From positions 110,758 through 174,757 of the forward strand of contig NZ_MBLO01000223.1 in the NCBI RefSeq assembly GCF_001854805.1: a stretch of 64,000 nucleotides of DNA, in the 5' to 3' direction. The notes under the pieces are model-generated. The model saw only the letters and a program-made list of their open reading frames with translations, had not been told where the DNA came from and searched no databases. The translations under genes and the position numbers were made by a program. Origin of the DNA: Pseudofrankia coriaricola. GTDB taxonomy: Bacteria; Actinomycetota; Actinomycetes; Frankiales; Frankiaceae. This document shows positions 1 to 64,000 of the stretch, one piece after another. The first letter of the stretch is position 1. The number at the start of each line of letters is the position of its first letter.

Positions 1-34
1 CCGGTCACCATGGTCGCTCGGTTGGCGCAGACGG

Positions 35-457
35 TCAGGAGTCGGCCCCGGCACGCCCGGTGGCGTGCGCGGTCACCGCGGCGACGAGTTCGTCGAACAT
101 TACCTGGTATATCTCGGCCCGCTGCTCGGCAAGGTCGTGCGGCAGGTAGTCGGTCACCCAGATGAGGCGCGCCGCGTTGTCGCCGACGACGTCGACCCGC
201 ATCTCCGCGTGGTGATACTCGGCGTCGCTCAGCTCGGGGACCGTGTAGGAGGCCCGGCGACGCACTGGGTCCACGGTGAGGTTGCGCTCCCAGACCTCCT
301 CTCCACCGGGAAGCGTGACGACGCGGTACTCCCCCTCCTGGCGCTCCGCGACGCAGGCCGAGAAGACGTGCACCTCGGAGCGGGTGTAACGGTCCACGAA
401 GTCCCATACCAGCTTGGCCGGCACGTCGACCACTGCCTCGAAGTAGATGCTTCCCAT
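35..457 (-). CDS. SRPBCC (START-like) family protein
   Basis: A 140-residue protein of the polyketide-cyclase/SRPBCC size class. It opens with a strand of the type that starts these folds (SIYFEAVVDVPAKLVWDFV, residues 3-21), has alternating strands in the middle and ends in a long helix near residues 107-132, as expected for a hydrophobic-cavity START fold. The ATG at 457 is chosen because GGGAGAG lies just upstream; a longer in-frame reading back to 736 has no such site and unconvincing sequence. It is the last gene of a minus-strand set with the binding lipoprotein and SDR upstream, so a role in handling or cyclising a hydrophobic catabolite is an inference. Substrate unknown. Confidence 0.75.
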   Translation of the reverse strand: MGSIYFEAVVDVPAKLVWDFVDRYTRSEVHVFSACVAERQEGEYRVVTLPGGEEVWERNLTVDPVRRRASYTVPELSDAEYHHAEMRVDVVGDNAARLIWVTDYLPHDLAEQRAEIYQVMFDELVAAVTAHATGRAGADS

Positions 458-785
458 CGGATCTCTCCCTGGCTCACCTAGGTGGAAATACAGCTGAACG
501 CCGCCGCCGGCCCACGACTCGTCGCCGGGCACGTCCGGCGTGGCGGCGGGCGCGGAACTGCCGGGACGCCGTGCCGGAGGGAGCCGCGCCCGGAGCCGGC
601 GGTGACACCGACCGGTCAGGGTCATGGACGTTGCCGCCCAGCGGCGACCGAGAAAGTCGCGGGCCACGTGCCGATCACGCCCGCGGGCCGGCGCCGTCTC
701 GGTGGGCGCGCGAATTTCCCGGTCAGGAGAGATCACGAGCCACCCCGTGACGTGACTGGTCGCGCCCGGGTCGCTGACACATCGG
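458..785. other. Intergenic stretch without a recognised gene
   Basis: This 328-bp gap separates two minus-strand genes. I see no convincing coding pattern, strong hairpin or operator in it. The only clear element is the purine-rich ribosome binding site directly before the gene ending at 35. Confidence 0.5.
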
Positions 786-2075
786 TCAGGACCGTTGGTT
801 CAGGGCGGCCATCTGCTCCGGGGTGATGACGTCTCCGCAGGTGGCTGTGGAGCTGGTCGGCTCGAACCGGGAGCCGTCCTTGCTGATCTTGATGGCCGAG
901 TAGCAGGTCGAGGTCTGTCGGAAGTTCGTGGACAGGTCGTTGCTGGCATCGGGGGTCATGCCGGCGCCGTCGTAGTCCCTGACGGCACGCAGGCCGGTGA
1001 TGAAGGACTCCCGGGTGGGGCATGTCCCGGCGGCTTCGAGGCCACGGAGGAACAGGTCGGCGGAGATCCAGCCATCCGCCGCTGCGTCCTGGGTGGGCGG
1101 CTGAATCTCGGGGGCGAAGTCGCTCATCGCCTGCTTGAACTTCCGCTGGTCCGCGGTGTCGAGTTCGAAGGGCTGGATGTCGGTGAAGATCGACACGCCG
1201 GCGAGTGCCCGGCCGAGCTGGGTGAGGTTGCTGTTGTCGTAGCCCAAGGGCATCAGGGCGACCTTGAGGCCGTCCCCGAGGGTGACGCCGATCTTCGCGA
1301 GTTCGGGCAGCAGCTCCGCGGCGCCCGCGGGCATCAGCACGCCCGCGAGGGCGTCGATGCCGTTCGCCTTGATCTGTTGAGCGACCGTCTGCCAGCTGGT
1401 GATCTCTCCGATGTAGAAGGTCTTGACGACCCGGACGTCGTTCGCCTTCAGACTCGCCGCGGTCTGCTGGGCGAAGTCCCCGCTCGAGGCGATCGCGTCG
1501 ACCGCGAAGACGGCGGCGCGGGTGCCGCCCTGGTCACGGACGTACCTCCCGGTGGTGGTGCTGGAGCCGTTCCCGAGATAGAACCAGGAGAACATGTTGT
1601 TCATCCCCAGCCAGACCGGGTCGCTGGCGATACCCGTGACCGGGACACTGCGCTCCTGCAGGAGCTTGGCGGACTGGGTGCCGGCGCCGGGAGCGTAGAT
1701 GAGCCCGAAGATCTTCTCCTGGTCGAGCAGCTCCTGGACGGCGCTCAGGTTGAGCTGCTGGTCCGCCTGGTCGTCCCGCCAGGCGTAGGTGACCTTGCGG
1801 CCGTACACACCGCCGTCCTCCTCGTTGGCCACGTGGAAACGGGCGTCCACCCCGGCGCGGAACGAGCGCATGGTCGCGGCCCCCGGCCCGGTGTCGCTCC
1901 AGACCATGCCCGCCTTGACCTCCGTGGGCGTGATGCCGGGCACCGTCGTCGAGCACGCCCCACCCACACCGCTGGCACCGCCTCCACCGCAGGCTACGAG
2001 CGAGACGGCCAGGCTGCTGGCGCTGGCCGCGAGCGTGACGGTTCTGGTTAATCGTCTGTTGACCGGGAACAGCAC
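786..2075 (-). CDS. Liv-type ABC transporter substrate-binding lipoprotein
   Basis: A 429-residue periplasmic binding protein of the type I fold used by branched-chain amino acid and aromatic/amide ABC systems. A short basic n-region, a hydrophobic stretch and a lipobox (LVAC, lipidated Cys29) mark it as a lipoprotein. Mature-domain features include KAGMVWSDTGPG near the start and several paired Cys. The GTG at 2075 is chosen because GAAAGGAG sits 7 nt upstream; an ATG at 2126 overlapping the SDR stop codon would give an oddly long leader. No permease or ATPase is adjacent. The nearest partners are the LivHM/LivG/LivF genes at 7.0-10.7 kb. Ligand unknown. Confidence 0.85.
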   Translation of the reverse strand: MLFPVNRRLTRTVTLAASASSLAVSLVACGGGGASGVGGACSTTVPGITPTEVKAGMVWSDTGPGAATMRSFRAGVDARFHVANEEDGGVYGRKVTYAWRDDQADQQLNLSAVQELLDQEKIFGLIYAPGAGTQSAKLLQERSVPVTGIASDPVWLGMNNMFSWFYLGNGSSTTTGRYVRDQGGTRAAVFAVDAIASSGDFAQQTAASLKANDVRVVKTFYIGEITSWQTVAQQIKANGIDALAGVLMPAGAAELLPELAKIGVTLGDGLKVALMPLGYDNSNLTQLGRALAGVSIFTDIQPFELDTADQRKFKQAMSDFAPEIQPPTQDAAADGWISADLFLRGLEAAGTCPTRESFITGLRAVRDYDGAGMTPDASNDLSTNFRQTSTCYSAIKISKDGSRFEPTSSTATCGDVITPEQMAALNQRS

Positions 2076-2122
2076 TCTGTGACTCCTTTCGGGGTCCTGG
2101 ACCGGCTGCATCGCGAGAGGTC

Positions 2123-2884
2123 TCATCTGAAAGGGGCCGCCGCCTGGTCAAGCCAGCCGTCGAAGTCCGTCGCCTTGGCCATCAAGGCCTCGGGCCCCCA
2201 GGGAGAATCGACGATGAGGAATTTTTCGCGGTCGATGGCCTGAACGAGCCGATCGGCGACCTCGTCGGGCTTGAGCGCGGTCCGCAGCACCGGGTGGTCT
2301 TCCGGGAATTCGTCGTTCAGGAGCATAGGTGTCAGCATCGCGCCGGGGCAGAAGCAGGAGACCTTGATTCCCCGCCCGCGATACGTCATCGCCAGCCATT
2401 CGGAAAACGCGAGCGCCGCGTGCTTCGTCACCGAATAGGTCACCTTCTCCGGATGGGCCGAAAGCGCGACGATCGACGCTGTCTGGAGAAGGTAGCCGTC
2501 GCCTCGTTCGAGCATCGCCGGCAGCACCTCGCGGGCCGCATACACGTGAGCGAGCACGTGTAGTCTCCAGGCTGCCTCCCAGAGGAAGTTCTCCTGGATC
2601 TCACCGGGCTGGCTGGGGCCGGCGACGCCGGCATTGCTGAACCAGATGTCGATCTCACCGTAGGTCCGGCGAGCCAGGTTGGCCACCGCGCGCACGTTCT
2701 CTTCCACCGTGATGTCCGTCGCCAGGCCGACGCCGCCGATGGCGTTCGACACACGCTCGACACCGGCCGGGTTGATGTCCGTGACGACGACCTTTGCCCC
2801 CTCAGCGGCGAATCGATGCGCGCAGGCCTCACCGATGCCCCCGCCAGCCCCGGTGATCACGACGACCTTGTCGTTGAGTCTCAT
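2123..2884 (-). CDS. Short-chain dehydrogenase/reductase
   Basis: A classical SDR of 253 residues. The Rossmann cofactor motif TGAGGGIG is at 12-18, NAG at 84-86, a catalytic Ser near 137 and the YSVTK active-site motif at 150-154. Asp36 after the second strand (VVVTDI) suggests NAD(H) rather than NADP(H). It is closely similar along its whole length to the SDR at 21430-22254 (roughly 60% identical by eye), and both copies lie next to a Liv-type binding lipoprotein, so they look like a duplicated module. It is probably the first gene of the minus-strand set and may be controlled by the divergent TetR gene. Substrate, likely an alcohol or hydroxyacyl intermediate, is unknown. Confidence 0.85.
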   Translation of the reverse strand: MRLNDKVVVITGAGGGIGEACAHRFAAEGAKVVVTDINPAGVERVSNAIGGVGLATDITVEENVRAVANLARRTYGEIDIWFSNAGVAGPSQPGEIQENFLWEAAWRLHVLAHVYAAREVLPAMLERGDGYLLQTASIVALSAHPEKVTYSVTKHAALAFSEWLAMTYRGRGIKVSCFCPGAMLTPMLLNDEFPEDHPVLRTALKPDEVADRLVQAIDREKFLIVDSPWGPEALMAKATDFDGWLDQAAAPFR

Positions 2885-3610
2885 TGCCGATGATCATCCT
2901 TTCGATGGCCCACGCCGTGCGACGCTTGTCGCCCGTTCGATCTCTCGAGCCATCTCGGCTCGTGATCCCGGGCCGGGAAGCAGAGGATCTCCGGACTACC
3001 TTCCCGCCCGCTGTCCCCAACGAGAGCAGGGTTAGCCAGAGATGCCGGGGCCCGGGTGGTCGCTCTCGCGCCGGGAAAGATTCGGCCATCGGCCCAGGTG
3101 ACCGTGCGCGCACCAGCCTCTTCACCGGCGTGCGGATCGGCATGGAACAGCCAGCCGCCGTCGGCCGCGCACCCGCCGCGGGGAGCGAATCGTTTCCAGG
3201 ATTTCCTCGGACACCGACTCTCCCACCGCACAGCGCCCGGCCGGCCCCGCACATCTATTCCGCCGCATTCGGCCGAAGCGGCGTGCGCCTCAACCAGAAG
3301 CAGGGTCGTCGCCAGCGGCCGTCGACCCGACGGTTCAGACTCTAGACATCGTCACCGGGCGTGTCAACGACTTTTAAGTCTTGAGCCTTAAGAAGGTCCC
3401 AGTGGCGGGTAATTCACAACGCCACAACAATGAAAGCTAGATATCAACTCCGCGCTGCTCGACCTGGGCCACCCGGGCGGCTTCCGTACACCAACTCTCA
3501 CCAGAAGTAATCACGCGAGCACCATCGGTACTCATTGGCGCGCCGATCGCCGACATTTTGATACACTGCATGCCGAGTCTTACGGCCCGCTGTCAACAAT
3601 AGGATCGTGC
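2885..3610. other. Long divergent intergenic region
   Basis: This 726-bp region separates the minus-strand SDR set from the plus-strand TetR gene. The 200-300 bp nearest the TetR gene are distinctly AT-richer than the surroundings, as expected of a control region. Open frames in the GC-rich part have no recognisable domain and no ribosome binding site, so I do not call a gene. Confidence 0.5.
3369..3392. promoter_or_regulatory. Candidate TetR operator in divergent region
   Basis: GACTT-TT-AAGTC (3369-3380) is an inverted repeat with 5-bp arms, and CTTAAG follows at 3387-3392, all in an AT-rich patch between the SDR set and the TetR gene. Position and symmetry suit an operator for the TetR protein encoded from 3611. 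There is no second copy in the window to support it. Confidence 0.3.
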
Positions 3611-4306
3611 ATGTCGGTACGCCAGAATAGAATTTCGGGCGAGGATCACCCAGGGGGCCGAGATCGCCTCAATTCCAAGGGCTCCGCAACCCGTCAGCTC
3701 ATTCTGGAGACGGCCGAGCGACTGTTCGCGGAGCGCGGCATCGCGGCCGTGCCCCTACGCGACATCAGCGTTGCTGCGGGCCAGCGGAACAACACGGCCG
3801 TCCAGTACTATTTCGGCGACCGCGAGAGCCTACTGAGAGAGATTACCTCCTATCGTGCTTCGACGAGTGAGCGGGTTCGAGCCGAAGCACTCACGGAACT
3901 CCTTGCCAGCGGCGAGCCGCGGGTCCACGACGTCGTCGGAGCATTCGTCCGGTCCCTTGCCGGCCACGTAGAGGACGGAAACTACTACCTGGCGTTCCTG
4001 TCACGCTACATAGTTGAGCACGGAGGGTACATCGGCCTGGAAGGAGCGGTGTCCTCCACCACGATGGAAACGTTCACAAGCCTGCTGTACCAGCTTCTTC
4101 CCGGCCACCAGCGATCCATCCTCGATGAGCGCTGGATGGTAATGATGACCACCACGGTCCACACGTTGTCCCGGTACCAGACCGCAAGGCGTGCGGGCGC
4201 GCTGTCCACGCCGTTCCGTGAGCTTCTCGACGATCTTATCGACTTCCTGGCGGGCGGCGTCGAAGCCACGCCCTGGCAGCACACGGCGCCCACGGCTCCA
4301 GAGTGA
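3611..4306 (+). CDS. TetR/AcrR family transcriptional regulator
   Basis: A 231-residue repressor-type protein. The N-terminal TetR helix-turn-helix spans about residues 25-75 (TRQLILETAERLFAERG, then the recognition helix ending in VQYYFGDRESLL). The rest is helical ligand-binding domain. AGGATC lies 5 nt before the ATG. It is divergent from the SDR/binding-protein/SRPBCC set across a long AT-rich intergenic region, so control of that set and of itself is the simplest reading. The ligand cannot be told from sequence. Confidence 0.85.
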   Translation: MSVRQNRISGEDHPGGRDRLNSKGSATRQLILETAERLFAERGIAAVPLRDISVAAGQRNNTAVQYYFGDRESLLREITSYRASTSERVRAEALTELLASGEPRVHDVVGAFVRSLAGHVEDGNYYLAFLSRYIVEHGGYIGLEGAVSSTTMETFTSLLYQLLPGHQRSILDERWMVMMTTTVHTLSRYQTARRAGALSTPFRELLDDLIDFLAGGVEATPWQHTAPTAPE

Positions 4307-4703
4307 CGAGGAGACACCCGGCATCGGGTGTGGACGAGTCAGGGCGCCACGGACGCCCGGTCGCAGGTCAGTGTCGCAGGTCAGTGTTGCCATGGCCCAC
4401 GTCAAGGATGGCGACGTCCGTGCCGGTCAAACCTTCGGCGCTCACGATCTTGAGTTTCGTGCTGCGCCACGACGTCGCGGCGCTTCGCGGCCAGATCTGT
4501 CGGCGCATCCTCACTCGGCCGGACGGTGCCGACCATTCCCGACATAGCTCGCTCCATGCGACCTTCCGATACCAGAATCGCCATCCTGGACAATCATCGC
4601 CCGGCTGATTCAAGGGAAACGAAATGGGCAGGTAGATCTCGAGTAGCAGGACGTTGGGGATGTACTGGGGCATTCCGTCGGGACTGACCTGTGGCGGGCG
4701 CTC
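4307..4703. other. Intergenic stretch without a recognised gene
   Basis: About 400 bp between the TetR and diguanylate cyclase genes. Open frames run on both strands but show no known domain. A direct repeat of about 10 bp (GGTCAGTGT, about 4367-4387) is the only small-scale structure noticed. Confidence 0.45.
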
Positions 4704-6446
4704 ATGGTGAAGATCGATACAGAGGGTCAGGACAGTCAGAAGCCGCCCGCGAGACTGGAAGCGCGCTTCGACAAGGCCGGCTGGTCCATGACCGTGCAGA
4801 CCATGCCGTTCGCGCAGCGACCGGTGGTCAGCCGCCGCGCGTTCTGGCTGCTGCTGGCTGTCGCCGGCGCCTCGGTTCTGATCGTTCTGGTGGTCGATCT
4901 CATCGCTTCGAGGCCTGCGGCGATCCTGGCGGAATGCATCGCGGGGGCGGTGGCCGCCGCGGCCGCGGCGGTGTGCTGCGCGATCGGAGGCTGGCGTCGC
5001 CGGGGCGCCGAGCGCAGATGGCGATGGCTGACCGGCGCGGGCGCGATCCTTACAACGATCGGCCTGGCTGTGTCCGCGCACACGGCTCCTGCCCGCGGAA
5101 CCAACGTGCCGGCACTGCATCCGCCTGACCTCGCCTATCTGATCTGCTACGCCCTAGCGTTCGCCGGGCTTCTCACGGTGCCGACAGAACCGCAGGACCG
5201 AGGGCCCGACCACCATGTTGATCACAGTGTCGACCTGGGTGATCATCATCTGGTCGGGGCCGGCCGACGGTGGCTGGCGGTGACCATCTTGGACAGCCTG
5301 CTCATGGTCAGCGCACTCGCACTGCTCACGTGGGAGCTGGTCCTGGCCCCCGCTGTGCTGCACGGTCAGTACAGCCTGGACTCTGTCCTGACCTTGTGGA
5401 GCTTCTCGCTGAGCGCCTTGGCCTTGTTGGTACTTGTGTTCCTGCTCGGTGCCTTCCGGCGTCCTCACTGCTGGCCCGCGTTCGGCCTGCTCGCGGCCGG
5501 CATGGCTCTGCTCACGCTCGTGGCCGTTGTCTACGTCGCAGCCGCCGTCCGGCATTGGGCGGTCGTGCCACCACCCATCCCAACGGGTTTTGTAGCGGCG
5601 ATGCTGCTGATCGGGCTGGCCGCGGTCGCACCTCCTCGACGCGCCGGACCGACCGCCGCCGATCCGAACGAGGGCGGAGCAGACGACCGGCCAGGTCGCC
5701 TGCAGCTATTGCACATCGTGCTGCCTTATCTGCCCTTGGGTGGGCTTGGCCTGCTCACCGTGGTGCAGTTGGCGACCGCGGCGCCGATACCACGCGCAGA
5801 GATGGTCGCGCTCGTCAGCATCCTGGTACTGGCGTTGGTGCGGCAGGTGTTGACGCTGTGGGACAACGCAAGCCTGCTGGCTCGCTATCGGACCAGCCAA
5901 CGTCAGCTGTTGTACCAGGCGTTCCATGACCCGCTGACCGGGCTGGCGAACCGGGCTCTGTTCAACGACCGGCTGCGGCATGCCGTCGACCGGCGCGCTC
6001 GCGACCCCGGTCCGCAGCCACTGATTCTACTGTTTTGCGATCTCGACGACTTCAAGAAGGTCAACGACGTGCTCGGGCATGCAGCCGGCGACGAGCTCCT
6101 GAGGCTGACCTCGTCCCGACTCGTGCGCGCTGTCCGCCGCGTGGACACCGTGGCTCGGCTGGGCGGCGATGAGTTCGCGATCCTGTTCGACGGCAGCGCC
6201 GAGGACCCGAAGCAGCTCGGATGCCGGATCGCCGAGGCCGTTGCAACTACCTGGCTGCTGGCCGGAGCACCGCACTCGGTACGCGGAAGTGTCGGGCTGA
6301 CCGTGGTTGAGCCCGATGTGGCAGCCGATCCGGAGATGGTGCTGCACCAGGCGGATCTGGCGATGTACGAGGCGAAGCGGGCTGGTGGCACGGTCACGGT
6401 CCACGCATCAGGATCGCCTGGTTCCGGCGGATCGATCCAATCGTGA
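4704..6446 (+). CDS. Membrane-bound GGDEF diguanylate cyclase
   Basis: A 580-residue protein predicted to make cyclic di-GMP. About eight hydrophobic segments between residues 45 and 390 form a membrane sensor region. A GGDEF domain starts at about 407 (FHDPLTGLANR) and carries an intact GGDEF active site at 487-491. The product-inhibition site RxxD (R478-D481) stands exactly five residues before it, so the enzyme is probably active and feedback-inhibited. No EAL or HD-GYP domain is present. The start is uncertain: the ATG at 4704 has a weak ribosome binding site, and an in-frame ATG at 4788 lies closer to the first membrane segment. It appears to stand alone. Confidence 0.85.
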   Translation: MVKIDTEGQDSQKPPARLEARFDKAGWSMTVQTMPFAQRPVVSRRAFWLLLAVAGASVLIVLVVDLIASRPAAILAECIAGAVAAAAAAVCCAIGGWRRRGAERRWRWLTGAGAILTTIGLAVSAHTAPARGTNVPALHPPDLAYLICYALAFAGLLTVPTEPQDRGPDHHVDHSVDLGDHHLVGAGRRWLAVTILDSLLMVSALALLTWELVLAPAVLHGQYSLDSVLTLWSFSLSALALLVLVFLLGAFRRPHCWPAFGLLAAGMALLTLVAVVYVAAAVRHWAVVPPPIPTGFVAAMLLIGLAAVAPPRRAGPTAADPNEGGADDRPGRLQLLHIVLPYLPLGGLGLLTVVQLATAAPIPRAEMVALVSILVLALVRQVLTLWDNASLLARYRTSQRQLLYQAFHDPLTGLANRALFNDRLRHAVDRRARDPGPQPLILLFCDLDDFKKVNDVLGHAAGDELLRLTSSRLVRAVRRVDTVARLGGDEFAILFDGSAEDPKQLGCRIAEAVATTWLLAGAPHSVRGSVGLTVVEPDVAADPEMVLHQADLAMYEAKRAGGTVTVHASGSPGSGGSIQS

Positions 6447-6906
6447 AGCGGCCCGACCGACACGGCAGGCGGCGACATTATCCGGCGTTCGGCCCGATTA
6501 CGGCCTCGGCAATTCCTTGGCTCTACGGAATTCAGCCGTAATTTCGTAATACGGCCTCGCGGACCCGCCGGCCAGTTCGTCGTCTCCATGGTCACCGACG
6601 CCCTGATGTCGCCCGACATGGCACCTCGCGACTCGACTCCTGGCCGTTCGCAGGCGCCCGGCCACGGCCGCCATGGCAGCCAATGCCCGTCATCCACCCG
6701 GCAGCGTCTCCACACTCGTGTCGCGAAACCGGACCGCAGGCCCGCGGGTTCGGTGAGCCACGGGCCACGACCGAAACGACCAGGCCCCTCAGAGCCGCCC
6801 TTCCCTCCGTCCGGCGGGCGTCCAGGCCGTCCGGGCGCACGGGCGCAAGCCCTGACCAGCCTCGACGGTCGCCCTCGCCGGCGGTCCCCGTCCCGATGTG
6901 GCCCAG
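6447..6906. other. Intergenic stretch upstream of Liv operon promoter
   Basis: Between the diguanylate cyclase and the Liv promoter I see no convincing gene. The stretch contains the 10-mer TACGGCCTCG twice (6499-6508 and 6550-6559) and a hairpin at 6535-6555. Confidence 0.45.
6535..6555. terminator. Possible hairpin after diguanylate cyclase gene
   Basis: GCCGTA (6535-6540) pairs perfectly with TACGGC (6550-6555) around a 9-nt AT-rich loop. It lies about 90 bp past the stop codon. The stem is short and no T-run follows, so a terminator role is only possible. Confidence 0.25.
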
Positions 6907-6935
6907 TTGACACCCACTTCGGGCGTCCCTATAGT
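6907..6935 (+). promoter_or_regulatory. Strong sigma-70-type promoter of Liv operon
   Basis: TTGACA (6907-6912), a 17-bp spacer and TATAGT (6930-6935) form a near-consensus housekeeping promoter. Transcription would start near 6942, giving a leader of about 110 nt before the GTG at 7053. Such a close match to consensus is unusual in DNA this GC-rich. Confidence 0.75.
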
Positions 6936-6962
6936 CCTCACACCAGACCATCCCGGATCGCC

Positions 6963-6981
6963 TACTGTTGGAGGTACAGTA
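6963..6981. promoter_or_regulatory. Candidate operator in Liv operon leader
   Basis: TACTGT-TGGAGGT-ACAGTA is a perfect inverted repeat with 6-bp arms and a 7-bp centre, about 20 bp downstream of the predicted transcription start. The left part (TACTGTTGG) recurs at the promoter of the TetR gene that follows this operon (10771) and, on the other strand, before the amidohydrolase gene (11944-11951, as TACTGTTG). It is a good candidate binding site for that TetR protein. Confidence 0.5.
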
Positions 6982-7052
6982 TCCAGCTCCGGCGAATTTG
7001 TTCGCTCGCGGGAGCCATGTAGGACAACACGCCGACAGACCGAGGACCTGGG

Positions 7053-9074
7053 GTGCTTGCTTACATCTACGCCGGGGTCGCGCTGGGCTCCATCTATGCG
7101 ATCTCGGTATCCGGAATCGTTGTCACATACGTATCGTCTGGCGTCCTCAACTTCGCATTCGGATCCTTAGCCTATTTTCTTGCGCGGTTCTACTACTACC
7201 TGAACACCGAACACGGGTGGAGCCAGATTCCGGCCGTCGTCGTCGCCGTCTTCCTGGCAGGGCCGGCCCTGGGGGCGTTCCTCTATCTCGCACTGTTCCG
7301 CCATCTGCGGCTGGCGAGTCAGCTAATCAAGATCGTGACCTGCATCGGCGTGTCGGTGGCCCTGCCGGCCCTCGCTCTGATGGTGTTCGGCAACGCCACG
7401 ATCGACTCGGCGCCGGGTCTGGCCTCGGAGCCGGTGCGCGTGTACAGAGTCTTCGGCGCCCCGCTCAACCTCAATGAGGTCATCGCGCTCGTCAGCGTCC
7501 TGGTCGTCGTCGTTCTCGGCACGCTGGTACTTCAGTTCACCGATGTCGGCCTGAGGGTGCGGGCCATGGTCGACAGCGAGGCGCTCACCTCGCTGTCGGG
7601 GGTGAGCCCGACGCGAATCTCGCTGTGCGTCTGGATGGTGACGACCACGCTGGCTGGCTTCGCCGGTGTCCTCGTCGCTCCGTCGAAGGGCCTCACGCCG
7701 GACGGCATGACCCAGTTGATGGCCGCGGCCTTCGCCGCGGTCGTCGCGGCCAGGCTTCGCAACCTGCCGGTGGCCGTCGGGGTCGCCATGGCGATGGGCA
7801 TCGTCACCGACGTGATCCAGAAGTACCTGCCGGCCAACAGCTCGCTGACGCACGCGATCCTCGTCAGCATCCCGACGTTCGTCATGGCCGCCTTCCTGCT
7901 GGCCTACATCCTGGCAAGCGGAAAGATCCACGATGGGTCCGCCACCGGAGGCGCGCTGGACCAGGCGATCCGGCCGACGGGAGGTGACTCCGCCAGCGCC
8001 TCGGCCGCAGCGGCGGTGGTCAAGAGCCGCACCGGGTGGTCGCTCTACATGCTCGGGCCGGTGATCATCATCGGGATCGTCGCGCTGCTCCCGCTCGTCC
8101 TCGAGGGCTACTGGCTGACCCTGCTCGCGGGCGGTCTCGCGTTCGGCGTGGTGTTCCTGTCGTTCACCGTCGTGGTCGGTGAGGGCGGCATGATCTGGCT
8201 CTGTCAGGCCGCCTTCGCCGGATGCGGGGCCGTGGTCACGGCGCAGTTCGCCACCAACCATGGCATGCACCCGTTGCTCGCGGCCCTGCTCGGCGCCGTG
8301 ATCGCGACACCGATCGGCGTCGTGGTGGGCTTGCTGACGATCCGCCTGGGCAACCTCTACGTCGCCCTGGTCTCCCTGACCGTGGGCATGCTGGCGGACA
8401 ACCTGATCTTCACCCGCCAGACCTTCTACCAGGACGGCGTCGGTGTGCCCGTGAGCCGGCCGGGCTTCGCGGTCGACGACCGGGCATTCGCGTATCTGAC
8501 GCTCGCCGTCTTCGTCATCATCGCCATCTTCGTGGTCAATTTGCGGCGCTCGACCACCGGTCAGGCACTTGCCGCCGTCCGGTACAGCGAGCCCGGGGCG
8601 CGGACCGTCGGGTTGAGCCTGCTCGGCATGAAGCTGCTGGTCTCGGCGATCAGCACCTTCATCGCGGCTGTGGGGGGCAGCCTCGTGGCGCTGAACTACC
8701 AGTCCGCGCTGCCCACCACCTATGCCACCTTTGGTGGGCTCGTCTGGCTTGCCGTCCTTGTGACCGTCGGACTGCGGTCGATCACGGCGGCGCTGCTGGC
8801 CGGTCTGATGTTCACCCTGACGCCCGGCATCTTCCAGACGTACCTGCCGACAAGCTGGGGCAATGTGCCGACCCTGCTTTTTGGCCTCGGTGCGGTCGGT
8901 CTGGCGATCGACCCCGACGGCGTGGTGGCGCAGTATGCCCGCCATATCCAAGCGCTCATCGGCAAGGTGGCCAGTCGACGAGGATCCACCGAGCCCGATC
9001 CGCCCGGCGGCGGCGACGGACCGACGACGGATACCTCCGGTGTCGCCCAACACGCACTGGGGGCAACCCGATGA
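7053..9074 (+). CDS. Fused LivH-LivM branched-chain-type ABC permease
   Basis: A 673-residue inner-membrane protein joining two permease halves that are usually separate. Residues 1 to about 300 match LivH (opening YAGVALGSIYAISVSGIVV, with the NFAFG motif). After a polar linker near 305-330, residues about 330-640 match LivM, with the LRRSTTGQALAAVRYSE loop that docks the ATPase. The C-terminal tail is polar. It starts with GTG after GAGG, and its stop overlaps the LivG start (ATGA), indicating translational coupling. It should take up a small amphipathic or carboxylated solute together with the next two ATPases. No binding-protein gene lies in the operon. Confidence 0.88.
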   Translation: MLAYIYAGVALGSIYAISVSGIVVTYVSSGVLNFAFGSLAYFLARFYYYLNTEHGWSQIPAVVVAVFLAGPALGAFLYLALFRHLRLASQLIKIVTCIGVSVALPALALMVFGNATIDSAPGLASEPVRVYRVFGAPLNLNEVIALVSVLVVVVLGTLVLQFTDVGLRVRAMVDSEALTSLSGVSPTRISLCVWMVTTTLAGFAGVLVAPSKGLTPDGMTQLMAAAFAAVVAARLRNLPVAVGVAMAMGIVTDVIQKYLPANSSLTHAILVSIPTFVMAAFLLAYILASGKIHDGSATGGALDQAIRPTGGDSASASAAAAVVKSRTGWSLYMLGPVIIIGIVALLPLVLEGYWLTLLAGGLAFGVVFLSFTVVVGEGGMIWLCQAAFAGCGAVVTAQFATNHGMHPLLAALLGAVIATPIGVVVGLLTIRLGNLYVALVSLTVGMLADNLIFTRQTFYQDGVGVPVSRPGFAVDDRAFAYLTLAVFVIIAIFVVNLRRSTTGQALAAVRYSEPGARTVGLSLLGMKLLVSAISTFIAAVGGSLVALNYQSALPTTYATFGGLVWLAVLVTVGLRSITAALLAGLMFTLTPGIFQTYLPTSWGNVPTLLFGLGAVGLAIDPDGVVAQYARHIQALIGKVASRRGSTEPDPPGGGDGPTTDTSGVAQHALGATR

Positions 9075-9922
9075 CAGCCACCACGCGCAGCCCGGCCCCC
9101 GTACTGGAATGCCGCGACGTGACGGTCAGGTTCGGCGCCGTGGTCGCGGTGAACTCCGTCTCGGTAGACGTCCCCCCGTCCACGATCATCGGACTGGTCG
9201 GGCCGAACGGGGCCGGCAAGAGCACGCTGTTCTCTGTGCTCTCCGGCCTGCACCGCCCGAACGCCGGCCGCGTGCGTTTCGAAGGCAGGGACATCACGGG
9301 CCTGCCGGCGGCCCGTCGGGCCCGGCTCGGCCTGGCCCGAACTTTCCAACGCCCCGAGGTGTTCGCCGGCCTGACCGTGCGCGAGCACATCCAGCTCGCC
9401 TACCGGGTCGCCACCCGGCGCCGGCGGATCTGGACCGACATGGTCACCGCCCGTGGGTTCCGCCCCGCCGACAGAGCCGAGACCGAGCAGGTCGCGCTCC
9501 TGCTCGACGCCTTGAACCTGGGCGATCTCGCCGATCGCCCGGTGGCCGGGCTGTCGCTGGGAATGCTGCGCCTCGTCGAGATCGCGCGCGCCCTCGCCAC
9601 GAACCCGAAGGTCCTCTTGCTCGACGAGCCGTCGTCCGGACTCGACGACCAGGAGACCGAGCAGGTCGTCCAGGTCTTCCGCATGGCGGTCGAACGCCAA
9701 GGGGTGTCGCTGTTGCTGGTGGAGCACGACGTGGCCATGGTGATGGGCCTGTGCAGCCGCATCCACGTGCTCGACTTCGGAACCAAGATCGGGGAGGGCA
9801 CCCCCGCGGAGATACGCAGCAACAAGGCGGTTCGTGCGGCCTACCTCGGCGACGAAGGAGCGATCGGCCGCGGGCCAGCCGAGATCACGGTCCAGCCCCA
9901 AGCGCCGGAGGTGGTGTCATGA
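9071..9922 (+). CDS. LivG-type ABC transporter ATPase
   Basis: A 283-residue nucleotide-binding subunit. Walker A is GPNGAGKS (44-51), the Q-loop region TFQRPEVF is at 91-98, the signature segment is LSLGMLRLVE (161-170), Walker B with the catalytic Glu is VLLLDEPSSG (181-190), and the switch His is His219. The signature lacks the usual GGQ, which is common for LivG proteins. The inserted arm between the Q-loop and signature (about 112-135) is also LivG-like. It overlaps the genes on both sides by 4 nt, so LivHM, LivG and LivF should be made in fixed ratio. Confidence 0.9.
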   Translation: MTATTRSPAPVLECRDVTVRFGAVVAVNSVSVDVPPSTIIGLVGPNGAGKSTLFSVLSGLHRPNAGRVRFEGRDITGLPAARRARLGLARTFQRPEVFAGLTVREHIQLAYRVATRRRRIWTDMVTARGFRPADRAETEQVALLLDALNLGDLADRPVAGLSLGMLRLVEIARALATNPKVLLLDEPSSGLDDQETEQVVQVFRMAVERQGVSLLLVEHDVAMVMGLCSRIHVLDFGTKIGEGTPAEIRSNKAVRAAYLGDEGAIGRGPAEITVQPQAPEVVS

Positions 9923-10653
9923 CCACGTCCTCAGCCTTGCTATCGGTCAAGGACCTACGGGTCACATACGGTCCCGCCCTGGCCTTGCAGAACGTCAGCA
10001 TCGACGTTCCGAACGGCTCGGCCCTGGCTGTGCTCGGCCCAAACGGCGCAGGCAAGAGCACGCTGGCCCGGGCGGTCAGTGGCCTGGTTCCGGCAGCCGC
10101 GGGGACTGTCGCGTTCGACGGTGTCGACATCGTCAAACGGCCGCCGCACCGCATCCGCCAGGGCGGTCTGGTGTACCTGCCCGAGGGTCGCGGCATCTTC
10201 CCGACGCTGTCCGTCCTCGAGAACCTGCGCCTCGCCTCCGGGTTGCTCCCCCGCTCGGCGCGCCGCGAGGCGATTGCTCGGGGGATGGAGATCTTCCCGC
10301 CTCTGGCGGCCCGGCGCGGCATGAAGGCCGGAATGCTCTCCGGCGGCGAGCAGCAGATGCTGTCGCTGTGCCGAGCTCTGATCGTCGAACCAAAGGTGAT
10401 CATCGCCGACGAGCTGTCCCTCGGATTGGCACCTCGAGCCGTGGAACTGGTCTTCGAATCACTCGACCGGCTCAAGCAGCAGGACGTCACGATCGTCATC
10501 ATCGAGCAGTTCGTGCACCGCGCATTGAAGTTCGCCGACCGTGCCGTACTGCTGTCCCGCGGGCAGGTCGCCTGGCAGGGTGCGAGCGTCGAGGCCAAGA
10601 ACGAGGTACTCGCGCGCTACCTCGGTGATGCCGCCACGGCCGACGTCGCGTAA
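9919..10653 (+). CDS. LivF-type ABC transporter ATPase
   Basis: The second ATPase of the transporter, 244 residues. It has Walker A GPNGAGKS (40-47), the LivF-type YLPEGRGIFPTLSV segment, the signature LSGGEQQ, Walker B ending in ADELSLGLAP and a switch-His region modified to IEQFVHRAL. The DE-LSLGLAP segment is typical of LivF proteins. The ATG follows GGAGGTGG inside the end of livG and overlaps its stop by 4 nt. It should pair with the LivG subunit on the fused permease. Confidence 0.9.
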   Translation: MTTSSALLSVKDLRVTYGPALALQNVSIDVPNGSALAVLGPNGAGKSTLARAVSGLVPAAAGTVAFDGVDIVKRPPHRIRQGGLVYLPEGRGIFPTLSVLENLRLASGLLPRSARREAIARGMEIFPPLAARRGMKAGMLSGGEQQMLSLCRALIVEPKVIIADELSLGLAPRAVELVFESLDRLKQQDVTIVIIEQFVHRALKFADRAVLLSRGQVAWQGASVEAKNEVLARYLGDAATADVA

Positions 10654-10768
10654 CCATCCACGCGGCGTAGGTGCGATCGGAGCGCAACGGTCCCGCCATT
10701 GCGTCAGGCCGCGGGCGTGACCCGTTCGTCACAATCGTCTGGGTCGACAGTGAACCTTATTGTAGGCC

Positions 10769-10785
10769 TATACTGTTGGTGTTAC
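10769..10785 (+). promoter_or_regulatory. TetR gene -10 element and candidate operator
   Basis: A consensus-like -10 (TATACT, 10769-10774) overlaps TACTGTTGGTGTTAC (10771-10785). The first nine bases match the left part of the inverted repeat in the Liv operon leader. A protein bound here would block RNA polymerase, as expected for autorepression. No clear -35 is visible. Confidence 0.45.
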
Positions 10786-10827
10786 GAGACGGCTCACGCC
10801 CGCGTCCACCCGAGAGGAAGAGTACCG

Positions 10828-11538
10828 GTGCCCAAGACTGCCCCGCGCCGACGCCGTCAGCGCGGGTCGATCCAGCCTGACGACATCGTTGCCGGTGCGT
10901 TCGAGATCGCGCGCGAGACCTCACTCGATCAGCTCAGCATGCCGGCCCTCGCGGAGCACCTCGACGTCGGAGTGACCAGTCTCTACTGGCATTTCCGTAA
11001 GAAAGAGGAGCTGCTCAACCGGATGACTGACGTCGCTGCGGAGACCTACCTCGCGCAGCTCCCACCAATCAGCGGCAACCAGCCGTGGCAGGACATGCTG
11101 CTCGAACACTTCCGGAACGAACGCAAGATCTACGCGAACGACCACCTGCTCGCGGACCTGTTGCTGGTTCGGACCTCCACCTGGACCCGCGATACAGCGC
11201 GACGCCTGTTCCAGGTGATCGAGGCCATCGTTTCCCGGCTCGTCGAGGCCGGCTTCACCACCGAGGACGCGCTCCTTATACACAACGCGGCGTCGGTCTA
11301 CACGCGGGGCATCACCCTGCACGACCGGATTCTTCGGCTCAGCAACTCACCGACGCTGGACATCGGCCAGCGGCGCATCATGAGTGACTGGTCCTCGATG
11401 CCACTGCTCGACAGCCAGCTCGACCGGCACCCTCTGGCCGGTACGACCAACGAGGATTTCGAGTTCGGCATGGCCAGACTCGTCTGCGGTTTCGAGGCTC
11501 TCCTCGCGGAAAAGACCGGTGGGACCGCCGCATCCTGA
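10828..11538 (+). CDS. TetR family transcriptional regulator
   Basis: A 236-residue protein with a TetR DNA-binding domain at about residues 15-65 (DDIVAGAFEIARETSLDQLS, then VGVTSLYWHFRKKEELL) and a helical TetR-C-type ligand domain. The GTG at 10828 is preferred because GAGGAAG lies upstream and the predicted transcript starts near 10781; an in-frame ATG at 10699 lies before that promoter. It sits immediately downstream of the Liv operon and upstream of the amidohydrolase/CoA cluster. The shared TACTGTTG element at all three promoters makes it a likely local regulator of uptake and catabolism. Confidence 0.85.
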   Translation: MPKTAPRRRRQRGSIQPDDIVAGAFEIARETSLDQLSMPALAEHLDVGVTSLYWHFRKKEELLNRMTDVAAETYLAQLPPISGNQPWQDMLLEHFRNERKIYANDHLLADLLLVRTSTWTRDTARRLFQVIEAIVSRLVEAGFTTEDALLIHNAASVYTRGITLHDRILRLSNSPTLDIGQRRIMSDWSSMPLLDSQLDRHPLAGTTNEDFEFGMARLVCGFEALLAEKTGGTAAS

Positions 11539-11804
11539 CGCGGAACATGTCGACGTCGGTCGGTTCCCATCGAGCCGCGCGCGGTACCACTGTGTCGTGT
11601 CAAGCGGGCACCCTCGGTGGCCAGGTGAGATCCGTCTTGGCAGGTCCCGCCGTCGAATGCCGGACCACCTCGGCCGGATCACCGCGACCGCACCGGTGAT
11701 CGTCGGCAGGTTGGCCCGGTGAACCGGGCCAACCTGCCGAAGCCAGTCAGGCAGTATCCGCGCGATGGGCACCAAAACGTCTCGCGCAACCGGACGAACC
11801 CGGC
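11539..11804. other. Intergenic stretch without a recognised gene
   Basis: The 266 bp between the TetR gene and the SDR remnant show nothing recognisable. GGTTGGCCCGGTGAACCGGGCCAACC (11709-11734) forms a strong 12-bp hairpin that could terminate the TetR transcript. Confidence 0.45.
11709..11734. terminator. Strong hairpin between TetR gene and SDR remnant
   Basis: GGTTGGCCCGGT pairs with ACCGGGCCAACC around a 2-nt loop core, giving a perfect 12-bp inverted repeat (a 4-nt loop in practice). It stands 170 bp past the TetR stop codon and only about 70 bp past the end of the minus-strand SDR remnant (11805), so it could terminate transcription from either side. No T-run follows, as is common in actinobacteria. 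Confidence 0.5.
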
Positions 11805-11900
11805 CTAGAGGTTGAAGCGCTGCGCCCCGTCGATGCGGATCGTCGTGGCGTTGAGGTAGTCGTTCCTGGCTACCTCCAGCGCCAAGCTCGCATACTCGTC
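11805..11900 (-). pseudogene. C-terminal fragment of an SDR gene
   Basis: Read on the minus strand, this segment encodes DEYASLALEVARNDYLN followed by a TIRIDGAQRFNL ending and a TAG stop. This is the standard C-terminus of 3-hydroxyacyl-CoA-type SDRs (the loop ending in a new-strand IRxDGAxR). Upstream codons in this frame no longer resemble an SDR, and the rest of the gene is absent. It is a truncated remnant of about 32 codons next to the promoter region of the following amidohydrolase. Confidence 0.65.
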
Positions 11901-11943
11901 GGCCCCACTGGATTGACAGCGAGCCACCCCACGGCCAGGATGT

Positions 11944-11979
11944 CAACAGTAAGCCATACGGTAACGACGATCGTATAGT
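11944..11979 (+). promoter_or_regulatory. Candidate control region before amidohydrolase
   Basis: CAACAGTA (11944-11951, TACTGTTG on the other strand) begins an imperfect inverted repeat ACAGTA-AGCCA-TACGGT with one mismatch. A -10-like TATAGT follows at 11974-11979, with no clear -35. The 8-mer is shared with the Liv operon leader and the TetR promoter. The AT-rich setting fits the control region of the downstream CoA cluster. Confidence 0.35.
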
Positions 11980-12108
11980 TCTCGGCAACGTCTCGCCATG
12001 GAGCCGACGGTCGTCGGAGCCGGACCGCACGTGCCTGACGTGGCCTCCTCGGCCGAGGCGCACGCATGACTCGCGCAGTGCCCGGTGGAACAACGCTAGG
12101 AGCGCGCA

Positions 12109-13359
12109 ATGGATGCAGATGATCTCATTCTCGTGAGTGTCGACGATCACGTAGTCGAGCCGGCGCACCTCTTCAAAGGGCGGTTACCGGCCAAGTACGC
12201 GGACAAGGCGCCGCTGTTCGTGCGTCGAGATGACGGCACGATGGCGTGGCGCTACGAGGGCCAGGAGATCCCGAACGTCGCACTCAACGCGGTCGCTGGC
12301 CGTCCCATGGACGAATACGGATGGGAACCCACGTCGATCGAGGAAATCCGGCCCGGCTGTTACGACATCCACGCGCGCGTGATGGACATGAACGCGAACG
12401 GGGTGCTCAGCTCGATGTGCTTTCCCTCGTTCCCGCGATTCTGCGGTCAGCTCTTTGCCGAGGCCGGCTCGGACCGCGAGCAGGCCGCGGCCATGGTACG
12501 CGCCTACAACGACTGGCACATCGACGAGTGGGCTGGAACCTACCCCGGCCGCATCGTTCCCCTGGCACTGCCCATGATGTGGGATGCGGTGGCGTCGGCC
12601 GAGGAAGTCCGCCGGGTCGCCCGCAAGGGCTGCCACGCGGTCACGTTCTCGTCGAACCCCTACGCCCTCGGCCTGCCGAGCATCTACACCGATTACTGGG
12701 ACCCGTTCTTCGCCGCCTGCGCCGACGAGGGCACCGTGGTGTGCATGCACCTGGGTTCGTCCTCAACGGTGCCCACGACGTCGCCCGAAGCGCCGATCGA
12801 GTGCATCTACTCGCTGTCGCCGGTGAACCTGATCGAAGCCGCGGCCGACCTCATCTGGAGCCCGCTGTTCCGGCGGTTCCCCACGCTCAAGGTTGCGCTC
12901 TCCGAGGGCGGGATCGGCTGGATCCCGTACTTCACCGAGCGGGTCGACTACATCTATCGACACACCAAGCACTGGTCGGGGATGGACCTGGGTGGCAAAT
13001 TGCCATCGGAAGTGTTCAACGAGCACGTCATCCTCTGCTTCATCGACGACTACGTCGGCGTCGAGAACCGCCACCACATGAACCTCGACAACATCACGTG
13101 GGAGTGTGACTACCCGCATTCGGACACGACCTGGCCGCACTCACCCGAACGCGTCGCGGACCAGCTGACCGGCCTGTCCGACGAGGAGATCAACAAGATC
13201 ACCCACCTGAACGCCCTGCGGCATTTCAGCTTCGACCCGTTCGCTCACATCCCGCGCGACCGCGCGACCGTAGGCGCACTGCGAACGGAGGCCGAACGCT
13301 GGGACGTCAGCATTCGGTCGACCAAGCACCTGCGGGCCGCCGCGGGGAGCGGGTCGTAG
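12109..13359 (+). CDS. Amidohydrolase-family (PF04909-like) metal-dependent hydrolase
   Basis: A 416-residue TIM-barrel hydrolase or decarboxylase of the amidohydrolase-2 group. The metal-binding DxH is at 12-14 (VDDHVVE), a second His at 214 (CMHLGSS), and the C-terminal acidic segment ECDYPHSDTTWPHS has Asp334 and His337. AGGAG precedes the ATG by about 8 nt. A paralogue lies at 31161-32417. The stop codon overlaps the GTG of the CoA-transferase gene by one base, so it belongs to the acyl-CoA cluster. In this family such enzymes often open rings or decarboxylate aromatic or cyclic acids; the reaction here is not known. Confidence 0.82.
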   Translation: MDADDLILVSVDDHVVEPAHLFKGRLPAKYADKAPLFVRRDDGTMAWRYEGQEIPNVALNAVAGRPMDEYGWEPTSIEEIRPGCYDIHARVMDMNANGVLSSMCFPSFPRFCGQLFAEAGSDREQAAAMVRAYNDWHIDEWAGTYPGRIVPLALPMMWDAVASAEEVRRVARKGCHAVTFSSNPYALGLPSIYTDYWDPFFAACADEGTVVCMHLGSSSTVPTTSPEAPIECIYSLSPVNLIEAAADLIWSPLFRRFPTLKVALSEGGIGWIPYFTERVDYIYRHTKHWSGMDLGGKLPSEVFNEHVILCFIDDYVGVENRHHMNLDNITWECDYPHSDTTWPHSPERVADQLTGLSDEEINKITHLNALRHFSFDPFAHIPRDRATVGALRTEAERWDVSIRSTKHLRAAAGSGS

Positions 13360-14567
13360 TGCGAGACGTCCTGCGCGGCGTCAAGGTCGTCGAGGTTGCG
13401 CAATGGTGGCTCGCGCCGTCCGCGGCGACGTTGCTCGGTGAATGGGGCGCCGACGTCGTCAAGATCGAGCATCCGCTCCATGGTGATCCCCTGCGCGGGC
13501 TGACGACCTCGGGTGTTTTGCCCGGCGAGTTCGGGATCAACTTCATGTTCGAGCAGGCGAACCATGGCAAACGCAGTCTGGGTGTCGACCTGGCCAGGCC
13601 GGAGGGACGGGAGGTCCTGGATCGCCTGATCCGCGAGGCGGACGTCTTCGTCACGAGTTTCCTGCCACAGGTGCGGGCGCGCCTGCGGCTGGACGTCGAC
13701 GATGTCCGCGCGATCAACCCGAACATCATCTATGCCCGGTCGCACGGCGCCGGCGACCGAGGCCCAGAACGCGATCGAGGCGGCTACGACTCCGCGCTGT
13801 TCTGGGCACGAGGAGCCGTCGCGCACCACCTCACCCCGCCGGAGGCAACGTCGCCGGTCGGCCCGCGCCCGTCGATCGGTGACGGCATCAGCGGGCTGTC
13901 ACTGGCAGGCGCCATCGCCGCGGCCCTGTTCGGCCGGGAGCGGCACGGCGAACCTTCGGTCATCGACGTCTCTCTCCTCGGGACGGCGGCGTGGGTCATG
14001 GGACCGGACGTCTGCGCCGCGGCGCTGACTCCCGACGGTCTGCCACAACTACGCCGAGAAACACAGGTCAACCCGCTCACCAGCTGCTTCCGGACAGCCG
14101 ACGGACGATGGATATGGTTCGCGATGCTTCAAGCGGACCGCCACTGGCCCGAGTTCTGCGCGCACATCGACCGCCCCGACCTCGTCGACGACAGCCGTTT
14201 CGCGACGGCCGTCGACCGCGCGGCCAATCTGAAGGCGTGCATGGCGGAGCTGGACGCCGTCTTCGCGGCCCGGCCCCTCACCGAATGGCGCAGGAAGCTC
14301 GACGGTCTGGACGGTGTGTGGGCGGTCGTACAGTCCGCCCGAGAACTCCTCAATGACCCCCAAGTCGTCGCCAACGGCTATATCCCGGAAATCGACCACG
14401 GCGGGAGCACCCACCGGCTCGTCATCGGTCCCGCCCAGTTCGACGGGCAGCCGCCGGCGGTCTCGCCAGCGCCGTCGGCCGGTGAGCACACGGACGAGGT
14501 CCTCCAGGAGCTCGGAGCCGACTGGGACCAGATCATCGACCTAAAGATCAGCGGCGTCGTCAGCTGA
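13359..14567 (+). CDS. Type III (CaiB/BaiF) CoA-transferase
   Basis: A 402-residue family III CoA-transferase, which moves CoA from a donor acyl-CoA to a free acid through an aspartyl-CoA anhydride. It shows the N-terminal GVKVVEVAQWWLAPSAATLL segment, GADVVKIEHPLHGDPLRG, and the likely catalytic Asp144 in GGYDSAL. It starts with GTG, overlapping the amidohydrolase stop by one base. Its place between a hydrolase and an acyl-CoA dehydrogenase suggests it activates the acid made or freed by the first enzyme. The acid is unknown. Confidence 0.87.
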   Translation: MRDVLRGVKVVEVAQWWLAPSAATLLGEWGADVVKIEHPLHGDPLRGLTTSGVLPGEFGINFMFEQANHGKRSLGVDLARPEGREVLDRLIREADVFVTSFLPQVRARLRLDVDDVRAINPNIIYARSHGAGDRGPERDRGGYDSALFWARGAVAHHLTPPEATSPVGPRPSIGDGISGLSLAGAIAAALFGRERHGEPSVIDVSLLGTAAWVMGPDVCAAALTPDGLPQLRRETQVNPLTSCFRTADGRWIWFAMLQADRHWPEFCAHIDRPDLVDDSRFATAVDRAANLKACMAELDAVFAARPLTEWRRKLDGLDGVWAVVQSARELLNDPQVVANGYIPEIDHGGSTHRLVIGPAQFDGQPPAVSPAPSAGEHTDEVLQELGADWDQIIDLKISGVVS

Positions 14568-14596
14568 GCTGCCGCGAGTAGACGGGTTGAAGACAT

Positions 14597-15898
14597 ATGG
14601 CATGGGACTTCGAAACCGACCCGGAATACCAGAAGAAACTGGACTGGGCCGACGAGTTCGTCCGGGAGGAGGTGGAACCGCTCGACCACGTCTTTCCGCA
14701 CCAGCAGTTCGACCCGGCGACGGACGAGATGCGCCGCGTCATCGACCCGCTGAAGGAGGAGGTCCGGCGCCAGGGGTTGTGGGCCACGCACCTCTCCCCC
14801 GAGCTCGGCGGTCAAGGGTTCGGCCAGTTGAAGCTGGCGCTGCTCAACGAGATCCTGGGCCGCACGCTCTGGGCCTCGGTCGTCTTCGGCACCCAGGCGC
14901 CCGACACCGGCAACGCCGAGATCATCGCCCACTACGGCACCCAGGAGCAGAAGGACAAATACCTGCAACCGCTCCTGAACGGCGAGTGCTTCTCTAGCTA
15001 CTCGATGACCGAGCCGCACGGCGGCGCGGACCCGACCCAGTTCACCTGCCGCGCCGTCCAGGACGGCGACGAGTGGATCATCAACGGCTGGAAGTACTTC
15101 TCGTCCAACGCCAAGACGGCGTCGTTCCTGATCGTCATGGTGGTGACGAACCCGGACGTCAGCCCCTACCGGGGAATGTCGATGTTCCTGGTTCCCACGG
15201 ACACCCCCGGCGTCAACATCGTCCGCAACGTCGGCCTCTACGGCGAGCCCATGAACGAGGGCTACCACGCACTGATCCACTACGAGGACGCGCGCGTTCC
15301 GGCAGACGCCCTCCTCGGCGAGGAGGGCCAGGCCTTCGCGGTCGCGCAGACCCGGCTCGGCGGCGGCCGGATCCACCACGCGATGCGCACCATCGGTCTG
15401 GCCAAGAAGGCCTTCGACATGATGTGCGAGCGGGCACTCAGCCGCAGGACCCAGGGCAGCCCGCTGGCGGACAAGCAGTTCGTGCAGGGCTTCATCGCCG
15501 ACTCGTACGCCCAGCTCACCCAGTTTCGACTGTTCGTTCTGTACACGGCCTGGGAGATCGACCGGTACAACGACTACAACCGGGTGCGTAAGGACATCGC
15601 AACGGCGAAGGTCGTCATGCCCGCGGTGCTGCACGACATCGCATGGCGGGCGATGCAGGTCCACGGCGCGCTCGGCACGACCAACGAGATGTCGCTGTTC
15701 CACTACATCCACGCCGCCGCCATGATGGGGCTGGCTGACGGCCCGACCGAGGTCCACAAGGTGACCGTCGCGCGCCAGGTCCTGCGCGACTACAGCCCCG
15801 CCAGCGGCATGTGGCCCAGCGAGTGGATCCCCGGAAAGATCGACGCGGCCCAGCGGAAGTTCGCCGATCTACTCGAGCTCGAGGTGGGGAACCTGTGA
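14597..15898 (+). CDS. Acyl-CoA dehydrogenase
   Basis: A 433-residue FAD-dependent acyl-CoA dehydrogenase with all three domains: a helical N-domain, a beta-domain with the flavin-side motif CFSSYSMTEPHGGADPTQF, and a helical C-domain with RTIGLAKKAFDMM and the late segment QVHGALGTTNEMSLFHYIHA. It follows the CoA-transferase by 29 bp and overlaps the kinase-like gene by 4 nt (GTGA). A dehydrogenase of this type next to an APH-type protein recalls the two halves of animal ACAD10/ACAD11. The start is an ATG with only a weak GGG-type site. Confidence 0.88.
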   Translation: MAWDFETDPEYQKKLDWADEFVREEVEPLDHVFPHQQFDPATDEMRRVIDPLKEEVRRQGLWATHLSPELGGQGFGQLKLALLNEILGRTLWASVVFGTQAPDTGNAEIIAHYGTQEQKDKYLQPLLNGECFSSYSMTEPHGGADPTQFTCRAVQDGDEWIINGWKYFSSNAKTASFLIVMVVTNPDVSPYRGMSMFLVPTDTPGVNIVRNVGLYGEPMNEGYHALIHYEDARVPADALLGEEGQAFAVAQTRLGGGRIHHAMRTIGLAKKAFDMMCERALSRRTQGSPLADKQFVQGFIADSYAQLTQFRLFVLYTAWEIDRYNDYNRVRKDIATAKVVMPAVLHDIAWRAMQVHGALGTTNEMSLFHYIHAAAMMGLADGPTEVHKVTVARQVLRDYSPASGMWPSEWIPGKIDAAQRKFADLLELEVGNL

Positions 15899-16944
15899 CC
15901 ACCACCGACGAGACCACGCTGACGCAGGACACCGCCAAGGCACTCGCCTCGTGGATGGACTCCCAGGGCTTCGGGACCGGGGCTCCCCTGGAGTTCCGCT
16001 ACATCTCCGGCGGCAGCCAGAACGAGATCTACGAGATCCGGCGGGGTGACCAGCACTGCGCGATGCGCATCCCGCCGCCGACCGCCTCGGCCGACCGCGA
16101 CAACGGAATCCTGCGCGAATGGCGCATCATCGCGGCTCTCGATGGCAGCGACGTCGCGCACACCAGGGCCGTCGGCGTGTGCACCGACCCGACAGTCCTC
16201 GGTCGGACGTTCTATCTGATGGAGTTCGTCGACGGCTGGTCGCCCATGCAGCTCGACGGGGCCTGGCCGGCACCGTTCGCCGACGACCTCGAGGCACGCA
16301 AGGACCTTGCGTACGAGCTGGTCGAGGGCGCCGCCCGCATGTCGATGTTCGACTGGAAGGCGCGCGGGCTGGACGATCTGGGCCGCCCCGACGGCTTCCA
16401 CGAGCGTCAGGTCGACCGGTGGACGGCGTTCCTGAACCGGATCAAGGTTCGCGACATCCCCGGGTTCGGGGAGGCGTCGGCGTGGCTGCGCACGCACAAG
16501 CCGTTGGACTACATCCCGGGCCTCATGCATGGCGACTACCAGTTCGCCAACGTGATGTTCCGGCACGGCGCACCCGCGCGTCTCGCCGCCATCGTCGACT
16601 GGGAGATGGGCACGATCGGTGACCCCAAGCTCGACCTGGCCTGGGTGGTCCACTCCTGGCCGGAGGACACCAGCAGCGGTGCCGGGAGCGTAGGCGGCTA
16701 CGTCGACACCACGGGCATGCCGTCACGCACCCAGCTGCTGGAGCGCTACGTGGAGGTGTCAGGCCGGCAGGTCGACGACATCGACTACTACCGCGTCCTC
16801 GCCCAGTGGAAGCTCGCGATCATTTTGGAGCAGGGCTATCAGCGTGCCGGGGACGACCCGAAGCTGCTCGCCTTCGGACCGGTCATTCTCGATTCCATGC
16901 GGGGCGCCGCCGAGCTTGCCGCCACAAGCGACTACGGATCCTAG
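15895..16944 (+). CDS. APH-type phosphotransferase (ACAD10/11 kinase-like)
   Basis: A 349-residue protein with an aminoglycoside-phosphotransferase/choline-kinase fold. The catalytic loop HGDYQFAN (212-219) and metal-binding DWEMGTIGDPKLDLAW (from Asp235) are intact. The GTG start overlaps the dehydrogenase stop by 4 nt. In ACAD11-type systems such kinases phosphorylate a 4-hydroxyacyl-CoA, whose phosphate is then eliminated by the dehydrogenase partner. The tight coupling here makes the same two-step chemistry likely, but it is an inference. A drug-resistance role is less likely in this context. Confidence 0.83.
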   Translation: MTTTDETTLTQDTAKALASWMDSQGFGTGAPLEFRYISGGSQNEIYEIRRGDQHCAMRIPPPTASADRDNGILREWRIIAALDGSDVAHTRAVGVCTDPTVLGRTFYLMEFVDGWSPMQLDGAWPAPFADDLEARKDLAYELVEGAARMSMFDWKARGLDDLGRPDGFHERQVDRWTAFLNRIKVRDIPGFGEASAWLRTHKPLDYIPGLMHGDYQFANVMFRHGAPARLAAIVDWEMGTIGDPKLDLAWVVHSWPEDTSSGAGSVGGYVDTTGMPSRTQLLERYVEVSGRQVDDIDYYRVLAQWKLAIILEQGYQRAGDDPKLLAFGPVILDSMRGAAELAATSDYGS

Positions 16945-17146
16945 TTCTCGATCTCGGTATGCCGATCTGCCCGGCTGATTCCAGCCCGGGGAATCTCGTG
17001 TCCCGCGCGGCACCGTCCTTCTTTCCGCGCCCCTGACCTCAGGACCCGCCGCGACGGGCTCGCGATACGTGCAACACGGCCGCCGATCGGCCACGCCGAC
17101 CGGCCACGCGCAAACTGATAGACCACAGACGGCAGAGGTGTAAACG

Positions 17147-18028
17147 ATGTCCAGCCCGAAACGACCGAGTCCGCCCGACATGGGTGTGGGTCTGCACTAT
17201 GGCGGCACGGACCTCTCGATGCCCGTGCTCGACCTCGCTATGGCGGCCGAGCAGCGCGGGCTGGACTCGCTTTTCCTGCCCGAGCACACGCACATCCCGA
17301 CTGCGAGAACGACTCCGTATCCCGGCGGCGGCCCGATGCCGGATCGCTACATGCGGCTGTGGGACCCGTACATGGCGCTGGCCTTTGTCGCCGCGCGTAC
17401 CGGGCTCGTCGTCGGCACCTGCGTCGGCCTTCCGGGCGATCACGACCCGATCGCGCTGGCAAAAGCGATTGCGACCCTGGACGTCATTTCCGGGGGGCGC
17501 TTCGTCATGGGAGTCGGTTTCGGCTGGAATGTCGAGGAGTTCGAGGACCACGGCTTCCCCCGCAAGGTTCGCCACGACGTCGTCATGGAAAAGATCCGCG
17601 TCATGAAGTCGCTGTGGACCGACGACATCGCGTCGTTCGAGGGCGAGCACGTCCGCCTGCCGCCTAGCTGGTCCTGGCCAAAGCCGGCGCAGAGGCCCCA
17701 TCCACCGGTGCTTCTGGGCGGCAGGGCGGTGGACGTGACCTTCAGGCGGATCGCCGACTGGGCCGACGGGTGGATACCGATGTCCATGGGTTCGCTGCCG
17801 ACGCTCGAAGATGACCTGGCCTGGCTGCGGACCATGTGGACGGAAAAGGGGCGCGACGCCGATCCCCAGATCGTCGCGATGCAGGCCCCAGTTCCGCCTG
17901 ACGAGCTGCGCGACCTGTTCGCCGGATATCGAGAGCTCGGCGTGCACCGCGTCCTCGTCGACGTGCCGACCGCGCCCAGCTCGGAGATACTTCCGCTCCT
18001 CGACGAGATAGCGCTGGCGATGGAATGA
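17147..18028 (+). CDS. LLM-class F420-dependent oxidoreductase
   Basis: A 293-residue luciferase-like TIM-barrel protein. The strand-end segments VGLHYGGTDL and SLFLPEHTHIP at the N-terminus, TLDVISGGRFVMGVGFGWN in the middle and HPPVLLGGRAVDVTFRRIADWADGWIP towards the end are typical of the F420-using actinobacterial branch (TIGR03619 type). It stands 200 bp after the kinase gene and before the OB-fold/thiolase pair. It probably oxidises or reduces an intermediate of the same pathway. Confidence 0.87.
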   Translation: MSSPKRPSPPDMGVGLHYGGTDLSMPVLDLAMAAEQRGLDSLFLPEHTHIPTARTTPYPGGGPMPDRYMRLWDPYMALAFVAARTGLVVGTCVGLPGDHDPIALAKAIATLDVISGGRFVMGVGFGWNVEEFEDHGFPRKVRHDVVMEKIRVMKSLWTDDIASFEGEHVRLPPSWSWPKPAQRPHPPVLLGGRAVDVTFRRIADWADGWIPMSMGSLPTLEDDLAWLRTMWTEKGRDADPQIVAMQAPVPPDELRDLFAGYRELGVHRVLVDVPTAPSSEILPLLDEIALAME

Positions 18029-18143
18029 CTCCGCCGGCTCGTCTCCGAGCATGTCCCGGCCCGTGGTCGGCCGCCGAACCAGACACGTGACCCGGTCGCG
18101 GATCCCGCGGTTTCCTTTTCCCTGATCGAAAGAGTGGCGACCC

Positions 18144-18590
18144 GTGACGCACTTGACTTCCTCGACTGCGGACGACCGCCGCCCGGTCCCGCAACCCGAT
18201 GAGATAACCCGTTTCTACTGGGACGGGGCGGCGGCGGGAAGGCTCCTCATGCAGAAATGCCTCTCCTGCGGGAAGTTGCAGTTCCCGCCGGATGTGTGCT
18301 GTCTGAGCTGCCAGTCCGAGCACTTCGGCCACGCAGAGGTGAGCGGTCGCGGCTCGATCTACTCCTATGCGGTGGTCGAGCGCCCCCTGCACGCGGGGTT
18401 CGTCGACGCGCTCCCCTACGTCATCGCGCTCGTCGAGCTGGACGAACAGTCCGGTCTGCGTCTGGTCGCCAACCTCCTCGACGCGACACCAGGAACCCGG
18501 CTCTCGTGCGGGCAGCCGGTCGAGGTCGTCTACGAGAAGCGTGAGGGGATCACGCTGCCGCAGTTCCGGCTTGTGGAGGTTTCGCGATGA
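18144..18590 (+). CDS. Zn-ribbon/OB-fold (DUF35) acyl-CoA-associated protein
   Basis: A 148-residue protein with an N-terminal zinc ribbon (Cys39, Cys42, Cys53, Cys56) followed by an OB-fold (GSIYSYAVVERPLHAGF and onward). Such proteins form complexes with thiolase-like partners and help bind CoA substrates, as in the ChsH2 C-terminal domain with Ltp2. Its stop overlaps the start of the thiolase-like gene by 4 nt, which supports a 1:1 complex. Confidence 0.87.
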   Translation: MTHLTSSTADDRRPVPQPDEITRFYWDGAAAGRLLMQKCLSCGKLQFPPDVCCLSCQSEHFGHAEVSGRGSIYSYAVVERPLHAGFVDALPYVIALVELDEQSGLRLVANLLDATPGTRLSCGQPVEVVYEKREGITLPQFRLVEVSR

Positions 18591-19744
18591 CCTCGCTCGC
18601 ACGCGACGTCGCCGTCGTCGGTGTCGGCTATTCCCAGCTGTCGAGGGCCGGTGAGCCCGAGCCCCTGGTACTGCTGCTCGAAGCCGTGAAGGGCGCCCTC
18701 ACCGACGCGGGGCTGTCCGGCACGGATGTGGACGGGATCTTCGAGTACAAGTTCGGGCCCGAGTCCCCGGGGGCTCAGGATGTCGCCCGCGTGCTGGGCG
18801 TTCCCGATCTCGCGGCCTTCGCCGACATCCTCCCGACGAACCCGTCCGGGCTGGGCGGCGTGCTGGCCGGTGTCATGGCCGTTGCCTCCGGGGCATGCGA
18901 GACGGCGCTGGTCTTCCGGTGCCTGACCCGGGCCGCTGGGCACACGGGCGGCGTGGTCGACGGCCCGAGTACCGTCGCGGGCCGCAACCAGTTCCTCACC
19001 CCCTATGGGTACCTCGGCGGGATCCTGGTCGAGATGGCGCTCAAGAAGCGTCGCTGGATGGCCGAATACTCGCGGGCCGAGGAGGACTTCGGCCACATCG
19101 CGGTCAACGCCCGACGGTGGTCGGCGCTCAATCCGCGGGCGGTCCTGCGGGAGCCGGTCACGATGGACGACTACCTGTCGTCTCGCGTCGTCGTCGAGCC
19201 GCTCCGCCTCCTGGACTGCGACTACCCGATCAACGGCGCGGTCGCCACGGTGATCACAACCGCCGAGCGCGCCGCGGACCTCCGTCAGCCCCCGGTGCTG
19301 GTCGACGCCATGTCCTATGGAAGCGGGCGCGGGGCGGACTGGACGTTCAACAACGACTACCTCTATGGCGGCACCTTCGACTGCGCCGACCGGCTGTGGC
19401 GCCGTTCGTCCGTCACGCTGGAGAACGTCGACGTCGCCCAGGTGTACGACGGCTTCACCTCGGTGACCATGTCCTGGATCGAGGCGCTCGGGGCCTGCGG
19501 GCGCGGCGAGTTCGGCGACTGGATCGGTGACGGCTCGCGCATCGGGCCCGGCGGCGACTTCCCCATGAACACCGCCGGCGGCCAGCTCGCCGAAGGGCGC
19601 CTACACGGCGTCAGCTTCCTCAACGAGGCCGCGCTGCAACTGCGCGGGCAGTGCGGCGACCGCCAGGTGCCCGGCGCCCGGGTCGCCGTCGTGGCCAGCG
19701 GCCTGTACCCGCAGTGCGGCGCCGTGGTCCTCACCTCCGGGTGA
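18587..19744 (+). CDS. Thiolase-fold lipid-transfer-type protein (Ltp2-like)
   Basis: A 385-residue thiolase-superfamily protein. The segment that normally carries the nucleophilic Cys reads LPTNPSGLGG, so Asn85 stands where thiolases have Cys. The late motifs VYDGFTSV and the closing GLYPQCGAVVLTSG are kept. Loss of the Cys together with a DUF35 partner is the pattern of Ltp2-type enzymes, which cut side chains by retro-aldol reaction rather than thiolysis. An aldolase role on a tertiary beta-hydroxyacyl-CoA is therefore more likely than thiolase, but unproven. Confidence 0.8.
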   Translation: MTSLARDVAVVGVGYSQLSRAGEPEPLVLLLEAVKGALTDAGLSGTDVDGIFEYKFGPESPGAQDVARVLGVPDLAAFADILPTNPSGLGGVLAGVMAVASGACETALVFRCLTRAAGHTGGVVDGPSTVAGRNQFLTPYGYLGGILVEMALKKRRWMAEYSRAEEDFGHIAVNARRWSALNPRAVLREPVTMDDYLSSRVVVEPLRLLDCDYPINGAVATVITTAERAADLRQPPVLVDAMSYGSGRGADWTFNNDYLYGGTFDCADRLWRRSSVTLENVDVAQVYDGFTSVTMSWIEALGACGRGEFGDWIGDGSRIGPGGDFPMNTAGGQLAEGRLHGVSFLNEAALQLRGQCGDRQVPGARVAVVASGLYPQCGAVVLTSG

Positions 19745-19934
19745 GGACCACGGCCACGCGAGCGGAATCCGTTGCCCCGAGCTTCCCTGCCCCGAACTCC
19801 CTGACCGACTCCCAGCAATGTTCGGCTGAGAGGGATGAAATGCGAGAGGCGTCTATCGAGCTACTCCTGTCTCACCACACCGGAAAATACAACACCGAAT
19901 CACCGTACTTACCAAGAAACTGAGGGCTGCATAC

Positions 19935-21173
19935 ATGAGATCTCGAATTCTTGCCGGCTTAGCGGCGATAGCCGTCTCCGCGACACTCGCGGCCTGTGGA
20001 TCCTCCGACTCAGGTTCGTCCGGGAACGGCGGCGGCTCGGCCACCGCCGGCGCCGGCAACAGCGACCCCATCAAGATCGGTGTCGTCGCCGACGTCACCG
20101 GACCCGCCTCGTCGAGCTTCAAGACGACCGAGAAGGGCGTCGAGGCGTACTTCAAGCGCATCAACGCCGCCGGTGGGGTGAACGGCCACCAGGTCGACTA
20201 CATCATGGGCGACACCACGTCGACGCCGGCCGGCGCGCTCACAGCGACGCAGAAGCTGTGGCAGAACGACCATGTGATCGCGATCATGCAGGCGTCGTCC
20301 GTGTTCGACGGCGTCGTCCCTTACACCGCGCAGCAGCACATCCCGGTCATCGCCGGAACCACGGCCGGCAGCGTGTGGAGCAATTCAAAGTACTCGAACA
20401 CGTTCGTCGCGGCCGGCGTGCTGAACTCCGGCAACTACCCGAAGGCGCAAGGCCAGTACATGAAGGCACAGGGCGTCAAGAACTGCGCTGTCCTCGGGGT
20501 GAGCGACGCCAGCTCGAAGACCGCCGCCGAGTCCTGGGCAGCCTCATGTAAGGCGGCCGGCCTCCAGGTCACCTATATCAATACACAGCTCACGTATGCC
20601 ACGACCGACCTCGGTCCGGTCGCCATCGCAATCAAGAACGCCCAGGCCGACGGGGTCCTCTCCGCGCTGGCGACCTCGCAGTCCTTCAAGCTGGTCGCGA
20701 ACCTGCGCGAACAGGGCGTCAGTCCGAAGTCGATCCTCCTCACCACGGGCTACGGCAGTGACCTGCTGCAGTCCAGTGCATCCATCCAGGCCGCTCAGGG
20801 CGTCGACTTCTACACGGCAGGCGAACCGGCCGAAGCCAACACGGCGGCGACGAAGCAGCGGGCGGACGACCTGGCGGCCGTCGGGGTCACCGGGCCGCCC
20901 AGCTACGGCCAGCAGAACGGCTACCTCATGGCCTCGGCCGCGACGGCAGGACTGAAGGCCGCGGGCGCCAACCCCACCTCGGGCTCGCTCATGAACGCAC
21001 TGGCCGGGATCAAGGACTTCGACGCGGACGGGCTGCTCGCCCCGCTGAAGGTCAACTTCCGCAACTATGCGCCGTCACAGACATGCATCTGGGCGGCCCG
21101 GCTAAGCGGCCAGGAGTTCCACGTCATCGAGGGAACCCCCGTGTGCGCACCGACCGCGAAGCTCGACAGCTGA
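19935..21173 (+). CDS. Liv-type ABC transporter substrate-binding lipoprotein
   Basis: A 412-residue binding protein with a clear lipoprotein signal (lipobox LAAC, Cys21) and a Ser/Gly-rich tether. The mature part begins DPIKIGVVADVTGPASS, the standard opening of the type I periplasmic fold, and later shows AAGGVNGHQVDYIMGDT. GAGGG lies 8 nt before the ATG. Like the lipoprotein at 786-2075 it has an SDR neighbour from the same subfamily. It may feed the LivHM transporter encoded at 7.0-10.7 kb, which has no binding protein of its own. Ligand unknown. Confidence 0.87.
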   Translation: MRSRILAGLAAIAVSATLAACGSSDSGSSGNGGGSATAGAGNSDPIKIGVVADVTGPASSSFKTTEKGVEAYFKRINAAGGVNGHQVDYIMGDTTSTPAGALTATQKLWQNDHVIAIMQASSVFDGVVPYTAQQHIPVIAGTTAGSVWSNSKYSNTFVAAGVLNSGNYPKAQGQYMKAQGVKNCAVLGVSDASSKTAAESWAASCKAAGLQVTYINTQLTYATTDLGPVAIAIKNAQADGVLSALATSQSFKLVANLREQGVSPKSILLTTGYGSDLLQSSASIQAAQGVDFYTAGEPAEANTAATKQRADDLAAVGVTGPPSYGQQNGYLMASAATAGLKAAGANPTSGSLMNALAGIKDFDADGLLAPLKVNFRNYAPSQTCIWAARLSGQEFHVIEGTPVCAPTAKLDS

Positions 21174-21183
21174 CGCTGTGACC

Positions 21184-21219
21184 GTTGGCGCCCGCGCGTT
21201 TGACCGCGCGGGCGCCAAC
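21184..21219. terminator. Strong terminator hairpin after binding-protein gene
   Basis: GTTGGCGCCCGCGCG (21184-21198) pairs perfectly with CGCGCGGGCGCCAAC (21205-21219) around a 6-nt loop, beginning 10 bp after the stop codon. The 15-bp GC-rich stem without a T-run is the usual actinobacterial intrinsic terminator form. Confidence 0.75.
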
Positions 21220-21264
21220 TCGGTTCCGGCTCCGGCCCGGGCCGCCCGGCGCCGGACACCGCCG

Positions 21265-21311
21265 CACCGGCACCGGCACCGGCATCGGCATCGGCATCGG
21301 CATCGGCATCG
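21265..21311. repeat. Hexamer tandem repeat (CACCGG/CATCGG)
   Basis: Three copies of CACCGG are followed by four of CATCGG and a partial fifth (CATCG), with no interruption. It lies between two strong hairpins in non-coding DNA. Copy number could vary by slippage. No function is evident. Confidence 0.85.
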
Positions 21312-21322
21312 AGCAGTTGAAC

Positions 21323-21360
21323 GTCTGGTCGGCGGCGGCTACGACCGTCGCCGACCAGAC
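21323..21360. terminator. Second strong hairpin before SDR gene
   Basis: GTCTGGTCGGCG (21323-21334) pairs perfectly with CGCCGACCAGAC (21349-21360), and the stem continues inward by four more pairs including a G-U, leaving loop CTACGA. It could be a second terminator or a leader structure for the SDR gene 70 bp downstream. Confidence 0.55.
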
Positions 21361-21429
21361 AGATGATCATCAAAAAGGTGATCCCCGGGGCAGTCGCGCA
21401 TCCCCGAGGTCGACCAGGGAGGTGTTGGG

Positions 21430-22254
21430 ATGGACGTGGCAGGCAAGGTCGCGGTCGTGACCGGTTCGGGCAACGGCATCGGGGAGGCGATCGCGAAACG
21501 GCTGGCCGCCGAGGGGGCCTCGGTCGTCGTCACCGACATCGAACGCGACAACGTCACGCGGGTGGCCAACGAGATCGGAACGGTCGGTCTCGAGGCGGAC
21601 GTCACGAAGGAGGACGAGGTCAAGGCGGTAGCTCGACTCGCACGCGAGACATACGGGCGCATCGACATCTGGCACTCCAATGCTGGCCTCGCCGGGCCAC
21701 GGCAGCCCGACAGCCTGCAGGACGACGATCTGTGGAACGGGATGTGGCGGCTCCACGTGCTAGCGCACCTGTACGCCGCGCGCGAGGTGCTGCCCGAGAT
21801 GGTCGCCCGCGGCGACGGTTACCTGCTGCAGACGGCGTCGTCCGTCGCCCTGGCCACCCAGCCCGAGAAGGTCGGCTACGCGGTCACCAAGCACGCCGCG
21901 CTCGCGTTCTCGGAGTGGCTGGCCGTCCGGTACCGCCCGCGGGGTGTGAAGGTCTCGTGCTTCTGCCCCGGGCCCATGCTCACGCGGATGCTGCTCAGCA
22001 ACGGCTTCGCCGCGGACGATCCGGCGATCAGCGGTGCGCTCACACCCGAGCAGGTCGCCGACCTCGTGGTGCGGGCTCTGGCCGACGAGCGGTTCCTCAT
22101 CCTGACGCAGCCCGACGACGTTCGTGCGCTCGTCGGCAAGGGCACCGACTATGACGCCTGGGTGGACGACTACTCGCGGCTCCTCTCGACATCGAGTGTG
22201 GGGGCCGCTGGCGCGGCTGACGCCCAGGAATCTCGACCGTCATCGACAGCCTGA
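21430..22254 (+). CDS. Short-chain dehydrogenase/reductase
   Basis: A 274-residue SDR with TGSGNGIG near residues 11-18, Asp36 (VVVTDI) pointing to NAD(H), the NAG motif and the active-site YAVTK. Apart from a Ser/Ala-rich tail of about 20 extra residues it aligns without gaps to the SDR at 2123-2884 and shares long identical blocks such as WRLHVLAHxYAAREVLP and KHAALAFSEWLA. GGGAGG precedes the ATG. It follows the second binding lipoprotein, separated by two hairpins and the hexamer repeat. Confidence 0.86.
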   Translation: MDVAGKVAVVTGSGNGIGEAIAKRLAAEGASVVVTDIERDNVTRVANEIGTVGLEADVTKEDEVKAVARLARETYGRIDIWHSNAGLAGPRQPDSLQDDDLWNGMWRLHVLAHLYAAREVLPEMVARGDGYLLQTASSVALATQPEKVGYAVTKHAALAFSEWLAVRYRPRGVKVSCFCPGPMLTRMLLSNGFAADDPAISGALTPEQVADLVVRALADERFLILTQPDDVRALVGKGTDYDAWVDDYSRLLSTSSVGAAGAADAQESRPSSTA

Positions 22255-22441
22255 CAATCGCCGCTGTCAACCTGCCGGTATCCAGTACAGGCAAGAATGA
22301 AGGGTACGGAATGATGATCGATCGACCGCGGTGCCTGGGTTGCGCGAACCGTGAGGCGCTGACGCACCTCGCCGGCGGTACAGCCCGCGCACTGAACCGC
22401 GATGCCGACCCCTGCCTGGCGCCCGCCCGCCTGGTGAACCG

Positions 22442-23206
22442 ATGAGCCTGAACCTGGATCTTACCGGGAAGGTGGCCATCGTTACCGGCGGTAGCCGAGG
22501 CATCGGGCGCGCGATCGTCCTCGGACTGGCGAGGGCGGGCGCCGATGTCGTGGTCACCAGCCGCAAGCTCGACAACTGCAAGGCCGTGGCCGACGAGGTG
22601 GCCACGGAGACGGGGCGGCGAGCCCTCCCGGTGCAGGTCAACGTGAGCGACTGGGATGACTGTGGGCGCCTGTACGACACGGTCTACGCGAACTTCGACC
22701 AGTGCCATGTGCTCATCAACAACGCCGGCTTGGCGCTGTTGTACGGCGACGACCCCGCTCAGGTGACTGAGTCCATGTACGACAAGACGCACAACGTCAA
22801 TTCTCGTGGGCCGTTCCGCCTCTCCGCGCTGTTCGGATCGCGGATGAGCCAGAATACCGGGGGCTCCATCATCAACATCTCCACGGCCGGATCGTGGCGT
22901 CCTGACGGCAACGACCTTCCCTATGCGATGGCCAAGGCCGGCCTCAATGCCATGGCGCTGGGGCTGGCCGGCGTCTGGGCGCCGAAGGTTCGTGTCAACA
23001 CGGTCCTGCCCGGCGCGGTCGACACCGACATGAGCTCGGTATGGAGCCCGGAGCTAAGGGCGCGCGCGGCCGAGATGAATCCGATGAAGCGGATCGGAAA
23101 CCCCGAGGACTACATCGGCGTCTGCGTCTTCCTCGCGTCCGACGCGTCCAGCTACATCAACGGCGCGCAGATTCTGGCCGACGGCGGCCTGTTCCGGACC
23201 CTCTGA
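22442..23206 (+). CDS. Short-chain dehydrogenase/reductase
   Basis: A 254-residue SDR of a different subfamily from the two paralogues above. It shows TGGSRGIG at 15-22, a basic residue after the second strand (TSRKLD) suggesting NADP(H), NNAG, the YAMAK catalytic pair and the usual C-terminal ILADGG segment. The last base of its stop codon is the first base of the next ATG (TGATG), so it is translationally coupled to the quinone-oxidoreductase-like gene. Probably a ketoacyl or keto-steroid type reductase; substrate unknown. Confidence 0.87.
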   Translation: MSLNLDLTGKVAIVTGGSRGIGRAIVLGLARAGADVVVTSRKLDNCKAVADEVATETGRRALPVQVNVSDWDDCGRLYDTVYANFDQCHVLINNAGLALLYGDDPAQVTESMYDKTHNVNSRGPFRLSALFGSRMSQNTGGSIINISTAGSWRPDGNDLPYAMAKAGLNAMALGLAGVWAPKVRVNTVLPGAVDTDMSSVWSPELRARAAEMNPMKRIGNPEDYIGVCVFLASDASSYINGAQILADGGLFRTL

Positions 23207-24186
23207 TGCTGGCCGCCTACAGCTCCGACTACGGCTCGATCGAGGACCTGCGAGTCGAGGAACTGCCAGACCCGGTCGCCGGCGACGGCGAGGTGGTCGT
23301 CGACATCACCGCGGCGGCCGTGAACTTTCCCGACATCCTCATCCTGAACGGCAGCTATCAGGTGCCCTATCCGCCGCCGATCATCCCCGGCTCGGAGTTC
23401 GCCGGCACGGTGCGGTCCACTGGCCCAGGAGTCGAAGACTTCCAGGTGGGCGATCGGGTGGCCGGCTCCACTCCGGTCGGCGCCTTCGCGCAGCAGATCG
23501 CGGTGCCGGCGGGAAGCCTGTGGCGCGTCCCGGCGGAGGTCGACCTCGCCGACGCCGCGGCCTTCCGGGTAACGTATCTGACCGCCTATCACTCGCTACG
23601 CAGCGTGGCCGCGGTGCAACCGGGTGAATGGGTCGTCGTGCTAGGCGCTGCGGGTGGAGTGGGCCTGTCCTGTATCGATGTCGCCAAACTGCTCGGCGCA
23701 CGGGTTCTGGCCGCGGCATCCGGCCCCGACAAGCTCGCGGTCTGTCAGGGGCGAGGCGCCGACGCCGTCGTCGACTACCACGCCGAAAAGCTGCGCGACC
23801 GGGTCAAGGAACTCACCGATGGCGGGGCGAGCGTGGTCATCGATCCGGTCGGCGGCGACCACGCCGAAGCAGCGTTGCGTGCCATGCGGTATGGCGGCCG
23901 GTTTGTATGCGTCGGGTTCGCCTCGGGGCAGATCCCGAAGATCCCCCTCAACCTGGTCCTGTTGAAGGGCGTGGCGATCCTCGGCATGGAGATGCGCTCG
24001 TTCATAGTCCAGCGGCCGGCCGACTTCGCCCGGGACGAGTCCGAAGCGCTGGAGGCCCTCCGTTCCGGCAGGCTCCGGCCGCTCATCGGGGCACGCTTCA
24101 CTCTCGAGGACGTGGCCGAGGCGCTGCGGACAGTCGGCGAGCGTCGAGCGGTCGGGAAGGTGGTCATATTCCCGCACGGCGGGTAG
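23206..24186 (+). CDS. NADPH:quinone oxidoreductase-like MDR enzyme
   Basis: A 326-residue medium-chain dehydrogenase/reductase of the zinc-free quinone/enoyl reductase group. The catalytic domain contains the conserved AVNFPDILILNGSYQ and PPIIPGSEFAG segments. The Rossmann motif is VVLGAAGGVGLSCIDVAK, and the C-terminal half holds the typical IDPVGGDHAEAALRAMRYGGR stretch split by the active-site cleft. No structural-zinc Cys cluster is present. It is coupled to the preceding SDR, and the pair may reduce an enoyl or quinone-like intermediate. Confidence 0.86.
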   Translation: MLAAYSSDYGSIEDLRVEELPDPVAGDGEVVVDITAAAVNFPDILILNGSYQVPYPPPIIPGSEFAGTVRSTGPGVEDFQVGDRVAGSTPVGAFAQQIAVPAGSLWRVPAEVDLADAAAFRVTYLTAYHSLRSVAAVQPGEWVVVLGAAGGVGLSCIDVAKLLGARVLAAASGPDKLAVCQGRGADAVVDYHAEKLRDRVKELTDGGASVVIDPVGGDHAEAALRAMRYGGRFVCVGFASGQIPKIPLNLVLLKGVAILGMEMRSFIVQRPADFARDESEALEALRSGRLRPLIGARFTLEDVAEALRTVGERRAVGKVVIFPHGG

Positions 24187-24639
24187 TCGCCGTGCACGCG
24201 GCGGTCCGCCCCTCCGGGGGCGGGCCCCCGGACAACCCCAGCAACCGCACCGGTTTCCCGTCACGTCACGACCTATCGCCAGGGACAGAGTGACTACGCC
24301 GCGTCGAACGTGCAGCGAAGATCTGATCATCGGGCTCGGCGACGGACTCCGAGGTGGCGAGTGTCGGGTGACGGCCGGACAGCGGCGCGGCGGAGGCACT
24401 GCCGTCGGCAGCTCGGGCGATACGTGCCGGGACCGTGCTCGGCGCGGCCCAAGCCATCGTTCGAGCGCGTCGTTCAGGTGCCCGATCCCGCACGGCGCCT
24501 GGCCAGGCATCGTCCTGGCCCGCATCCACCGCAGGTCGTACCCGGGCCCGACAAGTCAACCTTCGGCCTCATGCGCCTGCGTGCGGTCCTCGGGATTAAT
24601 GACTCCGTCAGCGGAACGCGTCTAGCGCAGGAAGTGCGA
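24187..24639. other. Intergenic stretch before ABC-2 exporter genes
   Basis: About 450 bp with a hairpin near its start (24206-24223) and otherwise no recognised gene or operator. An open frame continuous with the following ATPase exists but its sequence is not conserved-looking, and the good ribosome binding site is at the far end. Confidence 0.5.
24206..24223. terminator. GC-rich hairpin after quinone oxidoreductase gene
   Basis: CCGCCCC (24206-24212) pairs with GGGGCGG (24217-24223) around TCCG, 20 bp past the stop codon. It is followed by a second run of C and G that could extend the structure. It probably ends the catabolic cluster transcript. Confidence 0.5.
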
Positions 24640-25587
24640 ATGATCGAGGCCAATGGGCTGAGCAAACACTACGGCGAGAAGATCGCCGTCGACGATCTTT
24701 CGTTCGTCGTCCGGCCCGGACGGGTGACGGGGTTCCTCGGCCCCAACGGCGCGGGAAAGTCGACGACGATGCGTCTCATTCTCGGCCTCGACAGGCCGAC
24801 GGCCGGCACAGTGACGGTCAACGGCCGCCCATACGCCGAGCACGCCATGCCGCTGAAGCAGCTCGGCGCACTGCTGGAGGCGAAGGCCGTGCACACCTCG
24901 CGGTCGGCCTACAACCATCTCCGGGCACTTGCCGCGACACATGCCATCCCCAACTGGCGGGTAGACGAAGTGATCGACATGGTCGGGTTGCGTGAGGTGG
25001 CCCGCAAGAAGGCAGGGTCCTTCTCCCTGGGCATGGGGCAGCGGCTGGGCATCGCGTCGGCACTGCTGGCCGATCCCGCTGTGGTAATGCTCGACGAGCC
25101 GGTCAACGGTCTGGACCCCGAAGGTGTTCGGTGGGTGCGGAAACTGCTGCGCGACCTCGCCCACGAGGGCCGGACGGTGCTGCTGTCGAGCCATCTCATG
25201 AGCGAGATGGAGCTCACCGCGGATCATCTGCTGATCGTCGGCCGTGGCCGGCTGCTGGCCGACATGTCGATGGAGGAGATGCACGAGTCGGCCACGACCG
25301 ATCGCGTCCTCGTCCGAAGCCCAGAAGCCGAGCGGCTACGCGCCGCGGTGGCGGGACCGGGCGTGACCGTGACCTCGACAGAGCCACAGCTCATGGAGAT
25401 CACTGGAGTGGGCGCGCACCACCTCGGGAAGATCGCGGCCGGTCTCGGCCTGGTGCTCTACGAACTGACGCCGCAACGCGTCACGCTGGAGGACGTGTTC
25501 ATGAAGTTGACGGCGGAGGCCACCGAGTACCGCACCGCGGCGCGGACGGTTACGAACGTCGGCAGCGCTCAGGAGGTGACGACGTGA
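24640..25587 (+). CDS. ABC-2 type exporter ATPase
   Basis: A 315-residue ATP-binding subunit with Walker A GPNGAGKS, signature FSLGMGQR, Walker B VVMLDEPVNGLDPEG and switch-region SSHLMSEME. The C-terminal extension of about 90 residues after the ATPase core is typical of the BcrA/DrrA/NatA branch. AGGAAG stands 5 nt before the ATG. Its stop overlaps the permease GTG by 4 nt. It should drive export by the next gene product. Confidence 0.88.
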   Translation: MIEANGLSKHYGEKIAVDDLSFVVRPGRVTGFLGPNGAGKSTTMRLILGLDRPTAGTVTVNGRPYAEHAMPLKQLGALLEAKAVHTSRSAYNHLRALAATHAIPNWRVDEVIDMVGLREVARKKAGSFSLGMGQRLGIASALLADPAVVMLDEPVNGLDPEGVRWVRKLLRDLAHEGRTVLLSSHLMSEMELTADHLLIVGRGRLLADMSMEEMHESATTDRVLVRSPEAERLRAAVAGPGVTVTSTEPQLMEITGVGAHHLGKIAAGLGLVLYELTPQRVTLEDVFMKLTAEATEYRTAARTVTNVGSAQEVTT

Positions 25588-26417
25588 GCACCGTGGCCGC
25601 TGCGATCTCGCGGGACCCGGCGGTACGCCGTGAGGTGCCGGCCAAGCCGGTCCGCCTGCGACAAGTGATCTACTCCGAGTGGATCAAAATCACCACGCTG
25701 CGCTCAACCTGGTACGTCCTCGTCTTCACCATCCTCGGGATGGTGGGGATCGGGGCGATCGCCTCGGCCGTCTCCGCCGCCCACTGGGACTCGATGCGCG
25801 CGACCAGTCGGGCGACGTTCAGCCCGGTGGACACCAGCCTGACCGGCGTGGCGCTCGCACAGATGATCATCGCCGTGCTGGGAGTGCTGCTGACGACCGG
25901 CGAGTACACCACCGGGATGGTGCGGTCCTCGCTGTCCGCGGTGCCGCGCCGGCTACCAGTGCTGTGGGCCAAACTGGCGGTGTCGGCGGCGTTGTCGTTG
26001 ATCGTCAGCGTCGTCGGCGGCCTTATGGCGTTCTTGGTTGGTCAGGCCCTGCTCGGCTCCCACAGCACCACCCTGAACGAGTCACACGCGATGCCGGCGA
26101 TCCTGGGCGCCGCGTTCTATCTGATGACCATTACCGTGGTCGCCTCCGCCGTCGGCTTCATCCTTCGTTCGACGGCCGGCGGCATCGCCACGGTGCTCGG
26201 GGTGCTACTGGTAGTACCAGTCATCGGCAACGTGCTGCCGGCGAGTTGGCAGCATCACCTGATGCCCTATCTGCCAAGCAATGCCGGAAATGCCGTCTAC
26301 GCGGTGCACCCATACAATGACGCACTGTCCACGGGCGGCGGTCTCATCGCCCTCTGCATTTGGATCGTTGCAACATCGACAATCGCTGCCGTACTGCTGC
26401 GCCGCCGCGATGCATAG
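25584..26417 (+). CDS. ABC-2 type exporter permease
   Basis: A 277-residue membrane protein with about six hydrophobic segments, opening with the cytosolic SEWIKITTLRSTWY stretch and carrying the TTGEYTTGMVRSSLSAVPRR motif typical of BcrB/NatB-like permeases. AGGAGG lies 6 nt before its GTG. It forms a two-gene exporter with the ATPase, directly upstream of a two-component system, an arrangement often used for antimicrobial or envelope-stress export. The exported compound is unknown. Confidence 0.86.
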   Translation: MSTVAAAISRDPAVRREVPAKPVRLRQVIYSEWIKITTLRSTWYVLVFTILGMVGIGAIASAVSAAHWDSMRATSRATFSPVDTSLTGVALAQMIIAVLGVLLTTGEYTTGMVRSSLSAVPRRLPVLWAKLAVSAALSLIVSVVGGLMAFLVGQALLGSHSTTLNESHAMPAILGAAFYLMTITVVASAVGFILRSTAGGIATVLGVLLVVPVIGNVLPASWQHHLMPYLPSNAGNAVYAVHPYNDALSTGGGLIALCIWIVATSTIAAVLLRRRDA

Positions 26418-26484
26418 GCTCCCAAGCAGGTACAGCCGATAGCCGATAGCCGTCCAATATCCAACACGGAAACGAGGTTCCCCG

Positions 26485-27657
26485 GTGGAGGTGGGATGGT
26501 GGGCTCGCGCCAGGCGACGGTGGCCGTGGCTGGCCGACCTCCCCGCCCCCCTCGCTCTAGAGGCGCTGACCGTCGGTGATGCGATCCGCCCCGGGATTCC
26601 CTGGTGGGGGTGGCTGTTGGCGCAGTGTATGGTTCTGCCGCTCTTCCTGCGCCGCCACGATCCGCAGGCGGTGTTCGTCGTTGTCGCGGTGGCCGTGGTC
26701 GTTCAGGAGTCTGTCGGCGTCCGGCTCGCTGCCGCCTCCGCGCTACTGGTAGCCATATACACGATCGCCGCCCACGGTCGACGTCGTCACAGGGCCCTGA
26801 ACGCGACGCTGATCGAGGCCGTGGCTGTGGTGGCCTCGATCAGGCTTGCCCCGCTCGCCAACAGCGTCCTCGGCTCGTTCATCTTCGTGAACAGCCTCGT
26901 CGCGGCGGCGATCTTTCTGGGTATGGCGGTTCACTCCCGCCGCCAGTACCTGGCATCGCTGGAGGACAGGGCCAGGCGAGCCGAGCGGGAGCGCGATCAT
27001 CAGGCGCAGCTCGCGGCCACCGCGGAGCGGGCTCGGATCGCCCGCGAGATGCATGACGTCATCGCCCATAGTCTCTCGGTGGTGATCCGTCTCGCGGATG
27101 GTGCCGTGGTCGTTGGCCGTACTGAGCCGGACACCGCGACGGAGGCGATGGAGCAGGTCGCGTCGACCAGTCGTCAGGCGCTCGCCGAGATGCGTCGCCT
27201 CCTCGGCGTCCTGCGGGAGGTCCAAGGGCCCATGGACGTACCGGCCCTTGAGATGGCCCCGCAGCCAGGATTCGACCAGCTGGACACGCTGCTCGACGAT
27301 GTCCGCGCCACCGGTCTGCCCGTCCGCTTCACTGTCCGTGGCGCCCCACGGCCGCTCCCCACCACCGCCGAGTCCACGATTTTCCGTCTGGTGCAGGAGA
27401 GCATCACCAACGTGCTCAAGCACGCGGTACGCCCGACGCGGGTCGATGTCGAGCTGAGCTGGCAGGGTGACGAAATCGCTATTACTGTTCGCGACGATGG
27501 CATCACGACCCGCCGCACGCCCACCCCGGGTGGCCACGGCCTGCGGGGCATGCTCGAGCGGATAGCCCTGTACGACGGCGACCTGTCCTGGGGCCCGGCG
27601 TCGCCGGGTGGCTGGGAGTTGCGCGCCACCATGCGGCTGCACGAAGTGGTCGCATGA
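26485..27657 (+). CDS. NarL-type sensor histidine kinase
   Basis: A 390-residue kinase. Four or five hydrophobic segments fill residues about 35-150, with little outside the membrane. A coiled linker leads to the HisKA_3 box AREMHDVIAHS with phospho-acceptor His190. The HATPase domain shows ESITNVLKHA, DDG and GHGLRGM. Small membrane-only sensors of this kind usually pair with an exporter and sense its substrate in the membrane. GTG start. The response regulator follows with a 4-nt overlap. Confidence 0.87.
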   Translation: MEVGWWARARRRWPWLADLPAPLALEALTVGDAIRPGIPWWGWLLAQCMVLPLFLRRHDPQAVFVVVAVAVVVQESVGVRLAAASALLVAIYTIAAHGRRRHRALNATLIEAVAVVASIRLAPLANSVLGSFIFVNSLVAAAIFLGMAVHSRRQYLASLEDRARRAERERDHQAQLAATAERARIAREMHDVIAHSLSVVIRLADGAVVVGRTEPDTATEAMEQVASTSRQALAEMRRLLGVLREVQGPMDVPALEMAPQPGFDQLDTLLDDVRATGLPVRFTVRGAPRPLPTTAESTIFRLVQESITNVLKHAVRPTRVDVELSWQGDEIAITVRDDGITTRRTPTPGGHGLRGMLERIALYDGDLSWGPASPGGWELRATMRLHEVVA

Positions 27658-28355
27658 CCATCAGCATCGTCGTCGTGGACGACCAGCCGCTGGTGCGGAT
27701 GGGGTTTCGGATGGTGCTGAACGCCACCGACGAATTCCGCGTCGTCGGCGAGGCGGGCGACGGGGCCACGGGTGTCCGCGTCGCCGAGCAGCTCAGCCCC
27801 GACGTGGTGCTGATGGACGTCCGCATGCCCGGCATGGACGGGGTCGAGGCCACTCGGCGTATCTGCGCGAACCGCGCCGCCGGCCGCGTACTGGTGCTCA
27901 CCACCTTCGACCTCGACGAGTACGCCTTCGCCGCGCTGAGAGCAGGAGCGAGCGGGTTTCTTCTCAAGGACGTACGCCCGGAGGAGCTCGTCGACGCCGT
28001 GCGCGCGGTCGCGGCCGGCGACGCCGTCGTGTCTCCTCGCATCACCCGCGAGTTGCTCAACCGCCACGCCGCGAGCCTCCAGACCGCCAGCGAACGCGCA
28101 CACGAGCCGGACCCGGCCGCGGCGCTGACGCGACGCGAGCGCGAGGTCCTCCTCGAGGTCGCGGCCGGCCTGACCAATGCGGAGATCGCGGAGCGTCTCT
28201 TTCTCTCCGAGGCGACCGTCAAGACGCACATCACCCGCATCCTGGCCAAGCTCGAACTTCGCGACCGCGTACAGGCGGTCATCTTCGCCTACCAGAACGG
28301 CCTGATAGTCGACGGCCAACCGAGCCGCGACACGTTCGGTGAGCCAACCCGCTGA
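27654..28355 (+). CDS. NarL/FixJ family response regulator
   Basis: A 233-residue regulator. The receiver domain has the acidic pair VVDDQP at the start, phospho-acceptor Asp55 in VLMDVRMPG, and the T/K switch residues (LTTFDLDEY, LLKDVRPEE). The LuxR-type helix-turn-helix is at about 155-215 (LTRREREVLLEVAAGLTNAE). Its overlap with the kinase gene makes them a cognate pair, and the exporter upstream is the probable target. Confidence 0.9.
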   Translation: MTISIVVVDDQPLVRMGFRMVLNATDEFRVVGEAGDGATGVRVAEQLSPDVVLMDVRMPGMDGVEATRRICANRAAGRVLVLTTFDLDEYAFAALRAGASGFLLKDVRPEELVDAVRAVAAGDAVVSPRITRELLNRHAASLQTASERAHEPDPAAALTRREREVLLEVAAGLTNAEIAERLFLSEATVKTHITRILAKLELRDRVQAVIFAYQNGLIVDGQPSRDTFGEPTR

Positions 28356-28423
28356 ACGTCCAGCATCGTCGCTCCGTCCGCCGGCACCCATTGCGCGTCG
28401 CGTCTCGTTGATAACCTGACGGC

Positions 28424-29365
28424 ATGCCTGCGATCAGACTGGGTAGCGCGCTCGTCGACCGGGTGGAGGAACAGACGCTGCCGGTCTCGCTTCGTCTTCT
28501 CACCGACGACGACGCCCTTCTTGCCCGCCGGGTATCCCCGCTGCCTGACGGATTCCTGGGCGGCAGGTCCAGGACGTTCCAGTTCTCCAACCACAGCTGG
28601 GTCGTCCGGGTTGACGGCCTCACGGTTCTCGTCGATCCCTGCACCGGCAACGGCCGGAAGGGCAGGGGGCATTTTTTCGACGACCTGGACGTCCCGTATC
28701 TGGAGTACCTCGCCCGCACCGGCGTGACGGTCGAGACGGTCGACGTCGTGTTCTGCACCCATCTCCACCACGACCACTGCGGTTGGAACACGAGGCAGGT
28801 CGACGGTGCATGGGTGCCGACCTTCCCCAACGCCAGCTACCTGTTCGTCGACCGGGAGTACCGGCGGTGGGACACCGCGAATCCGGACCGGCATGCCAAC
28901 GAGTTCAATCCCAACGTCTTCGATGAATGTGTGCGCCCGGTCGTCGACGCGGGACTGGCTCGGATCGTGTCCGCCCCCTACGAGGTCTCGCCGAGCCTGC
29001 GGGTCGAGCCGGCGCCGGGCCACACGACCGGGCACGCGATGCTGAGCCTTGCCTCCGGCGGCGCCCGGGCGTACTTCAGCGGGGATGTCTTCCACCACCC
29101 GGTCCAGCTGACCCGGCCGGACCTCCATCTACCCGGGTGCGACGATCTGGCCACTGCCGTCGAGACCCGGCAGCGACTGGTGCGCAGAGCCCTCGACGAG
29201 GGAGCCTTCCTGTTTCCGGCGCACTTCCCGGCACCCCACTACGGCCGTCTCGCCGCCGACGGCGACGAGGTGTACTTCGTACCCGGAGGCGCTCCGTTCG
29301 ATGATCAGGAGTCGGCGTCCGGCGATGCCCAGGGCACCGAGGAGCGTGGGTCGCGAGCCACCTGA
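28424..29365 (+). CDS. Metallo-beta-lactamase-fold hydrolase
   Basis: A 313-residue MBL-fold enzyme. The metal motif HLHHDH provides His113, His115, Asp117 and His118. Later ligands are seen in APGHTTGHAMLS and in the terminal FPAHFPAPH. The layout resembles lactonases of the AHL-lactonase/AttM group, so lactone or ester hydrolysis is possible, but a glyoxalase-II or other hydrolase role cannot be ruled out. It stands alone, 70 bp after the response regulator. Confidence 0.82.
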   Translation: MPAIRLGSALVDRVEEQTLPVSLRLLTDDDALLARRVSPLPDGFLGGRSRTFQFSNHSWVVRVDGLTVLVDPCTGNGRKGRGHFFDDLDVPYLEYLARTGVTVETVDVVFCTHLHHDHCGWNTRQVDGAWVPTFPNASYLFVDREYRRWDTANPDRHANEFNPNVFDECVRPVVDAGLARIVSAPYEVSPSLRVEPAPGHTTGHAMLSLASGGARAYFSGDVFHHPVQLTRPDLHLPGCDDLATAVETRQRLVRRALDEGAFLFPAHFPAPHYGRLAADGDEVYFVPGGAPFDDQESASGDAQGTEERGSRAT

Positions 29366-29439
29366 GCGCGCGACACCAGCGGAAGCCGTGACAAGCCAAC
29401 CGACCGCGACGCACTGCCGGCGCCGTGCCGCCGCCCGGA

Positions 29440-30339
29440 TCATCCCTGAGCGGCGGACGGCGTGCAGTTCTGCTCGGGCAGCTTCCCGGACGGGGGGACG
29501 ATGTGCTCGGCGGTCGCGGTGAGCAGCAGTCCGGAGGCGTTCGTGGACGCTGAGACGACGTTCAGGTCGAACGGCAGGCCGCCGACCGGAATCGGGATCG
29601 ACGGAAGTAGCTGGCCCAGCGGGATCGGGATACTGAGGTTGATCGTTCCGCTGAGCGTCAGGTGTGATGGCACCAGGGTGATCTTGTTGTCGCGGACCTC
29701 GAAGGTGGTGACACCGTCGACCTGCTGGGTTCCGAGCACTGGCAGGTCGGCCGTGCCGGAGATCTCGACGCTGCGGCCGCCATCCTCCGGATTCACCTGG
29801 ATCTTGCCGGGCATGCTCGCGAGGAAGGCGTTCAGATCGTCGTAGGTCATCCCGACGGTGGCGCGAACCTCGTCGATCGAGATCTGTCCGTCACGGCCGG
29901 TGAGCATGCTGAAAATCGGAACATGAATCCCCTTGATGTCCGCGTCCAGCGAGGAGATCCGGGGGCCGGGCGTCGCCAGGCCATCGACCGCGAGACTGAT
30001 GTCCTTGAACTTCCCGAACGCAATCTGAGTCAGGAACGGGAAGCCGCCAATATGAACCCGCCGCACGGTCGGCGGGGGCAGGCCGCAGTCGAGGGTGGCC
30101 GCGACGCTCGTCTCGAGCTGCTTCGCCATCTGTTTCTCGGCCAACGCCACCGTGACACGGTCGACGATCGGGAAGAGCACGATCAGTACCACGACGATGA
30201 TCGCGATGATCCGCGTCCACCGGCGTCGGAACTGGCGTCGAAGCCAGTGGCGAGACCGAGGAATGATGATCGGAACTGTCGTGTCAGCACCAGTATCGTC
30301 AAGGCTAGTACTCGGCCCGTGGGCGTCGGTCATCGGCAC
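29440..30339 (-). CDS. DUF2993 (LmeA-like) membrane-anchored protein
   Basis: A 299-residue protein with a basic N-terminus, one hydrophobic anchor (IIAIIVVVLIVLFPIVD, about residues 44-60) and a long outer domain of beta-strands of the DUF2993/LmeA type. In mycobacteria LmeA binds phospholipids and affects lipomannan elongation, so an envelope-lipid role is likely. Start uncertain: GTG at 30339, with AGGA 7 nt upstream, or ATG at 30333. It converges with the MBL-fold gene. Confidence 0.75.
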   Translation of the reverse strand: MPMTDAHGPSTSLDDTGADTTVPIIIPRSRHWLRRQFRRRWTRIIAIIVVVLIVLFPIVDRVTVALAEKQMAKQLETSVAATLDCGLPPPTVRRVHIGGFPFLTQIAFGKFKDISLAVDGLATPGPRISSLDADIKGIHVPIFSMLTGRDGQISIDEVRATVGMTYDDLNAFLASMPGKIQVNPEDGGRSVEISGTADLPVLGTQQVDGVTTFEVRDNKITLVPSHLTLSGTINLSIPIPLGQLLPSIPIPVGGLPFDLNVVSASTNASGLLLTATAEHIVPPSGKLPEQNCTPSAAQG

Positions 30340-30673
30340 GTCCCGTCCTCGTCGCGCTCTCCTGACGCCTCATTTATGCCGATGGCGGTATGCACTCGCA
30401 TGAGTCCGCGGGCTGATTCTTCCGGCCAGGGTAAGACCTGCGATGTATGCCGCAGGCCGGCCGATCGTCAGGCGTTCGAGGTCCTTCGGGGCGTGTGCAT
30501 GCCTCGCCCGGCCGATCCAGCGAAGTGGCTTGATCCGCTGCCGTGGGCCAGTCACCGGGACGGTGCGGCGCTCACCAGGATGAGACTCGCGGAGGTCGAT
30601 CCAGCGATCTCCCCTCACCGCCCAGGGCTGCGAGGTGGCGGGACAGATCTGTGCTCGGTGGCGTGGTGCCGGA

Positions 30674-31114
30674 CTACGCGAACAACTCGGCCACTCGTTG
30701 CTGACCGTCGAGGAACTCCTGCAGCTGGATGGGGGTCCCATCTGGATCGGCGATGAAGAAGAACGCCGAAACTCGGGTGGTCGTGACGGGGCACATCGGG
30801 GTGATGCCCGCGTCGATCAGTTTCTGGTAGGTCGCCGCGGCGTCGGCGACGGTCAGCGCGATCTTGGGACGCCCGAGATCCTTCGGGTAGAAGGGGTCGA
30901 TGCCGCGCCCGAGGGCGTCCGTGACATGGGGGCTGAACAGTTCGACGATCGTGCCGTTCATCTCTAGCCCGACCCGGGTCCATCCGTCCCGCTCGTCCGT
31001 GAACCGGCGGACGAACCCGAGGACCCGGGTGTAGAAGTCGACCGAGGCGGAGATGTCCGCGACCGTTATCCCCAGGTGTGAGAAGCAGATGACCTCGACG
31101 GGTGTCTGATTCAC
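30674..31114 (-). CDS. VOC (glyoxalase/dioxygenase fold) protein
   Basis: A 146-residue vicinal-oxygen-chelate protein with two betaalphabetabetabeta modules: FSHLGITVADISASVDFYT at the start with a likely metal His, and PKIALTVADAAATYQKLI opening the second half, which ends in FFFIADPDGTPIQLQEF with the last metal-ligand Glu. The GTG at 31114 has GAGGGG 7 nt upstream, so the longer open frame is discarded. It follows the amidohydrolase gene by 46 bp on the same strand and probably shares its regulated promoter. Isomerase, lyase or dioxygenase; reaction unknown. Confidence 0.8.
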   Translation of the reverse strand: MNQTPVEVICFSHLGITVADISASVDFYTRVLGFVRRFTDERDGWTRVGLEMNGTIVELFSPHVTDALGRGIDPFYPKDLGRPKIALTVADAAATYQKLIDAGITPMCPVTTTRVSAFFFIADPDGTPIQLQEFLDGQQRVAELFA

Positions 31115-31160
31115 CGGGTTCCCCTCGCCACATCGCTCCCGACCTCGGCCGACGCTGACG

Positions 31161-32417
31161 CTACGCCACCAGGGCTGGGGGCTCCGACGGGACGAAGTCG
31201 AAGACCCGCTCGGCGTTCCCGCGAATGATCTTGTGCTGTACGTCGGCGGGCAGGCCGGCGACGCACTCACGGACGCGGTCCAGTGAGTGCGGCCAGTTGG
31301 TCGCGGTGTGGGGGAAGTCGGTCTCCACCATGATGTTGTCGGCGCCGATCTCGTCGATGAGCTTCGACGTGATCGGCTCGTGGATGAAGCAGCCGAAGAT
31401 GTGCTCCCGGAAGATGTCGCTCGGCAGCGGGCCCTCCTTGGGCTCGGCCGTTCGGTTCAGCGTCTCCGTCCAGTCGGCGAGGGAGAGCACGGAAGGAATC
31501 CAGCCGACGCCGTTCTCCGACAGCACGAGCTTGAGGTTCGGGTAACGCTCGAAGTTGTCGCTCTCCAGCCAGTCGGTCAGGCTCGCCGAGCCCATGCGCG
31601 CACCGAGGAGCGAGGTGCTGGTGCCCGGCAGCATCTTGCGCTTCCGGTTCATCTCTTCGGTGCTGATGCCGGCCCGCTTGGCGACCTCACTGAGGTCGTT
31701 GTTCTTGATCGCATCCCGCATGCGCGTCGTCCAGTCGGCGCTGGAGTCCTCCTCGACCGCGCTCATGCCACTGCCGAGGTGCATGCACAGCGACAGGCGC
31801 GCGTCGTTCATCACCGAGAGGAGGGGATCCCAGTGCGGGTCGGTGACCGACGGGAAGCCGATCTTGTGTGGCGCCTGGCTGATCGAGAGCGCTCGGGCAC
31901 CCTTCTCGATGACCCGCTCCGCCTCGGCCGCGGCGAGGTCGCCGTCCCAGAAGGGCACCAGGCCCATGCCGATGAACCGGCCGGGGTAGGCGGCCACCCA
32001 CTCGTCGAGGTACCAGTCGTTGTAGGCCTGGATACAGAGGAGAGCCAGGTCCTTGTCCTTCGCGCGCTGGAACAGGCTTCCGGCGAAGCCGGCCATGTTG
32101 GGGAAGCACAACGCCGCCAGCTCGCGGTCGGTGTTCATGGCCTCGACGCGGGCCTTGGGGTCGTAGCACGCCGGCGCAACCTCGCTCCAGGACAGCGGAG
32201 TGAACATCTGCGGCCGGTTTTCCTTCGGCCAGATGGCCCCCCCGGTGCCCATGGCGTCCAGGGGAATCCGCCTGGTCTCCTCGAACAGCCACGACTCCCC
32301 GTGCTCGTCACTGACCCACCGGGGGCCGGTGTCGCGGTACTTGGCGGGCAGCCGATCCGTCCAGACGTTCGGCGGCTCGATCAGGTGGTCGTCCACCGAG
32401 ATGATCCACTCGTCCAC
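31161..32417 (-). CDS. Amidohydrolase-family (PF04909-like) metal-dependent hydrolase
   Basis: A 418-residue TIM-barrel enzyme paralogous to the one at 12109-13359. Metal motif VDDHLIEP (Asp9, His11), second His in CMHLGSGMS, and the C-terminal ETDFPHTATNWPHS. It carries an inserted helical segment of about 30 residues (near KNNDLSEVAKRAGISTEEM) absent from the paralogue. The GTG start has GGAG 7 nt upstream. Its promoter at 32462-32490 contains the palindrome shared with the transporter operon, which ties this enzyme and the VOC protein to the same TetR regulon. Confidence 0.83.
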   Translation of the reverse strand: MDEWIISVDDHLIEPPNVWTDRLPAKYRDTGPRWVSDEHGESWLFEETRRIPLDAMGTGGAIWPKENRPQMFTPLSWSEVAPACYDPKARVEAMNTDRELAALCFPNMAGFAGSLFQRAKDKDLALLCIQAYNDWYLDEWVAAYPGRFIGMGLVPFWDGDLAAAEAERVIEKGARALSISQAPHKIGFPSVTDPHWDPLLSVMNDARLSLCMHLGSGMSAVEEDSSADWTTRMRDAIKNNDLSEVAKRAGISTEEMNRKRKMLPGTSTSLLGARMGSASLTDWLESDNFERYPNLKLVLSENGVGWIPSVLSLADWTETLNRTAEPKEGPLPSDIFREHIFGCFIHEPITSKLIDEIGADNIMVETDFPHTATNWPHSLDRVRECVAGLPADVQHKIIRGNAERVFDFVPSEPPALVA

Positions 32418-32461
32418 CGGCGTTCTCCAAACCTCGGCGTGAATCGGGGAAGGTCGTCCGT

Positions 32462-32490
32462 AGGTTACGAGTGAGAACTCACTCGGTCAA
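32462..32490 (-). promoter_or_regulatory. Amidohydrolase promoter with embedded TetR operator
   Basis: On the minus strand TTGACC (32485-32490), exactly 17 bp, then TAACCT (32462-32467) form a promoter. The 17-bp spacer is the palindrome GAGTGAGTTCTCACTCG. With the preceding C it makes CGAGTGAG-AA-CTCACTCG, with perfect 8-bp arms (32468-32485). A bound repressor would cover the spacer and both hexamers. The amidohydrolase GTG lies about 40 nt beyond the predicted start site. Confidence 0.75.
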
Positions 32491-32683
32491 CCGTGCCTCC
32501 TCCGCGGCACCCACCTGGAGCCGGCCCAGGGCCGCTGGCGGCCCGACAGGCGAGCCCATGCCGAGGCCGGTCTGTCGCCGCTGCTCCGCCCCGGCCGCGG
32601 CGCTGGCGACGGCCCGCGCTCCGCCTCGCCCGTTCCCGCGCGCCGGCCGGATCATGAACGGCGTGGATCGCTCGGCGGCAGTA

Positions 32684-32710
32684 CACTCACGCGAATGAGT
32701 CAGCACTCAC
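32684..32710. promoter_or_regulatory. Degenerate half-sites at TetR gene start
   Basis: CACTCAC occurs at 32684-32690 and again at 32704-32710, and ACTCA-CGCGAA-TGAGT forms an inverted repeat around the TetR start codon. CACTCAC/GTGAGTG is the arm of the strong palindromes nearby, so weak autoregulation at this position is possible. Confidence 0.3.
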
Positions 32711-33315
32711 ACGCATCCGCTGCCTCCGGCAGGCGCAGGGCCAGCCCGAAGACACCGGAGGAGCGGCGTGCCGCCATCATCAAGGCGACCATTCCGCTCC
32801 TGCGTACGCGAGGCTGGTCTGTAACGACCAAGGAGATCGTCGCCGCCTCCGGCGTGTCCGACGGGACGGTCTTCAGCGTCTTCAAGAACAAGGAAGAGAT
32901 CCTGCTGGCGACTCTTCAGGTCGCGCTCGACGCCGCCCCCGCGCTGGAGCGGCTGTCTCAGATCGACCGGTCGCTCCCGCTGGAGGACCGGCTGGCCCAG
33001 GCGGCCGAGATTCTCACCGGTCTGATGGCGACGCTCTGGGAGTTCTCGGGCACACTGCAGCTCGAGGCGGTCCGGGGGCGGCTTCCTCAGCGCTATTCGG
33101 GTGACTTCATCGCGCGGGAGATCCTGCCGGCGCTGTTCGAGCCGTCCAGAGATGATCTACGCATTGATCCCGCGGTCGCCAGTCAGGCCTTCCTGGTCCT
33201 GACGATGACCGGTTCGAATCAGCTCTTCTTCCAGCGGCCCCTGCAGGCGCCCGAGATTGTTTCGTTGATGCTGCACGGCATCCGCCGGTCGGATTCGGAT
33301 TCGGACGACTCCTGA
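32695..33315 (+). CDS. TetR family regulator of the fused-transporter locus
   Basis: A 206-residue TetR protein. The DNA-binding domain spans about residues 20-70 (RRAAIIKATIPLLRTRG, then VSDGTVFSVFKNKEEIL), and the C-terminal half is helical. Its tail is unusually rich in Ser and Asp. It lies between the amidohydrolase/VOC genes and the transporter genes, and palindromes of one sequence sit in promoters on both sides, so it is the best candidate for the protein that binds them. Ligand unknown, presumably the imported compound or its CoA ester. Confidence 0.87.
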   Translation: MSQHSHASAASGRRRASPKTPEERRAAIIKATIPLLRTRGWSVTTKEIVAASGVSDGTVFSVFKNKEEILLATLQVALDAAPALERLSQIDRSLPLEDRLAQAAEILTGLMATLWEFSGTLQLEAVRGRLPQRYSGDFIAREILPALFEPSRDDLRIDPAVASQAFLVLTMTGSNQLFFQRPLQAPEIVSLMLHGIRRSDSDSDDS

Positions 33316-33486
33316 CTGACGCGGTCCGACCGTGGCCACGATTCTCGCCGCGGCCGGACGGCAGCCGCCCACGGCGCCCAGCACCGGCCCGACAGCCCTG
33401 GTGGTCCACATACCGCCGCCGCCACTCAGCGCGATCTGTTCGGTGGCTGTCAGCGCGGCGATGGACGACGCAGACTCGTGCGACAT
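33157..33486 (-). CDS. Candidate small ORF or antisense transcript from regulated promoter
   Basis: A minus-strand frame of 109 codons begins with an ATG preceded by GGGGAGG, about 22 nt after the start site predicted from the promoter at 33515-33543. The first 57 codons have high GC at third positions. The rest runs antisense across the 3' end of the TetR gene, so either the protein is short or remnant, or the transcript itself is an antisense RNA. I do not recognise the sequence. Confidence 0.25.
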   Translation of the reverse strand: MSHESASSIAALTATEQIALSGGGGMWTTRAVGPVLGAVGGCRPAAARIVATVGPRQSGVVRIRIRPADAVQHQRNNLGRLQGPLEEELIRTGHRQDQEGLTGDRGINA

Positions 33487-33514
33487 AGCCTCCCCGATCT
33501 GCCCACGGCACCTG

Positions 33515-33543
33515 ACCATACAAGTGAGAACTCACTCGGTCGA
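33515..33543 (-). promoter_or_regulatory. Leftward promoter with embedded TetR operator
   Basis: On the minus strand TCGACC (33538-33543), 17 bp, then TATGGT (33515-33520). The spacer GAGTGAGTTCTCACTTG is identical to the one in the rightward transporter promoter and differs by one base from the amidohydrolase promoter. It points into the 3' end of the TetR gene. Confidence 0.6.
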
Positions 33544-33845
33544 GGACGTGCCGCCCGGTCCCGCACGGACTGTGCGTGGCCGGGCCCCGGCCACGCGGAC
33601 GTGGACAGGCCGCAGGTCGCGTCGCCGCTCGCCGGTCAGATACTCGACGGTCAGGTAGACGTAACACGCGGTTACCAGCTGCCGGGAGAAGCGCTCGAAG
33701 GTACCCTGGCGCCAGAGGACGGCACGCCGGCTTCATAGCCCGACCGCTCGATACCGTCCGTAGCGCTCACAACACTTACAGTTGCCGGTTGGGCACTTGC
33801 CGGGTAGGTTCCACCGAAAATTTGATCATGAGGTTCTCGCGCTTC

Positions 33846-33874
33846 TTGACCGAGTGAGTTCTCACTTGTAGTGT
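33846..33874 (+). promoter_or_regulatory. Transporter operon promoter with embedded TetR operator
   Basis: TTGACC (33846-33851), 17 bp, then TAGTGT (33869-33874). The spacer GAGTGAGTTCTCACTTG is the palindrome. Transcription should start near 33881, giving a 40-nt leader before the ATG at 33921. It should control the binding protein, the MFS-LivF fusion, the LivHMG fusion and the lipoprotein. Confidence 0.75.
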
Positions 33875-33920
33875 CCCGCATCACATTGACAGAGGTCGGC
33901 CGACACAAGGACGGAATGCA

Positions 33921-35393
33921 ATGGCTGATCAGGGCAACAATGTCGAGGCCAAGAGGCGCCTTGGCCGATGGCGCGGCCCGGTCCGCCGGTCTCCGATCGG
34001 GAGCGGTACCCGGGGGCCGTGGTCTCGGCGGACGCGTGGCCGGCGGGCCGGCGCGCTCGCCATCGTGGTGACGGCCGCGGTGACCATGGCCGCCTGCGGC
34101 TCGTCGGGGAACGGCTCCTCAGCCTCGAGCGGGACGGCGTCGGCGGCCTCGGGTGCGCCTGTCGAGATCGGCATGCCTTTCCCATCCAACCTCCAGGCAT
34201 TAGCCAAGCTTCTGGGCGGCTCGCTGGGGTCGAGTGGCGCGGCGCCACCCACGGACGAGGAGACGAAGGCCTACTACCAGGCGCTCGCCGACTATGTGAA
34301 CAACCACGGCGGGTTGTTAGGTCGCAAGATCCAGCCGGTGTTCTACCCTCTCGACGCGACCAGGGCGGCGGGCGACTCGTCCGAGCAGGAGATGTGCACG
34401 CAGTTCACCCAGGACCATCACGTGTTCGCCGTGATGGACCTGCCGAACCACAGCGACACCATCGTCTCCTGCCTGCAGTCCGCGAACGTCATCGCCTTTG
34501 ACGCGGCCGGCGGAAGCCTCGCCGCGGACGACACCTACTTCCAACAGCGTCCGCTGTACGCCACGGCGGGCGCGCTCAGCCTCACCCGGGCGGCGGCTCT
34601 CCAGGTGAACGGCCTGTTCCAGGGCGGCTTCTTCGGGCAGAACCCCAAGATCGGCCTCGTCGGCTACAACACCGACCCGTTCACGCGCGCCATCGACGAG
34701 TCGCTGAAGCCGGCGCTCGCCAGCCACGGTCTCACGATCACCGACCAGCAGCTGGTGAAGCCCGTGTCGGGAGTCAACGACATCGGCCCCACCCAGCAGG
34801 CGATCAGCAGCGCCGTGCTTCGCTTCAAGCAGCAGGGAATCGACCACGTCCTCTTCCTGGACACGCAGGGCGGCACGCTACGGCCGTTCACCCAGGCCGC
34901 GTCGACCCAGAAGTACTTCCCGAAGCTGGGCTTCACGACCAATGAGCTGCCCGCGCAGCGGGCATACGCCGGGAACAAGACCGACCCGGACCAGGAAGTC
35001 CGATACGCGAACTCGATGGCGGTGGGTTGGTACCCGTCGGCCGACGCGGTCAACCCGCCGGTCAACGCCACGGGCGCCCTGTGCAACAAGATCATGGAGG
35101 CCTCGGGCGCCAGCCCGTCACAGGCCCAGTTCTTCTGGAACATGTGCGACCAGCTGCTGGTCTTCACGGCCGGGGTGAACGCGGGCGGAAAGCTGACGCC
35201 GCAGGACGCCATCACGGGACTCGGAAAGGCCAAGAACATCCCGAGCGCGGAGCTGCTCGGACCGCCCGACTACTCCGGCGGCCGCCGCGACGGGGTCACC
35301 ATCGCCAAGCTCCTGAAGTACACGCCCAGTTGCACGTGCTTCCAGTACAGCGGGGGCCCGCTACCAGCCAGCGCGTTCACGACAACCAGTTGA
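33921..35393 (+). CDS. Type I-fold ABC substrate-binding lipoprotein
   Basis: A 490-residue binding protein with a long basic n-region, one hydrophobic stretch and a lipobox (MAAC, Cys59), followed by a Ser/Gly/Ala tether. It belongs to the Liv-like type I fold but is larger and more divergent than the two other lipoproteins in the window. Extra segments such as CTQFTQDHHVFAVMDLPNH and several Cys in the C-terminal half (MCDQLL, SCTCF) are seen. The 58-residue leader is unusual and its start could be internal. First gene of the regulated operon; the fused permease and ATPases follow. Confidence 0.83.
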   Translation: MADQGNNVEAKRRLGRWRGPVRRSPIGSGTRGPWSRRTRGRRAGALAIVVTAAVTMAACGSSGNGSSASSGTASAASGAPVEIGMPFPSNLQALAKLLGGSLGSSGAAPPTDEETKAYYQALADYVNNHGGLLGRKIQPVFYPLDATRAAGDSSEQEMCTQFTQDHHVFAVMDLPNHSDTIVSCLQSANVIAFDAAGGSLAADDTYFQQRPLYATAGALSLTRAAALQVNGLFQGGFFGQNPKIGLVGYNTDPFTRAIDESLKPALASHGLTITDQQLVKPVSGVNDIGPTQQAISSAVLRFKQQGIDHVLFLDTQGGTLRPFTQAASTQKYFPKLGFTTNELPAQRAYAGNKTDPDQEVRYANSMAVGWYPSADAVNPPVNATGALCNKIMEASGASPSQAQFFWNMCDQLLVFTAGVNAGGKLTPQDAITGLGKAKNIPSAELLGPPDYSGGRRDGVTIAKLLKYTPSCTCFQYSGGPLPASAFTTTS

Positions 35394-35607
35394 CAAACAG
35401 GGAGGCGGCGGTCGTTCGGCCCGTTCCGGGGCTGGCGACCGCCGCCGTGCTGATGCCCGCGACACCCAGGAGCGACAGAGCGTCCGGGAGAGTCTTGATG
35501 AGTAACAGCTGGTATCTAAGCACCGCCCTTTTCACCCCGGCGCCATCACCCTGGATCGCCAAGGTCGGGTTCCGTCCGGCGCTGGCGGCGTCGCGAGGAG
35601 CCTGTTC

Positions 35608-37890
35608 ATGATGACGGGCGGCGACGCCGGCGTCGTGAGCGTGGCCCGCGCAGAGAGCGCCTCCGCCGACGCGGACACGGCGCTGGACGACGGCGGGCTC
35701 GACGTCATGTCGGGCGTCATCGCTCGGGTGCGGCAGCGGCGAGCCGAAGGAAGGCGCCTGCTCCTCACCGGAGCCAGCGGTGAGGCCGGGCAGATCCGGT
35801 CCCTGGGAGCCGACATTGCCGCTTCGGGCACCGGCTGGTACCTGCTGATCGCGCTGAGCCTGTTCGCGGCGCTGGATGAGGCGACGGCGTACCTGGTCAC
35901 CGCGCTCGGCCCTGACATCAGCAGTTCGCTGGGCGTCGATGCCAGCACCTACGCGATGCTGGCCACCCAGCGCCAGACCTTTGTCGGGCTGACGGCCCTG
36001 CAGTTCGCGGCGATCTTCTACAAGCGCAGTCAGCGCGTCATGATCTCCAAAAACCTGGGATTCCAGTACGGCCCGTCGCTGGTGCTGGGCAGCATCGTGA
36101 CGTGGGTGCCGGCGATGACGACCGTGATCGGCAGCTCGGGCGCCGGGGCCGCGGTGGTCTACTCCGCGCACCGCCCAATGATCATGGACTCCTATCCGCC
36201 CGCCGCCAGGCTGCGGGCGCTGAGCTTCCACCGCGGCGCCGGCGTCATCGGCGCGATTCTCGGCCCGGCCCTGGTCGCGATCCTGGCCGGGCCAGTGGGG
36301 CTGTCCTGGCGCGGCGTCCTGTTGGTGGCCGGAGTCGTCTTCCTCGCGGCGTCGCTGATTGGCCTGTGCCTTCGCGAGCCCGGCTACGGACGCCACGACT
36401 CCGACCAGGTGGCCGGTCTGATGCGGACGGACCAGTCCGGCCCGCCGCCGCGTCGGGAAGACGCCACCGAGCTGACGTTCTGGGAGGCGCTGCGACGGGT
36501 GTGGACGATCCGCACGGTGCGGCGGCTGCTGTCGGTGTGGGCCGTGCTGGGGGTGGCAGTCAACCCGGTCGTCACCTACCAGGGGTTCTGGCTGAAGGAG
36601 CAGTTCAGCCTGACCACCTCCGAGCGCGCGACCTTCTTCGCCGCGAGCTGGCTGTTGGCGCTGCCAGCGCTGTGGTACTACTCGCGTCGAGGGGAGAAGA
36701 TCTGGCGGCGGGAGCCGGCCCAGCTGGTCAGGATGGTCGCCTGGGCGTTGGTGTTCCTCGCGGGCGGTCTCGTCCTCGCCGTGATCCCCGTTCTGGGAGT
36801 GAGCCTCGCCGGCTTCTCCATCGTGTTCGCCTCTGAGGCCGTCGCCGTCGCGGCGCTGAGCCTGGTCATGATGTCGATCGTCCGGCCACGGGCCAGGTCG
36901 ATTGCCGTGTCGCTGGGGGCGGTCTACTTCGGGCTGGTGGGCGGGGAGGGCGGCACCATCCTCCTTGGCGACATCGAGTCCAGGTACTCGGCCGCCGCGG
37001 CGATCGCCACGCTGGTCGTGCCCGCGCTGGGCGCCGCCGCTCTGCTGGGGCGGGGCGCGAAGAGCGTGACCGGGGACCTGGACTCGGTCGTCAGCGAGAT
37101 CCTCGAGGACGAGGGGGTCCGCGATCTGGCCGTCAGCGGCCAGCCGGAACTGCCGCTGCTCGCGTGCCGCGGGATCGACTTCTCCTACGGTCAGCTCCAG
37201 GTGCTGTTCGGGGTCGACTTCACCGTGCGCGACGGCGAGATGCTGGCGCTGCTCGGCGTCAACGGCGCGGGGAAGTCGAGCCTGCTGAAGGTGATCTCCG
37301 GGCTCGGAATGCCCAGCGCCGGCTCCGTGCGGCTACGAGGCGACGACATCACCTTTGTCGACGCTGAGAAGCGGGTCAGCCGTGGGATCACACAGATACC
37401 GGGCGGTCGGGCCGTGTTCGGGCCGCTGACCGTGGCCGAAAACCTGCGGGGCCTGGGTTTCAGCCTGGGCCGGGACAAGAAACGCCTCGACGCGGCCATC
37501 GAAGAATGTTTCGAGATGTTCCCCAGGCTGGCCGAGCGACGTAACCAGCCGGCGCTGACGCTGTCCGGCGGCGAACAACAGATGCTGGCACTCTCGAAGG
37601 CGTTCATCCTGAAACCACGGCTGTTGCTGATCGACGAGCTGTCGCTCGGGCTGGCGCCTATCGTCGTCGACCGTCTGCTGGACATGGTTCGCCAGATCAA
37701 TGCGGCGGGCACCGCGGTGGTGCTGGTCGAACAGTCCATATCGCTCGCGCTGGGTGTCGTGAACCATGCGTACTTCATGGAGAAGGGCCAGGTCCGGTTC
37801 GACGGCTCATCGGCGGATCTGCTGGCCCGTGACGACCTGCTCCGCGCGGTGTTTCTCGGAGCGGCCTCTCAAGGCGGGAACGGCGCATGA
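35608..37890 (+). CDS. MFS-like membrane domain fused to LivF-type ATPase
   Basis: A 760-residue fusion. Residues about 70-490 hold some twelve hydrophobic segments resembling a major-facilitator transporter (including QRVMISKNLGFQYGPS and an internal gate-like VVYSAHRPMIMDSYPPAARLR loop). Residues about 515-755 are a complete LivF ATPase with Walker A GVNGAGKS (550-557), signature LSGGEQQ and Walker B LLLIDELSLGLAP (Asp676, Glu677). The reading frame is continuous with no internal start site of note. It overlaps the next gene by 4 nt (ATGA). The ATPase should pair with the LivG domain of the next protein; the job of the MFS-like part is unknown. Confidence 0.85.
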   Translation: MMTGGDAGVVSVARAESASADADTALDDGGLDVMSGVIARVRQRRAEGRRLLLTGASGEAGQIRSLGADIAASGTGWYLLIALSLFAALDEATAYLVTALGPDISSSLGVDASTYAMLATQRQTFVGLTALQFAAIFYKRSQRVMISKNLGFQYGPSLVLGSIVTWVPAMTTVIGSSGAGAAVVYSAHRPMIMDSYPPAARLRALSFHRGAGVIGAILGPALVAILAGPVGLSWRGVLLVAGVVFLAASLIGLCLREPGYGRHDSDQVAGLMRTDQSGPPPRREDATELTFWEALRRVWTIRTVRRLLSVWAVLGVAVNPVVTYQGFWLKEQFSLTTSERATFFAASWLLALPALWYYSRRGEKIWRREPAQLVRMVAWALVFLAGGLVLAVIPVLGVSLAGFSIVFASEAVAVAALSLVMMSIVRPRARSIAVSLGAVYFGLVGGEGGTILLGDIESRYSAAAAIATLVVPALGAAALLGRGAKSVTGDLDSVVSEILEDEGVRDLAVSGQPELPLLACRGIDFSYGQLQVLFGVDFTVRDGEMLALLGVNGAGKSSLLKVISGLGMPSAGSVRLRGDDITFVDAEKRVSRGITQIPGGRAVFGPLTVAENLRGLGFSLGRDKKRLDAAIEECFEMFPRLAERRNQPALTLSGGEQQMLALSKAFILKPRLLLIDELSLGLAPIVVDRLLDMVRQINAAGTAVVLVEQSISLALGVVNHAYFMEKGQVRFDGSSADLLARDDLLRAVFLGAASQGGNGA

Positions 37891-40754
37891 CATCGCTCTC
37901 TGCACTGCCGGACGTGGCGGTCCACGGGTTCCACGTGCCGCTGTCGGCCGTGGTGCTCGGCATGCTTTCCGGACTGACGTTCGGCCTCCTGGCCGTCGGG
38001 TTGGTCCTCATCTACCGGACGAGCCGCATCATCAACTTTGCGCACGGCCAGATGGGCGCCTTCGGGGTCGCGGTCCTGAGCCTGCTCACCCACAAATTCC
38101 ATATTCCCTACTACGTGGCGCTGATCCCCGGCCTGGCCGCCGGCGGCCTGGCCGCCGGGGCCACCGAGCTCGTGGTCATACGCCGTCTACGGAATACCAC
38201 TCCGGTCATGAGCATCGTCGCGACGCTGGGCGTCGGCGCGTTCCTGACCGAGGTTGCCTCGGTGGTGGACTCCAGCGCCTTCAGCGGGGTGACTCTGCCG
38301 AGCCCTCCCGGGATGCCGGTGATCAACCTGGGCGACCTGCGCATCGACGAGGCCTACACGGCCATGCTCATCCTCGGTCCGGCGACGGTGGCGGCGCTCA
38401 CCCTCTTCCTGCGCTACAGCCGCTTCGGGCTCGGTATCCGGTGCTCGTCCGCGAACCCGGAATCGGCCCGGCTGGCCGGCATTTCCGTACAGAACATGTC
38501 CAGCCTGTCCTGGGTCCTGGCCGGTGTCCTGTCCGCGCTGACCGCGCTGCTGGTGATTCCCGCCTCCGGTTTCTCCTCGTCCACCGACTTCGGGCCGCCG
38601 CTGTTGCTGCGGGCGCTCACCGCCGGCGTCATCGCCCGGATGTACAGCCTGCCGATCGCATTCGGCGCCGGCGTGCTCATCGGAGTCGTGCAGCAGGTCG
38701 TCCTGTTCAACTACCCCAACTCCGACGGTCTGCCCGACCTGGTGTTCTACGTTCTGATCCTCGTCGTTCTCCTGAGCCAGCGGAGCGCGCGCGGACGGGC
38801 GGAGGAGAAGGGTAGCTGGGCCTCGGTCGCGTCATGGAAGCCGCTTCCGGCCAGGGTCGCCCGGCTGCCCGAGGTCCGGGGCTTCCGCTGGGGACTTACC
38901 GGGATCGGCCTGGTGGTGGCACTGCTCCTCCCGCTGATGGTGTCGAACGCGAGCGCGGTCTCCCTCTCGACGGTGATCACGTATGCCATCGTGGGCGTGT
39001 CGGTCGGCATCGGAACGGGACTGAGCGGTCAGTTGAGCCTGGGCCAGTTCGCGGTGGCCGGCGTCGGCGCCGTCGTGTCGTTCAAACTCGACTCGAGCGT
39101 GCCGTTCCCGCTGGCCCTGGTCATCGCGGCCCTGGGCGGGGCCGCGATATCCCTGGTCATCGGGGTTCCCGCACTCCGACTCAAAGGCCTCATGCTGACC
39201 GTCACCACACTCGGCTTCGCTCTCATGGCGAACGGCTGGGGGCTGGAGCAGAACTGGGCCCTCGGCGGCGGGGTGCGGCCGCCGCGCCCCGCTGTGTTCG
39301 GGAAGGTCCTCGACACGGGCCGGTCCTACTATTACGTGGCGCTGGCGGCTTTCCTCATCGTCCTGCTGATCGCCTGGAACGTCCGCCGTCTCGCCTTTGG
39401 CCGGGCTCTGCTCGCGGTCAGGGACAACGAGAGCAACGCGCGCGGCTTCACCGTGCGGGTCACGCGGCTCAAGATCCAGGGGTTCGCGCTGGCCGGATTC
39501 ATCGCTGGCTTCGGCGGTGCCGTCTATGGACATCTGCTGAGCAGCGTCGACGCGTCGACGTTCTCGGTGCAGGCGAGCATCGACACCGTCGCCATGACGG
39601 TCATCGGTGGTGTCGGGCTTCTGATCGGACCGTTGATCGGGGCGTTCTACGTCATCGGCCTGCCACGCTTCCTCCCGTTGGACGCGGCGGGCATCGCCGC
39701 GACCGACCTCGGCTGGCTGATCCTCATCCTCTACCTTCCGGGCGGCATCGCGCAGGGGCTCGAACCGTTGCGGACGCGCTACGTCCGGTGGGCCGCGGCC
39801 CGGCACGGCCTCGACATCGACACCGAGGAACCGATCCTCTCCGAGAGCGCGCGCGCCGGGAGGCTGTCCGTGGTGGCGGAGCCTCGGCGGGTCCCGGTCA
39901 GGCCGGAGACCGCGCTGCTGGACGTCCGCGGCCTGCGGAAGAGCTTCGGGGGCATCGCCGCCGTGCGGGACGTGTCGCTCTCGGTCCACAAGGGAGAGGT
40001 GGTCGGCCTCATCGGCCCCAACGGTGCAGGCAAGACGACCACCTTCGAGCTGATCAGCGGATTCACCCGCCCCAACCAGGGCGAGGTCCTCTTCAACGGC
40101 GACGACGTGTCGTCGTTGAGCCCCGAGCGGCGGGGCCGGCTGGGACTCATCCGGTCCTTCCAGGACGCCGCGCTGTTCCCGACGCTCACGGTCACCGAGA
40201 CGGTGCGGCTGGCGTTCGAACCACGCCTGGCCACCAGCTTCTCCCTCTCGGTTCTCGGCCTGCCCGGGACGGAGAAGGAGAAGGCCCGGCGCGCGAGCGA
40301 CCTGGTGGACATCATGGGGCTCGGGTCCTATCGGGCCAAGCAGATCCAGGAGCTGTCGACCGGTACCCGGCGGATCACCGAGCTGGCCTGCATGATCGCC
40401 CTGGCGCCGACGCTGTTGCTGCTGGACGAGCCGTCCTCCGGGGTGGCCCAGCGGGAGACCGAGGCGCTCGGCGTCCTCCTCCGCCGGCTCAAGGACGAAC
40501 TGGACCTGACCATGCTGGTCATCGAGCACGACATCCCGCTCATCATGGGCATGGCTGACCGGGTCATCGTCATGGACGTCGGAACGGTCATCGCGGACGG
40601 ATCGCCGGACGAGGTCCAAGCCGATCCGCTGGTGATCGACGCCTATCTCGGGGCCAGCGCGACCGTGCTCCACCGCTCATCGTCGGTACCCCGGCCGGCT
40701 TCCGTCGGGACCGCGTCCGAGCAGCCCTCCACGGCGATCACCCCGACCGTCTAG
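37887..40754 (+). CDS. LivH-LivM-LivG single-chain ABC transporter
   Basis: A 955-residue protein joining both permease halves and one ATPase. Residues 1 to about 300 are LivH-like (INFAHGQMGAFG), about 340-640 LivM-like (GLSGQLSLGQFAVAGVGA, GRALLAVRDNESNARGF), and about 680-925 a LivG ATPase with Walker A GPNGAGKT (710-717), signature LSTGTRRITE and Walker B LLLLDEPSSG (Asp847, Glu848). The D-loop reads SSGVAQRE, an altered form. With the LivF domain of the preceding fusion it makes a complete importer from two polypeptides. No frameshift is needed to read through. Confidence 0.9.
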   Translation: MTSLSALPDVAVHGFHVPLSAVVLGMLSGLTFGLLAVGLVLIYRTSRIINFAHGQMGAFGVAVLSLLTHKFHIPYYVALIPGLAAGGLAAGATELVVIRRLRNTTPVMSIVATLGVGAFLTEVASVVDSSAFSGVTLPSPPGMPVINLGDLRIDEAYTAMLILGPATVAALTLFLRYSRFGLGIRCSSANPESARLAGISVQNMSSLSWVLAGVLSALTALLVIPASGFSSSTDFGPPLLLRALTAGVIARMYSLPIAFGAGVLIGVVQQVVLFNYPNSDGLPDLVFYVLILVVLLSQRSARGRAEEKGSWASVASWKPLPARVARLPEVRGFRWGLTGIGLVVALLLPLMVSNASAVSLSTVITYAIVGVSVGIGTGLSGQLSLGQFAVAGVGAVVSFKLDSSVPFPLALVIAALGGAAISLVIGVPALRLKGLMLTVTTLGFALMANGWGLEQNWALGGGVRPPRPAVFGKVLDTGRSYYYVALAAFLIVLLIAWNVRRLAFGRALLAVRDNESNARGFTVRVTRLKIQGFALAGFIAGFGGAVYGHLLSSVDASTFSVQASIDTVAMTVIGGVGLLIGPLIGAFYVIGLPRFLPLDAAGIAATDLGWLILILYLPGGIAQGLEPLRTRYVRWAAARHGLDIDTEEPILSESARAGRLSVVAEPRRVPVRPETALLDVRGLRKSFGGIAAVRDVSLSVHKGEVVGLIGPNGAGKTTTFELISGFTRPNQGEVLFNGDDVSSLSPERRGRLGLIRSFQDAALFPTLTVTETVRLAFEPRLATSFSLSVLGLPGTEKEKARRASDLVDIMGLGSYRAKQIQELSTGTRRITELACMIALAPTLLLLDEPSSGVAQRETEALGVLLRRLKDELDLTMLVIEHDIPLIMGMADRVIVMDVGTVIADGSPDEVQADPLVIDAYLGASATVLHRSSSVPRPASVGTASEQPSTAITPTV

Positions 40755-40838
40755 ATGAACACGAAACCCGACGAAAGGGCGTATCCGCCCGGTGGCGGCG
40801 CAGTGCGACAGGACCTCCAGGCGCGGGAGTGCGACGGC

Positions 40839-41375
40839 ATGACGGCACGACAGCAGACGGATATCCACTGGAATGTACGGCCGGTCATCAGGGCTTCCGC
40901 CCTGGCTCTCGCGCTGGCCGTGGCGGCCGGCGTCCTCACCGGCTGCCGTGTCACCGGTCTGGTCTTCACCGGAGGGCAGATCCGCATCACCAGCCCGGGC
41001 GCCTCGTCGACGGTGTCGGAGCTGCCCATGAAGATCACTTGGACCGCGGGGAGCCTGGCCCGGCCGGGAGACCAGTTCGCGGTATTCCTGGACCAGCCGA
41101 CCATCCGGCCGGGCCAGAACGTGCTGAAGCTCGTCCCGGAGTCCTGCCGGAACCTGCCCACGTGCTCCCGCGAGCAGTTCCTGAAGCAGGTGAAGGTGTG
41201 GATCACGAAAAGCCCGGCGCTGGTCCTGGACAGCATTCCGCGGGCGAACCCGATCGGGAACGACCGCGAGTACCACTCGGTGACCGTGGTGGTCGTGGAC
41301 AAGTCCCTGAAACGGGTCGGGGAGCAGTTCGCCTCGATCGACTTCATCTACCAACGAGGGGTCATTGACTTCTGA
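40839..41375 (+). CDS. Putative lipoprotein of unknown function
   Basis: A 178-residue protein with a signal peptide ending in the lipobox LTGC (Cys36 from this start) and a compact beta-rich outer part beginning QIRITSPGASSTVSELPMKI, which resembles the opening of an immunoglobulin-like domain. The ATG at 40839 has GGAG upstream; another in-frame ATG lies directly after the LivHMG stop but has no ribosome binding site. Last gene of the transporter operon; it may help the binding protein or sit in the envelope. No known family recognised. Confidence 0.6.
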   Translation: MTARQQTDIHWNVRPVIRASALALALAVAAGVLTGCRVTGLVFTGGQIRITSPGASSTVSELPMKITWTAGSLARPGDQFAVFLDQPTIRPGQNVLKLVPESCRNLPTCSREQFLKQVKVWITKSPALVLDSIPRANPIGNDREYHSVTVVVVDKSLKRVGEQFASIDFIYQRGVIDF

Positions 41376-41513
41376 CCGCGGTGCTCGCGTCCCGAGGTCA
41401 CGTTTCCTGGCTCTCCCCTGCCCGGAGAAAGGATCACGGCCGACCGCGTCACGCGTGAGGAAGGCTGAGCTCCGGTTCCCGCGCGCCGCCCTCGCTGGCA
41501 GAGCCCGCGGTGC

Positions 41514-41585
41514 TCAGCCGCCGGCGGTGCCTGTGACGCGCAGGACGGCGTCGGCCATGGCGCGTTCACCGAGCTCATTGGGGGT
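41514..41585 (-). pseudogene. Possible C-terminal fragment of an SGNH hydrolase
   Basis: The minus strand encodes TPNELGERAMADAVLRV and then a stop. This resembles the end of SGNH/GDSL esterases, where a HPNxxG motif precedes the final helix. The catalytic His position reads Thr in this frame, and adjusting one C upstream would give VHPN, so a frameshift may be present. The remainder of the gene is missing. Identification rests on a short match. Confidence 0.3.
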
Positions 41586-41714
41586 GGACCGCCGCGGCCG
41601 AGCGCGTGGGGAACAGTGGCTCGATCCAGCCGACGCGACCGGCTCGGCGGCATCCTGCACGAGTACGAACATGCGGCCTGACCTGCCCGGACGTATTTTT
41701 CGGCAGGTACAGGG

Positions 41715-41758
41715 TTGACAGGTCCAGCCATGCCGCTAGATTTGTGGTCGATCGACCA
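41715..41758 (+). promoter_or_regulatory. TetR gene promoter and palindromic operator
   Basis: TTGACA (41715-41720), a 16-bp spacer and TAGATT (41737-41742) form a promoter. The perfect 14-bp palindrome TGGTCGATCGACCA (41745-41758) covers the predicted start of transcription. This is a classic autorepression layout. Confidence 0.65.
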
Positions 41759-41774
41759 ACTATGGAGTGTGGCG

Positions 41775-42365
41775 ATGGGCCGGCGGCAGCTGTTCGACTC
41801 GGACGAGGTCCTGCTGACGATGATGCAGCTGTTCCGCCGCCAGGGTTTTCACGCCACGTCGCTGCGGGATCTGGAGACCGCCACCGGGCTGCACCCGGGC
41901 AGCCTGCACCGCACGTTCGGGAACAAGGACGAGATCTTCCGCTCCGCGCTGGACGCCTATATCGACCGGGTGGTTCGCCGCCGGATCGCCGAGCACCTCG
42001 ACGGGGTCGACGACCCGCTCGCCGGCATCCGGAGCTACTTCACCTCGACGTTCGAGACCGGCCTAGACCGTGACCCGGGCTGTCTGGTGACGAACAGCGC
42101 GGTGGAGTCCTACGCCCTCGACGAGCTCACGAACCGCGGCGTGCGGCGAGGGCTGGACGAGATTGAACGGGGCCTCGCCGGCGCGGTCGAACGCGCCCAA
42201 GCGGCCGGCCAGATCCCGGCGGCCCGGCGCGCGGACCGTCTCGGGCTGCGGCTGCTGGTCGACTACCAGGGCGTGCTGGTCCTGGTGCGCTCCGGCGCCG
42301 AACCGGCACGGCTGCGGCAGGTCACCAACGACATCGTCACCGCGCTACGCGAAAAACCAGGCTGA
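41775..42365 (+). CDS. TetR family transcriptional regulator
   Basis: A 196-residue TetR protein. The DNA-binding domain is at about residues 8-55 (LLTMMQLFRRQGFHATSLRD, then LHPGSLHRTFGNKDEIF), with a C-terminal domain of the TetR_C type that includes the CLVTNSAVE segment seen in NemR/AcuR-like regulators. The ATG at 41775 has GGAG 8 nt upstream and lies 25 nt after the predicted start site. The downstream Hsp31-like and TfoX-like genes may be its targets, suggesting an electrophile or redox signal. Confidence 0.82.
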   Translation: MGRRQLFDSDEVLLTMMQLFRRQGFHATSLRDLETATGLHPGSLHRTFGNKDEIFRSALDAYIDRVVRRRIAEHLDGVDDPLAGIRSYFTSTFETGLDRDPGCLVTNSAVESYALDELTNRGVRRGLDEIERGLAGAVERAQAAGQIPAARRADRLGLRLLVDYQGVLVLVRSGAEPARLRQVTNDIVTALREKPG

Positions 42366-42513
42366 CCCCGCCACCCACCGAACCCGTCTACCCCCGGCGG
42401 CGTCGTGGACCCACGACTACGTATGCCTGGCAGGCCGGCTGCGGCCACCCCGCCAGTTGATCAACTCTGTCGCCGTCCGCTTCAGCGCGCCCGCGTCCGC
42501 TTGGAGGCACCCC

Positions 42514-43224
42514 GTGTCCAGTTCCCGAACCGTCCTCGTCCTCACCTCGCACGCCCGCTTCGGCGACACCGACCGTCCCACCGGCTTCTGGTATGAGGAA
42601 CTCGCCGCCCCGTACTACGTCCTCGCCGACACCGGTATCCAGGTCACGTTGGCCTCGCCCGCAGGCGGCCAGCCGCCGGCCGATCCCGCCAGCCTTGCCC
42701 CGGCAGCCGTGACCCCCGCGGTCGACCGCTTCCGCGCCGACTCCGACGCCCTTGCCCAGCTGGGCGCGACCGTGCCGCTGGACGACTTGGACCCCCGTGA
42801 CGTCGACAGCGTGTTCCTGGCCGGCGGCCACGGGACCATGTGGGACTTCCCCGACAACCCGCTGCTGGCCGCCCTTCTGACGGATGTCCTCGCCCGCGGC
42901 GGGACGATTGGGGCGGTCTGCCATGGTGCCGCCGCGCTCGTCGGCCTCACCATCGCGGGACGTCCGCTCGTCGACGGCCGTGCCCTCACCGCGTTCAGCG
43001 ACACCGAGGAAGACCTCGTCGCCGCGACCGACCTCGTCCCCTTCTCCCTGGAACAGCGGCTACGCGCCCGCGGCGCCCGCTACACCGCCGGCCTACCGTT
43101 CGTCGCGCATGCCCTCCGGGACGGCCAGCTCGTCACTGGGCAGAACCCCGCCTCCTCTGCCCAGGTCGCCGAACTCCTGATCGAGACGCCGCGGCCGGCA
43201 CGGACAGCCCCGACCCGGCCGTGA
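42514..43224 (+). CDS. DJ-1/PfpI superfamily protein (Hsp31-like)
   Basis: A 236-residue class I glutamine-amidotransferase-like protein. The nucleophile elbow is AVCHGAAAL (Cys136, His137), and the N-terminal Glu28 in GFWYEELAAPY and segment GGHGTMWDFPDN match the Hsp31/YajL-like branch. Members act as glutathione-independent glyoxalases, protein deglycases or chaperones. GGAGG stands 7 nt before the GTG. Coupled by a 4-nt overlap to the TfoX-like gene. Confidence 0.85.
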   Translation: MSSSRTVLVLTSHARFGDTDRPTGFWYEELAAPYYVLADTGIQVTLASPAGGQPPADPASLAPAAVTPAVDRFRADSDALAQLGATVPLDDLDPRDVDSVFLAGGHGTMWDFPDNPLLAALLTDVLARGGTIGAVCHGAAALVGLTIAGRPLVDGRALTAFSDTEEDLVAATDLVPFSLEQRLRARGARYTAGLPFVAHALRDGQLVTGQNPASSAQVAELLIETPRPARTAPTRP

Positions 43225-43556
43225 GCGGGCACCACAACCTCGCCCAGCACGTCCTCGATCAGGTCGAGTCCCTGGGCGGGATGACGCTGCGCCGGTTCTT
43301 CGGCGGCTGGGCGCTGTGCCACACCGGCCGCCAGGTCGCCATGATCATGGACGCTCTCTACGTCAAAATCCCGCCCGGCGACCGGCCAGCATGGGAGGCA
43401 GCAGGCAGCCGGCCGTTCACCTACCAGGCTGCCGGCAAAACCGTCACCGTCCGCGCCTACTACAGCGTCCCCGACGACACGCTCGACGACCGCGACGCCC
43501 TGACCACCCTCATCCGCCACACGATCAGCAAGCTCCCCGCACAGGCCCGGACGTGA
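43221..43556 (+). CDS. TfoX N-terminal-domain protein
   Basis: A 111-residue single-domain protein of the TfoX/Sxy N-terminal type: MTLRRFFGGWALCHTGRQVAM followed by ALYVKIPPGD and a closing helix. In gamma-proteobacteria full-length TfoX controls competence, but such short actinobacterial proteins lack the C-terminal domain and have no set role. GTG start overlapping the previous stop by 4 nt. Confidence 0.75.
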   Translation: MSGHHNLAQHVLDQVESLGGMTLRRFFGGWALCHTGRQVAMIMDALYVKIPPGDRPAWEAAGSRPFTYQAAGKTVTVRAYYSVPDDTLDDRDALTTLIRHTISKLPAQART

Positions 43557-43701
43557 CTGCCGCCGCCGTCGCCGCCAGCCCGATATCTCCAACACATGCC
43601 CGCGGACCAGCCAGTCCCGTTCCCGGGGCCACGGGAACATCCGTTGCAGATCTGGGACTGCACCGGCGGCGCGGACCAGCGGTGGAACGTGCCGAGCTGA
43701 G

Positions 43702-44631
43702 TCACCGTCCGGCCAGGTGCCGCTCCAGCCCGTCCAGCAGGAGGCCCAGGCCGAACTCGAACAACTGATCCAGGTCCAGCTCCATCTCGCTGTTGACCAA
43801 CCGATTCAGCAGCGGGAAGTCGCCGGTACCGGCGATGACGCGGAAGCCGTGCTCCTGGGTCTGCATCCACTCGTCGCTCGTCAGCCCCGAGTCCTGCTCG
43901 GCCTGGGCCTCAGCCTCAAGGTTGAGGGCCAGGCCGCGCACGTGGCTGAACAGCGTCGTGTGGACGTGCATCATCTCCTGGATCGTCAGGCCCAACCCGT
44001 CCAGCGCGCGCAGCGCCCACTCGGTGTGTCGCATCCCGTTGGGGATCAGCTGCGGGCGGGTGACGGACAGCGCCAGGGCGAGCCACGGGTGGCGGCGGAA
44101 CCCTTGCCACTGCACGCGGGAGGACAGTTCCAGCTGGGCTCGCCAACCCTTGGGCGGTCGGGCCGGCAGGGGGTCCTCGCCGAGCACGCTGTCCATCATG
44201 GACACCAGCAACTCGTCCTTGCCGTTGACGTGGCGGTAGAGGGACATCGGGGCCGCGCCCAGCTCGGTCGCGATGCGCCGCATGGACAACTGCGCCAGGC
44301 CCTCGGCGTCGGCGACCCGGATAGCTGCCGCCACGATCCGCTCGCGGGTCAAGTCGGAATCGCCCTCGTGTCGGCGCGCGCCGCGCGCCGACACGCTCGC
44401 CGGCTGGGCGGGTACGGCCGAGCCGGCGACCACCGTGCCCCGACCCGGTAGCGACCGGGTCACCCCCTCGGCGTTCAGGGTCGCGAGCACCTTCGTCGCG
44501 GTGGCCAGGGCCACGCCCCACTCGCGGGTGATGCCGCGTGCCGATGGCACCGGGTCGCCAGGTCGCAGTTCGCCATCGGCGATCCGGGCGCGGATCTCTT
44601 CGGCGATGCGCCGGTACGGAGGCTGAGTCAT
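43702..44631 (-). CDS. GntR-TetR fusion transcriptional regulator
   Basis: A 309-residue regulator with two DNA-binding modules. Residues 1-70 form a GntR winged helix (YRRIAEEIRARIADGELRPG). A linker follows, then a TetR helix-turn-helix at about 92-140 (TRERIVAAAIRVADAEGLAQ, then MSLYRHVNGKDEL) and a TetR_C-type ligand domain. It is divergent from the FAD monooxygenase across 102 bp that contain two palindromes, so it probably represses that gene and itself. TetM/TetX-like or antibiotic-modifying monooxygenases often have such partners. Confidence 0.87.
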   Translation of the reverse strand: MTQPPYRRIAEEIRARIADGELRPGDPVPSARGITREWGVALATATKVLATLNAEGVTRSLPGRGTVVAGSAVPAQPASVSARGARRHEGDSDLTRERIVAAAIRVADAEGLAQLSMRRIATELGAAPMSLYRHVNGKDELLVSMMDSVLGEDPLPARPPKGWRAQLELSSRVQWQGFRRHPWLALALSVTRPQLIPNGMRHTEWALRALDGLGLTIQEMMHVHTTLFSHVRGLALNLEAEAQAEQDSGLTSDEWMQTQEHGFRVIAGTGDFPLLNRLVNSEMELDLDQLFEFGLGLLLDGLERHLAGR

Positions 44632-44649
44632 CGATCGCTCCCCCCTCCC

Positions 44650-44692
44650 GTACTAGTACACCAAGTGGTTTGACTAGCACACGTACGGTGTG
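44650..44692. promoter_or_regulatory. Two palindromes between regulator and monooxygenase
   Basis: GTACTAGTAC (44650-44659) is a perfect 10-bp palindrome, and CACAC-GTACG-GTGTG (44678-44692) is an inverted repeat with 5-bp arms. Two unlike sites in one divergent promoter region fit a regulator with two different DNA-binding domains. TTGACT (44670-44675) is a possible -35 for the monooxygenase, without a good -10. Confidence 0.45.
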
Positions 44693-44733
44693 CGCAAAGG
44701 TTGGTACAGCGTACGCAACGAGGAGGCACAGCA

Positions 44734-45921
44734 ATGGTCAACCGGACGGTACTGATCTCGGGCGCAGGCATCGGCGGGCCGGCGCTCGCGTTCTGGCTGC
44801 GGCGGCATGGCTTCGCACCGACGGTCGTGGAGGTCGCGCCCGCGCCCCGACCCGGCGGGCACGCCGTGGACCTGCGCGGAGCCGGGCGCGAGGTGGTCGA
44901 GCGGATGGGGCTTCTCGACACGGTACGGGCGGAGCGCGTCGACGAGCGCGGATTCGCCTATGTGGACGGTCGCGGCCGGTGGACCGCGAGGATGCCAGCC
45001 GACCTGTTCGACGGCGAGGGCATGGTCGCGGAGATCGAGATCATGCGTGGCAACCTGACCCGCATCCTGTACGACGCCACTCGCGACGGCACCGAATACG
45101 TGTTCGACGACCGGATCACCGGGCTGACCGAGGACGGGGACGGCGTCAAGGTGGCGTTCGCCAGCGGTGCCGTGCGGCGGTTCGACATTGTGGTCGGCGC
45201 GGACGGGCTGCACTCCGGGATACGCCGGCTCGCCTTCGGGCCCGAGCAGGAGTTCGTGCGGCACCTCGGTGGGTACATGGCCTACTTCACGGTCCCGAAC
45301 CCGGGCAACCTGGACCACTGGTTCCTCATGCACGGCGCGCCGGGCGGGCTGGTCGCCGGCATCCGGCCGGAGAACGGCGGCACGGCCAAGGCGATGCTCA
45401 GCTTCACCTCCCCGCCGCTGGACTACGACTGGCGCGATGCGCTTGCCCAGCAGGAGATCCTGCGCGCCAAGTTCACCGGAGTGGGCTGGCTGGTACCGCA
45501 GATCCTCGCCGCGATGCCCGGCGCCGGGGATTTCTACTTCGACTCGCTGAGTCAGGTCCACATGGGACAGTGGTACCGAGGGCGGACGGTGCTGCTCGGC
45601 GACGCCGGGTACTGCGGCTCGCCGCTGGCAGGGCTCGGTACCGCGATGGCGCTCGTCGCCGCCTACGTGCTCGCCGGTGAACTGTCCGCGACACCGGACG
45701 ACCACGAGGCGGCGTTCGCCCGGTACCAGGATGAGATGCGCGTCTATGTGAAGCAGTGCCAGACCCTGCCACCCGGTGGCATGAAGGGCTTCGCGCCGAA
45801 CAGCGCGCTGATGATCCGCATGCGCAACCTCTCGATGACCATGATGACCCGCTGGCCGATGCGCACGCTCGCCGCCAAGCAATTCCAGAAGGCCGACGCG
45901 ATCGCACTGAAGGACTACTGA
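44734..45921 (+). CDS. FAD-dependent aromatic-hydroxylase-type monooxygenase
   Basis: A 395-residue class A flavoprotein monooxygenase. The dinucleotide motif GAGIGG is at 10-15, the DG-motif region FDIVVGADGLHSGIRR lies mid-protein, and the GD motif GDAGYCGSPLAGLG closes the flavin site. AGGAGG is 7 nt before the ATG. The group includes TetX-like and PHBH-like enzymes that oxidise aromatic or polyketide substrates. Control by the divergent GntR-TetR protein suggests induction by its own substrate, possibly an antibiotic. Confidence 0.87.
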   Translation: MVNRTVLISGAGIGGPALAFWLRRHGFAPTVVEVAPAPRPGGHAVDLRGAGREVVERMGLLDTVRAERVDERGFAYVDGRGRWTARMPADLFDGEGMVAEIEIMRGNLTRILYDATRDGTEYVFDDRITGLTEDGDGVKVAFASGAVRRFDIVVGADGLHSGIRRLAFGPEQEFVRHLGGYMAYFTVPNPGNLDHWFLMHGAPGGLVAGIRPENGGTAKAMLSFTSPPLDYDWRDALAQQEILRAKFTGVGWLVPQILAAMPGAGDFYFDSLSQVHMGQWYRGRTVLLGDAGYCGSPLAGLGTAMALVAAYVLAGELSATPDDHEAAFARYQDEMRVYVKQCQTLPPGGMKGFAPNSALMIRMRNLSMTMMTRWPMRTLAAKQFQKADAIALKDY

Positions 45922-46520
45922 CGGTGATCTATTGACAACAAGCCGATCGCAAGCGCTCGATGGGCGAACAGTTCCACTCTTTCCCACCCGCCCGTCCACC
46001 GTTTCTGGCGGAAAAGGGGAGGTTGATCAACTCCCACACCCGACCCGGCCACACCAACCGCCCACACCGGTCCGACACCCACACCCATCCCGATCATCAG
46101 CCTGACACCACGACCAACCACTCCCGCGACCACACCCCCGAGCTGCCCGCGGCCTCGCTCCCGTCCTCGACCTGCACGAGGGCACCGCCCGCCGCTACAT
46201 CGCCGAACCTCGCAAGGCCGCCGACTCGTCCGCGGCCGCGGCCTGAATCGCGAGGATCAGCCCTCCGGGGGTCGGCGGCGCATCCGCGCGGCCGGAACTC
46301 ACCAGCCCACGTGACTTCCAGCCGCTGCCACGGTCCCGTCGACCGGGAGGCCGGTCGGCGGACAGCCCTTCTTCGCCGCCCATGCGCGCCTGACAACGCC
46401 CGTCTCCGCATGGGCCAAGCGTCGCGGTCCTCGCCCTCGCCGGCGGCGGTGGCAATGACGGTCGGGGTGCGCATCGCCGCGGTCTTGCCGGCTGCCTTGT
46501 CCGGACGTCCGCACATGTGG
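45922..46520. other. Intergenic stretch without an intact gene
   Basis: About 600 bp. One short plus-strand frame near 46150-46245, ending LAPVLDLHEGTARRYIAEP plus a short tail and TGA, looks coding by third-position GC and may be the end of a lost gene. I cannot identify it. The rest shows nothing recognisable. Confidence 0.4.
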
Positions 46521-47075
46521 CTACAGCCGGGTGAGATCGACCTTGACCGGGAAGGGCGCGGCGGCGTCGACGACGCCCGTGAAGACCTCACCGTCGCGGT
46601 AGGTCCCGGACGCCGGGTCGAGGACGTAGGTGTAGACGACCGGGACGCTGGCCGGAGGCTGCTCAACCCGCCAGTAGTACGAGATCCCAGCTCGCGCGTA
46701 CTGCTCGGCTTTGACAATCCGGTCGGTCGTCTCAGAACCAGGCGAGACGACCTCGACGACAAGCAGGATGTGCCCGGGGCGGGCCGGCATGATGTCGATC
46801 GTGTCGGCACGGTACACGACGACATCCGGACGTCGATTTGTCAGCGGCACGTCCTGAAGCCGGACGTCGAAGTCGAAGTCCGCGTTCCAGTCCGGCCCCG
46901 CAGCGGCCTCCAACGCGACCGCGAGGACCTTGATCAGCCTGTTGTGGCGCTTGGACGCGCTGGGACTCACGACGACCATCCCGTCCACGATCTCGATGCC
47001 CGCGCACTGCTCATCGGACCAGGAGTCGTACTGCTCCGCCGTGATCTGCTGGTGCATCCAGGCAGGAGCGATCAT
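46521..47075 (-). CDS. Uma2 family (DUF820) putative endonuclease
   Basis: A 184-residue PD-(D/E)xK-fold protein of the Uma2 type. The active-site strand pair is RRPDVVVYR and LLVVEVVSPGSETTDRIVK, with the usual AGISYYWRVE and a preceding VVVSPSASKRHN segment. Such genes are multi-copy in actinobacteria and cyanobacteria, and their role is unsettled (mobile or restriction-like). The start is uncertain: AAGGAGG lies about 20 nt before the ATG at 47075, and an in-frame ATG at 47057 also exists. Confidence 0.8.
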   Translation of the reverse strand: MIAPAWMHQQITAEQYDSWSDEQCAGIEIVDGMVVVSPSASKRHNRLIKVLAVALEAAAGPDWNADFDFDVRLQDVPLTNRRPDVVVYRADTIDIMPARPGHILLVVEVVSPGSETTDRIVKAEQYARAGISYYWRVEQPPASVPVVYTYVLDPASGTYRDGEVFTGVVDAAAPFPVKVDLTRL

Positions 47076-47346
47076 CTCCGCAGTGATGGCGCGCCTCCTT
47101 CCCGAAGAACCAGACAGGCCCGATCCCTACGCACCAGCCTAGCGCCGTCAGGCCCGAGCACCGACGAACATCGTCCGCACCGACAGCACCGGCTACGGGC
47201 AGCACCTCACTGCTCCTGGTGGAGCTGTAGGCAGTAGTCGACCGCGCGCCGGGCGCCATCGGGTACGGACCGGATCAAGGTCCATAGATGACAAACAGCG
47301 GCAGCGGGACAGGTGCCGAGGACTCCCTCGCGAGTGCCAGCGGGGG
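47076..47346. other. Intergenic stretch beside ABC-exporter remnant
   Basis: No intact gene is recognised between the Uma2 gene and the exporter remnant. Minus-strand open frames here have no ribosome binding site or domain. Together with the remnant and the following 120 bp this makes a gene-free gap of 480 bp. Confidence 0.4.
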
Positions 47347-47439
47347 TCAGTGGCCGTCGTCGAGGACGACGATCCGGTCGCATGCGCGCACGGTGGACAT
47401 ACGGCCGGCGATGACGAGCAAGACCGGTTTGATTTGTCG
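47347..47439 (-). pseudogene. Fragment of an ABC-exporter ATPase
   Basis: The minus strand encodes KPVLLVIAGRMSTVRACDRI followed by VVLDDGH and a TGA stop. This is the standard segment after Walker B in ABCB-type exporters, where VIAHRLSTVRxADRIVVLDDG is usual. The switch His is replaced by Gly and the frame ends early; Walker A, signature and membrane domain are absent. A decayed relic of about 30 codons. Confidence 0.7.
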
Positions 47440-47556
47440 GCACCCGCAGCACCGACACAGCTGGCCATCATGCCGACCGCCCAGTCGTCGAATCAGGCCA
47501 GGTCACAGGCCCAGGTCGAGTTCTGGCACCCCACGCCCAGCCGACGGGCAACTTTG

Positions 47557-48825
47557 TCAACGGTCCTCATCTATCTCGTCGACCAGGCACGCGAGGTAAA
47601 GACGGATTCCAGCGCGCGGATCGCGGATGGCGACCCCCAGCTGTTTTTCGATCTTGTCGAGGCGGTACACGAGGGTATTGCGGTGAACGTGCAGAGCGGC
47701 GGCGGCGCGGACCAGGTTGAAGCCCGACTCGCACCATGCCGCGATGGTATTTCGGATTGTGCGCCATTCGGCGTGATCCGGCAGCGGACCGGCGACAGCA
47801 CGCACATACCTGTTTCGCGCGGCCGGCGGAACGGTCGCCAACAGGTCGGGGACGCGGACGTCGTCGATGTGCGCGACCCGGTCGTGGCGGCCAAGTCGAC
47901 GCATGAGGTACAGGGTGTTTGTGGCGTCGCGATACGAGTCGTGGAGCCCGGACACCGAGGTCGCGTACCCTCCGACGCCGATCCTGCAGGTAACGGAGGA
48001 ACTCGTCAGATCGCTGGCGAGGGCGCGGCAGGTCACCAGGAGACGTCGCGGCGGGTCCTCGGCGACGTTGCAGGGTCCGTCCCACGCTGGGGCGGTGGCG
48101 GGAAGTCGGTGGAGTACGACGAAGCGCCCTGAGGCAGTGGTGCCAATCAGGTCCTGGGCGTCGGGGAATGCCCGGTGCGCCGTTCTCAGGATAGCGGCCT
48201 GCAGCGTCGTGGGTTCCGGCGCCAGGGGGTCGTCGCCATGCGCGTCGACGTGGCTGGGATTACCAGCCACGTCGACGTCGATGACCACGACGGCCCGCGT
48301 CAACCGGAGGTCGTATCCCAGCTCGCTGGCCTTGAACGCGATGAAGTCCGGTTCGGTGACCTGGGGGTCGTAGTGAGCGAGATCGCGTATCAGGTCCTCG
48401 ATCGCGCTCTTCCGCAGCAATCGTGACCGCAGCAGTAGGGACTCGCGCAGCAGGATCTCGGTCTGGTGACGCACAAGGCGGCCGAACCGCTCGACCTGGT
48501 CCGGCTCGCCGGTGATCCCGACGGTGCCGACGGGTTCTCGGTTGAGCATGATCGGAAGGGTTACGCCCGGCTGCACTCCCACGAGTTGGACCGCCGCGTC
48601 GGGACCGTGGCTGGTGGGTCGCAAGGTCCGCACGACCTCGAGGGACGCCTCGTGGAAGGAGCCGATCCGGTCGACGTCGCCGCTGCCGATAACGATCCCA
48701 TCGTTGTCTGTGATCAGGACGTTAAAACCAATGACCGCGCTTGTTTCGCGCGCGATCTCCTGGGCGACCGAGGGTGTCAACATCGTCACTTCCGTGGACA
48801 GGCGCATCACAACTGTACGAACCAT
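47557..48825 (-). CDS. CdaR/PucR-type transcriptional regulator
   Basis: A 422-residue activator-type protein. An N-terminal sugar-diacid-recognition-like domain (LTPSVAQEIARETSAVIGFN, then a GSFHEAS segment) is followed by a GGDEF-like middle region and the C-terminal PucR helix-turn-helix (NLVRAAAALHVHRNTLVYRL). The ATG at 48825 is preferred for the match of its N-terminus to CdaR proteins; a longer frame reaches 48957. It is divergent from the ABC transporter/EutBC operon, which is its likely target. Confidence 0.83.
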   Translation of the reverse strand: MVRTVVMRLSTEVTMLTPSVAQEIARETSAVIGFNVLITDNDGIVIGSGDVDRIGSFHEASLEVVRTLRPTSHGPDAAVQLVGVQPGVTLPIMLNREPVGTVGITGEPDQVERFGRLVRHQTEILLRESLLLRSRLLRKSAIEDLIRDLAHYDPQVTEPDFIAFKASELGYDLRLTRAVVVIDVDVAGNPSHVDAHGDDPLAPEPTTLQAAILRTAHRAFPDAQDLIGTTASGRFVVLHRLPATAPAWDGPCNVAEDPPRRLLVTCRALASDLTSSSVTCRIGVGGYATSVSGLHDSYRDATNTLYLMRRLGRHDRVAHIDDVRVPDLLATVPPAARNRYVRAVAGPLPDHAEWRTIRNTIAAWCESGFNLVRAAAALHVHRNTLVYRLDKIEKQLGVAIRDPRAGIRLYLACLVDEIDEDR

Positions 48826-48865
48826 ACATCCACCGACCTGATGGAAGGCGGTGGTTCGTTGGGTA

Positions 48866-48885
48866 CGTCCAGTGACACCTGGACG
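48866..48885. promoter_or_regulatory. Inverted repeat between CdaR-type gene and eut operon
   Basis: CGTCCAG-TGACAC-CTGGACG has perfect 7-bp arms. It lies 40 bp upstream of the regulator start and 92 bp upstream of the lipoprotein start, in the shared control region, and is the best candidate operator there. Confidence 0.5.
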
Positions 48886-48976
48886 ACGGCCCTCTAGGGT
48901 GCCTCTAACACACGTCCCGTTGATTCCATCTGTGTCTTCCTGTGCGTCGTTCGTCAATAATCACTGAAAGGTGAAG

Positions 48977-49924
48977 ATGCCCGTGCGCCCTCTTCGCGCC
49001 GCCCGGCTACGGCTGGCGGCCCTCGCCTGCGGACTGGCCACGACCGTGCTCATCACAGCCTGCTCGTCTTCGGACGGGAGCACTTCAACTGGGAGTTCTC
49101 CAGCCGCGAGCAACAGCCTTCCCACGATCAAGTCCGGAGTCCTTACGGTCGCTATCGAACCCTACGCTCCCTACACGGAGGCGAAGGGCGACACAATGGT
49201 CGGCTTCGACGCCGACATCATCAACGCCGTTGCCGCTCGACTCGGCTTGAAAGTGAAGGTCGAGGTCACCGACTTCGCGGGCATGCTCGCCGGGGTGCAG
49301 GCCGGCCGGTATGACATCACCGTGGGCGGCGTGGCCTGGACCAAGAAAAGGCAGGAGTCCGGCCTGTTTACGGATCCGCCGTACTATTCACCGCCGGCGA
49401 TGGCGGTACGGTCCAGCAAGACCTACAAGAACGTCCAGGATCTCGAAGGGCTCAACCTCGGCACCGTCGAGGGCTACGTCTGGGTTCAGGCCATTCAGCA
49501 GGTGCCCGGCGCGAAGCTACACGTCTACCCGGACGCCAACGGGGTTCTCGACGACCTCGCGGCCGGCCGGATCGACGTGGGCTTTCTTGACCCGCTGATA
49601 ATCCTGGCCGCCCAGAAGGCCCGGCCCGGAATGAATGTCACCACGGAGTACCTGACCCCGCCCAGCGACGCCGACGTGGCCGAGCATCCCGCATACGACT
49701 ACTTCCGCCCCTACATGACCGGCTTCTACCTGCCGAAGAAAGCTTCGACCCTGGAAAAGGCCATCTCGGCGCAGATCCGGACGATGTACAGCGACGGCGA
49801 GCTGACGACGTTGGCGAAGAAGTACGGCGCGGACCCGGACCAGTTCCTCAAGCCGTCGCCGGGGATGGCCTCAGCTCGTACCGCCGTCGACCGCCCGGAC
49901 GGCTGGGCACCACCATCCATCTGA
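48977..49924 (+). CDS. Amino-acid-type ABC substrate-binding lipoprotein
   Basis: A 315-residue family 3 solute-binding protein (HisJ/GlnH type). Lipobox ITAC with Cys29, a Ser/Thr-rich tether, then SGVLTVAIEPYAPYTE, MVGFDADIINAVAARLGLKV and the RYDITVGGVAWTKKRQE ligand segment. AAAGGTG precedes the ATG at 48977; a GTG at 48971 is also possible. The family normally binds amino acids or related amines. With EutBC downstream, ethanolamine or an N-methylated or amino-acid relative is a reasonable ligand guess. Confidence 0.86.
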   Translation: MPVRPLRAARLRLAALACGLATTVLITACSSSDGSTSTGSSPAASNSLPTIKSGVLTVAIEPYAPYTEAKGDTMVGFDADIINAVAARLGLKVKVEVTDFAGMLAGVQAGRYDITVGGVAWTKKRQESGLFTDPPYYSPPAMAVRSSKTYKNVQDLEGLNLGTVEGYVWVQAIQQVPGAKLHVYPDANGVLDDLAAGRIDVGFLDPLIILAAQKARPGMNVTTEYLTPPSDADVAEHPAYDYFRPYMTGFYLPKKASTLEKAISAQIRTMYSDGELTTLAKKYGADPDQFLKPSPGMASARTAVDRPDGWAPPSI

Positions 49925-49960
49925 GCCGTACAAGCGCGGCTGACTATCGAAGGAGATCCG

Positions 49961-50701
49961 ATGCACCTGGCGTCCGGCCCATTCAAGGTCCCGTGGTCCG
50001 ACTATTACGGAACGCTGTTCGACGGGTTGCAGCGGACCGTCGAGTACACTGTCGTCGGCTTCGCCGGAGCGGCCGCGCTCGGCCTGCTCGTAGCGCTCAT
50101 GCGGGTGAGCACCGTGCGGCTGGTTCGGCTGCCGGCGACGGTGTACACGGAAGTCTTCAAGAACGTTCCGCTGCTTGCCATCATCTTCCTGACCTACTTC
50201 GGTCTCGGGTCGGTCGGCGTGCGGCTCAACGTGTTCGAGGCCGGGACGACCAGTCTCATCCTCTTCTACGCCGCCTACCTGTCCGAGACCTTCAGATCGG
50301 CAATCAGAGGCGTCCACCATGGGCAACGGGAGGCGGCCCAGGCGCTCGGGCTCCGGCGAGTGGACTCCTTCACCAGAGTGATCTTTCCGCAGGCGCTTCG
50401 GCTCGCCCTGCCGGGCACGAACACGATGCTCGTCGACCTGCTCAAGTCGACCTCCCTGTTGGTCACCATCTCCGCCGCGGAACTGATGTCCCAGGCCAGA
50501 CTGATCACCTCGGCCACCTTTCGGGCGCTCGAGGTGTACCTGGTCATCGCGGGGGTCTACTTCGCGCTGTGCTACCCGCTGTCCCAGGGCCTGCTGTGGA
50601 TTGAGCGGCGAGTGCACGCGGGCCTGCCGATCTCGCCGCGCAGACGGCGACTGCTACGCACCGCCGCGGCGCTGCTGACCGAGGAGGAGGCACTGGCGTG
50701 A
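49961..50701 (+). CDS. Amino-acid-type ABC transporter permease
   Basis: A 246-residue permease of the His/Glu/Gln/Arg/opine group with about five membrane segments. The EAA loop that docks the ATPase is intact (REAAQALGLRRVDSFTRVIF). GGAGATC precedes the ATG. The stop overlaps the GTG of the ATPase gene by 4 nt. Only one permease is encoded, so it should act as a homodimer. Confidence 0.88.
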   Translation: MHLASGPFKVPWSDYYGTLFDGLQRTVEYTVVGFAGAAALGLLVALMRVSTVRLVRLPATVYTEVFKNVPLLAIIFLTYFGLGSVGVRLNVFEAGTTSLILFYAAYLSETFRSAIRGVHHGQREAAQALGLRRVDSFTRVIFPQALRLALPGTNTMLVDLLKSTSLLVTISAAELMSQARLITSATFRALEVYLVIAGVYFALCYPLSQGLLWIERRVHAGLPISPRRRRLLRTAAALLTEEEALA

Positions 50702-51588
50702 ACCGCATCGAAGCAGCGCTCGAAGCGCGCAAGGAGACCGGCGTCGCGACGAGCCCGTCAACCGAGGTAGCCGAACCCGCATCCAAAACCTTTGCCGACG
50801 CCGTGCCCGAGGAGAGCCAGTCCGCTGGCGCGACCCCCGTCGTGAGGATCGAGCACCTGTGCAAGTCGTTCGACGGGCGCGTGGTGCTCGACGCCATCGA
50901 TCTGACCGTGCCCCGCGGCAAGATCCTTAGCATCATCGGTCAGAGCGGGGGTGGGAAGACCACGCTGCTGCGCTGTATCAACCTGCTGGAACGACCCGAC
51001 CACGGGTCGATTCAGGTCAACGGCGAGGCGGTCTTCGCCGACGGCCGGGTGGTCTGTCCGGACCTGGCCGCGCTGCGGCGATCCGTGGGCATGGTGTTCC
51101 AGCGATTCAACCTGTTCCCGCACCTCACCGCGGTCGAGAACGTGATGCTCGCGCAGGTGCGGGCCGGGACACCCTCGCGGACGGCGCTGGAACGGTCCGT
51201 GAGTCTGCTGCGCCGGGTGCGTCTCGCCCACCGCGGGCTCGCCTACCCCGACCAGATGTCCGGCGGCGAACAGCAGCGGGTGGCGATCGCCCGTGCCCTG
51301 GCGCTCCGGCCATCCATCCTTCTCTTCGACGAGCCCACCTCCTCACTCGACCCGGAGTCGACGGTCGAGGTCCTGCAGGTCATGCGCGCACTCGCCCAGG
51401 ACGGGATGACCATGATCCTGGTGACCCACGAACTCCCGTTCGCCCGCGGCGTGGCCGACTGGGTGGTGTTCGTCGACGGCGGCCGGATCGTCGAGCAGGG
51501 TCCGCCCGAGGAGATCTTCGACCGTCCTGGCCAGGAGAGGACGCGGGCATTCCTGTCCAACGAAGCCGCGGCCCAGCCCGATGCCTGA
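50698..51588 (+). CDS. Amino-acid-type ABC transporter ATPase (GlnQ-like)
   Basis: A 296-residue ATPase with an extra N-terminal segment of about 50 residues before the core. Walker A GQSGGGKT (81-88), the Q-loop segment VFQRFNLFPHLT, signature MSGGEQQRVAIARAL, Walker B ILLFDEPTSSLDPE and switch VTHELPFA. The core matches GlnQ/HisP. Its 3' end overlaps the FAD oxidase gene by 8 nt, linking uptake and catabolism in one transcript. Confidence 0.89.
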   Translation: MNRIEAALEARKETGVATSPSTEVAEPASKTFADAVPEESQSAGATPVVRIEHLCKSFDGRVVLDAIDLTVPRGKILSIIGQSGGGKTTLLRCINLLERPDHGSIQVNGEAVFADGRVVCPDLAALRRSVGMVFQRFNLFPHLTAVENVMLAQVRAGTPSRTALERSVSLLRRVRLAHRGLAYPDQMSGGEQQRVAIARALALRPSILLFDEPTSSLDPESTVEVLQVMRALAQDGMTMILVTHELPFARGVADWVVFVDGGRIVEQGPPEEIFDRPGQERTRAFLSNEAAAQPDA

Positions 51589-52924
51589 GATGGCCGCGCC
51601 GGCTCCGGGACTCGCGACGGACCAGTTCGACCAGGCAGATCCGGCCTCGGCCGCGCACAAGCGGATCCGGCAGGACAAGCCGGTCGTCGTGATCGGCGGC
51701 GGTGTCGTCGGCCTGTGTACGGCTCACTACCTGGCCGACGCCGGGGTGCCGGTCGTCGTGACCGAACGGGTCAAGCTGGCCTCCGGCGCGTCCTGGGCCA
51801 ATGCCGGCTGGGTATGCCTGAGCCATTCCGCGCCGGTGCCCGCCCCCGGCGTGACCCGCTACGGGCTGCGGTCACTGGGACGCCCCGAATCACCTCTTTA
51901 CCTGCGTCCCTCCGCCGACCCCAGGTTCCTCGCGTGGCTGTGGCGGTTCTGGCGTAGCACCGACGAACGCACGTTCCGGCGCGGCTACGCGGCGATCGCC
52001 GAGCTGAACCGGACGACGTTCGACCTGTTCGGCGGTCTCGCCGACGCCGGCGTCGAAACCACGCTGCGGCGTCCCGGGCTCGTGCACGCCTTCCTGTCCG
52101 CACAGGAAGCGTCGCGGTACCTCGAGATGCAACGGATGATGGCGGCCGGCCGGTATGAGGTGCCAGACGAGATCGTGCTCGGCGACGAAGCACACCGCCT
52201 CGACCCCGCACTGTCGCCGCAGGTGCAGGCGGCGTACCTGGTACGCGGTGAAGGCGTGCTCGACCCGCGCCGGCTGGTCGGGTCGCTCGCCACTGTCGTC
52301 CGCAAGGCCGGCGGCCAGATCCACGAAGGCGCCACCGTCGCCGGATTTCGCCGCTTGGCCGGCCGGGTCGCCGCCGTCCAGACCAGCATCGGCGAGATCG
52401 CCTGCAGCGCGGTCGTGATCGCGGCAGGCATGTGGTCCCACCGGCTGTTGCGGCAGTTGGGTCACCGACTCCCTTTGCAGGCGGGCAAGGGCTACAGTTT
52501 CGGCGTCGACCTCGACCCCGCCCCCCGGCACGCGCTGTACTTCGCCGACCGTCGGATCGTCGCGTCGCCGTTCGGGGCGGCGACCCGGCTTGCGGGAACG
52601 ATGGAACTGTCGGGCGACAACCGGCAGCTGAACTGGCGGCGGATTATCGCGATCGCTCGCGGCAGCCGCCATTACCTCGGCCGCTGGTTCGACGATCACG
52701 AGGAGCTGCCCAGGCTGATCCACGACCCTTGGGTCGGCGGTCGCCCGCTGCTCCCCGACGGCCTCCCGGTGCTCGACCGGGTACCGGGTTACGACAATGC
52801 GTATGTCGCGACCGGGCACGGCATGTTGGGCGTCACCTTGGCACCGGCCAGCGGCCGGGCCTTGGCCGACTTCCTGCTCACCGGCCGGCGGCCCCAGGAG
52901 CTCGCGCCGTTCCGGTTCCGGTGA
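51581..52924 (+). CDS. FAD-dependent amine/D-amino acid oxidoreductase (DadA-like)
   Basis: A 447-residue DAO-superfamily flavoprotein. GGGVVG at 39-44 follows a 33-residue extension, then SGASWANAGWV typical of D-amino acid dehydrogenases. The C-terminal flavin motif is YVATGHGMLGVTLAPASGRAL. It lies between the transporter and EutB, so it could oxidise an amine or N-methyl group of the imported compound, for example removing a methyl or amino-acid part to leave ethanolamine. This is an inference; a D-amino acid role is also possible. Confidence 0.82.
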   Translation: MPEMAAPAPGLATDQFDQADPASAAHKRIRQDKPVVVIGGGVVGLCTAHYLADAGVPVVVTERVKLASGASWANAGWVCLSHSAPVPAPGVTRYGLRSLGRPESPLYLRPSADPRFLAWLWRFWRSTDERTFRRGYAAIAELNRTTFDLFGGLADAGVETTLRRPGLVHAFLSAQEASRYLEMQRMMAAGRYEVPDEIVLGDEAHRLDPALSPQVQAAYLVRGEGVLDPRRLVGSLATVVRKAGGQIHEGATVAGFRRLAGRVAAVQTSIGEIACSAVVIAAGMWSHRLLRQLGHRLPLQAGKGYSFGVDLDPAPRHALYFADRRIVASPFGAATRLAGTMELSGDNRQLNWRRIIAIARGSRHYLGRWFDDHEELPRLIHDPWVGGRPLLPDGLPVLDRVPGYDNAYVATGHGMLGVTLAPASGRALADFLLTGRRPQELAPFRFR

Positions 52925-52984
52925 CGCCGCGGACGCGCGCGGCGGTGCGCGCAAGGGTCGCCATCCACGCCGAAGGGAGGCAAC

Positions 52985-54445
52985 GTGGCCTACCGCGCGA
53001 CCGTGCGAGGTGAACGGTTCGTCTTCGCCGATCTTCGGGAGGTGATGGCGAAGGCGAACGAGGAGAAGTCAGGTGATCAACTAGCGGAGATCGCCGCGGG
53101 CTCCGCCCGGGAGCGCGTGGCGGCCAAGCTGGCATTGGCGGACGTACCACTATCCGAGATCGTGGCGAACCCGCTCGTCGACGACGCTGTCACCGACCTG
53201 ATTCTGGCCAGTCACGACACGGTCGGCTTCCAGGCGATCGCCGCCTGTACCATCGGAGAGTTCCGAGAGATGATCCTCGCGCCCGGGTTCCCGGAAACCT
53301 GGGCCGCCGGCGGTTTGGCGCGGGCGGTCACTCCGGAGATCGCGGCCGCCGTCGCGAAAATCATGAGCGACAGGGACCTGATCACCGGGGCAAAACCATT
53401 GCGTACGGCCACCCGATGCCGCAACACGATGGGCGGGCCGGGGGTATTGGGGGTGCGGACTCAACCGAACCACCCCACCGACGACGTCGAAGGCATCCTG
53501 CTATCCGCCGTCGACGGGCTGCTCTACGGCTGCGGCGACGCGATGATCGGCGTGAACCCCGCCGCCGAGTCCGTCACGGGGACCGCCGCGATCCTGCGCG
53601 GCCTCGCCGGCCTGATCGACCACCTACATCTACCGACCCAGACCTGCGTGCTCGCCCACCTCACCACCCAACTCGCCGCTTTGGACGCAGGCGCCCCGGT
53701 CGACCTGCTGTTCCAGTCCGTCGCCGGAACCGAGGAAGCCAATCGCAGCTTCGGCATCAGCCTGGACCTGCTGGCCGAAGGCCGCGAGGCCGTACTCGCC
53801 CACCACCGCACCAGAGCGGGACAGTTCGTCGGCGAACAGGTCATGTACTTCGAGACCGGCCAGGGCAGCGCGTTGTCCGCGGACGCGCACCACAGCATCG
53901 ACCAACTCACTGTCGAAGCCCGTGCGCACGGAGTCGCCCGCGCCTACGATCCGTTCCTCGTCAACTCGGTGGTCGGCTTCATCGGCCCGGAATACCTCGC
54001 GGACGCCCGGCAAATCATCCGGGCGGGATTGGAGGACCATTTCGTGGGCAAACTGCTCGGGCTTCCGATGGGGATCGATGTCTGCTACACCAACCACGTC
54101 GAGGCCGATCAGAACACCAACGACGATCTGTTCATCCTGCTTGCCGCCGCCGGATGCACCTTCGTCATGGGCGTCCCCGCCTCCGACGACGTGATGCTTG
54201 GTTACCAGTCCACCAGCTACCATGACGCCGCCGGGATACGGGAGTTGTTCGGCCTGTCGCCCGCGCCTGAGTTCACCACCTGGCTCACGGAGAAGGGACT
54301 ACTACGCGACGGCCGGCTCACCGACCCCGCGGGCCAGCTCGCCGCCACCCTGGCCGGCGGCCTCGACGCCGCCCTGCTACAGGCCACACCCTCGGCGGCC
54401 ATCGGCACTCACCACCCGAGGCGTCAACCGGGCGGAGCGATGTGA
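52985..54445 (+). CDS. eutB: Ethanolamine ammonia-lyase large subunit
   Basis: A 486-residue protein matching EutB over its full length. The hallmark N-terminus FADLREVMAKANEEKSGDQL is at about 14-33. Further conserved blocks include GAKPLRTATRCRNTMG, SVAGTEEANRSFGI, YFETGQGSALSADAH, and the C-terminal GLPMGIDVCYTNHVEADQN and MGVPASDDVMLGYQS. With EutC it converts ethanolamine to acetaldehyde and ammonia using adenosylcobalamin. The usual extra enzymes (EutG, EutE, shell proteins) are absent nearby. GGGAGG precedes the GTG/ATG start region. Confidence 0.95.
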   Translation: MAYRATVRGERFVFADLREVMAKANEEKSGDQLAEIAAGSARERVAAKLALADVPLSEIVANPLVDDAVTDLILASHDTVGFQAIAACTIGEFREMILAPGFPETWAAGGLARAVTPEIAAAVAKIMSDRDLITGAKPLRTATRCRNTMGGPGVLGVRTQPNHPTDDVEGILLSAVDGLLYGCGDAMIGVNPAAESVTGTAAILRGLAGLIDHLHLPTQTCVLAHLTTQLAALDAGAPVDLLFQSVAGTEEANRSFGISLDLLAEGREAVLAHHRTRAGQFVGEQVMYFETGQGSALSADAHHSIDQLTVEARAHGVARAYDPFLVNSVVGFIGPEYLADARQIIRAGLEDHFVGKLLGLPMGIDVCYTNHVEADQNTNDDLFILLAAAGCTFVMGVPASDDVMLGYQSTSYHDAAGIRELFGLSPAPEFTTWLTEKGLLRDGRLTDPAGQLAATLAGGLDAALLQATPSAAIGTHHPRRQPGGAM

Positions 54446-55317
54446 CGACCCCCAGCCCATCTCGACCCCAGCCCCGGACTCCAGCTCCATCTCCGCCAGG
54501 CGCGGCGACCCCCACCAACATCGAGCCGGCTACCGGTAGTGCTGGCGTGGATGTCACCCAACTGGCGCGGCGCGTCCGCGCCGTCACCCCCGCCCGGATC
54601 TTCGTCGGACGCATCGGCACCTCCTACGGAACCGCCCAGCTGCTCGCTCTGCGCGCCGACCACGCCGCCGCTCGCGACGCCGTCACCGCCAACCTCACTC
54701 TCACCAGCGGCCCCCTCGCCCCGCTCGCCGAACGATATGGCCTGTTCGCCGTCGATTCCGCCGCGGACGACCGCACCCAATACCTTCGTCGCCCCGACAG
54801 GGGTCGACGGCTGTCCTCCATCGCACGCGACACCATCACCGCACGCTGCCCCCACGACACTGATCTACAGGTCGTCATTGGCGACGGGCTGTCCGCCGCC
54901 GCGATCGAGGCCCAGGTGCCCGGCCTGCTTCCACTCCTGCTGGACGCCGCGGACCAGGCCGGATGGTCGATCGGACAGACCTTCGCGGTCAACCACTGCC
55001 GCGTGGGGATCATGAACGACGTCGGTGAAATCCTCCATCCCAAAGCCGTCGTCCTACTCATAGGCGAGCGTCCTGGGCTGGCGACCGCGCAGAGCATGTC
55101 CGCCTACCTCGCCTGGCGGCCTCGCGCCCACCACACCGACGCCGACCGCAACCTCCTCTCGAACATCCACCCCCGCGGTATCGCCCACCCCGATGCGGTC
55201 AGCCGCATCATCGCGCTCATCCGGGCAATGCGCGCCACCGGCGCCAGCGGCATCACCCTCAAAGAACCAGACCGGCGCGGACCCCTCGATTCCGATTCGG
55301 TGGGGACCGCGCCGTGA
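54442..55317 (+). CDS. eutC: Ethanolamine ammonia-lyase small subunit
   Basis: A 291-residue EutC. A Pro-rich N-terminal tail of about 30 residues precedes the domain. Conserved parts are ARIFVGRIGTSYGTAQLLAL, DLQVVIGDGLSAAAIEAQVP, FAVNHCRVGIMNDVGEIL and VVLLIGERPGLATAQSMSAY, which form the cobalamin-binding partner surface. GTG start overlapping the eutB stop by 4 nt. It should form the alpha6beta6-type enzyme with EutB. The acetaldehyde made has no dedicated dehydrogenase in this operon. Confidence 0.94.
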   Translation: MTTPSPSRPQPRTPAPSPPGAATPTNIEPATGSAGVDVTQLARRVRAVTPARIFVGRIGTSYGTAQLLALRADHAAARDAVTANLTLTSGPLAPLAERYGLFAVDSAADDRTQYLRRPDRGRRLSSIARDTITARCPHDTDLQVVIGDGLSAAAIEAQVPGLLPLLLDAADQAGWSIGQTFAVNHCRVGIMNDVGEILHPKAVVLLIGERPGLATAQSMSAYLAWRPRAHHTDADRNLLSNIHPRGIAHPDAVSRIIALIRAMRATGASGITLKEPDRRGPLDSDSVGTAP

Positions 55318-55643
55318 ACGGTATTGGGCCTCCGCCGCCAAGCGCCCGACCCCGAGCAGGCCGCCGCGGCTGTCCAGGACGCCCCGCGCGCGCCGCGCAC
55401 CGCGAAGGCCATCGTCAGCAACATCACGCAGGACCGACGCATCGTGCGGCGCATCGCGGACGCCATGACCCCGTCCGGGTTGAGCGCGCGTGGTCGGCGA
55501 TCGAACCGAAGAACCCCGACGGGACCGGCCAAGGCCCTGGCGGCCCTCCCGTCGCGGCCAGCCCGCCGCCGAAACCCACGGCAGCGGTGATCCGACGGGA
55601 CCGGCCCGGCGGCCCGATCCACGAATACTGGCAGGAATCCTGA
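55318..55643 (+). pseudogene. 5'-truncated, frameshifted coding remnant after eutC
   Basis: Two frames with strong third-position GC meet here. The first runs to about 55478 and includes RTAKAIVSNITQDRRIVRRI. The second, from about 55479, includes ERAWSAIEPKNPDGTGQGP and ends in HEYWQES and TGA. A single-base change near 55479 would join them. The 5' end is missing. I do not recognise the family. Confidence 0.5.
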
Positions 55644-55814
55644 TAGAGCCCTATTTCGGGCACCCATAGCCGCAGTATAGAGATCCCCGGTCAGACCGTG
55701 ATCGGATATCGGCGGATAGGCATTTTTGGGTGCCCTGTCCTGGGTTCGGCCCTGATATGCGGTGCCGGGCCGGCACGGTCACCGCCGCGGGCATCCCACT
55801 GTTCCGCCGCATTG

Positions 55815-55940
55815 GGGCCGGGCACCGCACCAGCGGTGCACCCGAACGCCGACGGCCAGCGTGCGCTCGCGAAGTTCGCCAAACGGCGCGGGCTGTCGGC
55901 CAGTCAAGGTCAAAAGGCCTCCAGGAAATCGCGTATATGA
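55815..55940 (+). pseudogene. Possible SGNH-hydrolase C-terminal fragment
   Basis: One plus-strand frame reads AVHPNADGQRALAKFAKRRG and then a basic tail to a stop. HPNxxGQRxLA is the catalytic-His region and last helix of many SGNH hydrolases. There is no preceding Gly-Asp-Ser-Leu domain, so at most it is a remnant. Low confidence; the rest of the 55644-56056 interval shows no recognised gene. Confidence 0.2.
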
Positions 55941-56056
55941 GGATAAAGGCCGCGCCAGTCCCCCGGGCGCGGGTCGACGCGCGCCGCGTCGAGCCTGGCG
56001 TTATGATTGTTGCCATCCGAATTAAGCAGGAAGGGTCAGAGGAAAGAGGGAGCGCT

Positions 56057-56482
56057 ATGACTCGATTGTCCGAGCAGCTGGCCGACCTCGCCACGCGCGC
56101 CAAGGCTGCCGAGGAGGCCGCGGACGCGGCTGAGAAGCAGGCCCGCGAGGAGCTGGAAACCAGAGTCGACCAAGCTCGTGCGAATGCCGAGCGGCACGCG
56201 AGCGAGCTTCGCGAAAAGGCCGCCGGCGCCGCCAGGGAGGCCTCCGACCGGTGGGGCGAGATCCAGGGCCGCTGGAAGGACCACGTGAGCGCCCTGCGCG
56301 CTGAGGCCCAAGAGAAGCGGGCCGAGCGCGACACCAACCGCGCCGAGCGGCGAGCGGAAAACTCCGAGGACGACGCTGTCTACGCGATCGACTTCGCCAT
56401 GGCGGCCGTGGAAGAAGCCGAGTTCGCCGTCCTGGACGCGACCTTGGCCCGTGCCGACGCCGCCGCCGCTCAGGCCAGTTAG
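56057..56482 (+). CDS. Small coiled-coil protein
   Basis: A 141-residue charged protein, almost wholly helical and rich in Ala, Glu and Arg with heptad-like spacing (LADLATRAKAAEEAADAAEK, then RANAERHASELREKAAGAA), ending in a more hydrophobic helix. GAGGG lies 8 nt before the ATG. Similar stand-alone proteins occur in actinobacteria without known function; they can act as scaffolds or membrane-stress proteins. No enzyme motif. It has no obvious operon partner. Confidence 0.7.
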   Translation: MTRLSEQLADLATRAKAAEEAADAAEKQAREELETRVDQARANAERHASELREKAAGAAREASDRWGEIQGRWKDHVSALRAEAQEKRAERDTNRAERRAENSEDDAVYAIDFAMAAVEEAEFAVLDATLARADAAAAQAS

Positions 56483-56812
56483 CCGCAGCCAGCTAGCCGC
56501 GACCATTCATGCCCGGACCAAGCGCCGGAGGTGAGGCGGCCCGGACTGCCGTTCGTTGACGCTCGTTCCCGAGCCCGCACCGGCGCCGACCGGACCCACA
56601 TCTCACCCGCCATGGGTGACGAGTCGTTCCCCGTACGTGGCTACCATCCGTCAGAGCCGGCTTGTTCCCCCGCGAATGATGCCGCCACGTCGCGGAGCAG
56701 ATGTTATGTGTGAATCATCGCCAATGGCTCGCATCATCAAGTCGGGTCGTCCCAAAATCCTCGACAACGGCTTCGGCGCGGTGCACGGACGGATGGTTCC
56801 GGGAGGGAATCC
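56483..56812. other. Intergenic stretch before peroxidase gene
   Basis: About 330 bp. Nothing recognised apart from the purine-rich GGGAGGGAA that serves the TTG start at 56813. Confidence 0.5.
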
Positions 56813-58114
56813 TTGACCGACAAGTGGACCGCCGTGCCGTATGAGGGATGGAGCGGGGGTGGATGTCCGGCGGGTGGTCTTGCGCGGCGGTCGTTCTTTC
56901 GGGGTGCCCTCGCCGCGGGCATCGTGGGAGCGGCGGGCGGGACCCTGGGCGGTCTCGACCTCGCCCGGACGGAGGCATCGGGCGGCGCCCAGCCGGGTGC
57001 CGGCACGATTCCGTTTCACGGCGACCATCAGGCGGGCATCGCCACTGATCCGCAGACGGTGGGAGCGTTCGCGTCCTTCGATGTGACCGCCGCCGACCGC
57101 AGCGAACTCGCGGATCTGTTTCGTGCCCTGACCGCCCGGGCCCGGTTCCTCACCGCGGGCGGAACGGGGCCTAAGCCGTCTCCAGGTGCACCCCCGCCGG
57201 ACAACGGCATCCTGGGACCCGGTGTCGTGCCGGACGACCTCACCATCACCGTGGCCGTCGGCGCGACCCTGTTCGACAGCCGCTACGGACTCGGCGGGCG
57301 CAAACCAGTCCAACTCGTCTCGATGCGGCCTTTCCTCCACGACGACCTGGATCCGGCGCTATCCCAGGGCGACCTGCTGATACAGATATGCGCCAAGCAC
57401 CGCGACACCACGGTGCACGCCACCCTCGACATCCTGGCCCACACCACAGGCGCCATGAAGCCGCGCTGGCGCCTGCACTGCCAGCGCAACCCGCCGCGTC
57501 CGGTCGGTATCCCGCGGGACTGGTTCGGCTTCAAAGACGGCATCACCAATCCCGACAGAACAAACACCGCCACGATGAACAAGGTGGTCTGGGTGCAGCC
57601 GAACACCGCCGAGCCCGCCTGGACGGCGGGCGGTACCTACCAGGTGGTGCGGATCGTCCACTTCGACCTCGAAGCCTGGCAGAAGGTGCCCGTGGCCCAG
57701 CAGGAGCGGATCTTCGGACGGCGCAAGGTCAGCGGCGCACCGATGTACGCCGTGTCCGACGACGCGTCGGACACCCTCGATCCCATCTACACCAACGACC
57801 CACAAGGCCTGATCACTGCCCTGAACTCGCATGTACGGCTGGCAAATCCGCAGACCCCCGAGACCGCGTCGACCAGCTCCATCCTGCGTCGCAGCTACGA
57901 CTACGAGCGCAGTCCGGACGAGCAGGGTGGCCTCGATCTGGGACACGCGTTCTGCTGCTTCCAGCGTGAGCTCGACACCTACATCGCCATGCAGACCCGG
58001 CTGGAAGCCGAGGCCCTGGTGCCCTACATCAGCCCGAGGGGAGGGGGCTACTTCTTCGCCCTTCCGGGGGTGCGCGACGAACACGACTATTTCGCCCGCG
58101 GCCTCCTGGCCTGA
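56813..58114 (+). CDS. efeB: Tat-exported Dyp-type peroxidase/deferrochelatase
   Basis: A 433-residue haem peroxidase of the EfeB group. A Tat signal ARRSFFRGALAAG (twin Arg at 25-26) sends it across the membrane folded. The Dyp motif GFKDG at 239-243 gives the distal Asp242, and His340 in HVRLANP is the likely proximal haem ligand. TTG start with GGGAGGG upstream. The usual EfeU permease and EfeO partner are not adjacent, so it may act in oxidation outside the cell rather than iron uptake. A beta-propeller lipoprotein follows. Confidence 0.88.
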   Translation: MTDKWTAVPYEGWSGGGCPAGGLARRSFFRGALAAGIVGAAGGTLGGLDLARTEASGGAQPGAGTIPFHGDHQAGIATDPQTVGAFASFDVTAADRSELADLFRALTARARFLTAGGTGPKPSPGAPPPDNGILGPGVVPDDLTITVAVGATLFDSRYGLGGRKPVQLVSMRPFLHDDLDPALSQGDLLIQICAKHRDTTVHATLDILAHTTGAMKPRWRLHCQRNPPRPVGIPRDWFGFKDGITNPDRTNTATMNKVVWVQPNTAEPAWTAGGTYQVVRIVHFDLEAWQKVPVAQQERIFGRRKVSGAPMYAVSDDASDTLDPIYTNDPQGLITALNSHVRLANPQTPETASTSSILRRSYDYERSPDEQGGLDLGHAFCCFQRELDTYIAMQTRLEAEALVPYISPRGGGYFFALPGVRDEHDYFARGLLA

Positions 58115-58192
58115 CCCCCGTCTCCCGCCGTGCCGGTCTCCCGCGCAGCCGGCCGCCCGGACCGAGTCGCCGCGACGCGAACAGGAGGTCGG

Positions 58193-59269
58193 ATGCGTTC
58201 CCGTCCGCCAGCCCGAACCGCCACGACCGACCGGCACGCCGGCGATCGGCGCCGCCGCCGCACGGCGCTCCGCCCGGTCCTGGCGGCCGGCGTCAGCCTC
58301 CTGATCACATCGTGTAGCCCCGCCGGGTCAGCCGGTCCCTCCTCGGCTGGGACCTCGGTCGCGGACGCGGCCGCCAGCGGCCGCGTGTACGTCACCAACC
58401 AGCTCGACAACACCGTCTCGGTGATCGACGCCGGAACGAACAAGGTCGTCGCGACCGTGGCGGCTGGCGTCGGGCCCGAGGGGATCGCCCTCGCCCCGGA
58501 CGGCCGGCACGCGTACATCGCCAATAGCGGATCGGCTCTGGTATCGGTCCTCGACACCCGCACCAACACGATCGTGGCGACCGTGCCTGTCGGCGCCAGT
58601 CCCTCCGGCGTGGCGCTGAGCCCGAACGGCTTGACCCTCTACGTCACCAACGGCGGGTCGAACAGCGTCTCGATCCTCGACACCCGCACCAACCGCGTAG
58701 CCGCCACCGTCGCGGTCGGCATCTCCCCGGTCAGCGTGGCGACCAGCCGCGACGGCGCCGTGGCCCTCGTCGCCAACAGCGGCTCGGGCACCGTATCGGT
58801 CATCGACACCCATACCCGTCGGGTCACCCGCACCCTGCCCGCCGGACGCTCCCCGGTCGGCGTCGCCGTGAACGCGGCCGCCTCGTTGGCATACGTCGCC
58901 AACGAGGCGACCGCAGGCGTCTCTGTCCTCGCACCCGGCACCAGCACGATCACTACCACCATCTCGCTCGGCGAAGGCCCCTTCGACGTCGCGCTCGCAC
59001 CGGACGACCGCACCGCCTACGTGACAGTCCTCGGCCCCGGCGCCGTCGCTGTGATCGACACCCACAGCAACCGCGTCTCGGCGACTGTTCCCGTGGGTTC
59101 GCCGGGGACCGACCCGTTCAACCTTGACGTCACCTCCCACGCGATCTACGTCACCGAACAGGGCGCGGGCACCCTCACGGTCATCGACCAGAAGACCCTC
59201 AAGGTCATTGCAACGGTCACCGTCGGCAACAGTCCATACGGCGTAGCGGTGAGCCCTCAGCGCACGTAG
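58193..59269 (+). CDS. YVTN-repeat beta-propeller lipoprotein
   Basis: A 358-residue surface protein. A basic leader, hydrophobic stretch and lipobox ITSC lead to seven or so repeats of about 42 residues of the form VYVTNxxxNTVSVIDxxTNxVVATVxVGxxPxGVAxSPDG, a seven-bladed propeller. AGGAGG stands 4 nt before the ATG at 58193. It follows the peroxidase gene by 79 bp. Such propellers bind proteins or sugars or form part of redox systems; no catalytic motif is seen. Repeat-rich DNA here may vary between strains. Confidence 0.87.
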   Translation: MRSRPPARTATTDRHAGDRRRRRTALRPVLAAGVSLLITSCSPAGSAGPSSAGTSVADAAASGRVYVTNQLDNTVSVIDAGTNKVVATVAAGVGPEGIALAPDGRHAYIANSGSALVSVLDTRTNTIVATVPVGASPSGVALSPNGLTLYVTNGGSNSVSILDTRTNRVAATVAVGISPVSVATSRDGAVALVANSGSGTVSVIDTHTRRVTRTLPAGRSPVGVAVNAAASLAYVANEATAGVSVLAPGTSTITTTISLGEGPFDVALAPDDRTAYVTVLGPGAVAVIDTHSNRVSATVPVGSPGTDPFNLDVTSHAIYVTEQGAGTLTVIDQKTLKVIATVTVGNSPYGVAVSPQRT

Positions 59270-59486
59270 AACCGAGCCCTCACCGGGACGACGAGCCGGG
59301 CCAGCCACGCTCGCAGCGCTGGGACAGCAGCGCCGTCTGGGCGCGGCGGACCGACGGTGCGGGTCGGCCACCTGGATCCGTTTGCGCTGGGCTTGCTGGC
59401 GATCAGGCCGTCCGCGTCGGGCAGCCGTCATCCAGCGTCGCCGGCTCGACGATCACGAGCCCGGCGCGCGCCCGCTTCGGTCAGGA

Positions 59487-60335
59487 TCAGTTGACGATGT
59501 CGGCGAGGCGGTCGACCTGATCGGGGTCGGGGGACCAGCAGTAGACGATGGTCTCGTCGGCGCCGAGGTCGGCGAACCCCGCGATGGCGCCACGGATCTG
59601 TTGGGGGGTGGTGAGCCATGCCTCCAGGACCTGGCGGGCGTACTGGCTGGACCCGTAGTAGTGGGCGATGGCCGCTCGCCCTTCTTCGAGCACGGTGTCC
59701 GGCCCGAGCGCGGCGTTGACTTGGCCGACCATCCGAGGCCGACCCGCCCGGCCGGCCTGGTCCCATTCCTTTTCGACGGTGCGCAGCAGGCCGTCGGCGT
59801 GGGCCGGCGGGGTGGCGCAGAGAAAGCCGTCGCCCCACCGGGCAATCCGGGCGAGGGCAGCGGCGGTGAACCCGCCGAACAGCACCTGCGGGCCGCCGCG
59901 ACGGGTGGGCGCCGGGCCGACGAAACCGAGCCCCGGCCGGGCGGCCTCGCCGGCCCAGATGCTCCGCAGGATCGGCATCTGTTCGTCGAGTCGCCGTCCG
60001 CGCCGGTGGAAATCGGCACCTATAGCGCAGTAGTCATCCTCCCACGCACCCAGTCCGATACCGAGGGTGAGCCGGCCGCCGGAAATGCGGTCAAGGGTCG
60101 CCGCCTGCTTCGCCAGCAGGACGGGCTCCCGCAACGGCGCGAGCAGTACCTCGGTCTGGACGCGGATCCGCGTCGTGGCCCCGATGATCGCGGCGAGCGT
60201 CACCAATGGCTCCGGGTTGTCGTACACGACCCGGTCAAGGAGCCCGACGGTGCTGAAGGGGCCGGCATCGGCGCGCCGAGCCCAGTCCAACAGGGACGGC
60301 GGATCGCCGATCGGCAGGCCGAGACCTACATCCAT
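59487..60335 (-). CDS. LLM-class flavin/F420-dependent oxidoreductase
   Basis: A 282-residue luciferase-like protein: DVGLGLPIGDPPSLLDWARR at the N-terminus, PLVTLAAIIGATTRIRVQTE, TLDRISGGRLTLGIGLGAWE and PQVLFGGFTAAALARIARWG. GGAGGT lies 7 nt before the ATG at 60335. It is a different subgroup from the LLM at 17147-18028. It lies downstream of the SDR on the same strand, separated by about 75 bp, and the two may work on one substrate. Confidence 0.85.
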   Translation of the reverse strand: MDVGLGLPIGDPPSLLDWARRADAGPFSTVGLLDRVVYDNPEPLVTLAAIIGATTRIRVQTEVLLAPLREPVLLAKQAATLDRISGGRLTLGIGLGAWEDDYCAIGADFHRRGRRLDEQMPILRSIWAGEAARPGLGFVGPAPTRRGGPQVLFGGFTAAALARIARWGDGFLCATPPAHADGLLRTVEKEWDQAGRAGRPRMVGQVNAALGPDTVLEEGRAAIAHYYGSSQYARQVLEAWLTTPQQIRGAIAGFADLGADETIVYCWSPDPDQVDRLADIVN

Positions 60336-60410
60336 GAGTTCTACCTCCACCCGCGGAACCAGGAACCGGCGGCGTACCCTTCCGCGGCGCTCGTTCCGGC
60401 GATCCCGGGC

Positions 60411-61178
60411 TCACGAGTCCGGGAAAAGGGGCCAGCCCGCCATAAGGCCGCCGTCGACCGTGAGGACATGACCGGTGATATAGCCCGCCTTGTCCGAGCC
60501 TAGGAACTGGACGGCCTCGGCGATCTCCTCCGGCGTGCCCGCCCGGTGCAGCGGCAGCACCGAGTCGACCGCGTCACGCGCGCTGTCAGTGCCGGTGAAC
60601 CGCTCGTACATCCCGGTCCTGGTAAACCCTGGGGCGATGGCATTGACCCGGATACCGTGAGCGGCGCCTTCGAGGGCAGCCGCCTTCGTGATGCCGACGA
60701 CCGCGTGTTTGCTGCCGACGTACACGGCCGCATCGGGGTAACCCATCAGACCAAATGCGGAGCTGGCGTTGACGATACTGCCTCCGCCCTGCTCCCTCAT
60801 GGCCCGGAACTCGTGCTTCAAACACTGCAGGGTACCCTTGACGTTCGTATCGAAGACCGACTGGTAACTCTCGTCGGTCATCTCGGTCACCGAGCCGGGT
60901 GTTCCTTCGATGCCGGCGTTGTTGAAGGCAACATCGATCCGTCCGAACCTGACGATCGCGCGGTCGGCGATGTTCTTCACCTCCGCGTCGCAACGAACGT
61001 CGGCACACACGAACTCGACCTGGGCACCAAGATCGCCGAGCTCTCCGGCAAGCTGCTCGCCGGCGTCCATGTGGCGGCCTGAGACGACAAGATTTGCACC
61101 CTCACGGGCATACGCGAATGCGGCGGCGCGGCCGATACCCGTGAGCGCACCCGTAATAACGACAACGGGAACAGACAA
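60411..61178 (-). CDS. Short-chain dehydrogenase/reductase
   Basis: A 255-residue SDR with TGALTGIG near the N-terminus, VVSGRHMD after the second strand, NNAGIEG, a Ser in VNASSAFG, the active-site YVGSK, and the C-terminal GHVLTVDGG. Arg/His after strand two suggest NADP(H). The TTG at 61178 is chosen because GAAAGGGG lies 8 nt upstream and because the next residues begin the first strand directly (SVPVVVITG); other starts give an unlikely leader. Possible operon with the LLM gene. Confidence 0.82.
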   Translation of the reverse strand: MSVPVVVITGALTGIGRAAAFAYAREGANLVVSGRHMDAGEQLAGELGDLGAQVEFVCADVRCDAEVKNIADRAIVRFGRIDVAFNNAGIEGTPGSVTEMTDESYQSVFDTNVKGTLQCLKHEFRAMREQGGGSIVNASSAFGLMGYPDAAVYVGSKHAVVGITKAAALEGAAHGIRVNAIAPGFTRTGMYERFTGTDSARDAVDSVLPLHRAGTPEEIAEAVQFLGSDKAGYITGHVLTVDGGLMAGWPLFPDS

Positions 61179-61271
61179 CCTCAAGACCCCTTTCCAATCA
61201 CCTGACAGTCCGTTCCCGCTGGCGAAGGATCTAAGCGCACAACTCCGTCTGCCGAGCTCGTTTCTCGGCAG

Positions 61272-61477
61272 GACCTCGGCCTGTGGATGAGCGCCTTCGC
61301 CCACACCGAGTTCGAGGCGGTCCAGCTCATCCCGGCCGTCCTGCTTACGCAGTTCATGCCGTGTGGCATCCTGACCCCCAACACGAGATGATCCCCGTCC
61401 TCTATGAGATCAGCATCGTCATGCCCATGTCCTACGTGGTCGACGCCTCGACGGAGATCCCGAGGGCGGTGACGTAG
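61272..61477 (+). pseudogene. Frameshifted C-terminal fragment of an ABC-2 permease
   Basis: The first frame reads LGLWMSAFAHTEFEAVQLIP and on to CGIL before a stop at 61391. A second frame continues HEMIPVLYEISIVMPMSYVV to DASTEIPRAVT and TAG. Joined, these match the end of DrrB/YhgE-type ABC-2 permeases (SAFARTEFQAVQFMP, then a PLSYAVD segment). The shift lies near 61370-61385. The larger N-terminal part is gone. Confidence 0.7.
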
Positions 61478-61502
61478 TCACGCGAACTCACCGGGAGTGG
61501 TC

Positions 61503-61859
61503 ATGACAGTGAAACTGAACCGGAGGTCCTACGAGCACGCTCGAGCCCTGATCGAGAATCGGCGGGTGGTGCTGGACGACGGGGACGACTGGAGCGAGCA
61601 CCGGCCGTCAGTGCGGCGGGAGAACGAGTTCCTCGATGAACACGGTTTCGAGGAGTACCAGAAGTGGTTCCTGGGCATCGACGACGAGGCTGGCGAAAAT
61701 CGGAAGGCCCGGTACAGGTTCTCTTGCGGAGACTTCGAGAACGTCGACCGGTGCGGCGTCCTGTCAGCCGAGTCGAGGGCCGGACAGTGCGGTCATCTCG
61801 ACATCGAACACGCCGCGGCCCACCTTCATGGAATGCTCGACATGGCACGCGCCGGATAG
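61503..61859 (+). CDS. Uncharacterised conserved small protein (copy 1)
   Basis: A 118-residue protein opening VKLNRRSYEHARALIENRRV, with blocks DDWSEH, GIDDE, GDFENV, RCGVLSAESRAGQ and AAAHLHGML. GGGAG lies 6 nt before the ATG. The second copy at 63211-63579 on the other strand is about three quarters identical by eye. The many His, Glu and Cys residues in kept positions could bind metal, but this is a guess. Family conserved in actinobacteria as far as I recall, without known function. Confidence 0.8.
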   Translation: MTVKLNRRSYEHARALIENRRVVLDDGDDWSEHRPSVRRENEFLDEHGFEEYQKWFLGIDDEAGENRKARYRFSCGDFENVDRCGVLSAESRAGQCGHLDIEHAAAHLHGMLDMARAG

Positions 61860-61951
61860 GCGGCGACGTCGGGGCAGGCGCCGGGACGGCCGGTGGCTCG
61901 CCACTTCGTGCGGCTCGCCACGTGAAAAACGATCCTCACAGGAGGCCCGCT

Positions 61952-62401
61952 ATGCCGGTGATCGGTGTGACCAGGTTCGTGCGCTTTTTCCGGATCGCCG
62001 CCGGACTGGACATCGACAAGAACGACCTGAAGCGCTACAGCGACTTCGTCAACGACAAGATCTACGATCTCCTCCTCATGGCGCAGGCCACCGCGAAGGC
62101 CAACAGCCGAGATGTCATCCAGCCGTGGGACCTGCCCATCACCAAAGGTCTCCAGGAGAGCACCCACCGGTTCCGCGATCTCGATGAGGAGATCGAGCTG
62201 CGTCCCATCCTGGAAATGATCGCGGCTCGGCCCCCGCTGGACGCGGCCCTGAGCGACGAGACGACCGACCGCCTTCCCCTGATCGTCGGTGGACTCAGCC
62301 TCGCGCTCGCCAAGGCCTTCACGATCATCGAGCCCGGCGTCAAGCAGCCCGCGACCGAGGAATGGGAACGAGCCCGCCGGACCTTCGACCTCCTGCTCTG
62401 A
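61952..62401 (+). CDS. DUF1931 double histone-fold protein
   Basis: A 149-residue protein of the DUF1931 family, whose known structures (from Aquifex and Thermus) show two archaeal-histone-like folds in one chain. The N-terminal half MPVIGVTRFVRFFRIAAGLD with NDKIYDLLLMAQATAKANS and the C-terminal half LPLIVGGLSLALAKAFTIIE repeat the helix pattern. AGGAGG is upstream of the ATG. Whether it binds DNA in bacteria is unsettled. It is flanked by two inverted copies of the same small gene and by pseudogenes. Confidence 0.83.
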   Translation: MPVIGVTRFVRFFRIAAGLDIDKNDLKRYSDFVNDKIYDLLLMAQATAKANSRDVIQPWDLPITKGLQESTHRFRDLDEEIELRPILEMIAARPPLDAALSDETTDRLPLIVGGLSLALAKAFTIIEPGVKQPATEEWERARRTFDLLL

Positions 62402-62817
62402 GGTAACGGTCGGTCTGACGTGGCGGTCGTCGGGGTGGCCAGAAGGCCCGTCTGGTCGGCAGAGCGAGGTTCGGCGGAAACCCGGCGACCCGCCGATCGC
62501 GCCCCGATCTTGTGGGTGGCGAGCGTGCCTCGTTGCAGCTCAGGGGCAGCTCCCTCGGTGATGCCCCCGGTGGGGACCTTTCGTAAACGCATTGCCACTT
62601 TCGTAAACGCATTGCCAGCAGCGGCGGTCGTGGCACCGCCTCCTGCGGGGGACGCCTCGGCGACGGCGTGGCCTGCGGGAACGCCCGCAGTGTCGATCGC
62701 CCGACCGAGGGCACGCCACGCGAACGCTGTGCCCGGGAGGCGGCCCACAGCGACCATGTCAGATATCCCCTGGGCTGGGCTGTCAAGCGGGCTGGGACAG
62801 GTAGATCTCGGCGTCCG
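62402..62817. other. Intergenic stretch with tandem duplication
   Basis: About 415 bp between the DUF1931 gene and the BON remnant. It contains a perfect 20-bp tandem duplication (62578-62617). No intact gene is recognised. Confidence 0.5.
62578..62617. repeat. Perfect 20-bp tandem duplication
   Basis: CTTTCGTAAACGCATTGCCA occurs twice without a gap (62578-62597 and 62598-62617). The unit is AT-richer than its surroundings. It looks like a recent slippage duplication in non-coding DNA. Confidence 0.9.
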
Positions 62818-63089
62818 GGCCGCGGCGATATCGGCGTCCGTCCGTTCGCCGGAGGTCGGCAGGCGAACCTCGATGTCGTTGGCGACCGCCGTCACCCCGC
62901 GTACCCGCTTACCGCGTTCTCGGCTAGCCACTTCTTCGTGTAGGTGTCCACCCAGCCAGTCAGCGTCACCACGCCGCCCTTGACGATGACGCCGATCTCG
63001 TTGGGCTGCACCGGGGCGTCCCACTTCAGCTCTTCGAGAACATCCTGCTGTATTTGCTCGTCAGTTCGAGCTGCCGCTGCGGTGGTCAC
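62818..63089 (-). pseudogene. Frameshifted, truncated BON-domain protein gene
   Basis: From a GTG at 63089 the minus strand encodes RTDEQIQQDVLEELKWDAPV and GVVTLTGWVDTYTKKW, a first BON domain. After AENAV the frame breaks. The next frame continues RVRGVTAVANDIEVRLPTSG and ERTDADIAAA, the start of a second BON domain. Restoring one A at about 62909 joins them. After AAA the similarity ends, so the 3' end is also lost. BON proteins are envelope or osmotic-stress proteins. Confidence 0.72.
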
Positions 63090-63210
63090 CTGTCCTCGCT
63101 CTCCGTCACCGCGCCGGCCGGACATCATCGCAAGGAGTTGATCTGACACTATCCGGTCGCAGCCGTGGGTCGGTTCAGGAAACCGGGGCGGCGACTGGCC
63201 GTGTACTGGC

Positions 63211-63579
63211 TCAGATGCCAGGCTTTGTCGCATATATCAGGTCCAGCATTCCATGCAGGTGGGCAGCGGCCTGCTCGATGTCGAGGTACTTGTACTGCCC
63301 GGCTCTGGACTCGGCGGTCAGGACGCCGCAGCGGTGCACGTTCTCGAAGTCACCGTACGGGAACTTGTAACGACCCTTCCGATCTTCACCGACCTCGTCA
63401 TCGATCCCTAGATACCACTTCTTATATTCACCGAAGCCGTGCTCGTCAATGAATCTGTTCTCCTGCGCGGCGGACGGCTGGTGCTCGCTCCAGTCATCCC
63501 TGCCGTCCAGCACCACCTTCCGATCTTCGACCAGTTTCCGGGCGTGCTCGTAGGATCTACGATTCAGCTTCACCGACAT
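63211..63579 (-). CDS. Uncharacterised conserved small protein (copy 2)
   Basis: A 122-residue paralogue of the protein at 61503-61859, in opposite orientation, with the same blocks (VKLNRRSYEHARKLVEDRKV, DDWSEH, YLGIDDE, YGDFENV, RCGVLTAESRAGQ, AAAHLHGML). AAGGAAGAT is upstream of the ATG. The region spanning the start codon and ribosome binding site is duplicated in tandem (63571-63620). Function unknown. The Cys found in copy 1 at the FSCGDF position is replaced by Tyr here, so any metal site is not fully shared. Confidence 0.8.
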   Translation of the reverse strand: MSVKLNRRSYEHARKLVEDRKVVLDGRDDWSEHQPSAAQENRFIDEHGFGEYKKWYLGIDDEVGEDRKGRYKFPYGDFENVHRCGVLTAESRAGQYKYLDIEQAAAHLHGMLDLIYATKPGI

Positions 63580-63620
63580 GATTATGATCTTCCTTCACCG
63601 ACATGAGTATGATCTTCCTT
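63571..63620. repeat. 25-bp tandem duplication over a start region
   Basis: Two copies of a 25-bp unit beginning CACCGACATGA (63571-63595 and 63596-63620) differ at one base. On the minus strand each copy carries AAGGAAGATCAT followed by ATGTCGGTG, so the ribosome binding site, start codon and first codons of the small gene are doubled. The outer start opens a 15-codon frame (MSVKEDHNHVGEAES) that overlaps the real gene out of phase. Confidence 0.85.
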
Positions 63621-64000
63621 GCGTCCAAGGTCAGCGGATGACCACCCGCCGCCGGTTCGCAGGGCCGGGGTAGTGGGACGCCCGATCTTTCGACGCGTGG
63701 TTGGCGGCGAATCGTCCCGGTGGCCAGTGTGAAACAGTCACCCCCGCTGCGCAACAGGTGGAGGTTCCCGAGATCATCCGATCGGTCGGGATTAAGATGC
63801 GGGCGCATCGGTACCAGCACCGGCAGGGAAGCGTGTCGGATATCGAGGCATAACATTGATAACGGGGTCGTATCCAGAGTTTTAGACGTCGGCCGCCAGC
63901 GGACTGTGGGAGTGTTGTTTCCTTCAGTCGGTGGTGGGCATCAACCGAATCTTGCCGCCGAGTGGGCAGGGGGCAGCGTCGTGTCGAATCGTCTGTTCCG
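63621..64000. other. Window end without a recognised gene
   Basis: The last 380 bp show no domain I recognise. A plus-strand frame near 63730-63853 reads QQVEVPEIIRSVGIKMRAHR and stops, but its codon pattern is mixed and I do not call it. Confidence 0.4.

Follow-up and report, generated by a model that had tools for sequence, protein, structure and literature searches.

The window, meaning the whole stretch of 64,000 nucleotides analysed from Pseudofrankia coriaricola, contains two overlapping fusion genes that combine the subunits of a Liv-type importer with an MFS domain (Table 1). The preliminary description, made from the letters and their open reading frames, had proposed exactly these two fusions, and both frames proved open over 760 and 955 codons with the ATGA overlap between them. 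The 760-residue chain matches MFS_1 at residues 86-445 (Pfam, E 2.1e-18, 66.8 bits against a cut-off of 33.4) and ABC_tran at residues 535-677 (E 2e-26), and the 955-residue chain matches two BPD_transp_2 stretches followed by ABC_tran and BCA_ABC_TP_C, the latter corresponding to the LivG tail. In NCBIfam the top-scoring models were LivF and LivG, neither of which reached its equivalog cut-off; together with Pfam they bear out the proposed subunit assignment, and Walker A and B motifs were found in both ATPase domains, as had been claimed.

Table 1. Features of the MFS-LivF locus, in positions of the window
Feature	Position	Strand	Remarks
MFS-LivF fusion	35608..37890	+	760 aa; Pfam, NCBIfam, predicted fold
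LivH-LivM-LivG fusion	37887..40754	+	955 aa; Pfam, NCBIfam
ATGA overlap of the two fusion genes	37887..37890	+	4 nt
MFS domain	35833..37062	+	about aa 76-485 of the 760-aa chain
Linker from MFS to LivF	37063..37155	+	about aa 486-516; D490 invariant
LivF ATPase domain	37156..37890	+	about aa 517-760; Walker A GVNGAGKS, signature LSGGEQQ, Walker B LLLIDE
LivH permease domain	37887..38801	+	about aa 1-305, bounds set by hand
LivM permease domain	38874..39806	+	about aa 330-640, bounds set by hand
LivG ATPase domain	39909..40661	+	about aa 675-925; signature LSTGTRR
Substrate-binding protein (Peripla_BP_6)	33921..35393	+	490 aa; lipobox-like MAAC read by eye
Clade-specific lipoprotein ORF	40755..41375	+	lipobox LTGC; true start may be ATG at 40839

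The gene set proposed at the outset holds for the two fusion genes and is incomplete, as a binding-protein gene (PF13458, E 1.7e-13) lies 215 bases upstream and a lipoprotein gene opens directly 3' of the LivG stop codon; both appear to be parts of the same system. Relatives of the binding protein adjoin many of the related loci; phmmer, consulted for a hint at the substrate, returned no PDB relative for it at E 0.01. A promoter and terminator scan gave results near chance. Elsewhere in the window, a second Liv-type operon (7053-10653) comprises a permease and two ABC_tran ORFs, and no MFS domain was detected in these three ORFs. Two Amidohydro_2 genes (12109-13359 and 31161-32417) were also observed, one close to each Liv-type operon.

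That the fusion arose by a misassembly or a frame error uniting adjacent genes can be excluded. The frame runs from the MFS part into LivF with no stop codon or break, an identical arrangement occurs in a near relative (MFS part 91% identical) on an 8.19-Mb contig of a two-contig genome, and it recurs in 97 of 105 loci examined from many genomes, near-copies included. The other eight loci comprise seven with an MFS gene without LivF, one of them a contig-end fragment, and a single MFS-less locus taken for comparison.

The MFS part was found in 10 of 58 genomes searched, and profile searches matched 45 of 393 genomes of the class (E 1e-25) and 20 of 396 genomes of a phylum sample (E 1e-38), the own genome being included in each case and standalone MFS proteins being part of these counts; a first scan of named genomes gave no match. 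Since at most four candidates per genome were scored in the class search, three in the phylum search and nine in the lipoprotein search described below, matches per genome are lower bounds and the absence of a match holds within those candidates. The carriers include Parafrankia, Frankia nepalensis, Frankia sp. AgB1.9, Yinghuangia and Embleya, several MAGs of Acidimicrobiia, Ilumatobacteraceae and Actinomycetes, and one MAG labelled Acidobacteria. Of 37 places from the phylum search, G527:C44 was left unfetched, and of the standalone MFS places from the class search four (L124-L127) were fetched. The match at G527:C44:122176-123606 bears two internal stops and is perhaps a decayed copy. Contig C268 of the own genome (L046), which is 4,987 bases long and contains undetermined bases, encodes another MFS-LivF fusion, and this one belongs to the A2 type. 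No description of an MFS-LivF fusion was found among the titles and abstract openings listed from the open literature, with subscription papers and TCDB outside the scope.

The division of the importer into chains varies among the 97 joined loci. The plain arrangement of the window, MFS-LivF with LivH-LivM-LivG, accounts for 58 of them, MFS-LivF-LivG with LivH-LivM for 23, and MFS-LivF with LivH-LivM and a separate LivG for five. The remainder consists of four loci cut at contig ends, where LivH alone was found, one (L185) for which no LivG turned up in the 13 kb retrieved, two whose chains are broken (L091 and L165, the latter with LivG split over two open frames at L165:10323-13817) and four that carry additional Liv genes (L099, L104, L116 and L190); apart from these cases the partner chains are complementary throughout. 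The initial description as a two-polypeptide importer thus fits the window and is incomplete for the family, in which the MFS-LivF-LivG form exists too, as in ORF 7948-10872 of L114. From this tally, complete systems have one MFS domain per importer, and the window locus is clearly recognizable as a predicted Liv-type (HAAT) ABC importer in two chains with one MFS domain for its Liv set.

For sequence comparison, 10 near-identical domains among 103 MFS domains were dropped, leaving 87 fused and six standalone domains; the contig-end fragment L095 yielded no domain for this set. The alignments labelled A1-A3 omit L043 and L046, alignment A4 omits L077 and L080 (which hold X) and L095, alignment A5 omits L077, L079, L080, L090, L091, L093 and L095, and alignment A6 omits L028 and L097. 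In the LivF tree, all 87 MFS-joined LivFs fall into one clade of 90 (SH-aLRT 99, by a quick method without bootstrap), which also holds three of the 24 plain LivFs; because 21 of these 24 come from the window's own genome, the background of this tree is narrow. One of the three belongs to a single 1279-residue frame of the own genome (L045:5625-9461, contig C263), which reads LivH-LivM-LivF-LivG without an MFS domain. Pairwise MFS and LivF distances correlate with r 0.90 over the 87 systems, the best of 2000 permutations reaching 0.13, and joint divergence of the two domains is strongly indicated by this comparison. The LivF clade and this correlation fit one fusion followed by long joint divergence and a few losses, without amounting to proof of a single origin. 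In the MFS tree, for which two standalone proteins were chosen by hand as the root, the four remaining standalone ones lay among the fused domains. The LivG signature LSTGTRR is common to most fused systems; as a mark of MFS-joined systems it was rejected, as seven of 17 plain LivGs carry LSTGTRR or LSTGSRR.

The MFS-like character proposed for the membrane part was upheld by both the Pfam match and fold prediction. The MFS-LivF model has a mean pLDDT of 69.0 and a pTM of 0.65, with values below 50 at residues 140-154 and 156-185, and a manual count on the model gave 12 helical passes in two halves, of which TM3-TM4 are poorly modelled. Plain Foldseek returned ABC-type proteins and no MFS protein among its best 50 rows, and the MFS matches came from a second look with VIA-align, in which about residues 71-500 matched OxlT (Z 29.3) ahead of SPNS2 (Z 28.3), HnSpns being absent among the matches listed, and the LivF part matched 1ji0 (Z 27.2). 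The best PDB relative of the MFS family profile is HnSpns (E 9.9e-23). The membrane part is accordingly an MFS fold whose nearest relatives by sequence profile are the Spinster transporters (HnSpns, SPNS1, SPNS2; TC 2.A.1.49), with which it has in common an E-P-x-x-G motif after TM6. Outside its nearest relative, the fused domains are 18-36% identical to that of the window, and R143, W234, G261, R430 and D490 are nevertheless invariant in 87 of 87. The model of the LivH-LivM-LivG chain was poor (pLDDT 57.8, pTM 0.44) and was set aside.

Coupling in HnSpns involves a D41-R122 salt bridge, an E129-R42 pair and a motif-A relay of D87, R91 and D142 (PMC9440201). The equivalent positions in the window are T93 for D41, Y138 for D87, I174 for R122 and A181 for E129. 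The equivalents of D41, D87 and R122 are kept together in none of the 22 domains of clade A1, to which the window belongs, versus 60 of the 65 other fused domains when K is counted as R (59 of 65 in another alignment with R only); five of these 65 also lack part of the switch. The motif-A D is absent in 22 of 22 A1 domains, L110 having E, and present in 65 of 65 others; this column depends on gap placement, and the 14 columns displayed contain no D in any of the A1 sequences. The equivalents of R91 and D142 are retained in 87 and 86 of the 87 fused domains, respectively. Clade A2 carries K at the E129 position in 29 of its 35 rows, for which reason A2 coupling may differ from that of textbook Spinsters.

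The preliminary description had regarded the MFS domain as a possible second transport path and had proposed a check for conserved proton-relay residues. Because those residues are missing from the window and kept in 60 of 65 domains elsewhere, a Spinster-type proton-driven version of that path is disfavoured for the window; in the other clades, where the switch residues are mostly present, the MFS domain probably still transports. The missing residues define HnSpns-type coupling only, and some other coupling could operate in A1, where D90 (TM1) and H188, each conserved in 22 of 22 domains, could provide an alternative protonation site.

The change in clade A1 is concentrated in the MFS part. 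With 1.32 changes per column (SH-aLRT 100), the A1 stem of the MFS tree is long compared with 0.14 in the LivF tree (SH-aLRT 93), whereas the A2 stem (34 rows) measures 0.30 in the former and 0.36 in the latter. Selection was compared in one pair, the window and the relative with 91% identity; it gave dN/dS values of 0.128 for the MFS domain, 0.093 for LivF and 0.04-0.10 for LivH, LivM and LivG, with higher values for the binding protein (0.17), the lipoprotein (0.33), the linker (0.67 over 31 codons) and the N-terminus (0.82). These figures indicate that the A1 MFS domain changed greatly on its stem while LivF did not, and that it is now under purifying selection.

A further novelty of clade A1 is the 206-residue lipoprotein. 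A profile grown from it matches 22 of 22 A1 loci and none of the 83 others; the gene keeps the same strand in all 22 and adjoins a core gene in 21, the exception being L163, where it lies 6.4 kb away. Of the 22 ORFs, 19 show a lipobox pattern, and its cysteine is invariant in the 20 aligned rows. Among 396 genomes the lipoprotein was found in at least 12 places in seven genomes, of which seven lie in loci already examined, one is the window's own, three in one genome adjoin further MFS-LivF genes, and one is a weak match with no MFS or Liv gene found nearby. In the own genome, where 150 candidates were scored, it occurs once. Searches of Pfam gave no match below E 0.025, with DUF4399 and Big_7 each appearing weakly in two of 20 members, and no match was obtained in the PDB at E 1 or in plasmids. 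Given that A1 is one clade, the lost switch and the acquired lipoprotein make up one unreplicated coincidence on the tree.

A role as an anchor had also been suggested in advance. As an inert anchor or assembly scaffold, the MFS domain would only keep LivF at the membrane, and the absence of switch residues in A1 would suit such a role. The three plain LivFs inside the MFS-joined clade, including the MFS-less chain of the own genome, favour it as well, since they suggest that the ABC core may do without the MFS part. Against inertness stand the purifying selection on the MFS domain, the five residues that are invariant despite wide divergence and the exclusive association of the lipoprotein with A1, and an inert role is accordingly disfavoured and considered improbable.

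The neighbouring genes differ by clade, which suggests different substrates. Glycoside hydrolases adjoin 15 of 19 A2 loci of Frankiaceae and Yinghuangia, two of 12 other A2 loci, two of 30 B/C loci and none of 21 A1 loci (L028 being left out of the A1 counts). Among the same 21 A1 loci, mandelate-racemase-type enzymes are found at seven, PucR regulators at six, beta-lactamase-type hydrolases at five and AMP-binding enzymes at four. Two further neighbours were observed, neither with a Pfam match at E 1e-5: a protein that looks secreted by eye (L096:1394-2725 and related ORFs) at nine of 21 A1 loci, and an ORF (L178:17-2035) at 20 of 30 B/C loci that, judged by eye, resembles a binding protein anchored in the membrane by its own N-terminus.

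These neighbourhoods bear on a coupled exchange, in which the ABC part would import and the MFS domain would move a second compound, such as a product, an aglycone or a co-solute, by proton coupling in A2, B and C and by facilitated diffusion in A1. One GH3 enzyme beside an A2 locus has no signal peptide as judged by eye, so that a glycoside could be taken up whole and its aglycone exported. Such an exchange is further favoured by the glycoside hydrolases at most Frankiaceae and Yinghuangia A2 loci, by retention of the switch in nearly all non-A1 domains and by the Spinster lipid transporters being nearest by profile, but OxlT and DgoT, which are not lipid carriers, match too, and the A1 loci have neither glycoside hydrolase neighbours nor the switch. 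For these reasons it is regarded as possible but rather doubtful.

The preliminary description had also raised an energised exporter/importer hybrid, which may still apply. A more radical alternative is that LivF strokes, transmitted through the helix that leads from TM12 into the linker, drive the MFS domain and replace the proton motive force in A1. A helix is indeed predicted at residues 470-509 across this junction, D490 within it is invariant in all 87 fused domains, and the A1 domain has been retained and constrained although its proton switch is gone. However, the pLDDT is 56-66 from residue 491 on, and the linker is only loosely constrained in the one pair compared. We know of no precedent for an ATP-energised MFS domain, and this alternative is judged unlikely.

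Taken together, the tentatively preferred reading, held at somewhat below even odds, is that the A1 MFS domain is an accessory module acting with the lipoprotein and not a Spinster-type proton-driven carrier, a function that we infer from comparison. LivF and LivG would make up the ATPase pair and LivH and LivM the permease pair, the binding protein would hand over the solute, and LivHM would import it with ATP. The MFS domain, held through the helix from TM12 into the linker, would form a membrane-embedded module that captures substrate, acts as a gate or offers an ungated path, and the lipoprotein would accompany it on the outer face. The accessory module thus ranks first, followed by coupled exchange, then the scaffold and lastly the ATP-energised domain.

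With LivFGHM/HAAT importers the system has in common one each of LivH, LivM, LivG, LivF and a Peripla_BP_6 protein, and it differs from them in carrying the four subunits in two chains with an MFS domain joined to LivF. Compared with the Spinsters, its MFS domain is joined to an ABC ATPase, clade A1 lacks the D41, D87 and R122 equivalents, and the E129 position of the window is non-acidic. Another of the nearest known systems, Rv1410-LprG, includes a lipoprotein and has, to our knowledge, no ABC part. A precedent for joining an MFS domain to a domain of another kind is the family listed as sensor kinase-MFS fusions (TC 2.A.1.34; PMC3924187); the partner there is a kinase and not an ABC ATPase. 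What is new here, at the level of sequence comparison, is the loss of the switch residues in clade A1, the long MFS stem set against a short LivF stem and the lipoprotein confined to A1.

As a rule, ABC import and MFS transport are the work of distinct machines that draw on different sources of energy. In the present family each importer has one MFS domain built in, which has been kept across actinobacterial lineages, and clade A1, devoid of the proton switch, offers a natural experiment on whether an ABC ATPase can drive, gate or use an MFS domain, in which the role of a clade-specific lipoprotein is posed as well. It is a long shot that in A1 a Spinster-like carrier once driven by protons now serves an ABC importer as a component powered by ATP, with its own outer-face lipoprotein; if so, an ABC ATPase would here supply the energy for an MFS domain.
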